From positions 1-32,361 of the forward strand of contig PMML01000054.1 of NCBI GenBank assembly GCA_003162695.1: a DNA stretch of 32,361 nt, written 5' to 3'. Origin of the DNA: Ignavibacteriota bacterium. GTDB lineage: Bacteria > Bacteroidota > Ignavibacteria > UBA10030. A model generated the notes under the pieces. The model did not search any database, had not been told where the DNA came from, and saw only the letters and a program-made list of their open reading frames with translations. Position numbers and translations under genes: made by a program. This document shows positions 1 to 32,361 of the stretch, piece after piece; the first letter of the stretch is position 1, and every line of letters starts with the position of its first letter.

Positions 1-110
1 TTTCAAATCATGAGATCATGTCTCATGTCTCTCGGGCAGTTTAATAAGGAGGTGCGATCTTCAGTAATTTCGAGAAAACCATAGAACTCAATGGCAGATT
101 AAGCCGCAAA

Positions 111-602
111 GTGCTCGTGTTAAACCATAATTACGAACCTTTGAGTATCTGTAATGTCCGAAAAGCGGTAATTTTACTTTTTTTAGGCAAAGCTGAATTG
201 ATAGCAGCGTGTGATGGGAAAAGTCTCCATTCTGTTTCTGCAACGATGCCGTATCCGAGCATTGTCCGTCTTTGCGTCTACATACGCATTCCTTATAAAA
301 AGATCGTGCTTTCACGAAAGAATATATTACGGCGAGACGGACATCGATGTCAATATTGCGGGAAAACGGATATCTCACTGACCGTAGATCATGTCATTCC
401 CAAGGCTCATGGCGGCATTGAGTCATGGGAAAATCTCGTTGCAGCGTGTGTGCAGTGTAATAATAGAAAAGGAGATCGTGCACCGGGTGAAGCTCAAATG
501 ACGCTCCTCCGAAAACCGATCCGTCCAAACCATGTTATGTTTATCCGGCATTTTATCGGAACGGTAGACGATCATTGGAAGCCTTATCTTTTTATGAATT
601 GA
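111..602 (+). CDS. HNH endonuclease family protein
   Basis: This is a small HNH nuclease-type protein of 163 residues from the GTG start. Two zinc-knuckle-like cysteine pairs (C80-x2-C83 and C113-x2-C116) flank the beta-beta-alpha core VDHVIPKAHGG, in which H94 is the likely catalytic or metal-binding histidine. The N-terminal segment LVLNHNYEPLSICNVRKA and the ending WKPYLF are typical of the stand-alone HNH family common in Bacteroidota and Ignavibacteria, whose cellular role is not established. The start is uncertain. The frame is open back to 48, and the residues before the GTG (ELNGRLSRK) look like genuine family N-terminus, but no ATG, GTG or TTG exists there. A perfect AAGGAGG sits at 46-52 after two stops. 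An ATA at 81 or ATC at 57 could be a non-canonical start, or a base may be wrong. The family call is firm; the start is not. Confidence 0.88.
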   Translation: MLVLNHNYEPLSICNVRKAVILLFLGKAELIAACDGKSLHSVSATMPYPSIVRLCVYIRIPYKKIVLSRKNILRRDGHRCQYCGKTDISLTVDHVIPKAHGGIESWENLVAACVQCNNRKGDRAPGEAQMTLLRKPIRPNHVMFIRHFIGTVDDHWKPYLFMN

Positions 603-1017
603 CTTTACTGTGATTTTTTTCTCTTCAGGCGACCGGGGAAAATACTTTGAAATTTGTTTTCGTGACGCGACAAAAGACATCCTTTAAATCTCATCCATAC
701 TGCTTTCTATGATGCAGGAGAGCAATGAGTGCGGGTGCAGACGGATGTGAACGCTCCATTATGCAGCCGGTTACAGCTATTGCATTATACTATGTGAGGG
801 AAAATTCAATCGGGTCTTCTTCTTTAGGTGCAAGATACGGTTCACATTTTTTGAAGTACTCTGATTGCAGGAATGAACTGCCGATCGATGGGCAAGAGCA
901 TAATCGAACGAAGGCGAAAAAGTCGCTGTGAACCGGTCCCTGATGAACGTATCGGCGAATTGGCCGGGTTATTCTACATCGAAATCTGACGTATTTTAAA
1001 TAGGAGCAGGAAGGTTT
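603..1017. other. 415-base intergenic region without a convincing gene
   Basis: I see no tRNA, no terminator-like hairpin with a T-run and no recognisable domain here. One forward ORF, 725-931 (68 aa), has a reasonable ribosome site (GGAG at 717-720, four bases before the ATG), but its translation is low in hydrophobic core and resembles nothing I know. A 9-bp inverted repeat (838-846 with 927-935) is within chance expectation for a region this long. The last bases, AGGAAGG at 1009-1015, form the ribosome site of the next gene. A promoter for that gene probably lies in this stretch, but no -35/-10 pair stands out. Confidence 0.5.
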
Positions 1018-2010
1018 TTGGAAAGAAAAAAGAAAGTAATACTGAGTGGGATGCGGCCGACAGGCAAATTGCATCTTGGTCATTTGACCGGCGCTCTGGA
1101 AAGCTGGGTCGCGTTACAGGGGGAATTTCAGAACTATCATCTGATAGCCGATTATCATGCATTAACGACAAATCCGGATTCGTCATTCCTGTACCAAAAT
1201 TCAATCGATATGCTGATCGACTGGCTTGCAGCTGGCATCGACCCGAAGATCAGTCCGATGTTCCGTCAATCGCAAATCAAGGAACATTCAGAATTACATT
1301 TGATCTTTTCAATGCTGATAACGACGGCACGTTTGGAACGTAATCCGACCCTGAAGGAACAGGTTCGTGACCTGGCGATGGAAAGTCTAGTCTACGGGCA
1401 TCTCGGATATCCGGTGCTTCAAGCAGCGGATATTCTTCTTTATAAAGGAGAGGTCGTTCCGGTCGGCGAAGATCAATTGCCGCATATCGAAATTACAAGG
1501 GAAATTTCACGGCGCTTTAACGCGCAGTATCCGGTACGTGTTCCTATTTTCCCGGAACCGGAAGGGCGGATTACAAAATTTGCACGGCTGACGGGTCTGG
1601 ACGGCAAGAGAATGAGCAAGTCGATTGGCAATACGATTCTCCTCTCCGATGCTCCCGATGCCATCATGAAGAAAATGAAAACAGCGGTTACTGATCCGCA
1701 GAAAATTCGAAAAGGCGATCCGGGTCATCCGGATATTTGTCTTGTCTTTTCCTATCATACGAAATTCAATCCGGCAGAAGTCGAGGCGATTCGCGCCGAT
1801 TGTCAAGCCGGAAAACTGGGATGTGTTGATTGTAAAACAAGATGTGCACAGCGGATCATTGAAGCACTCGAACCGCATCGCGAGAAACGCGCATATTTTG
1901 AATCGCACATGGACGAAGTCCATTCGATTCTGGACAATGGTGAACAACGGGCAAAGCAAAAGGCTGCAGAAACAATGAATGAGGTTCATGCGGCGATGAA
2001 TATGGGATAA
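1018..2010 (+). CDS. trpS: tryptophan--tRNA ligase
   Basis: This class I aminoacyl-tRNA synthetase charges tRNA-Trp with tryptophan in the cytoplasm. The 330 residues match the usual bacterial TrpRS length. The HIGH signature is HLGH in GKLHLGHLTGALESW near residues 20-30, and the KMSKS loop is present as GKRMSKSIGN. The start is TTG at 1018, preceded by AGGAAGG with a four-base spacer; no ATG is better placed. Five cysteines cluster in the C-terminal half (C241, C262, C269, C272, C276). The first four form C-x20-C-x6-C-x2-C, close to the C-x22-C-x6-C-x2-C motif described for the 4Fe-4S TrpRS of Thermotoga maritima, so an iron-sulfur cluster near the anticodon-binding region is possible. The next gene, scpA, follows after 137 bases. 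Confidence 0.97.
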   Translation: MERKKKVILSGMRPTGKLHLGHLTGALESWVALQGEFQNYHLIADYHALTTNPDSSFLYQNSIDMLIDWLAAGIDPKISPMFRQSQIKEHSELHLIFSMLITTARLERNPTLKEQVRDLAMESLVYGHLGYPVLQAADILLYKGEVVPVGEDQLPHIEITREISRRFNAQYPVRVPIFPEPEGRITKFARLTGLDGKRMSKSIGNTILLSDAPDAIMKKMKTAVTDPQKIRKGDPGHPDICLVFSYHTKFNPAEVEAIRADCQAGKLGCVDCKTRCAQRIIEALEPHREKRAYFESHMDEVHSILDNGEQRAKQKAAETMNEVHAAMNMG

Positions 2011-2062
2011 TGGAGAACGCTCAAGGCTCTGCGGTGCTTTCGTTCAACGTTGGTTTGTTCTT

Positions 2063-2110
2063 GAGTTATTCAGTTGTTTAGTTATTCGGTTCTTTAGTTC
2101 TTTGGTTTTA
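2063..2110. repeat. Degenerate 8-bp tandem repeat in the scpA leader
   Basis: Six consecutive 8-base units read GAGTTATT, CAGTTGTT, TAGTTATT, CGGTTCTT, TAGTTCTT, TGGTTTTA, giving a consensus NRGTTNTT. The array lies in the 137-base gap between trpS and scpA and ends about 40 bases before the scpA start. It is strongly T-rich on the + strand and does not form an obvious hairpin. Whether it is a slippage product, a protein-binding array or just compositional decay cannot be decided from one copy. Confidence 0.6.
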
Positions 2111-2147
2111 ACGTTCACAGTTTTCAGTTCACTGTTTATTGATTATC

Positions 2148-2864
2148 ATGTTTAATATTAAACTTCAAGATTTCGAGGGACCGTTGGATCTCCTCCTGTT
2201 TTTTATAAAACGGGATGAATTGGATATCTATGATATTCCGATTGCGCGTATTGCAAAGGAATTTTCGGATTACATGCATTATCTGCAGGAACTCGATCTT
2301 GAAATCGCCGGAGAATTTCTGGTTGTAGCGGCGGAATTGATGCAGATCAAAGTAAAAATGCTCCTGCCGCCTGAGCCTGGAGAAGAAGAAGATACCGATC
2401 CGCGCACCAATCTGGTGCAGCGGCTTGTCGAATATAAGCGGTACAAAGAAATGGCGTTTGAGATGAAGAAGCTTGAAGAAGAACAATTCAAGGTCTCGTA
2501 TCGCGGATATTATGAAATGGATGCGCGCGTGTACGAAGCAGAAACGGGCGAAGATATGATTCGCGATGTAACTTTTTTCGATCTCATTGCATCGTTTAAA
2601 TTCGCAATGGATCGAATACCGAAGCGTATGTTTCATGAAATCGTGAAAATTAACGTCACGGTGGAAGAACAAATCGCCTTTCTTGAGGAATTATTCTCTC
2701 ATCGCTCGGAAGCTACATTTTTTGAAATTGTAAAAGATTTTACGGAACGGATCCGAATTGTCGTCACGTTCCTTGCGCTTCTGGAAGTGATCCGATCGAA
2801 AAAAATTATTGTCCGGCAGCTTTCCCCGTACGGTGAATTGTCGATTATGCGCAATATTCAGTAA
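2148..2864 (+). CDS. scpA: Segregation and condensation protein A (ScpA kleisin)
   Basis: ScpA is the kleisin subunit that bridges the two heads of the SMC dimer and binds ScpB, forming the bacterial condensin used in chromosome segregation. The N-terminus (FNIKLQDFEGPLDLLLFFIK) is the hallmark ScpA segment that contacts the SMC neck. A glutamate-rich middle follows, then a C-terminal winged-helix segment ending in IRSKKIIVRQLSPYGELSI. The ATG at 2148 gives 238 residues, normal for the family. A TTG at 2139 in frame would add three residues and is less likely. No strong ribosome site is visible; the leader is T-rich and contains the 8-bp repeat. The partner scpB starts 18 bases after the stop, as expected for a co-expressed pair. 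Confidence 0.95.
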   Translation: MFNIKLQDFEGPLDLLLFFIKRDELDIYDIPIARIAKEFSDYMHYLQELDLEIAGEFLVVAAELMQIKVKMLLPPEPGEEEDTDPRTNLVQRLVEYKRYKEMAFEMKKLEEEQFKVSYRGYYEMDARVYEAETGEDMIRDVTFFDLIASFKFAMDRIPKRMFHEIVKINVTVEEQIAFLEELFSHRSEATFFEIVKDFTERIRIVVTFLALLEVIRSKKIIVRQLSPYGELSIMRNIQ

Positions 2865-2882
2865 GCTCTGAACAGAGAAACG

Positions 2883-4118
2883 ATGACCGAAACGACTGCA
2901 GTAAAACAGCAATTAAAAATTCCGAGTACGCTTAAAGTGCTTGTGGAAGCGCTCATTTTTGCAGCCCAGGAACCGCTGTCTCTCGCGCAGTTAAAAGCTA
3001 TTTATATCGGTGAAGGTAAAAACGACGAAGCACGTCAAATTGAAACGGAAACGATACGCCAGGTTGTAGCGGATCTCAATAAAGAGTTCGAAAAAGCTTC
3101 CAAATCGTATCGCATTGTTTCTGTTGCGGGAGGATACCAGTTCGCAACGCTCTCAGAATATGCGGAGTGGCTGGGCCGGCTTTATCGCGAACAAGGCAGA
3201 CGCAAGCTGTCTCAATCCGGCTTGGAAACGCTGGCTATCATTGCATATAAACAGCCGATTACAAAATCGGAAGTTGAAAAAATCAGAGGGGTTAACTGCG
3301 ATTATGTGCTGCGGACTCTTCTTGAGAAGGAATTAATCGGTGTAACGGGAAGGGCGGAAAGCGTCGGAAGGCCTTTGCTTTACGGAACAACAAAAGAATT
3401 CTTAAAACATTTCGGACTGAACGACATTACGGATTTACCGCGTCCGCGCGAAATAGAAGAAATACTGGGTGAGAGCCAGTTCGAGACGGAACGGAGGATG
3501 CTCGAAGCTCAGGCAGGAGCGGAGGAGATGCAAAAAGAACAGGAAGAATTCAAGTCCCGCCTTCCCCATATTCCGAAAAAGAAAATAGATCTGGAAGAGA
3601 AGGAAGCTTCTATTCTTCCGCGAAGGACGGCGCGCGAAATATCAATCGTTCCTAATGAAACGACGGCGCAGGAAGCGATAGAGTTCAAACCGGATACAGA
3701 AGGAGAAGAAAAAATCGTTTCTCAAAATGCGAAACAGGAATCTGCCGATGCAATTCCTCTCGTAAATTCCGGAGACCCCCTTTTTCCGTCTGAAGTTAAA
3801 AATGAATTAACGGAGACGGAATTGATTCCGGAGGGAATGCAAGCGGTTTCTGCAGAGACAGAAATCGTTCTTTCCGGCCGAGAAAATTTTGAGGAAAAAA
3901 TAAATGTCCCGGATCCGGAGATTATAGCTGAACAGGAATATCCGGATACAATACGTTCTGAAACCTCTGATCAAAAAATTGAAGCCGAGCAAAAAAGACG
4001 GCAAATCACCGGTGATGAAACGTTGATCACAAGAATGGACGAGCACGGGAAAAAGGCTCCGCGGTGGAAATTATGGAAAGAGAAAATACAAGGATTCATC
4101 AAGAAACTGTTCGATTAA
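2883..4118 (+). CDS. scpB: Segregation and condensation protein B (ScpB) with long acidic C-terminal tail
   Basis: ScpB dimers bind ScpA and regulate SMC-ScpAB condensin. Residues ~10-190 hold the two winged-helix domains, including LSQSGLETLAIIAYKQPITKSEVEKIRGV and the GRPLLYGTTKEFLKHFGL ending that are standard for ScpB. The protein is 411 residues where ScpB is usually about 180-250. Roughly residues 195-390 form a low-complexity, Glu-rich, probably disordered tail, and the last ~20 residues (APRWKLWKEKIQGFIKKLFD) are basic, contain two tryptophans and could form an amphipathic helix. The final codons overlap the start of the pseudouridine synthase gene by 46-55 bases in another frame. The identity of the core is secure; the function of the tail is unknown. 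Confidence 0.94.
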   Translation: MTETTAVKQQLKIPSTLKVLVEALIFAAQEPLSLAQLKAIYIGEGKNDEARQIETETIRQVVADLNKEFEKASKSYRIVSVAGGYQFATLSEYAEWLGRLYREQGRRKLSQSGLETLAIIAYKQPITKSEVEKIRGVNCDYVLRTLLEKELIGVTGRAESVGRPLLYGTTKEFLKHFGLNDITDLPRPREIEEILGESQFETERRMLEAQAGAEEMQKEQEEFKSRLPHIPKKKIDLEEKEASILPRRTAREISIVPNETTAQEAIEFKPDTEGEEKIVSQNAKQESADAIPLVNSGDPLFPSEVKNELTETELIPEGMQAVSAETEIVLSGRENFEEKINVPDPEIIAEQEYPDTIRSETSDQKIEAEQKRRQITGDETLITRMDEHGKKAPRWKLWKEKIQGFIKKLFD

Positions 4119-4822
4119 ACCGTTTTCTTGCGATGGCGGGAATCGGTTCAAGAAGGAAAAACGATGAACTTATTCGCTCCGGCGCTGTAAAAATCAACGG
4201 ACGTGTTGTGACTGAATTGGGTACGAAGGTCGTTCTCTCGAAGGATCGAGTATCTATGAACGGTACGATCGTGTCCATAGAGGAAAAGAATGTCTATATC
4301 CTTTTGAATAAACCCAAAGACGTCATCACAACCATGAACGATGAGAGGGGACGTGAAACAGTGATGAATTATGTCCGGACGAAGTATAGAGTTTTTCCGG
4401 TCGGCCGGCTTGACCGCAATACGACGGGGGTACTGCTCTTCACCAATGACGGCGAATTTGCAAATGCCCTGATCCATCCGAAATTTGAAATTGAGCGTGT
4501 GTATCGTGTAACGGTCGATAAAACGATGCAGGATGATGATTTGAAAAAACTCAAAAAAGGCATCCATCTTGAAGACGGGCTGGCAAAGGCGCAAACCGTA
4601 GAAATTGTCGAAGGGTCTAAAAGAAAAAAAATCTTGATCGTCATACGGGAAGGGCGCAATCGCGAAGTACGCCGTATGTTCGAAGTGCTTGATTATGATG
4701 TAAGGCAGCTGGATCGTGTTGCGTTTGCCGGATTGACAACTCTCGGCGTTCCCCGCGGAAAATGCCGGATGTTGTCGTATCCGGAGGTCAAGGATTTGAA
4801 AAAATATTTAGGGTTGGCTTAA
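4073..4822 (+). CDS. rluB: RsuA/RluB-family rRNA pseudouridine synthase
   Basis: This enzyme isomerises a specific uridine in ribosomal RNA to pseudouridine. An S4 RNA-binding domain occupies the N-terminus (VRLNRFLAMAGIGSRRKNDELI). The catalytic domain carries the signature GRLDRNTTGVLLFTNDGE, with the catalytic aspartate D114 counted from this ATG. REGRNREVRRMFE near the C-terminus is also typical of the RsuA/RluB branch. Target position cannot be read from sequence; RluB-type (23S, position 2605 in E. coli) is the commonest assignment for this length. The start is ATG 4073 (249 aa) or GTG 4064 (252 aa); both lie inside scpB, suggesting translational coupling. The scpA-scpB-rluB order is widespread in bacteria. 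Confidence 0.9.
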   Translation: MERENTRIHQETVRLNRFLAMAGIGSRRKNDELIRSGAVKINGRVVTELGTKVVLSKDRVSMNGTIVSIEEKNVYILLNKPKDVITTMNDERGRETVMNYVRTKYRVFPVGRLDRNTTGVLLFTNDGEFANALIHPKFEIERVYRVTVDKTMQDDDLKKLKKGIHLEDGLAKAQTVEIVEGSKRKKILIVIREGRNREVRRMFEVLDYDVRQLDRVAFAGLTTLGVPRGKCRMLSYPEVKDLKKYLGLA

Positions 4823-4825
4823 TTT

Positions 4826-6340
4826 ATGCGATTTATGCGGAGTGCAGGAATATTACTTCACCCGACGTCTCTGCCTGGCCCTTACGGATCGGGCGATCTC
4901 GGCGTTCCAGCGTACCATTTTATAGATTGGCTCCATGCGGCCGGACAGGCTTTGTGGCAGATGCTGCCGATCGGACCTGCTGGAATGGCAAATTCTCCCT
5001 ATATGGTTTCGTCGGCGTTTGCCGGAAGTCCGCTGCTGATCGATTTGCAGGAACTTAGAGAACTTGGATGGCTTGATAATTTTGAAGCGGATGGTTTCTG
5101 CAACATTTCAGATCATCGAATCGATTATGCCGCAGTAACCCGCTTCCGCATGGAAAAACTCCAGGCAGCTGCAAATAAATTTTTTAGAGTAATCCGGAAC
5201 GGACAGCGGGATCAATACGAATCGTTCTGCAGCAGTGAGAAATATTGGCTTGATGATTATGCTCTGTTTCAATCGTTGAACTGGCATTATGACGGACAGG
5301 AATGGACCGGATGGGAAACAAAATTGGCCCGGCGAGACCCTGCAACTCTTCGGGCAGCTGAAAAAGAATTTGGATTGGATATTCAATTTCATAAATTCAT
5401 TCAGTGGTGTTTTGTCCGTCAGTGGAACAAGCTGAAAGGATACGCGCATGAACGGGGAGTTCAATTGATAGGGGATATTCCATTTTTTATCGCCGGGCAC
5501 AGCGCGGATGTTTGGGCTCATCCGGAAGATTATTCCCTGGACGAAAACGGGATCCCGACTCATGTAGCCGGAGTACCTCCTGATTACTTCAGTGCCGCGG
5601 GCCAGCGTTGGGGAAATCCGCTCTATCGCTGGGAAGTGATGAAAGAAAAGAAATATCAATGGTGGGTCGAACGATTCCAGAAAACATTTGAGTTGTTCGA
5701 TATAGTCCGGATCGATCATTTCCGGGGTTTCGAATCATATTGGGAAGTTCCCGCAAAAGAAAAAACGGCGATTCATGGTGAATGGCGAAAGGGACCGGGA
5801 GAAGATTTTTTCAAAATAGTCCGCAAAAAAATCGGAAAACTTCCCATCATTGCGGAAGATCTGGGTATCATAACTGATAAAGTGCGGGCTTTGAGGGATG
5901 CTTTGGACTTTCCCGGAATGAGAGTCTTGCATTTTGCTTTTGCTTCAGGTCCGGATCATGAATATTTACCGCACCGGTACAATGCAAACTGTGTCGTCTA
6001 TACCGGCACACATGATAATGATACGACATGCGGATGGTATGCAAAAGCAAGCGAACACGAAAAAGATTTCGTGCGGAGGTATTGTCAAACGAACGGAAGC
6101 GCGATACATTGGGATCTTATCCGGCTGGCGCTTCAATCCCATGCGGATATAGCAATCGTGCCGTTTCAGGATGTGCTCGGATTGGATTCAGAATCCCGCA
6201 TGAATATTCCCGGGACGATTGATGGAAACTGGGAGTGGCGGTTTACCTGGGATCAGGTGGGTTCGTACCCGGCAGAGAGGATGTATGAATTATCTGCGCT
6301 TTACGGGCGCACGGACCCGAATAAACTGCATTTGTTGTAA
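4826..6340 (+). CDS. malQ: 4-alpha-glucanotransferase (amylomaltase)
   Basis: This GH77 enzyme transfers alpha-1,4-glucan segments and acts in maltodextrin and glycogen metabolism. The start region (RSAGILLHPTSLPGPYGSGDLG) is the hallmark of bacterial amylomaltases. Catalytic residues are visible: nucleophile D297 in VRIDHFRGFESYW, acid/base E344 in AEDLG, and transition-state stabiliser D397 in THDNDT. The 504 residues match the short bacterial type without extra N-terminal modules. The ATG at 4826 lies three bases after the rluB stop; the in-frame ATG at 4835 is an alternative. The ribosome site is weak, so expression may rely on translation from the upstream gene. No other glycogen genes are nearby, so its presence here looks like simple operon membership. 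Confidence 0.96.
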   Translation: MRFMRSAGILLHPTSLPGPYGSGDLGVPAYHFIDWLHAAGQALWQMLPIGPAGMANSPYMVSSAFAGSPLLIDLQELRELGWLDNFEADGFCNISDHRIDYAAVTRFRMEKLQAAANKFFRVIRNGQRDQYESFCSSEKYWLDDYALFQSLNWHYDGQEWTGWETKLARRDPATLRAAEKEFGLDIQFHKFIQWCFVRQWNKLKGYAHERGVQLIGDIPFFIAGHSADVWAHPEDYSLDENGIPTHVAGVPPDYFSAAGQRWGNPLYRWEVMKEKKYQWWVERFQKTFELFDIVRIDHFRGFESYWEVPAKEKTAIHGEWRKGPGEDFFKIVRKKIGKLPIIAEDLGIITDKVRALRDALDFPGMRVLHFAFASGPDHEYLPHRYNANCVVYTGTHDNDTTCGWYAKASEHEKDFVRRYCQTNGSAIHWDLIRLALQSHADIAIVPFQDVLGLDSESRMNIPGTIDGNWEWRFTWDQVGSYPAERMYELSALYGRTDPNKLHLL

Positions 6341-6367
6341 ATATATTTAACTTGAGAGAAAGCTTGT

Positions 6368-7906
6368 ATGGCGGAAGAAAAAAAACAATCCGAGCATTTG
6401 CCGGAACAAGAAGATCTGAATGTTTTGATGTCCCGAAGGCGTGAAGAATTAGAGCAGCTGAAGAAAATGGGCGTTAATCCGTATCCGTATTCCTTTGAGC
6501 GCAATGCATTTTCAAAAGAAATAATCGAAAGCTTTACCGACGGAGTGGAACAGCGGACCGTTTCGATTGCCGGGAGGATTATGTCGATCCGGCGGATGGG
6601 TAAGGCCTCGTTCTGCCATATTCAGGATGCTCACGGCAGGATTCAAGTCTATTTACGGAAAGACGATATCGGATCTGCCTACGATGCTTTTAAGTTGATG
6701 GATATCGGGGATATTGTCGGTATTACCGGATTTATATTCAGGACGAAAATGGGTGAAATCTCTCTTCATGCACAGAAGCTCGAACTTTTATCAAAATCAT
6801 TGCGGCCGCTGCCTGTTGTCAAGGAGAAGATCAACGAGAAAGGCGAAAAAATCATTTATGATCCGCTTTCCGATAAAGAGATACGTTACAGGCAGCGCTA
6901 TATAGATTTAATCGTCAACCCTGAAGTCCGCACTGTGTTTGTGAAACGGGCGAAAATTATCAGCGCTATACGGAGATATTTTGACGACCGTGGTTTTCTG
7001 GAAGTCGAAACACCCGTTCTTCAGCCGATCTACGGCGGCGCTTCCGCACGTCCGTTTAAGACGCATCACAATGCATTGGATTTCGATTTCTTCCTTCGCA
7101 TTGCGGACGAACTCTACCTCAAGCGATTGATTGTCGGCGGTTATGACGGGGTCTATGAAATTTCTAAAGATTTTCGAAACGAGGGAATGGATCGCACCCA
7201 TAGTCCTGAGTTTACCATGTTGGAAATTTACGTCGCGTATAAGGATTATACTTGGATGATGTCGATGGTCGAAGACCTTGTTTCCATGGCCGCAATCGCT
7301 GCAAACGGATCTTCGCAGGCGGTTGTGGGAGATAAGGTGATTGATTTTACTCCTCCATGGAAACGTGTCACGATGTTCGATGCTATCAAAGAATACACGG
7401 GTAAAGATTTGATCGGGAAGTCGGAGACAGAACTGCGGTCGGCTGCAAAAGAATTACATATCGACATAGGACCGAATGCAGGCATCGGAGCTATTATTGA
7501 CGAAATTTTCAGCGCAAAGGTCGAACCGTTTCTCGTTCAGCCGACGTTCATTATCGATTATCCTTTGGAGATGTCTCCTCTTGCCAAGAAGCATCGGACA
7601 AAACAGGGATTGGTCGAACGTTTTGAGGCGATCGTCAACGGCAAGGAGTTGTGCAATGCATTTTCAGAATTAAACGATCCTCTCGACCAGCGTGCGAGAT
7701 TTGAAGAACAAATGAAACTTCGTGAACGCGGTGATGATGAGGCACAGGTTTTAGACGAGGATTATCTCAGAGCGCTGGAATATGGCATGCCGCCTACCGC
7801 CGGGCTCGGCATTGGAATCGACCGGCTGACTATTCTTCTTGCAAATCAGGAATCAATACGCGATGTTGTTCTGTTTCCCCAAATGAAGCCGGAAACGAGA
7901 GAGTGA
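6368..7906 (+). CDS. lysS: lysine--tRNA ligase (class II)
   Basis: This is the class II LysRS, which charges tRNA-Lys. An N-terminal OB-fold anticodon-binding domain (about residues 55-160, with [22 protein letters not shown]) precedes the catalytic core. Motif 2 appears in [18 protein letters not shown] and motif 3 in [13 protein letters not shown] near the C-terminus. The 512 residues are normal for bacterial LysS. The ATG at 6368 gives a charged, flexible N-terminal extension ([16 protein letters not shown]), common in this family. It follows malQ by 27 bases and appears to end this gene group; the next start lies 108 bases downstream. Confidence 0.97.
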
Positions 7907-7957
7907 ATCTTTTTGCTGAAATTCGCGTTACAAAGGGATAAGAATGACCTGAAGTAT

Positions 7958-7987
7958 TTGATTTTGTCGTGAATTAACGTATTATTG
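7958..7987 (+). promoter_or_regulatory. Possible promoter upstream of the S41 protease gene
   Basis: TTGATT at 7958-7963 and TATTAT at 7980-7985 followed by TG are separated by 16 bases, 28 bases before the 8015 start. This is the only -35/-10-like pair in the 108-base gap after lysS. It is a weak match and is offered as a candidate only. Confidence 0.35.
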
Positions 7988-8014
7988 CAAAAATGAGTGA
8001 AAGGGAAATAAAGA

Positions 8015-9718
8015 ATGGATCAGAAGAAAAGGCAGTATGGTCTGCGATTGTCTGATCTGCATTGGATAGAATCTGCAAGGAATTTAATTATGAAAAAAAG
8101 ATTTTCCACTATTACAGTATGTGCTTTGATTATCGTCAGTATGATCGCGGGGATGGGAATTAATCGTCTGATATCGGCGGATAATCTTTATGACCAAATA
8201 CGCAAATTCGGAGATATTCTGAGTTTCGTAGAAAAAAATTATGTCGACGAGGTTGATACCGGAAAATTAACGGATGCCGCTATTGTCGGTATGCTGAATT
8301 CCCTCGATCCGCATTCAATCTATATTCCGCCGAAGCAGTTTGAAAAAGTGGTTGAAGATTTTAAGGGGAAATTTGAAGGGGTTGGAATCTCTTTCCGAGT
8401 TATCAATGATACGATTACAGTTATTGAGCCGATTGCCGGCGGACCATCTGCACGGATGGGTGTCCTTTCCGATGACCGTATCGTGAAAATTAACGACTCC
8501 TCTTCTATCAAGTATACCGATCAAGATGTTATGAAGAGACTGCGAGGTCCGAAAGGGACAAAAGTCAGAATAACGATCAAGCGTCCCGGTGAAAAGGATC
8601 TTCTCGATTTTGAAATTATCCGTGACGTTATTTCCATCTATAGTATCGATGCATCCATGATGGTCAGTCAAGATGTCGGTTATGTGCGGGTCAATCAATT
8701 TAAGGAAACGACACACGAGGAGTTTGCGGCCGCGCTTCAAAAATTGCAGAGTCAGGGAATGAAACGGCTGATACTCGATCTCCGCGATAACGGCGGCGGA
8801 TATCTTGAAGAAGCGTATCACATGGCGGATCAATTTTTATCGGGAGGAACGGCGGAACATCCCCGAACGATTGTCTATACGAAATCCCGCAAAGCGGAAT
8901 TCGAGGAAGCTTATTATGCACAGTCGGGCGATCCGTATGAAAAGCTGCCGCTGATCATTCTCGTGAACCATGGAACAGCGAGTGCAAGCGAGATTGTGTC
9001 GGGAGCAATCCAGGATTGGGATCGTGGACTTGTCGTGGGAGAAACGACATTTGGAAAAGGATTGGTTCAACGTCAATATCCGCTGAGGGACGGTTCGGCG
9101 TTCCGGCTGACCGTTGCGCGATACTATACTCCGAGCGGCCGCCTTATCCAGCGTTCCTATGAAGGGAAGAACAAAGACGAATACCAGATGGAAGCGTTCC
9201 AGCGGGATGAACAAGAGGGCGAAAACATAGATCATACTCATGATGAAAAATCCGACAGTACGATTCCGAAATTTAAAACATTCGGCGGCCGCACGGTTCT
9301 CGGCGGCGGCGGGATTACGCCGGATTATGTCGTAAAATCCGGAAATCTTACGGGACTTGTTCAAACTCTCTGGAGGCGTAATATTTTCTACGACTATTCA
9401 AAAGAATATATTGAAGGTCCCGGAAATTCAGTTCGGTCTAAATACGGACAGGATTTAGAAAAATTCAAATCGTCGTTCCAGATATCGGATCCAATGCTCC
9501 AGGATTTCCGAAAGTATATTGCGACAAAGAAGATCGTGATCGATGAAAAAGAATATCAAGAGGATCTGAACTTCATTAAAGCCAGGTTGAAGGCACAGAT
9601 CGCTCAATGGCTCTTCGGGTTTGAAGGATATATTGGCGTGATTCTTGAAGTGGACAACCAATTCCAAAAAGCAATGACGTTGTTTCCGGAAGCAGAAAAA
9701 ATATCAAATCTAAAGTAA
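8015..9718 (+). CDS. S41-family C-terminal processing peptidase (PDZ-containing)
   Basis: This tail-specific (CtpA/Prc-like) serine protease is probably exported to the periplasm and anchored by its N-terminus. A hydrophobic segment (TITVCALIIVSMIAGMGI) serves as signal anchor. A PDZ domain follows (about residues 130-215, VGISFRVINDTITVIEPIAGGPSARMG in two parts), then the S41 core. The catalytic serine lies in GTASASE (S323 or S325) and the catalytic lysine is K348 in TFGKGLVQ. About 170 residues after the core form a mixed-charge C-terminal extension. Two starts have comparable ribosome sites: ATG 8015 (567 aa, AAGGGA) and ATG 8090 (542 aa, AAGGA). The later one gives a more ordinary signal peptide (MKKRFSTI), so the true start may be 8090. 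Confidence 0.93.
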   Translation: MDQKKRQYGLRLSDLHWIESARNLIMKKRFSTITVCALIIVSMIAGMGINRLISADNLYDQIRKFGDILSFVEKNYVDEVDTGKLTDAAIVGMLNSLDPHSIYIPPKQFEKVVEDFKGKFEGVGISFRVINDTITVIEPIAGGPSARMGVLSDDRIVKINDSSSIKYTDQDVMKRLRGPKGTKVRITIKRPGEKDLLDFEIIRDVISIYSIDASMMVSQDVGYVRVNQFKETTHEEFAAALQKLQSQGMKRLILDLRDNGGGYLEEAYHMADQFLSGGTAEHPRTIVYTKSRKAEFEEAYYAQSGDPYEKLPLIILVNHGTASASEIVSGAIQDWDRGLVVGETTFGKGLVQRQYPLRDGSAFRLTVARYYTPSGRLIQRSYEGKNKDEYQMEAFQRDEQEGENIDHTHDEKSDSTIPKFKTFGGRTVLGGGGITPDYVVKSGNLTGLVQTLWRRNIFYDYSKEYIEGPGNSVRSKYGQDLEKFKSSFQISDPMLQDFRKYIATKKIVIDEKEYQEDLNFIKARLKAQIAQWLFGFEGYIGVILEVDNQFQKAMTLFPEAEKISNLK

Positions 9719-9731
9719 TAGGGGAAAAACA

Positions 9732-10589
9732 ATGCTACAAAGAAAAAGGATAGTTTGGTGCAGTATTCTTTGCGGAGTCCTTCTTGCCGTATGTTCGCTG
9801 GGTCTACGCAGTGATCGGTCGATCGTTGTTCCCGGAGACATGACACTGACCGAAAATCAGCTGGGATCTATGCTTCAGGTCGGCGAAGAACTTGTCTATG
9901 GAGTGCATTATTCTTTTTTTAACATTGGAACAATACGCATGAGGGTCAATTCAAAAGAAAATGTCGATGGCAGGGAAATTTACCACACTACGGCAGTTAT
10001 AAATTCAAATTCCTCTCTCTCCTGGCTCGTAGAACTGCATATCCGGTTTTACAGCGGTATTGATCAGGACCTGTTCACGCATACATGGTTGAGTGAGGAC
10101 AGCTCAAAGAAAACAATCTCGTACAGAAAAATATGGTTTCAATACCAGGACAACACTCTGCACGGAGAGAACGGAACGAAAAATGACGGTACATACAGGC
10201 CGGAAAAATTTGACACGGCGAAAATATCCGGGCACTGCCAGGACGGGCTCTCGTTATTCTTCTATGCACGCGGCAATGCCCGCCGGAAAAAAGAGCAGTA
10301 CGTGCCGACATGTATCGACAATAAGGAAGTAAAGACATATATTAATTTTCTTAATGAACGGGAAAAAGTGGAAATCGATTCGGTTCAATATCCGATCGAC
10401 TGTGTTCACTTTGAAGGACGTGCGGACTTTACAGGAATTTTCGGCCTGACGGGCGGATTCGAAGGATGGTTCAGCAACGATCAGGCGTGTATTCCCATTA
10501 AGGCAAAAATGAAAGTAATTCTTGGCAGCGTCAAAGTCGAACTGTTAAGCTGGAAGAGAAGTTCTTGGACTCCCCCGAAATGGAATTAA
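9732..10589 (+). CDS. DUF3108 domain-containing exported protein
   Basis: This is a 285-residue protein of the DUF3108 family, whose members are exported beta-rich proteins of unknown function in Gram-negative bacteria. The N-terminus (RKRIVWCSILCGVLLAVCSL) is a signal-peptide-like basic plus hydrophobic stretch. The cysteine context (LLAVC) is not a canonical lipobox. The recognisable DUF3108 opening is VGEELVYGVHYSFFNIGTI near residue 50, and the family-like end is MKVILGSVKVELLSW. A clear ribosome site (AGGGG at 9719-9723) precedes the ATG. The gene follows the S41 protease by 13 bases and overlaps the next gene, so the three are probably one transcript. A role in the envelope is inferred only from the signal sequence. 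Confidence 0.8.
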   Translation: MLQRKRIVWCSILCGVLLAVCSLGLRSDRSIVVPGDMTLTENQLGSMLQVGEELVYGVHYSFFNIGTIRMRVNSKENVDGREIYHTTAVINSNSSLSWLVELHIRFYSGIDQDLFTHTWLSEDSSKKTISYRKIWFQYQDNTLHGENGTKNDGTYRPEKFDTAKISGHCQDGLSLFFYARGNARRKKEQYVPTCIDNKEVKTYINFLNEREKVEIDSVQYPIDCVHFEGRADFTGIFGLTGGFEGWFSNDQACIPIKAKMKVILGSVKVELLSWKRSSWTPPKWN

Positions 10590-11107
10590 AGTCATATTCG
10601 GTAATCAAATACGATGGAATAGAACCGAAAATTCATCGGTCTGTATTTCTTGCAGACGGGGCGAGGATTATCGGTAATGTCGAAATAGAAGAAGACGCCG
10701 GTGTCTGGTTTAATGCAGTTTTAAGGGGCGATGTAAATTCCATCCATATCGGAAAACGCACCAATATTCAAGATACTGCCGTGGTTCATGTAACGCACGA
10801 AAATTATGCGGTCCGCATCGGTGAAAATAATACCATTGGCCACGGAGCCATTTTGCATGGATGCACTATTGGGAATTTTAATTTAATTGGAATGGGATCC
10901 TGTATTCTCGATGGTGCGAGAATAGGCGATTACAGTATGATTGCTGCGGGGACATTGGTCATGGAAAAGTATGACGTGCCGGATGGTGTTTTAGTGGCGG
11001 GCATACCGGGAAAAATAAAACGGCTGCTTACTCATGAAGAAAAAACATTTTTTGAACAATCGGCTCGAAGCTATGTTGACGAAGCCAAAAAATATATGAC
11101 CGTATAA
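10580..11107 (+). CDS. Gamma-carbonic-anhydrase-like hexapeptide-repeat protein
   Basis: This left-handed beta-helix protein of the gamma carbonic anhydrase/YrdA-PaaY family forms trimers with a metal site between subunits. Hexapeptide repeats run through most of its 175 residues (IGENNTIGHGAILHGCTIG, LDGARIGDYSMIAAG). Three metal-ligand histidines are visible at H70 (VVHVTHE), H88 and H93 (GHGAILH), matching the H-x(n)-H-x4-H layout of Cam. The RGDV segment is also conserved. Activity as a carbonic anhydrase is not guaranteed, because many YrdA-type homologues are inactive or act on other substrates. The ATG at 10580 overlaps the end of the DUF3108 gene; a TTG at 10565 would add five residues. 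Confidence 0.92.
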   Translation: MELKSYSVIKYDGIEPKIHRSVFLADGARIIGNVEIEEDAGVWFNAVLRGDVNSIHIGKRTNIQDTAVVHVTHENYAVRIGENNTIGHGAILHGCTIGNFNLIGMGSCILDGARIGDYSMIAAGTLVMEKYDVPDGVLVAGIPGKIKRLLTHEEKTFFEQSARSYVDEAKKYMTV

Positions 11108-11124
11108 AATCGGAAGGAGTTTCT

Positions 11125-12024
11125 ATGAAGCTCACATTTTGGGGCGTTCGGGGGTCGATTCCGACTCCAGGTAAACATACCGTTCGTTACGGCGGCAATA
11201 CACCGTGTCTGGAATTGAGACTCGACGACGATAAGCTGCTTATTTTTGATGCAGGGACTGGAATTCGAAGTTTTGGCGAATTTCTCATAAACAATGGAGA
11301 ATCTGTAAAGGCATATTTGTTTATCTCTCATCCGCACTGGGATCATATTCAGGGATTCCCCTTTTTCAAACCGGCGTTCATTCCCGGCAATGAACTGACG
11401 ATTGTCGGTACGGAACGTCCGGAAAAACCTTTGAACGAGATCATTGCCGAGCAGATGAATCGAATTTATTTTCCTGTACAGCTGCATGATCTCAAAGCAA
11501 AAATAAATTTTGTACCTATAACTGAAGAACAGGAAATACAGGTATACGATGCAGTCGTAAAGATGATTTATGTTAATCATCCAGGCTTTACCATCGGTTA
11601 CAGAATCGAATATAAGAAAAAGGTTTTGATCTATATCAGTGATAACGAGCCGTTTGATGCTGCCGCAGCGGATTCGCTGGCAAATTTCGAACCAAAAGTG
11701 AAGGATAAATTTCGAGCTATGAAAGGAGATCCGAACCAGCGTATTTTCGATTTCTGTCGTGATGCCGATGTTCTGATTCATGATGCGACTTATACACCTG
11801 AAGAATATATCGACCGCGTGGGTTGGGGACACTCCGATTACCTTTTCGCATTGCGCGTGGCGGTAGAAGCGCATGCGAAACGTTTATACCTTTTTCATCA
11901 TGATCAGAATCACAGCGACGAGAAGGTAGACGATATTTTAAAAAAATGTAAAAAAGAAATTCGAAGCCGCGGTTATTCGCTGGAATGCGAAGCGGCGATC
12001 GAAAATACGACGATTACCATCTGA
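11125..12024 (+). CDS. MBL-fold metallo-hydrolase
   Basis: This is a metallo-beta-lactamase-fold hydrolase of 299 residues. The metal-binding signature H-x-H-x-D-H is intact as H69-P-H-W-D-H74 in ISHPHWDHIQGFPFF. Further likely ligands are the histidine in VNHPGFTIGY and the aspartate in YISDNEP, with LFHHDQNHSD near the C-terminus. The start (KLTFWGVRGSIPTPGK) is typical of the phosphodiesterase/PhnP-like branch, often found linked to signalling genes. Substrate cannot be predicted; a cyclic nucleotide or phosphodiester is a guess from the family. A strong ribosome site (GGAAGGAG) precedes the ATG. It sits 17 bases after the hexapeptide protein and is the last gene before a promoter candidate. 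Confidence 0.9.
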   Translation: MKLTFWGVRGSIPTPGKHTVRYGGNTPCLELRLDDDKLLIFDAGTGIRSFGEFLINNGESVKAYLFISHPHWDHIQGFPFFKPAFIPGNELTIVGTERPEKPLNEIIAEQMNRIYFPVQLHDLKAKINFVPITEEQEIQVYDAVVKMIYVNHPGFTIGYRIEYKKKVLIYISDNEPFDAAAADSLANFEPKVKDKFRAMKGDPNQRIFDFCRDADVLIHDATYTPEEYIDRVGWGHSDYLFALRVAVEAHAKRLYLFHHDQNHSDEKVDDILKKCKKEIRSRGYSLECEAAIENTTITI

Positions 12025-12027
12025 AAC

Positions 12028-12058
12028 TTGACATTCAGAAAGGTTGCAGGTATATTTG
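12028..12058 (+). promoter_or_regulatory. Strong promoter candidate, TTGACA-N17-TATATTTG
   Basis: A perfect TTGACA (12028-12033) is followed after exactly 17 bases by TATATTTG (12051-12058). The latter matches both the general -10 hexamer and the TAnnTTTG element described for Bacteroidota sigma factors. Transcription would start near 12064, giving a leader of about 25 bases to the ATG at 12088. It begins four bases after the MBL-hydrolase stop and probably drives the gene run from 12088 to 17996. Confidence 0.72.
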
Positions 12059-12087
12059 CGTGAAGAAAGCTTGAACGGAAAGATCGT

Positions 12088-12582
12088 ATGAAGTTTGCAT
12101 TTGCACGAACTGACATTAAAAAAATTGCACGAATATTAGAAGTACAGCCGAAAAAAATCGGCGACGGCGTACGCTTCGAGATTCTCAATGCTCCTCGCAG
12201 CAGCCGTCTTTCGGTAGAAATATATTCCGGCATCGATATCGGTTTGCGAAAAGGGAATCTCATCTCAGTCTACACGGCGGCTTCCCATCTTCAGCTTCAT
12301 TATTGCACCGGCTATGTTGTCAGCGCAATACTGGGAGAAGTTACGTTCATCGGTGAATCGAACGGAAAATTATCCGGTCTGACGATCGAGCGCGGGGGAG
12401 GATGCTCTCTCTATGCCAATGTCGATCGTGCTATTTTATCCGGAGATTTTACGAGATTGGGTCCTGAAGTCATGTTGTCTGGAATAGCATTATCGCTCAC
12501 CGAATCGGTACTTCTTCCCCTCCCTCTAGCCGGGAACAAGACTTCTTCGAATGTCCAGAAACGGAGAAAACGATCCGGATGA
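12088..12582 (+). CDS. Conserved-looking hypothetical protein upstream of ybeY
   Basis: I do not recognise this 164-residue protein. It has no signal peptide and no membrane segment. The N-terminal third is basic and begins KFAFARTDIKKIARIL. The middle is beta-rich, and the segment CTGYVVSAILGEVTFIGE followed by LTIERGGGCSLYANVDRAIL is ordered and glycine-containing, as in a folded domain. The tail (NKTSSNVQKRRKRSG) is basic and probably disordered. It is first behind the strong promoter candidate, and its stop overlaps the ybeY start (ATGA). It therefore appears translationally coupled to a ribosome-maturation gene, which is the only hint about its role. Codon use looks like its neighbours'. 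Confidence 0.82.
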   Translation: MKFAFARTDIKKIARILEVQPKKIGDGVRFEILNAPRSSRLSVEIYSGIDIGLRKGNLISVYTAASHLQLHYCTGYVVSAILGEVTFIGESNGKLSGLTIERGGGCSLYANVDRAILSGDFTRLGPEVMLSGIALSLTESVLLPLPLAGNKTSSNVQKRRKRSG

Positions 12583-13028
12583 TTTTCGTTTCACATAATC
12601 ACCCATTTTTACGGTTCCCTAAAGAATTGGTTCCCCGTGTTTTTCGATGCGTTTACACCGGAGAGGGGCGGAGCACATTGCCTGCAATGTCCATCGTGTT
12701 TACTGACGCTCAAGAGATACGGGCGCTGAATCGAAAATATTTGCAGCATCAATATGATACGGACATTATAACATTTGATCTCGGCGACGAAAGCGGCGAG
12801 GAGGCGGAACTCTATATCAATTTAGATGCAGCTCGACGGCAAGCCGCCGAATACGGCGTAACGTTTCGGGATGAGACACAGCGGCTTCTTATCCATGGTG
12901 CTTTACATTTGCTTGGATATCATGATGGAACGACTGACGAACAAACCGTTATCCATGACCGCGAGGATAGATACTTATCGATGCTCTCTACATATAAAGA
13001 AAGAAAAGATGCAGGAAAGAATCGTTGA
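12579..13028 (+). CDS. ybeY: Endoribonuclease YbeY (rRNA maturation factor)
   Basis: YbeY is a zinc-dependent endoribonuclease involved in 16S rRNA 3'-end maturation and ribosome quality control. The zinc motif is recognisable in HGALHLLGYHD, with H106, H110 and H115. It is preceded by DIITFDLGDESGEEAELYIN, the usual upstream family block (normally TDVLSFP-type). In most YbeY the motif ends GYDH (H-x3-H-x5-H), whereas here it ends GYHD, moving the third histidine one position forward (H-x3-H-x4-H). The 149 residues are normal for the family. The ATG overlaps the upstream stop as ATGA, and the 3' end overlaps the smg start, so the three genes are tightly coupled. Confidence 0.92.
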   Translation: MIFVSHNHPFLRFPKELVPRVFRCVYTGEGRSTLPAMSIVFTDAQEIRALNRKYLQHQYDTDIITFDLGDESGEEAELYINLDAARRQAAEYGVTFRDETQRLLIHGALHLLGYHDGTTDEQTVIHDREDRYLSMLSTYKERKDAGKNR

Positions 13029-13455
13029 AATTATTATTTATCTTGTGGGTGAGCTGCGTTTAGATAAACGGCTGCACGAAGTCGATCTGAGTTCTTTAAT
13101 GCGGCAAGGTTATACACAAGGTGAAATCTCCAAAGCGTTTTCGTGGTTTTTTGAGCGAATGATCGATCTGAAGAATCCATCGCTCACGGTCCAGGCTAAA
13201 GCTGTTTCTCACCGGCAGTTGAATGATGCAGAGCGCATGATGATCCTGCCGGATGCCTTCGGATATTTGATCCAGTGTGCTCAATTGGGCTTGCTCGGAA
13301 ACGCTGAAATCGAATCGGTAATTGACACCATTATGGGATCGGGACTCTCTGCGCTGGGGATTTCCGAAATGAAAACTCTGGTCGCAGGACATATATTCGA
13401 TCCTGGAAGGATGAACTCTAAGCTGATTTTCGGCTCAAATGATACTATTCACTGA
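13009..13455 (+). CDS. smg: Smg/DUF494 family protein
   Basis: This 148-residue protein matches the Smg (DUF494) family, which is mostly helical and of unknown biochemical function. It starts MQERIVEIIIYLVGELRL and continues with a small domain containing MRQGYTQGEISKAFSWFFE, corresponding to the usual 'L...GF...EI..AL.WL' pattern of Smg. The ATG at 13009 lies inside the end of ybeY (20-base overlap); longer in-frame starts reach much further into ybeY and are unlikely. topA starts three bases after the stop. The smg-topA adjacency is also seen in Proteobacteria, which supports the assignment. No catalytic residues can be named. Confidence 0.85.
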   Translation: MQERIVEIIIYLVGELRLDKRLHEVDLSSLMRQGYTQGEISKAFSWFFERMIDLKNPSLTVQAKAVSHRQLNDAERMMILPDAFGYLIQCAQLGLLGNAEIESVIDTIMGSGLSALGISEMKTLVAGHIFDPGRMNSKLIFGSNDTIH

Positions 13456-13457
13456 AT

Positions 13458-15725
13458 ATGGGAATTATGGAAAAATCATTATTAATCGTTGAATCCCCTG
13501 CAAAAGCAAAAACCATCAACAAATATCTTGGAAAAGATTACATAGTCGAGGCTTCGGTCGGCCATATCAAGAATTTGCCGAAAAGCAAATTAAGCGTCGA
13601 TGTAGAAAATGGTTTTGAGGTTTCGTATGAAACAATCGCAGGTAAAGAATCGGTTGTAGAAAAATTACGAACACATGCGGAGAAGGCGAAAACCGTCTTC
13701 ATTGCAACTGACCCTGATCGAGAAGGAGAGGCGATAGCCGCACATATAGCCGGCGAACTGAAAGGCATCAATAAAAATATCAAGCGTGTCCTTTTCCATG
13801 AGATCACGGAAAGCGGCGTCAAGGACGGCATGGCTCATCCGAAAAAAATAGATCAGCACCTGGTGATGTCACAGCAGGCACGACGGGCGCTGGACCGCAT
13901 CGTCGGTTATAAAGTCACTCCGTTTATATGGAAGACGATGTATTATGGACTTTCTGCCGGAAGAGTGCAATCTGTTACCGTGCGTATCATTTGCGATAGG
14001 GAAGTGCTCATTAGAGGTTTTGTTCCGGAAGAATACTGGTCGATGACGGCGGAATTCAGAACACTCGATGAAGAAAAATTCCTCGCAAAGCTGACAAAAG
14101 TTGCGGGTGAAGATCCGCGGATTCCCGATGAAACGACGATGAAAGGATATCTGGAAGATATCCCGAAACACCAATTCAAAATTGGAGCGATTAATCGCCG
14201 TATTGTGAAGCGCAACGCGCCGGCCCCGTTTATTACAAGCACGCTGCAGCAGGAAGCGGCGCGAAGGCTGCGGATGTCTACAAAGCGAGCCATGATACTC
14301 GCACAAAAGCTTTATGAGGGAGTCAATATAGGAGACGAAGGACCGACAGGACTTATTACGTACATGCGAACGGATTCGACGCGTCTCAGCAGCGAAGCCG
14401 TTGCACAGGTGCGGGAATATATCTATAATAATTACGGTAAAGAATATTTACCGAAAGAACCGCGTCTTTTTAAAAAAGGCAAATCCTCTCAGGATGCGCA
14501 TGAAGCCATCCGTCCGACTTCCATAAAATATGCGCCCAAAACTATAAAGAAATATCTTGATAAAGATATGTACGCACTTTATGAATTGATCTGGAACCGA
14601 TTTGTTGCATGTCAAATGAATCCCGCGGAGTTTGAGCAGATATCAATTGATGTCGAAGGAGGAGACTATTTGTTTAGGGCTACGGATCAGAAAGCCAAGT
14701 TTAGAGGATTTCTGCAGGTGTTTGACGATATCGCGGAAGAAAGCACGGCTGAAAATGAAGATACTGATCCGACTTCGAAGCTTCCTGAGCAACTTGTTCA
14801 GGGACAAAAAACCGCAATCAACGATGTGCTGCCACGTCAGCATTTTACCAAACCTCCTGCACGCTATACGGAAGCAAGTCTTGTGAAAGAATTGGAATCT
14901 TTGGGCATCGGACGTCCAAGCACGTATGCTCTCATCGTTTCTACGGTTATCGATAGAAATTATGTGGAACAAAAGGAACGGAAATTGTTTGCCACCGATC
15001 TGGGAATGCAGGTCAACAGCCTCCTGCTTGCCCATTTCCCGGAAATTGTCAATATACAATTTACCGCACGAATGGAGAATGAACTCGATACGATTGCATC
15101 CGGGAAACAGGAATATATAAAAGTGATGCAGGATTTCTATGAACCATTTTATCGTTCGGTGGAAAAAGCTTCCAGTCTTGCCGGGAGTATTAAGAAATCG
15201 CTTCAAACGACGACGGAGGAACTGTGTGAATTGTGCGGCAAGCCGATGGTGATTAAATGGGGCAGGAACGGAAGATTTATGGCATGTTCGGGATATCCGG
15301 AGTGTAAGAACACCAAGCCGCTTGCAGAAGATGCACAAAAACATCAGCACGTTGTCGGCGGGAAGTGTGAATTATGCGGCGGAGATATGGTTGTCAAAGG
15401 AGGGCGTTTTGGAACGTTCCTCGGCTGTTCGAATTATCCGGCGTGTAAGAATACCAAGCCGATTTCGATGGGTATAAAATGCCCGAAGTGTACACAAGGG
15501 GAACTTGTTGAACGAAAAACAAAAAAAGGGAAACGCGTGTTTTACGGATGCTCGCGGTATCCGGATTGCGATTTTGCTTCATGGGATAAACCGGTAAATC
15601 AGGCATGTCCGGCTTGTCATAACGCATACATCGTCTCAAAATATTCGAAAACAAAAGGGAACTATTTGATGTGTCCCGCATGCAAACAAGAGGTCGTTCA
15701 AACAGAACTCGCTGAATCGGCATAA
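13458..15725 (+). CDS. topA: DNA topoisomerase I (type IA)
   Basis: This type IA topoisomerase relaxes negative supercoils through a tyrosine-linked single-strand break. The N-terminal Toprim domain starts KSLLIVESPAKAKTINKYLG and contains DPDREGEAIA for Mg2+ binding. The active-site tyrosine is Y302 in GLITYMRTDSTRLS. After the core, four C-terminal zinc-ribbon modules follow: CELC...CSGYPEC, CELC...CSNYPAC, CPKC...CSRYPDC and CPAC...CPAC. The 755 residues are typical. ATG 13458 is used; ATG 13467 (EKSLLIVESP) is equally possible and closer to the common family start. The xerC start lies immediately after the stop, so the two are co-translated. Confidence 0.97.
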   Translation: MGIMEKSLLIVESPAKAKTINKYLGKDYIVEASVGHIKNLPKSKLSVDVENGFEVSYETIAGKESVVEKLRTHAEKAKTVFIATDPDREGEAIAAHIAGELKGINKNIKRVLFHEITESGVKDGMAHPKKIDQHLVMSQQARRALDRIVGYKVTPFIWKTMYYGLSAGRVQSVTVRIICDREVLIRGFVPEEYWSMTAEFRTLDEEKFLAKLTKVAGEDPRIPDETTMKGYLEDIPKHQFKIGAINRRIVKRNAPAPFITSTLQQEAARRLRMSTKRAMILAQKLYEGVNIGDEGPTGLITYMRTDSTRLSSEAVAQVREYIYNNYGKEYLPKEPRLFKKGKSSQDAHEAIRPTSIKYAPKTIKKYLDKDMYALYELIWNRFVACQMNPAEFEQISIDVEGGDYLFRATDQKAKFRGFLQVFDDIAEESTAENEDTDPTSKLPEQLVQGQKTAINDVLPRQHFTKPPARYTEASLVKELESLGIGRPSTYALIVSTVIDRNYVEQKERKLFATDLGMQVNSLLLAHFPEIVNIQFTARMENELDTIASGKQEYIKVMQDFYEPFYRSVEKASSLAGSIKKSLQTTTEELCELCGKPMVIKWGRNGRFMACSGYPECKNTKPLAEDAQKHQHVVGGKCELCGGDMVVKGGRFGTFLGCSNYPACKNTKPISMGIKCPKCTQGELVERKTKKGKRVFYGCSRYPDCDFASWDKPVNQACPACHNAYIVSKYSKTKGNYLMCPACKQEVVQTELAESA

Positions 15726-15726
15726 T

Positions 15727-16617
15727 ATGCAGCAACACGTGCGAAATTTTCTTGAATATTTGGAAATTCAAAAGAATTATTCTCCGCATACCGTTCTTTC
15801 CTATGAAACGGATTTGACATCGTTTTTGCAATTTCTTAAAAAAGAATGTATTCAGGACTTCTCACAAGTGAAGAGGGACGTTCTGCGTTTGTTCGTAGGA
15901 ATGCTTATGGACGATGGATTTCAGCCGAGAAGCGTTGCACGCAAAATTGCCGCATTGCGTTCCTTCTTTAAATTTCTTAAAAGGCAGGGAATTATTTCCT
16001 CAAATCCGGCAATCCTTTTAGTGACGCCTCGCCTGCCGAAGCATCTGCCGCAATTTCTTGATGAGCATGCAATGGAAAATGTTCTCCATCTTCCTAACTG
16101 CACGACCGATGAAGGAAAGCGCGACTCCGCAATCCTTGAGCTTCTCTATGGTACCGGTATCCGGGTTGGAGAGCTCGTTGCTCTTTCCATCAAGGATTAC
16201 AGCCGAGAACAAGGGGTTATAAAAGTGAAAGGAAAAGGAAGTAAAGAAAGAATTGTGCCTGTTGGAATGAAAGCTGCCGAAGCCTTGTCCCGTTATTTGC
16301 TGACACGAACTGATATTTCGAGGAGCCGCTCGCCGGCCGGGGTCCCGATGTTTACCGCGAAAAATGCGCAGCGCATCTATCCGCAGGCTGTTCGACGCAT
16401 CGTTAAAAAATTTGTAGGACAGGTATCGGAAATACAAAAAAAGAGTCCTCATATGCTGCGCCACACATTTGCAACTCATCTCTTGAATCGAGGCGCAGAT
16501 CTAAGGGCCGTCAAAGAACTTCTGGGACATGAAAGTTTATCGACGACGCAGGTATATACTCATGTTTCAACTTCACGGTTGAAAAAAATTTATCAAGATA
16601 CGCATCCCAAGGCATAA
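15727..16617 (+). CDS. xerC: Tyrosine recombinase XerC/XerD
   Basis: This site-specific tyrosine recombinase probably resolves chromosome dimers at a dif site. The N-terminal SAM-like DNA-binding domain (FLEYLEIQKNYSPHTVLSYE) precedes the catalytic domain. All catalytic residues are visible: R146 (GTGIRVGEL), a lysine at 168-170 (VKGKGSKERIVP), H242 and R245 (HMLRHTFATHLL), H268 (LLGHESL) and nucleophile Y277 (QVYTHVS). The 296 residues are the normal Xer length, unlike most phage or transposon integrases. The location between topA and hpf is a chromosomal housekeeping context; XerC rather than XerD is favoured by that context only. The start is ATG 15727, one base after the topA stop. Confidence 0.93.
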   Translation: MQQHVRNFLEYLEIQKNYSPHTVLSYETDLTSFLQFLKKECIQDFSQVKRDVLRLFVGMLMDDGFQPRSVARKIAALRSFFKFLKRQGIISSNPAILLVTPRLPKHLPQFLDEHAMENVLHLPNCTTDEGKRDSAILELLYGTGIRVGELVALSIKDYSREQGVIKVKGKGSKERIVPVGMKAAEALSRYLLTRTDISRSRSPAGVPMFTAKNAQRIYPQAVRRIVKKFVGQVSEIQKKSPHMLRHTFATHLLNRGADLRAVKELLGHESLSTTQVYTHVSTSRLKKIYQDTHPKA

Positions 16618-16643
16618 TCATCGGCTCACGAAGGAGGACGTCT

Positions 16644-16976
16644 ATGCAGATCAAAGTAACGGCACGTCATTTTAAGGCGCATGATTCGCTCATTGCGTAT
16701 ACCGAAGAAATATTGGAAAAACTCAATCACTTCTACGATGGCATCATAAAAGCGGACGTCATTCTTTTCTTCGAAAAGAAACCTAAGGATGGAAAAATTG
16801 CGGAAATTACCATCTCGGTATACGGCACTGTTCTCACAGCGATAGGAAAGAGTGATGAGTATACAAAATCCATCGATATCGCAGTGGAGAAGGCTCTTGT
16901 TCAGCTTAAGAAATATAAAGGCAAACTTCACACGAAAGACAGAAAAGAAGTGCGAAAAGCGCGGGATAAAGAATAG
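16644..16976 (+). CDS. hpf: Ribosome hibernation-promoting factor (short HPF/RaiA)
   Basis: HPF binds the decoding site of idle ribosomes and promotes hibernation or inactivation in stationary phase. The 110 residues correspond to the short form, without the C-terminal dimerisation domain of long HPF. The fold-defining segments are KVTARHFKAHDSLIAYTEEIL at the N-terminus and DIAVEKALVQLKKYKGKL near the C-terminus. A near-perfect ribosome site (AGGAGG at 16631-16636) precedes the ATG by seven bases. It follows xerC by 26 bases, an order frequent in Bacteroidota, and precedes hprK by 12 bases. Confidence 0.94.
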   Translation: MQIKVTARHFKAHDSLIAYTEEILEKLNHFYDGIIKADVILFFEKKPKDGKIAEITISVYGTVLTAIGKSDEYTKSIDIAVEKALVQLKKYKGKLHTKDRKEVRKARDKE

Positions 16977-16988
16977 AAAGGGAACTGT

Positions 16989-17996
16989 ATGCCTCTGAAC
17001 CATATCAAAGAGACGCAGAAAAAAAGTATTACCGTAGGTTTTTTATACGAAGTCAACAAAGAGCGGCTCAGGCTGAGAACGTTGAACGGAGAAGTAGGGT
17101 TTGAAAAGGAAATCAGGGACAAAAACATCCATCGTCCCGGGCTGGCTCTCGCAGGCTATGTCGAATTGTTTACATATGACCGTGTCCAAATCTTCGGCAA
17201 TACAGAAATGCGGTATCTGAACCACTTGAGCAAGCAAGAACGTCTGCATGTCTTTGAAACAATTTTTAGTTTTGATCTGCCGTGTATTTTTATCACAAAT
17301 GACAACGAGCTTGACGAAGAATTAGTCCGGATAGCTACGGAAAAACATGTTTCTGTTTTTCTTTCTCCCTTTGAAACGACCAAACTCGTTTATTATGTCA
17401 GCGATTTTCTGGACGATCAATTTGCGCCGCAAACCGTTCTTCATGGTTCATTTATCGATGTCTACGGCATCGGAGTATTGATCACCGGCCGTTCCGGCAT
17501 AGGAAAAAGTGAGATTGCCCTCGATCTTGTGGAGCGGGGACATAGGCTTGTTGCCGACGATGTCGTAATGATCGTTCGTAAAAGTGAAAACATTCTCATC
17601 GGTTCCGGCTCCGATGTTGTGAAACATTTTATGGAAATTCGAGGATTGGGATTGATCGACGTCCGGGCGACGTTCGGTATTCGTTCTATCCGTTATCAAA
17701 AGAGAATAGAAATTATTGTAGAACTCAAAGAATGGGACCCTAATATTGAATATACCCGGACAGGTCTTGATCATGAAAGTATTGCGATCCTGAGTGTTAA
17801 TCTGCCGCATATAAAGCTTCCCATCTTCCCGGGAAAAAACATTACAGTTATCATTGAAGTCGTTGCATTGGATTATCTATCGAAACATTATGGATATGAT
17901 GCAGCGAAGGCGTTCGCACGGCGGTTAGATGCGGCTATTACGGAAAAAACGAAAGGGAAAAGAGTTATCGATTATTTCGATCACGATTTTGAATAA
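16989..17996 (+). CDS. hprK: HPr kinase/phosphorylase
   Basis: HprK phosphorylates and dephosphorylates a serine on HPr or an HPr-like protein, linking energy state to regulation. The N-terminal domain (about 1-140) is followed by the P-loop kinase domain with H152, Walker A at G167-x4-GKS (GRSGIGKSEIALDLVERGH) and VADDVV. The family signature EIRGLGLIDVRATFG and the later RIEIIVELKEW are intact, so the enzyme should be active. The 335 residues are slightly longer than the usual ~310-320. No HPr, PtsI or PtsN gene is present in the window. Adjacency to hpf recalls the rpoN-hpf-ptsN-hprK cluster of Proteobacteria, with the other members missing. Confidence 0.96.
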   Translation: MPLNHIKETQKKSITVGFLYEVNKERLRLRTLNGEVGFEKEIRDKNIHRPGLALAGYVELFTYDRVQIFGNTEMRYLNHLSKQERLHVFETIFSFDLPCIFITNDNELDEELVRIATEKHVSVFLSPFETTKLVYYVSDFLDDQFAPQTVLHGSFIDVYGIGVLITGRSGIGKSEIALDLVERGHRLVADDVVMIVRKSENILIGSGSDVVKHFMEIRGLGLIDVRATFGIRSIRYQKRIEIIVELKEWDPNIEYTRTGLDHESIAILSVNLPHIKLPIFPGKNITVIIEVVALDYLSKHYGYDAAKAFARRLDAAITEKTKGKRVIDYFDHDFE

Positions 17997-18009
17997 ATGT
18001 GAAAAAATC

Positions 18010-18038
18010 TTGACAAAAGAATAATATTTTCCTATCTT
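18010..18038 (+). promoter_or_regulatory. Promoter candidate, TTGACA-N17-TATCTT
   Basis: A perfect TTGACA at 18010-18015 is followed after 17 bases by TATCTT at 18033-18038, in the 96-base gap after hprK. Transcription would begin near 18045. The M23 peptidase gene would then have a leader of about 25 or 48 bases depending on its start. The spacing and -35 are the same as in the candidate at 12028. Confidence 0.62.
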
Positions 18039-18092
18039 CACCCTGCGCAGGAACTAGATTTTCAAAACTTGCAAGGAACGATTCGTACATTT

Positions 18093-19043
18093 ATGGCACG
18101 TTTACCGCTTTATAGATATTCACCTCAATCCGTCGAATTTAAAGAGATTCGCTGGGGTAGAATAAAGCTGATTATCCTCGGGATCGTGCTGGGGTTTTGT
18201 TTGATCACTGCATCCGTTATAATTAATCAATACTGCGGTGATTTTTTACGTCTCTCGTATTTGCAGCAAAGCGCACTTGCCAATGAGAATAAAATTCTTA
18301 TGGATCAATTGGCCTATCTCAACAACCGGCTTGAAAAAGATGAAAAAACGCTGGATAAGCTTGGTGATCAGGGAAACGAACTTCGCTTGCTTGCCGATTT
18401 GCCGAAGATCAATGAGGAAGTGCAAAAGGCCGGTCTCGGCGGAACTGAAAGCCGTGTCGATTTTTCTTCCTCGATGAAGATTAATGACTTGCTGAATAAT
18501 TTGCATGCGGTGCTCGATAAAACAGAAGGAGAACTGCATATTCAAAAAACGAGCTATGATGTTGTCGAGCATACAGTCGAAAACAATAAAGATAGATTTT
18601 CTCATTTGCCTGCCATTAAGCCTATGGAGGGATATTATTCGCTTCAAGGATTTGGAATGAGACTGCATCCGATTCTACATATCTACAGGATGCATGAAGG
18701 TATTGATATTTCGAATATGACAGGTACGCCTGTCTATGCATCTGCCGACGGAACGGTGGACTTTGCCGGTCATCAAACAGGATTCGGCATCGTGCTTGAA
18801 ATCAATCATGGATATTCGTTGAAAACTATATACGGCCATCTTTCGAAGATTTTAGTGCATGAAGGACAGATCATCCGGCGCGGACAGTTGATTGCGCGGT
18901 CGGGTAATACGGGCTTATCTTCTGCCCCGCATCTGCATTATGAGGTTCGTTTGAACGGGGTAGCGCAAAACCCTATAGATTATTTTTTTAATAATGATGA
19001 TCGAAAGAAGTCGCAAAAGGGAAGTCTTAGCGCGAGCGATTGA
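18093..19043 (+). CDS. M23-family (LytM-like) metallopeptidase, membrane-anchored
   Basis: This probable peptidoglycan DD- or cross-link endopeptidase is anchored in the inner membrane. Residues ~24-46 form one transmembrane helix (LIILGIVLGFCLITASVII). A coiled coil follows (about 60-105, ENKILMDQLAYLNNRLEKDE), and the C-terminal M23 domain carries the zinc and catalytic residues: GMRLHP, H201-x3-D205 (HEGIDIS) and H280-x-H282 (HLHYEV). All are intact, so an active enzyme is expected rather than an EnvC/NlpD-like regulator. The start is ATG 18093 (316 aa); a TTG at 18069 would add eight residues. Neither has a well-spaced ribosome site. The promoter candidate at 18010 lies just upstream. Confidence 0.92.
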   Translation: MARLPLYRYSPQSVEFKEIRWGRIKLIILGIVLGFCLITASVIINQYCGDFLRLSYLQQSALANENKILMDQLAYLNNRLEKDEKTLDKLGDQGNELRLLADLPKINEEVQKAGLGGTESRVDFSSSMKINDLLNNLHAVLDKTEGELHIQKTSYDVVEHTVENNKDRFSHLPAIKPMEGYYSLQGFGMRLHPILHIYRMHEGIDISNMTGTPVYASADGTVDFAGHQTGFGIVLEINHGYSLKTIYGHLSKILVHEGQIIRRGQLIARSGNTGLSSAPHLHYEVRLNGVAQNPIDYFFNNDDRKKSQKGSLSASD

Positions 19044-19083
19044 TTCCGACATACATGAATGTTATGCTGCAGGAGAAATAAAA

Positions 19084-19308
19084 ATGATTTGGACCATTGA
19101 GTTGGCTTCATATCTGGATGATGCCCCTTGGCCGGCGACAAAAGATGAATTAATCGATTACGCGGTTCGGACAGGTGCTCCTACTCAGGTTATACAGAAT
19201 TTAGAGGAATTGGAAGATACCGATGAACCGTATGAAAGCATCGAAGAAATTTGGTCTGATTATCCGACAGATGAAGATTTTTTCTATGAGGATGATAAGG
19301 AATATTGA
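19084..19308 (+). CDS. DUF2795-type small acidic protein
   Basis: This 74-residue protein begins MIWTIELASYLDDAPWPATK and resembles small DUF2795 proteins found in FCB bacteria. The first half carries the recognisable domain (WPATKDELIDYAVRTGAP, QVIQNLEEL). The second half is strongly acidic with many Asp, Glu and Tyr (SDYPTDEDFFYEDDKEY). The function is unknown. The ATG at 19084 was chosen because AGGAGA at 19071-19076 precedes it at seven bases and the family starts there. A longer reading from 18994 would overlap the M23 gene and begins with unrelated sequence. It follows the M23 gene by 40 bases and ends before an intrinsic terminator. Confidence 0.82.
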   Translation: MIWTIELASYLDDAPWPATKDELIDYAVRTGAPTQVIQNLEELEDTDEPYESIEEIWSDYPTDEDFFYEDDKEY

Positions 19309-19367
19309 TTGTCGCAGCCTCATCATTAACTTCTCTTAAATTCGATTTGAATATATAATGAACATCG

Positions 19368-19396
19368 CCCGGCATTTTCGTGCTGGGTTTTTTTTT
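19368..19396 (+). terminator. Rho-independent terminator
   Basis: CCCGGCA (19368-19374), a six-base loop and TGCTGGG (19381-19387) form a seven-pair stem with one G-T pair, followed by nine T residues. It lies 60 bases after the DUF2795 stop and 12 bases before the Omp85 start, whose ribosome site (GAGGG) follows the T-run directly. It should end the M23-DUF2795 transcript. If the Omp85 gene has no promoter of its own downstream of it, the hairpin would act as an attenuator instead. Confidence 0.85.
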
Positions 19397-19407
19397 ATTG
19401 AGGGTCC

Positions 19408-21465
19408 ATGCGCCTTTTTTCGGCCATTCTTGTATTAATACTATTTTCCTGCTCTATTTTTGGACAGGACAGAACCGGTAAATTGGAAATCAAAGACATT
19501 CGGTTTACCGGCAATGTAAGCGTAAAGCCGGATCAACTTCTTTCGTTGATGCAAACTCAAAAATCCCCTTGGACGTTCTGGAAATACATCTATACGCATA
19601 TCAGCGAATCGATCGGGCAAAAAGCCGAATATTTCGATCCGGTCGTTTTTGGAGCGGACTTTTTTACGGTTAAAAAGTATTACGAAAGCAAGGGCTTTTA
19701 CCTGGCAAAAATTGATACGACATTCATCGTCGATAGGGAGCGCGGGACTATCGAAATATTGTTTTCAATAAAAGAGAACAAACGTTCGCTCATCGACACT
19801 GTTGTGTATAAAGGATTGGATATTCTGCCGGAAGATGTTCGGAACGACATTGTCATGAATTCGGTGCTCCATGTGCATGAGCCGTTTATTATGGATAATC
19901 TGGAGACGGAAGTTCGGCATGATATTGCCGTCCTGGCCAATGGCGGATATGTCAATATGCGGGTCGATACGATCGATGCCCATCGGTACGCTTCCACCAA
20001 TAATTTTACAATTGTCTTGGCTTATACGCCGGGCGCGCGGTACACATTCGGGAAAATTAGTATTCAGGAAGACACGGCATCGCTGGCTCACATAGATTCG
20101 ATGACGATCCTTCAACATCTTGATTATCAGGAAGGCGATTTCTATAGCGAACAGAAAAAAACGCAGAGCGAGAGAAACTTAAATCGACTCGGAATCTTTG
20201 ACGCATCAAAAATCGAGAACGTTATTTCTCCTTCATTGACTGGTTCCAGAAGTATTCCGACGAATGTTTTGGTGCGGACACGTTCGTTTCAGGAGCTTTC
20301 GCCGGAAATAGGCGTTAACGACGAGAACAATGCATTCAATGTTTCTTTGGGTGTGAGTTATAATCATAGAAATTTTTTGGGAAGTGCACGGAATTTTTCC
20401 ACGAGTCTGGACGTCAATATACAGTCAATTTATGCCATCCAATTCAAGCGGCTGTTGACACAAACCGGATGGCAGGACAGTTCGCTTGTTGCAAAATTGA
20501 ATCTTTCGATGCAGATTCTGCAGCCGTTCTTTTTGAATAACAGGACGAGTCTGAGCTGGACTCTCTCCGGCATTATCGATAAAGAGATGACCTATTATTT
20601 GCCCGTTCTGCAAAACAAGGTTGAAGTCATAACTCAAACAGCAACATATACAAAAGCATATTATGATTGGACACTCGAGTTCAGCAGTCCGAGGGCGGTT
20701 GTTGCCCAGCGCGATACAACGATAGGAACATACGCGAAGCAGCTCAATTCGATTTTGACGGTCACTCTCCAGCGCGATAAACGGAATGATATATTTTATC
20801 CTTCGGAAGGATTTTTGCAATCAATTTCTCTTGAGGAATCGGGCACTCTGCCGAGAATGTTCGGCAGTGATATCGGCATCCACCTGCCCTATTCACAATA
20901 CCTAAAAGCAACGGTGCTTGGCCAATGGTACTGGGATCCGGATGGGAAACGGGATGTTATCTGGGCAACGAAATGGAATGTGGGTGAGGCCGTGCTTTAC
21001 GGGTCATCGCCGATCGATGTTCCTCTGACTCAAAGATTTTTTTCAGGAGGGAGCGGAAGTGTGCGAGGCTGGAAATCACGTTCGTTGGGATTTGTGGACA
21101 GTACGGATGACCAGGGAGGCGATGCATTTCTGGACGGCAGTCTCGAGGCGCGGTTGAATCCCCTCAAAAATGCAGGGTCTTTCTCTTTTATCGATCTCGA
21201 GAAAATTTCGTTTGTGCTTTTCTATGATATCGGTAATGTATGGGCGAGACCGTCAAGTTTCCGGTTTTCGCAGATTGCAATGGCGGCGGGATTCGGCCTT
21301 CGCTATAATACTATTGCCGGACCGATCCGCATAGATTTCGGCATGCGTGTATTCGATCCCGATGCGTTTGCCGCAGGTACAAACGCTTGGATTACAGAAA
21401 AGAAATTTTTTCCGGAAACCGTTGCCACGGGAGTCGTCCAACTCGGCGTTGGCCACGCATTTTAA
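19408..21465 (+). CDS. Omp85-family outer-membrane protein (BamA/TamA-like)
   Basis: This outer-membrane beta-barrel protein of the Omp85 superfamily takes part in inserting or translocating outer-membrane proteins. A signal peptide (RLFSAILVLILFSCSIFG) ends near residue 19. About three POTRA domains follow (residues ~25-290), recognisable by IKDIRFTGNVSV, DTVVYKGLDIL and FGKISI. The C-terminal barrel carries the conserved loop-6 motif V552-R-G-W555 (GSVRGWKSRSLG) and ends in phenylalanine (GVGHAF), the BAM targeting residue. At 685 residues with three POTRAs it is closer to TamA or an accessory BamA paralogue than to the main five-POTRA BamA. It precedes holB by nine bases. Confidence 0.88.
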   Translation: MRLFSAILVLILFSCSIFGQDRTGKLEIKDIRFTGNVSVKPDQLLSLMQTQKSPWTFWKYIYTHISESIGQKAEYFDPVVFGADFFTVKKYYESKGFYLAKIDTTFIVDRERGTIEILFSIKENKRSLIDTVVYKGLDILPEDVRNDIVMNSVLHVHEPFIMDNLETEVRHDIAVLANGGYVNMRVDTIDAHRYASTNNFTIVLAYTPGARYTFGKISIQEDTASLAHIDSMTILQHLDYQEGDFYSEQKKTQSERNLNRLGIFDASKIENVISPSLTGSRSIPTNVLVRTRSFQELSPEIGVNDENNAFNVSLGVSYNHRNFLGSARNFSTSLDVNIQSIYAIQFKRLLTQTGWQDSSLVAKLNLSMQILQPFFLNNRTSLSWTLSGIIDKEMTYYLPVLQNKVEVITQTATYTKAYYDWTLEFSSPRAVVAQRDTTIGTYAKQLNSILTVTLQRDKRNDIFYPSEGFLQSISLEESGTLPRMFGSDIGIHLPYSQYLKATVLGQWYWDPDGKRDVIWATKWNVGEAVLYGSSPIDVPLTQRFFSGGSGSVRGWKSRSLGFVDSTDDQGGDAFLDGSLEARLNPLKNAGSFSFIDLEKISFVLFYDIGNVWARPSSFRFSQIAMAAGFGLRYNTIAGPIRIDFGMRVFDPDAFAAGTNAWITEKKFFPETVATGVVQLGVGHAF

Positions 21466-21474
21466 CGAGACAAT

Positions 21475-22590
21475 ATGAGCTGGACAAAAATTATAGGTCA
21501 GGAGCGTGTCAAACGCCTTCTGCAAAATTCGCTTCGCGCAAACCGACTGGCACATGCCTACCTCTTTTATGGTGCAGAAGGCATTGGCAAAGATGCACTT
21601 GCTCTGGAATTTGCCCGCGCAATCAACTGTTCGTCCGGTGCATCTGATGCATGCGGATCGTGCCCTAGCTGCAAAAAATTCGAAACGCTTCAGCATCCCG
21701 ATGTGAAGCTTATTTTCCCTCTGCCCGTAGGCAAAGGGGAACAGCAGGGAGATGATCCCTTTGCCGTGCTCACGGAAGATCAAATCCTCACCGTACGAGA
21801 ACAGGTTCGAATCAAGGCTGAAGATCCATATCATAAGATTGAAATTGCAAAAGCAAATTTTATAAAAATCAACAGCATACGCGGCATGAAACGAGAATCT
21901 TCGATGTCGCGCTCGGAAGGGGGGGAAAAAATATTTATTCTCTTCAATGCCGAGTTGATGAATAACGAAGCGAGCAATTCACTTCTCAAGATTTTGGAAG
22001 AGCCTCTGCCGGACACCGTCATTCTGCTGACAACGTCGGCTAAAGAAAGCCTTTTACCTACCATTCTTTCCCGATGCCAGACGGTGCAGTGTGATTTCTT
22101 GCTCGAAGAAGATATTTTTACGGCATTGCAGGAACGCGATGGTGTTGAAAATGGCCAGAGCCGGCTTGCGGCGCGTTTGGCGAACGGAAGTTACGGACTT
22201 GCACGCCTTCTGACATCTGCTGATATGGCGGCACAGCGTGAGGAGGTCGTTGATTTTTTACGGCTTTCTCTTTCCAAACAACGGCTGCCGATGCTGCAGG
22301 CAGTTGATGAACTATCAAGTACGTACGATCGAACTGCCCTGCAACGCTGGCTTGAAGTGCTCCAGATCTGGCTGCGAGAAGCCCTCCTGCTTCAAAAAAC
22401 GGGGAACGATACGGGATTAGCTTGGGATCAGGAGAGTTTGAAACGCTTTGTCCGGAATTTTCCTCAAGCGAACTTAATCGGCGCTCTTGATTTGACAAAT
22501 CAAGCAATTGCTCAAATAGACAAAAATGGCTACCTTCCTCTTATCCTGATAAATGTATCTCTTGGATTACGAAAGAATTTAACGGAATAA
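21475..22590 (+). CDS. holB: DNA polymerase III delta-prime subunit
   Basis: HolB is part of the clamp-loader complex that places the sliding clamp on primed DNA. The AAA+ fold starts SWTKIIGQERVKRLLQNSL; the P-loop is G33-AEGIG-K39. A zinc module follows (NCSSGASDACGSCPSC: C-x7-C-x2-C-x2-C), then NNEASNSLLKILEEP and the sensor-like SRC in LPTILSRCQTV. The 371 residues are within the family range. The ATG at 21475 is nine bases after the Omp85 stop, and metG starts three bases after the holB stop. Because delta-prime and gamma/tau share these domains, DnaX was considered; the short length and lack of a C-terminal extension favour HolB. Confidence 0.92.
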   Translation: MSWTKIIGQERVKRLLQNSLRANRLAHAYLFYGAEGIGKDALALEFARAINCSSGASDACGSCPSCKKFETLQHPDVKLIFPLPVGKGEQQGDDPFAVLTEDQILTVREQVRIKAEDPYHKIEIAKANFIKINSIRGMKRESSMSRSEGGEKIFILFNAELMNNEASNSLLKILEEPLPDTVILLTTSAKESLLPTILSRCQTVQCDFLLEEDIFTALQERDGVENGQSRLAARLANGSYGLARLLTSADMAAQREEVVDFLRLSLSKQRLPMLQAVDELSSTYDRTALQRWLEVLQIWLREALLLQKTGNDTGLAWDQESLKRFVRNFPQANLIGALDLTNQAIAQIDKNGYLPLILINVSLGLRKNLTE

Positions 22591-22593
22591 ACC

Positions 22594-24666
22594 ATGATCA
22601 AAGAATTTAAACGCATACTTGTTACGGCCGCTTTGCCTTATGCAAACGGCTATCTTCACCTGGGGCATCTTGCCGGCGCCTATCTTCCGGCCGATATATA
22701 CGCCCGCTATCAGCGTTTAAAGAAACGCGAAGTTCTTTTTCTTTGCGGTTCTGACGAGCATGGGGTTGCTATTACCGTCTCTGCGGAAAAAGAAAAGATA
22801 ACCCCTCAAGCCATTATCGACCGCTATCATCCGGCGAATAAATCGGTTTTTGAAGCATTTGAAATGAGCTTCGATAATTATTCTCGCACATCCCTGCCTT
22901 TGCATTATAAAACAACGACTGAATTCTTTACGGAATTCCATAAGAACGGCATTGTTCTGGAAAAAAAGGAACAGCAGCTGTTTTGCGAAAAAGATTCTCT
23001 GTTCTTAGCCGATCGGTATGTCGAAGGAACATGCCCGAATTGTAAATCAACGCAGGCACGCGGAGATCAATGTGAAAATTGCGGGACGTGGATCAATCAG
23101 GTCGATCTGATCGATCCAAAGTGCAAACTCTGCGGAAGCACGCCGGTTATCCGCGAAACGCTGCACTGGTATTTTCCGCTTGGAAAGTATCAAAAGAGGC
23201 TACAGGAATATATTAAAAATGCAGATGAGCGGGATGGGTGGAAAGAAAATGTTCTGCGTTATTGCGAGGGCTGGTTCAAGGATGGATTGCAGGACCGTGC
23301 AGTGACACGCGATCTTACCTGGGGAGTTCCTGTTCCGGTGAAAGGATTTGAACACAAAGTCATTTATGTCTGGTTCGATGCTGTGCTCGGGTATATTTCA
23401 TCCGGCAGGGAGTGGGCAGCCGGAAAAGGAACCCCTGACGCATGGAAAAAATATTGGCTCGATCCGGAAACAAAATATGTCCCTTTTATCGGCAAAGACA
23501 ATATCGTATTCCATTGCATCGTTTTTCCTGCTATGCTCATGGCATGGAATGATAGCGGAAAAGAACAATATATTCTGCCGGCAAATGTTCCCGCCAACGA
23601 ATTTTTGAATTTCGAAGGACAAAAATTTTCAAAGAGCCGCGGGTGGGGAATCGACGTTCAAGATTTCCTGAAGTTTTTCCCCGCTGATACGATTCGTTAT
23701 GCACTTGCCGTCAATTTACCGGAAAAAAGCGACAGTGATTTCTATTTGAAAGACTTTCAGGCGCGCGTCAACAATGAACTTGCAGATATCGTTGGAAATT
23801 TTATCAATCGTACCATTGCATTTACAGAAAAGAACTTCGAAGGCAAAGTTCCGAGTCCCGGTACATTGAATTTACTCGATGCTGAAATGATCTCTAAAAT
23901 CAAGAAAATACCCGGGATGGTCGGACTATCATACGAACAGTACAGATTCCGCGATGGTTTGATGGAAACAATGAACCTTGCTCGATCTGCCAATAAATAT
24001 TTCAACGACAGCGAGCCTTGGAAGACCAAAAAGTCAAATCCTGAACAATGTGCAGCTACGCTGTACGTTTCCCTGCAGGTTGTCCGTACGCTGGCAATAT
24101 TGCTGGCACCTGTCATTCCTTTTACGGCTGATAAAATTTGGAAACTTCTCAAGATGGATTCGGTGTTGTATCAGGACGGCTGGGATTCTGCGGCAGATAT
24201 TCTGCTTGAACCCGGCCATATTTTAGATAGACCTGAAATATTGATTCAAAAGATTGAGGATAAGCGTATCGAAGAAATTATCAAATTTTTAGAAGATGGC
24301 AGTGAGAAAACGCCGAAACCTGAAGCCGCGCCGATCAAGCCGGTTATAACGATCGACGATTTTTCAAAACTTGATTTACGCATTGCAAAAGTCCTTCAAG
24401 CAGAGAAAGTTCCTAAATCGGAAAAACTTCTGAAACTTCGGGTCGAGCTTGGATCCGAACAACGGCAGATTCTTGCCGGTATCGCAAAAAAATATGAGCC
24501 GGAGGATTTGATCGGAAAATCGGTTGTTATCGTTGCAAATCTGCAGCCTGCTAAACTTATGGGGCAGGAATCGCAGGGGATGATCTTGGCGGCAAGCGAT
24601 GCGAACGGAGACATGAAATTGATCGAACCGAACGGTGAAATGCCTGCCGGTTCGATTGTCAAATAA
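22594..24666 (+). CDS. metG: methionine--tRNA ligase with C-terminal tRNA-binding domain
   Basis: This class I MetRS charges initiator and elongator tRNA-Met. The HIGH motif is H22-L-G-H25 (NGYLHLGHLAGAYL). The KMSKS loop is K344-FSK-S348 (KFSKSRGWGI), with Phe replacing Met, a common variant in this enzyme. Two zinc knuckles are visible (CPNC...CENC and CKLC). The C-terminal 110 residues, beginning ITIDDFSKLDLRIAKVLQAE, form the Trbp111-like OB-fold that binds tRNA and dimerises the enzyme. The 690 residues fit the E. coli-like architecture. It is the last informational gene before the quinone block; the next gene starts ten bases later. Confidence 0.97.
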   Translation: MIKEFKRILVTAALPYANGYLHLGHLAGAYLPADIYARYQRLKKREVLFLCGSDEHGVAITVSAEKEKITPQAIIDRYHPANKSVFEAFEMSFDNYSRTSLPLHYKTTTEFFTEFHKNGIVLEKKEQQLFCEKDSLFLADRYVEGTCPNCKSTQARGDQCENCGTWINQVDLIDPKCKLCGSTPVIRETLHWYFPLGKYQKRLQEYIKNADERDGWKENVLRYCEGWFKDGLQDRAVTRDLTWGVPVPVKGFEHKVIYVWFDAVLGYISSGREWAAGKGTPDAWKKYWLDPETKYVPFIGKDNIVFHCIVFPAMLMAWNDSGKEQYILPANVPANEFLNFEGQKFSKSRGWGIDVQDFLKFFPADTIRYALAVNLPEKSDSDFYLKDFQARVNNELADIVGNFINRTIAFTEKNFEGKVPSPGTLNLLDAEMISKIKKIPGMVGLSYEQYRFRDGLMETMNLARSANKYFNDSEPWKTKKSNPEQCAATLYVSLQVVRTLAILLAPVIPFTADKIWKLLKMDSVLYQDGWDSAADILLEPGHILDRPEILIQKIEDKRIEEIIKFLEDGSEKTPKPEAAPIKPVITIDDFSKLDLRIAKVLQAEKVPKSEKLLKLRVELGSEQRQILAGIAKKYEPEDLIGKSVVIVANLQPAKLMGQESQGMILAASDANGDMKLIEPNGEMPAGSIVK

Positions 24667-24676
24667 TCAGGACAGC

Positions 24677-25519
24677 GTGAAAAAAATAAAAAGTATAACG
24701 GATTTTGTTAAAATTGAGCATACTCTTTTTTCTTTACCGCTGATTTTCGCCGGCGTATTTTTAGCTTCACCAAAGCCTCCTTCGCTGAAACTGATCATGC
24801 TCATTCTTGCCGCTGCTCTTGGAGCCCGGACGACGGCTCTGGCTCTGAATCGAATTATCGACCGGCATATCGATAAACGCAATCCGCGAACGACCGACAG
24901 GGAGTTGCCGAGCGGAAGGATGCCTCTTGGCGGGGCATTTATTATTCTTATCGCTGGCTTTGCGTTGTATGAATTCAGCGCAAAATTAATATCTCCTTTT
25001 TGTCTTGCTCTCTCTCCGATTCCGCTCGCAATTTTTCTTATCTACCCATATATGAAACGCTTTACCTCGTTCGCGCATTTTGGCGTAGGATTCGGATTAT
25101 CGATGGCGCCGCTCGGCGGATGGTTTGCAGTCAAAAATACAGCCGAAGGAATGCTCCCCGGATTGCTGCTATCGCTTTTTATGGTTTTCTGGGCCACCGG
25201 TTTTGATGTCATCTATTCAACGCTTGATGAGGCATTTGATCGGGGAGAGAATCTTTATTCCTTTACTTCACGGTACGGACGAAAACGTGCATTAAAAATT
25301 TCAGCGTGCCTGCATGTTTTATCTTTTGCCGTACTGGTAGGTCTTTTTACGCTGCAAATCCGCGCTTTAGCGGCTCTGCCGCTGCTCATTGTTTCCGGAT
25401 ACCTTTTATATCTGGAGCACAGGAAAGCCGAAGATGTTGAGCTGGCGTTCTTTAGAATAAATGCTGTCATCGGTTTTGCGGTTCTTGCAATGGTGCTGGC
25501 AGGAGTGTATTTTCCATGA
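24677..25519 (+). CDS. mqnP: UbiA-family prenyltransferase, probable MqnP
   Basis: This integral membrane aromatic prenyltransferase attaches the polyprenyl chain to the naphthoate-type intermediate of futalosine-route menaquinone synthesis. The first Asp-rich motif is N58-RIIDRHID66; the second is D177-VIYSTLDEAFD188. About seven to nine hydrophobic helices are distributed over 280 residues (for example LIMLILAAALGARTTALAL and FIILIAGFALYEF). The GTG at 24677 gives KKIKSITDFVKIEHTLFSLP, the normal family start, with AGGA at 24669-24672. Longer starts overlap metG. Assignment as MqnP rather than UbiA for ubiquinone rests on the neighbours: ubiX, ubiD and three mqn genes follow. Confidence 0.9.
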   Translation: MKKIKSITDFVKIEHTLFSLPLIFAGVFLASPKPPSLKLIMLILAAALGARTTALALNRIIDRHIDKRNPRTTDRELPSGRMPLGGAFIILIAGFALYEFSAKLISPFCLALSPIPLAIFLIYPYMKRFTSFAHFGVGFGLSMAPLGGWFAVKNTAEGMLPGLLLSLFMVFWATGFDVIYSTLDEAFDRGENLYSFTSRYGRKRALKISACLHVLSFAVLVGLFTLQIRALAALPLLIVSGYLLYLEHRKAEDVELAFFRINAVIGFAVLAMVLAGVYFP

Positions 25520-26067
25520 GGATTATCGTCGGAGTGACCGGGTCATCCGGGGCGATTTTTGCTAAGGAATTTTTAAGGCAATGTGAAGCGGAAAAATTTC
25601 TTATTATAAGCAAATGGGGAAAAGTGGTCGTGAAGGAAGAACTCGGCATTTCTGAAAAAGAATTCGCTTCTTTTGCAAAGAGGCAGTTTTCAGATGATGA
25701 CTTGACCGCTCCTTCTGCATCAGGATCCAACAGATTCGATGCTATGGTGATTCTTCCTTGTTCAACATCTACAGTAGGAAAAATAGCATCCGGAATAGGG
25801 GATACACTTATCACGCGCACTGCTCAGGTTGCATTAAAAGAGCGGTATCGTCTGATTCTCTGCATACGGGAAACTCCGCTTTCTACCATTACGCTTGAAC
25901 AATGCACAAAAATTTCGGCTTGCGGTGGGATGATTATGCCGATTTCTCCTCCTCTTTACTTTGTTCCGAATTCCGTCCAGGAATATATTGATGCTTATAT
26001 TGCCAAATTGCTCGGTGTTCTCGGCCTGCGTGAATCAAAAGGGTGGCGTTCCGGAGATTTGGAATAA
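25516..26067 (+). CDS. ubiX: UbiX-family flavin prenyltransferase
   Basis: UbiX makes prenylated FMN, the cofactor required by UbiD decarboxylases, from FMN and dimethylallyl phosphate. The FMN-binding start RIIVGVTGSSGAIFAKEFL, the middle MVILPCSTSTVGKIASGIGD and the signature LCIRETPLSTITLEQ are all present. The 183 residues are normal. The ATG overlaps the mqnP stop as ATGA. The UbiD gene follows with a one-base overlap (TAATG), so enzyme and cofactor maker are translationally linked. In futalosine-pathway genomes this gene is often named mqnM. Confidence 0.95.
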   Translation: MRIIVGVTGSSGAIFAKEFLRQCEAEKFLIISKWGKVVVKEELGISEKEFASFAKRQFSDDDLTAPSASGSNRFDAMVILPCSTSTVGKIASGIGDTLITRTAQVALKERYRLILCIRETPLSTITLEQCTKISACGGMIMPISPPLYFVPNSVQEYIDAYIAKLLGVLGLRESKGWRSGDLE

Positions 26068-27887
26068 TGCAGACGTTTCCGGCGCTTGGCGAATTTGTTC
26101 GGTATCTGGAGTCTATCGGTGAGCTCAGAAGAATCAAGAAGGAGGTTGATCCTTTTCTTGAAATAACCGAAATTGCCGCACGATCTCTCCGTGAAGGCAG
26201 ACAGGCTCTTCTTTTTGAAAATGTAAAAGGTTCACCGTTTCCCTGTGCTGTCAATGTTTATGCTTCGGAACGCCGGATTGAAATCGCTCTGGGCAGGCAT
26301 CCGGAACAGATCGGCGAAGAACTCATAAATTTTGCAGAAAGATTGTTTCCACCCAAACCTTCGGAGCTATGGAAGAATCGATCGATGCTTCTTCGCATTC
26401 TTCATTCTCAATCGCGAAAAGTTGCATCAGGATTTTCCCAGTCCATTGTTCTGTCTCCCGATCTCAATGTGCTGCCGCTTCAAACCTGCTGGCCCGGCGA
26501 TGGCGGTCGTTTTATTACGCAGGGGCAGGTCGTTACGTACGATCCGGTCGATGGAAAGAGGAATATTGGAATGTATCGTATGCATGTGTATGATGCCGTT
26601 ACAACAGGCATGCATTGGCAAATTCAAAAAGGCGGTGGATTCCATTATCATCATGCGGAACAAATGAATCGGGCACTTCCGGTTTGCGTTGCTCTCGGAA
26701 CAGATCCGGCATTGCTGCTCGCAACGATCGCGGCTTTACCGGAAGGTATCGACGAGGCAATGTTTGCTGCATTTTTAAGAAATAAAAGAATTCCATTTGC
26801 ACGCGGGAAAAGCATCGGCGTCGATGTCCCGTCTCGGGCTGAGTTCATCCTGGAAGGAAATGTGTACCCCGGCGAGCGCAGAGAAGAAGGACCGTTCGGA
26901 GATCATTTAGGCCATTATTCCCACGCATCGCTGTTTCCGGTTTTTCATTTAAAAGCTCTTACACATCGTCATCATGCAGTATACCCTGCAGCGGTTGTCG
27001 GCGTTCCGCCTCTGGAAGATAAATTTCTGGGGGATGCGACACAGCAAATTCTTTCTCCATTGATCAGGCTTCTTCACTCGGAAATTCGGTCGATGTGGGC
27101 GTATTACGAAGCGGGTTTTCATAATCTGCTCGTTGTTTCGACGGAAGCACGCTATAAAAAAGAAGCAATGAAAACCGCACTTGGATTATTGGGGACAGGT
27201 CAATTATCGTTGACCAAATGCATGGTCCTGGTTTCGGAAGAGGTCGATCCGAAAAACTGGTCTTCCGTTCTGAAGGAAATTCATGAAAATTTCGATCCGC
27301 ATTTCGACTTTATGCTGCTTCCGAATGTTCCGCTTGATACTCTCGACTTTACAAGTTTTAATTTGGAACTGGGAAGTAAAATGATTTTAGATGCGACGAG
27401 AAAACAGAGCAGGAAGCACGAACAAAAGAAGCGAGATGAGCGGATTACCGGCCTGAAGCGCTCGCTTATCTCCAAGGTTATTTCTTCCGATAAAAGAATC
27501 ATAGACGCAGAATCGTGGGAAGAAACTCTGCTTGTTGTCAAAATCCGTTCCAGCGGTTCAGCATCGAGCGGATCACAATTAAACGGAAGACCAGTTCTGG
27601 AGAAATTGCTTCGGAACCGGGAATGTCAGATTTTCAGCATCATTGCGGTTGTGAGCGAAGATGTCGATGTGAGAGATCGAGTGAACTCGATTTGGGGAAT
27701 ATTCACGCGATTTGACTGTCAGAGGGATGTGATTTTTACGGATCAAAAAATGTCGGGAATTTCTCCGCTCTATTCGGGTGTTATGGGAATAGATGCAACG
27801 TGGAAAAAAGGATATCCGGACCCTCTTGTTATGGATCCCGATGTCGTGTGCAGAGTCCATTCACAATGGGAAGAATTTTGGAAGTAG
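26067..27887 (+). CDS. ubiD: UbiD-family menaquinone biosynthesis decarboxylase (MqnL type)
   Basis: This prFMN-dependent decarboxylase probably removes the carboxyl group of the 1,4-dihydroxy-6-naphthoate-type intermediate. Conserved UbiD blocks are GRFITQGQVVTYDP, RNIGMYRMHVYD with the downstream HWQIQKGGGFHY, LEGNVYPGERREEGPFGDHLGHY, which supplies the catalytic E-R-E residues, and EDKFLGDATQQ. The 606 residues are longer than E. coli UbiD (~490) and match the SCO4490-type family used in the futalosine route; the extra length is mainly a C-terminal segment. The ATG at 26067 shares one base with the ubiX stop; a GTG at 26043 would add eight residues. Confidence 0.93.
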   Translation: MQTFPALGEFVRYLESIGELRRIKKEVDPFLEITEIAARSLREGRQALLFENVKGSPFPCAVNVYASERRIEIALGRHPEQIGEELINFAERLFPPKPSELWKNRSMLLRILHSQSRKVASGFSQSIVLSPDLNVLPLQTCWPGDGGRFITQGQVVTYDPVDGKRNIGMYRMHVYDAVTTGMHWQIQKGGGFHYHHAEQMNRALPVCVALGTDPALLLATIAALPEGIDEAMFAAFLRNKRIPFARGKSIGVDVPSRAEFILEGNVYPGERREEGPFGDHLGHYSHASLFPVFHLKALTHRHHAVYPAAVVGVPPLEDKFLGDATQQILSPLIRLLHSEIRSMWAYYEAGFHNLLVVSTEARYKKEAMKTALGLLGTGQLSLTKCMVLVSEEVDPKNWSSVLKEIHENFDPHFDFMLLPNVPLDTLDFTSFNLELGSKMILDATRKQSRKHEQKKRDERITGLKRSLISKVISSDKRIIDAESWEETLLVVKIRSSGSASSGSQLNGRPVLEKLLRNRECQIFSIIAVVSEDVDVRDRVNSIWGIFTRFDCQRDVIFTDQKMSGISPLYSGVMGIDATWKKGYPDPLVMDPDVVCRVHSQWEEFWK

Positions 27888-27889
27888 TT

Positions 27890-29752
27890 ATGGAGATACA
27901 TTTCCGGGATATAAATCTTGAGCCCGTCTGGCAAAAAGTCCGAAAGGGGAACCGATTATCCGCTGAAGACGGATTAAGGCTCCTCGCAACCAACGATATC
28001 ATTTCGCTCGGCAAGATGGCGCACTTTGTTCAAAAACAGAGAAGCGGTGATGCGGTTTACTTTGTCTTGAATCAAAAAATCGAACCGACGAACGTTTGTG
28101 TCTTATCGTGTAAGTTTTGCGACTTTGCCGTAAAACAAGGTGACGCGAAATCTTATGAAATGACGATCGAAGCAATTCTCGGAAAGCTTACCTCCGACAT
28201 TCAGGAAGTGCATATTACGGGCGGTTTGCATCCGGATTGGGAGTGGGAATACTATCTCGATATGCTGCGGCGTATTCGTGAAAAATATCCGCATGCGGAT
28301 ATCAAAGCGTTCACGGCGGTCGAAATCGATTTTTTCCATAGGAAATTCAAAATATCGATTGAAGATGTTTTGCGGCAATTAAAAGAAGCCGGACTTCGAA
28401 CGATGCCGGGAGGCGGAGCGGAAGTGTTTTCAGAGCGTGTGCGAAAGGAACTCTTCCCTCAGAAGATAGGAGCCGAGCAATGGCTGGCCATTCATCGAAC
28501 CTCTCATAGACTGGGGATCCCGACAAATGCAACGATGCTATACGGTCATATCGAAACGATGGAAGAACGGGTACATCATCTTCTCAAACTCCGGGAATTG
28601 CAGGATGAGACGCATGGATTTCTTTCTTTTATCCCATTAGCTTTTCAGCCGGGGGAAACCGGTATTAAGCCTTCTGATCAATATACATCGGCTATCGACG
28701 ACCTTAGGGTGATTGCCGCCTCGCGGCTGATACTCGATAACATTCCGCATATCAAGGCCTATTGGGTTATGCTGACGGAGGATGTTGCATCCATAGCTTT
28801 AAATTTCGGGGCAGATGATATGGATGGAACGGTGGGAGGTGAGCGCATCGCGCATGATGCAGGTGCGATAAGTCCGTCAGTGCTGGCAAAAGAACAAATC
28901 GTTAAAATTATTCGTGATGCAGGAAAGATCCCGGTGGAACGGGATATCTATTATAATCCGCTTCGTCTATACGGCGAACATGTAGTAGGAAAAATTCCGT
29001 ATTTGAATTCCGTGCCATTCTATGCAAATATCGAACAGCGGAAATTCAAGATTTTGCCGGTTTCTCCCCGTCGAATGGGTGATCTATCTTCAAGGGGGTA
29101 TCTGGATGCCGGTCTTTTTTCTTTGGTCGACTATCTGCAGCAGCAGACGAAACTGGAAGCTCTTGATTATTGCATTGCAACGAGAGATCAAGTGAAAAGT
29201 GTAATGCTCTTCACAAATCATGACTGGCAAAGCCTCCAGGGCAGGACCATTGGTATTGTCGACGACACGGCAACTTCCGTTCAACTCTTGCGGGTTTTGT
29301 TGAAAAATAAATACGGAGTACATGCACATTTCCAGCGCATGAATTCCGGTGTGAACGAGTATCGGTCGTTCGATGCTGTACTGTTGATCGGAGATGAGGC
29401 TCTCCGTTGCCAAAAGCACGGTCTTGCTGGTTTTGAGTTGATTTATGATCTTGCATCGGAATGGTACGAATGGAAAAAACTTCCATTTGTATTTGCAATA
29501 TGGGCGGTACAAAAAGCGGTGCAGCCGGACATGAAAGCGGAATTGATCGAAATTCTGCAAGCCTCTCTCAAAAAAGCGGAACAAAATTATACTGAGGCAG
29601 GCGCTCTGCATGCGAAAAGCATCGGCCTCACAGGGCAGGAATGCGATGAATATCTGGAAGGATTTAACTTCCGTATCGGCGCTCGTGAGCGTGCAGCTAT
29701 TGCAGAATTCGAAAAACTTTTAATAGATTTGGAAGTAATGGAAAGAGTCTAG
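27890..29752 (+). CDS. Fused aminofutalosine synthase-chorismate dehydratase (MqnE-MqnA)
   Basis: One 620-residue chain carries the first two enzymes of the futalosine pathway. Residues 1-~360 are MqnE, a radical-SAM enzyme with the cluster motif C70-x3-C74-x2-C77 (CVLSCKFC), VHITGGLHPDW, and TMPGGGAEVFSERVR. Residues ~365-620 are MqnA, chorismate dehydratase, starting GKIPYLNSVPFYA at 367 and containing GLFSLVDYLQ, LLIGDEALR and LASEWYEWKKLPFVFAIWA. The frame is continuous with no stop or shift, and the junction has almost no linker. MqnA acts first (chorismate to carboxyvinyl-oxybenzoate) and MqnE second, so the fused order is the reverse of the reaction order. The ATG at 27890 lies two bases after the ubiD stop. 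Confidence 0.93.
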   Translation: MEIHFRDINLEPVWQKVRKGNRLSAEDGLRLLATNDIISLGKMAHFVQKQRSGDAVYFVLNQKIEPTNVCVLSCKFCDFAVKQGDAKSYEMTIEAILGKLTSDIQEVHITGGLHPDWEWEYYLDMLRRIREKYPHADIKAFTAVEIDFFHRKFKISIEDVLRQLKEAGLRTMPGGGAEVFSERVRKELFPQKIGAEQWLAIHRTSHRLGIPTNATMLYGHIETMEERVHHLLKLRELQDETHGFLSFIPLAFQPGETGIKPSDQYTSAIDDLRVIAASRLILDNIPHIKAYWVMLTEDVASIALNFGADDMDGTVGGERIAHDAGAISPSVLAKEQIVKIIRDAGKIPVERDIYYNPLRLYGEHVVGKIPYLNSVPFYANIEQRKFKILPVSPRRMGDLSSRGYLDAGLFSLVDYLQQQTKLEALDYCIATRDQVKSVMLFTNHDWQSLQGRTIGIVDDTATSVQLLRVLLKNKYGVHAHFQRMNSGVNEYRSFDAVLLIGDEALRCQKHGLAGFELIYDLASEWYEWKKLPFVFAIWAVQKAVQPDMKAELIEILQASLKKAEQNYTEAGALHAKSIGLTGQECDEYLEGFNFRIGARERAAIAEFEKLLIDLEVMERV

Positions 29753-29760
29753 CAGGATAT

Positions 29761-30558
29761 ATGTCGGAACATATTCTTAAACGATTCGAAGAGCTTGTCG
29801 AGGCGGGGAACAGACTTGCCCCTCAGGGGGGATTTGATTTTTCCGGTTATAATGCGCGTCTGCAAAATACATATTTGGAATGGCGCAAAGCGTGCCTTGA
29901 AATTTTAGAACTCTCCGGCCCGATCGGCATTCCCTATAAAAATAAAATTCTCAGCGATAAAAATGGAGGAGTTTTTTTCCAAATTTCCGCACTCTTGATT
30001 CTGCATTCGATACATGAATTGTATGCTAAACTCAAAGCTTCTCCGGAAATGGTATCTTCAGATGGAAAAGAATTACAGGAAAACCAGCCGTTGACGCAAA
30101 CCGTCTCGGATGGAGTTCGCGTGTTGAAGCCGCCGGTTAAAGCCGAAAAGGTACAAACCAGCCCTGCTGCTGCGCGTACTGTCTATATCATCGGGGAAAA
30201 AAACAGCCCGCTCTATGTACAACTGGCGCATTTTTTATTGGAGATTGGAATTGAAGAGGTGCTGATAGAAAGACAGCATGGAACGATGATTTCGTTTAAC
30301 ACATTTCAGGAACGGGCCGATATACGATTTGCATATTTTGTTCTGAATGAAGACGATCTTGGGTATGTGATGTTTGAAATAGGTCATTTGGTCGGCAAGC
30401 TGGGATCAGGGCATGTTTGTGTATTATGCAAATCAGAAGTGAATTTTCCCGGCAATATCCCCGGTATCAGTGTTAAACGAATTGTTGTTAAGCTGGAAGA
30501 AGCCGGATTCGAATTGATGAAAGAATTAAAAGCAGCAGGATATACCGTCAATATTTAA
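29761..30558 (+). CDS. Predicted TIR-like (CAP12/Pycsar-type) nucleotide-binding domain protein
   Basis: This is a 265-residue soluble protein. Residues ~141-265 resemble the TIR-like domain of predicted nucleotide-binding proteins (PF10137 type). They begin VYIIGEKNSPLYVQLAHFLL, continue with TFQERADIRFAYFVLNEDD and MFEIGHLVGKLGSGHVCVLCK, and end MKELKAAGYTVNI. The glutamate in the place of the TIR catalytic residue is E206 (VMFEIG). The usual Arg/Asn-rich stretch just before it (commonly R-x-N-V-x-FE) is shortened to DDLGYVMFE. Residues 1-~95 are a helical domain with W41 (EWRKACLEILEL), of a kind often seen ahead of such TIR domains; a low-complexity linker covers ~100-138. It starts eight bases after the mqnE-mqnA gene, inside the menaquinone operon. 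Function is unknown; NAD cleavage is only a family possibility. Confidence 0.72.
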   Translation: MSEHILKRFEELVEAGNRLAPQGGFDFSGYNARLQNTYLEWRKACLEILELSGPIGIPYKNKILSDKNGGVFFQISALLILHSIHELYAKLKASPEMVSSDGKELQENQPLTQTVSDGVRVLKPPVKAEKVQTSPAAARTVYIIGEKNSPLYVQLAHFLLEIGIEEVLIERQHGTMISFNTFQERADIRFAYFVLNEDDLGYVMFEIGHLVGKLGSGHVCVLCKSEVNFPGNIPGISVKRIVVKLEEAGFELMKELKAAGYTVNI

Positions 30559-30671
30559 CGCAGAATAAAATACAAAAAAAGTATGAATAAAAATACCTGT
30601 TTCCTCTCTCTCTCGATGGAAAAGAAAGAACGTTTATTTTACATCCCAATATATTCTCTTGCGGTGGATGC

Positions 30672-31766
30672 ATGACAGTTGCAGAGATAGAAAAAAATAT
30701 TCGAAACGGCATTCGGATGACGAAAGAAGAGGGGGTTTTCCTGCTCCGCAATGCAGAAATTCTCGATCTTGGCGCTTTGGCAAACGAGATTCGTTTTAAA
30801 AATAACCCAAAACCGTATGTGACGTATGTACTGGATACAAATCCGAATTATACGAATGTTTGCACTGTCGATTGTATCTTCTGTGCGTTTTATCGTCATC
30901 CGGGTGAAGAAGGAGTCTACACTCGTACGGTGGATTATATGATGGAAAAATTCAAAGAAGCTGCTCGTAATGGAACGACGACTGTCCTTCTCCAAGGGGG
31001 TGTAAATCCCGATTTGCCGTTCGAGTATTATCTGGAGCTTGTTGAGCGGACGGTAAAAGAGGTTCCGCAGATTTTTCCGCATTTCTTTTCGACTTCTGAA
31101 ATTCTTATCATGTCGAAAGTGTCCGGATTCAGCGTTCATACCGTTCTGGAAAAATTATGGGAAAAGGGATTGCGATCCCTGCCGGGCGGGGGAGCGGAAA
31201 TACTCTCCGATAGAGTAAAAAAGAAAATCAGCGGCAAAAAAGGGACTTCTGACGATTGGATTCGCGTTATGAGAACTGCGCATCGGATCGGGTATAAAAC
31301 GACCGCTACGATGATGTACGGGCATCTGGAAGCAGATGAGGATATCATAACGCATCTGGATGCTGTACGCGCCTTACAGGACGAGACAGGCGGCTTTACG
31401 GCCTTTATTCCGTGGTCGTTCAAGCCCGGTAATACGCCGCTGGAAAAGATTATACCGCATTATGCATCGCCACTGCGATACCTTCAAATGATTGCCTTGT
31501 CGCGCATCTATCTGGATAACTTCCGGCATATACAAGGATCGTGGTTTTCAGAAGGGAAAAAAATAGGCCAGATATCGCTTCACTTTGGAGCAGATGATTT
31601 CGGCGGGGTTTTAACGGAAGAGAATGTTCATGCCTCTGCAAAGTTTGTGAACAAGACGAGTGCCGAGGGATGTAAGATGCTTATCCGAGAGTCCGGTTTT
31701 CTGCCTGCCCAGCGTAATACCCTTTATGATATTCTCAACATCGATGATGTGCGGAAAGCAGTGTAA
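30672..31766 (+). CDS. mqnC: Cyclic dehypoxanthine futalosine synthase (MqnC)
   Basis: MqnC is a radical-SAM enzyme that cyclises dehypoxanthine futalosine to its spiro product in menaquinone synthesis. The cluster motif is C64-x3-C68-x2-C71 (CTVDCIFC). LLQGGVNPDLPFEYYLELV, SLPGGGAEILSDRVKKKI and TAFIPWSFKPGNTPLEK are family-diagnostic, and distinguish it from the related MqnE upstream. The 364 residues are normal. The start is ATG 30672. It is separated from the TIR-like gene by 113 bases, the largest gap in the menaquinone block; no clear promoter is visible there. An AAGGAGG site overlaps its stop. Confidence 0.95.
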   Translation: MTVAEIEKNIRNGIRMTKEEGVFLLRNAEILDLGALANEIRFKNNPKPYVTYVLDTNPNYTNVCTVDCIFCAFYRHPGEEGVYTRTVDYMMEKFKEAARNGTTTVLLQGGVNPDLPFEYYLELVERTVKEVPQIFPHFFSTSEILIMSKVSGFSVHTVLEKLWEKGLRSLPGGGAEILSDRVKKKISGKKGTSDDWIRVMRTAHRIGYKTTATMMYGHLEADEDIITHLDAVRALQDETGGFTAFIPWSFKPGNTPLEKIIPHYASPLRYLQMIALSRIYLDNFRHIQGSWFSEGKKIGQISLHFGADDFGGVLTEENVHASAKFVNKTSAEGCKMLIRESGFLPAQRNTLYDILNIDDVRKAV

Positions 31767-31777
31767 GGAGGCTGAAA

Positions 31778-31831
31778 ATGAATCATGCTCTCGAGCATTT
31801 CGCTTCTCTGTTGGGCTCTTCGCTTGAATGA
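31778..31831 (+). CDS. Possible 17-codon small ORF after mqnC
   Basis: An ATG at 31778 with a perfect AAGGAGG (31765-31771, six bases upstream) opens a 17-residue reading frame, MNHALEHFASLLGSSLE. The ribosome site overlaps the mqnC stop. The peptide has no recognisable feature. It may be a real small protein, a leader peptide, or the remnant 5' end of a lost gene. Support is only the quality of the ribosome site. Confidence 0.3.
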   Translation: MNHALEHFASLLGSSLE

Positions 31832-31948
31832 GCAATGAAAATCGCTTTCCCGTCATTTTTTTCAAAATCAGTTTTTCTCACTTTCTCATCGATAGAGGCT
31901 TTTTTCACTGACCCCCCTTTTCTTTTTCCAAGAAAAAACCAATATTGT

Positions 31949-31972
31949 AATTATCTGATGATAATTTTTTTT
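31949..31972 (+). terminator. AT-rich palindrome with T-run (weak terminator or operator)
   Basis: AATTATC (31949-31955), a four-base loop TGAT and GATAATT (31960-31966) form a seven-pair stem running straight into eight T residues (31965-31972). The position, between mqnC and the next gene, suits a terminator of the menaquinone transcript. The stem contains only one G-C pair, so termination could be weak; the symmetric sequence could equally be a protein-binding site for the downstream gene. Confidence 0.45.
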
Positions 31973-32020
31973 CTATTTATGAATTGTCATTTAACGGAAA
32001 AATAACAATTTGAAAAACTT

Positions 32021-32361
32021 ATGTTGAACCATATCTGGTGGGCGCTTATCGTTCTTTCATTGCTTGCGGCGGCAGGAAACGACGCATACGATGAATTGAA
32101 CAATACCTACAGGAATGGACTTCCTCTCCGGATATCTTTCCATTCAAAAGAAGTTTGGACTGGTGGAACGAAGACTGAAGGAGACATTATTGTTGCATGT
32201 GCGGTATTGAGAAATTTCTATGGTATCGAGGACCGCAGATATCAAAACGATACGTTGAAGCAGAATGCCTCTCTCTCATCCGATGGAAAAGCAGCGCTCG
32301 TCATTTCAGACTCGTCTCCGATTATCTGGCAGACTATGGCAAAAAGCAGTTCGATAAAAGT
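32021..32361 (+). CDS. Membrane protein, 5' part only; possibly SpmA/nucleoside-recognition-like
   Basis: A reading frame opens at ATG 32021 and runs off the window edge after 113 codons. It begins MLNHIWWALIVLSLLAAAGN, a basic-poor hydrophobic segment that would be a transmembrane helix or signal anchor, followed by DAYDELNNTYRNGLPLRI and a polar, probably extracytoplasmic stretch. The opening 'LN.IW...' followed by a helix and 'YRNG' recalls the start of nucleoside-recognition/spore-maturation-A-like membrane proteins of Bacteroidota. That comparison is from memory and the diagnostic part is outside the window. The ribosome site is poor. It is preceded by an AT-rich region containing the palindrome at 31949. 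Confidence 0.55.
   Translation, partial: MLNHIWWALIVLSLLAAAGNDAYDELNNTYRNGLPLRISFHSKEVWTGGTKTEGDIIVACAVLRNFYGIEDRRYQNDTLKQNASLSSDGKAALVISDSSPIIWQTMAKSSSIK

Follow-up and report, generated by a model that had tools for sequence, protein, structure and literature searches.

A divergent TIR-like protein of the menaquinone operon in Ignavibacteria is retained under purifying selection after loss of the mqn genes

A gene for a TIR-like protein that lies among menaquinone (vitamin K2) biosynthesis genes in an Ignavibacteriota genome belongs to a family that persists under purifying selection in relatives from which the mqn genes have been lost. This retention and selection rule out both a futalosine-pathway enzyme and an operon passenger; the gene outlasts deletion of its mqn neighbors and so probably serves a function of its own. 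We hold with moderate confidence that an ancient TIR protein of the stand-alone kind was domesticated and passed on vertically to give this gene, and that its product would act as a non-hydrolytic nucleotide-binding sensor or scaffold, a function that we infer. The window, that is, the whole 32,361-nucleotide stretch of DNA analyzed (contig PMML01000054.1, assembly GCA_003162695.1), contains the following features, for which residue numbers refer to the TIR-like protein.

22594..24666, + strand: metG, anchoring the upstream side of the locus in the family of the window (identified by sequence, placed by tblastn context maps)
24635..25519, + strand: UbiA-family prenyltransferase, mqnP-like, start inexact (PF01040; TIGR01475 over cut-off)
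25516..26067, + strand: UbiX-family flavin prenyltransferase (TIGR00421 over cut-off)
26043..27887, + strand: UbiD-family decarboxylase of the menaquinone route, start inexact (PF01977; TIGR03701 478.7 bits, just under cut-off)
27890..29752, + strand: mqnE-mqnA fusion, mqnEA (TIGR03700 469.7 bits, over cut-off; VitK2_biosynth 166.9 bits)
29761..30558, + strand: TIR-like gene, 265 aa (open reading frame [ORF]; PF10137 28.6 bits, over cut-off; PADLOC PDC-S35 7e-19; conserved gene order)
29761..30045, + strand: N-terminal all-helical domain, residues 1-95, with SGYNARLQxxYxxWRK (AlphaFold2 model; 19 invariant columns)
30046..30171, + strand: variable, disordered Pro/Ala-rich linker, residues 96-137 (pLDDT < 50 at 100-134; low column identity)
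30172..30555, + strand: TIR-like alpha/beta domain, residues 138-265 (PF10137 at 142-240; Foldseek 9lmq; hhalign probability 99.8)
30355..30372, + strand: shortened CC loop, residues 199-204, from which the RARQN-ending stretch of canonical relatives is deleted (alignments)
30376..30378, + strand: E206 codon, whose residue aligns with the FE[FL]G-motif Glu of Cap12 TIR-STING (hmmsearch alignment to 9lmq and 7un8)
30672..31766, + strand: mqnC (TIGR03699 445.8 bits, over cut-off)

The locus thus reads metG, mqnP-like UbiA prenyltransferase, UbiX, UbiD, mqnEA, TIR-like gene, and mqnC. The TIR-like ORF, which begins with ATG and ends with TAA, follows the mqnEA stop at 29752 after a gap of 8 bases and ends 113 bases before the mqnC start at 30672. 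A preliminary description of this DNA had placed it 8 bases after an mqnE-mqnA fusion and upstream of mqnC, and the coordinates and the TIGR03700 and TIGR03699 matches agree. As listed, the mqnEA ORF starts at a GTG (27800) inside ubiD; the ATG at 27890 is the likelier start. The MqnE-MqnA fusion, present here (27890-29752) and in relatives, is order-wide and not peculiar to the families that bear the TIR-like gene. Promoter and terminator scans yielded background-level signals.

The C-terminal half of the protein is a divergent CAP12/Pycsar-type TIR domain. PF10137, the Pfam family of these domains, matches residues 142-240 at 28.6 bits against a cut-off of 24.7 (relatives score 24-46 bits), and hhalign pairs the profile of the family, hereafter the derived family, with canonical stand-alone relatives at a probability of 99.8. 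The top solved structure in Foldseek is the TIR-STING 9lmq (probability 1.00, E 1.5e-3), followed by general Rossmann-like folds. A search of solved structures with the single sequence found no match; in hmmsearch, the family profile matched Cap12 9lmq and 7un8 weakly, with their glutamate over E206. The preliminary description had assigned the C-terminal ~125 residues to this type and proposed profile and structure searches as a check; these return TIR matches (PF10137 and the Foldseek TIR-STING), and Pfam, PADLOC, profile-profile, and Foldseek results all agree.

In an AlphaFold2 model built from 34 relatives (mean pLDDT 79, pTM 0.48), residues 1-95 form helices at 3-19, 32-51, 57-64, and 74-93, with pLDDT mostly ~90; this domain has no Pfam match and corresponds to no known family. 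Homology to the N termini of canonical relatives was considered and set aside, as profile-profile comparison gave no support. Mean column identity is 0.43-0.44 in the linker versus 0.64-0.72 in both domains, and the arrangement of the domains in the model is uncertain. Sequenced phages provided one weak match to the protein and a viral fold search no meaningful one; a phage family of no known function, PHROG 16442, matches residues 129-263 at 2.4e-14.

Canonical relatives carry HGHD following the first strand and HEQPx(n)G[RK]T within the BB loop; their CC loop is long and has RARQN at its end, just before the glutamate. Every aligned member of the derived family has these motifs (HGHD, HEQPx(n)GRT, and RARQN) and the long CC loop replaced or deleted. 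A distinctive beta-hairpin in the CC loop characterizes CAP12/Pycsar TIRs (PMC13142454), and the derived family has lost the loop that bears it. E206, by contrast, is invariant in 34 of 34 aligned rows, as are D199, R171, WRK 41-43, and KLEE 244-247 across the derived family; in all, 34 columns are invariant across the two taxonomic families that carry the gene, the window's own (f1) and a second (f5). In the G049 copy, which lies outside the alignment, the glutamate appears by eye to be lost. Much of this had been anticipated from the single sequence: the glutamate is indeed kept, no aligned family member has the Arg/Asn stretch preceding it, and the active site is altered. Since the motifs and the CC loop are lost and E206 is kept, classical NADase activity is doubtful, although some catalysis could persist through the invariant Glu, Asp199, and Arg171.

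These losses bear on one alternative, that the gene encodes a still-working stand-alone anti-phage effector of the PDC-S35 type hidden in a housekeeping operon. PADLOC matches the protein to PDC-S35 at 7e-19 (residues 95-264 only), the catalytic-type glutamate is retained, and canonical relatives occur sporadically and often on plasmids. However, PDC-S35 is a candidate single-gene defense family whose defense activity is itself a prediction, the protein lacks the defining motifs and the long CC loop, and the TIR-like gene is fixed and vertically inherited, unlike defense genes. No defense protein was detected by PADLOC among the nine neighboring proteins scanned, and the neighborhood contains no cognate cyclase of the kind that accompanies CBASS and Pycsar effectors, in keeping with the earlier remark that no defense gene was in view. 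The protein scores 16.5 bits against an NCBIfam Cap12 equivalog cut-off of 450. Because the motifs are lost and the gene is fixed, a role as an active NADase effector is disfavored. We consider a working effector improbable; the stand-alone defense gene offered among four initial readings is possible, but near-universal vertical inheritance and active-site motif loss weigh against it.

Our survey of the order covered 98 genomes: 32 from f1, 22 from f5, and 44 from four other families. The derived TIR-like gene is present in 31 of the 32 f1 genomes (the exception is 55% complete), in 17 of the 22 from f5, and in none of the other 44, 38 of which have mqnC/mqnE. Five f5 genomes lack it: G040, G053, and G089, which have no mqn genes; G096 (82% complete), also without mqn; and G097, in which the contig ends beside mqnC. 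Wherever mqnEA and mqnC are both intact and the contig allows, the gene lies between them in f1 and f5. With both neighbors intact, most f1 copies lie -1 to 46 nt after mqnEA and 2-22 nt before mqnC, and in f5 the distance to mqnC is 5-143 nt; these short distances make co-transcription of the three genes likely. The mqnEA-TIR-mqnC order, which the preliminary description had wished to see surveyed, is thus kept in dozens of genomes, many more than chance would give, and its conservation in two families, combined with purifying selection, refutes the chance insertion also proposed there.

A scan of genome contigs with the family profile found the derived family in Ignavibacteria; the same scan with the single protein as query produced no match. 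Outside the order, only canonical-type relatives and no derived-type gene were found. A canonical stand-alone relative occurs in 14 of 296 genomes of the phylum and on many plasmids. In our tree, the derived family is one clade (100/100 support, stem of 1.27 changes per site) with inner clusters that follow genera, a pattern that points to a single origin and then vertical descent. Distance correlations of the TIR-like gene with mqnC, mqnEA, and metG are positive but modest (0.24-0.54), so it is the tree clusters and the fixed locus that carry the case for vertical descent. In G536, a canonical stand-alone PF10137 protein (L189 7321-8211), not encoded beside mqn genes, has a C terminus, EEIGVALIKELGAAGLKLEI, that resembles the derived family's; it is possibly the closest canonical relative.

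Natural losses of the mqn genes separate the TIR-like gene from its neighbors. Neither MqnC nor MqnE is matched in seven f1 genomes (G010, G012, G014, G022, G023, G024, and G028), and mqnC is broken in G026. MenD does not reach cut-off in any of these eight genomes; its only match is in G053, in an unrelated context. In seven of the eight, the TIR-like gene persists in its usual place behind metG, which stays upstream in f1 even after mqn loss (tblastn context maps); among the seven are G010, G012, G014, G023, G024, and G028, all mqn-less. In G010, G012, G014, and G023, both flanks are cleanly gone, leaving metG, the TIR-like gene, an amidohydrolase, and UbiE/MenG, the last two being ancestral neighbors in f1. 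At least three lineages have lost every flanking mqn gene and retained the TIR-like gene. The loss of mqnC is recent in G026 and G028, and these two therefore add less evidence.

The TIR-like gene is under purifying selection without the mqn genes. The mqn-less sister species G014 and G023 have a common metG-TIR-amidohydrolase junction, so the loss was probably ancestral to both; between them, pN is 0.14-0.17, pS is 0.68-0.76, and dN is 0.15-0.19, with synonymous sites near saturation. Omega for other pairs is 0.07-0.19. A frameshift in the G015 copy and a single in-frame stop in that of G025 might suggest a neutral passenger or annotation artifact, whereas the split of the G023 gene is an assembly gap of N and not a true break. 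Purifying selection, the invariant columns across two families, and the conserved order refute that reading, to which we assign next to no probability.

The gene's placement also raises the possibility that the protein regulates menaquinone synthesis or use, or is an assembly partner dedicated to them; it would bind NAD(H) or a pathway nucleoside and tune the mqn enzymes or later MenA/UbiE-type steps. In every intact case, the gene sits between mqnEA and mqnC, and in f5 it is absent exactly where mqn is absent (G040, G053, G089, and G096), a pattern that would fit a menaquinone-specific role in that family and is a counterpoint to our preferred reading. The mqn-less f1 genomes, moreover, retain MenA-type prenyltransferases with UbiE/MenG nearby, and their menaquinone may come from a scavenged precursor. 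Nevertheless, 38 order-mates have mqn genes and no TIR-like gene, and G010, G012, G014, and G023 keep it with no mqn gene at the locus. We judge such a dedicated partner unlikely. The regulator or NAD-sensing partner of quinone synthesis first suggested is weakened by several mqn-less relatives that keep an intact, constrained gene and by most order-mates, which run the pathway without it, and it survives only in a broader form, concerning menaquinone use or respiration generally. The role may be tied to menaquinone in this wider sense, given the MenA-type prenyltransferases of mqn-less genomes.

The prenyltransferases show changes of their own. G024 has a true MenA, and a MenA-like gene replaces mqnP beside the TIR-like gene in G024, G026, and G028. 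In three species of genus g8, the MenA-like prenyltransferases (L068 4874-5764, L070 8527-9417, and L071 10878-11768) are 95-100% identical, and the neighboring TIR-like genes differ far more; the MenA-like gene looks like a recent transfer that accompanied mqn loss, and a switch to scavenged 1,4-dihydroxy-2-naphthoate is possible. In G012, a MenA/UbiA-type prenyltransferase is fused to a PAS domain confirmed by Pfam (L163 1414-2685), and a prenyltransferase of this type in G010 (L170 1075-2349) has an N terminus similar to that fusion.

We also weighed whether the protein might substitute for MTAN or MqnB as the absent N-ribosyl hydrolase for aminodeoxyfutalosine/futalosine, which would make it a TIR glycosidase recruited into biosynthesis. 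Cleavage of N-ribosyl bonds is an activity of TIR domains, and the gene lies between those for MqnE and MqnC, the preceding and following enzymes, matching the step at which MqnB/MTAN nucleosidases would act. The PF01048 set of its own genome comprises two purine nucleoside phosphorylases (PNPs; G000:C99:24051-24791, L052, and G000:C105:126-872, L053) and no MTAN or MqnB. Yet MqnB and MTAN belong to an unrelated sequence family, PF01048, which has no match in the TIR-like protein, and order-mates that have mqnEA and mqnC but lack the TIR-like gene do not differ in their PF01048 set (two PNP-like copies where inspected). Nor does the distribution suit a functional replacement, as the gene is absent from 38 mqn-bearing order-mates and survives under selection in genomes that have lost mqnE and mqnC. 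A futalosine-route step is therefore excluded as the general role, and we rejected the protein as an aminodeoxyfutalosine hydrolase, an idea that we consider very unlikely. Profile searches of 61 genomes turned up no MTAN or MqnB among their PF01048 proteins, and in six genomes besides the window's own the inspected copies likewise resemble PNPs. One of the two PNP paralogs is a candidate for the base-releasing enzyme acting on aminodeoxyfutalosine/futalosine in these Ignavibacteria.

Known systems offer partial parallels. Stand-alone PF10137 proteins (PDC-S35; L085 in G038, L084 in G020, and plasmid copies) likewise join an N-terminal extension to a C-terminal TIR of the same family and share the derived family's length class and C-terminal ELKxAG segment. 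These sporadic proteins retain the long CC loop together with HGHD, HEQPx(n)GRT, and RARQN, whereas the derived family has lost all of these, is core and operon-bound, and has an N-terminal domain without detectable relation to theirs. The best solved-structure match, the CBASS effector Cap12 TIR-STING (9lmq and 7un8), has a catalytic-type Glu that aligns with E206, but the TIR-like protein lacks a STING domain and a surrounding cyclase, and its TIR is C-terminal. The Cap12 BB-loop residues W34 and F39, named for NAD binding (PMC12421889), have no evident counterpart in it. Dictyostelium TirB, TirC, and TirD are domesticated, vertically inherited CAP12/Pycsar TIRs, and TirD has effects independent of its putative catalytic Glu (PMC13142454). 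They illustrate the kind of domestication proposed here, but they are eukaryotic, belong to no operon, and keep the CC-loop beta-hairpin, TirC being an active NADase (PMC13142454).

Among the four initial readings, a domesticated effector fits best. The ancestor would have been a sporadic stand-alone "nucleotide-binding" TIR protein (PF10137/PADLOC PDC-S35 type). In two families of Ignavibacteria the gene is fixed in its place between mqnEA and mqnC, arranged as an operon member; HGHD, HEQPx(n)GRT, and RARQN have been lost and the central glutamate kept, and purifying selection continues even in lineages with all mqn genes deleted. From homology, we predict that the TIR domain binds an NAD-like or ADP-ribose-like nucleotide and does not hydrolyze it fast; the N-terminal helical domain, which is conserved, may relay the nucleotide signal to a partner protein. 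In core physiology the protein would thus work as a redox/nucleotide sensor or scaffold; it would be neither a suicidal NADase nor a step of the futalosine pathway.

To our knowledge, bacterial TIR proteins are known almost only as suicidal or signaling immune enzymes, and a literature search of limited coverage found no paper linking TIR proteins and menaquinone. The domain is a known Pfam TIR, but the subfamily, motif-stripped, core, and operon-bound, is new. More tentatively, we suggest a TIR protein outside immunity: a core-genome, non-hydrolytic NAD-state sensor or scaffold that arose in a quinone operon and was later needed for itself, so that lineages discarding the operon lose what lies on either side and keep the gene. 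PADLOC and Pfam labels would mark this core gene as a defense gene, which calls for caution. The repeated natural loss of mqn with the gene retained provides a ready-made test that separates the gene's role from futalosine chemistry, and a monophyletic, motif-stripped TIR family, inherited vertically in a central-metabolism operon, would represent a bacterial case of an immune module domesticated for ordinary physiology.
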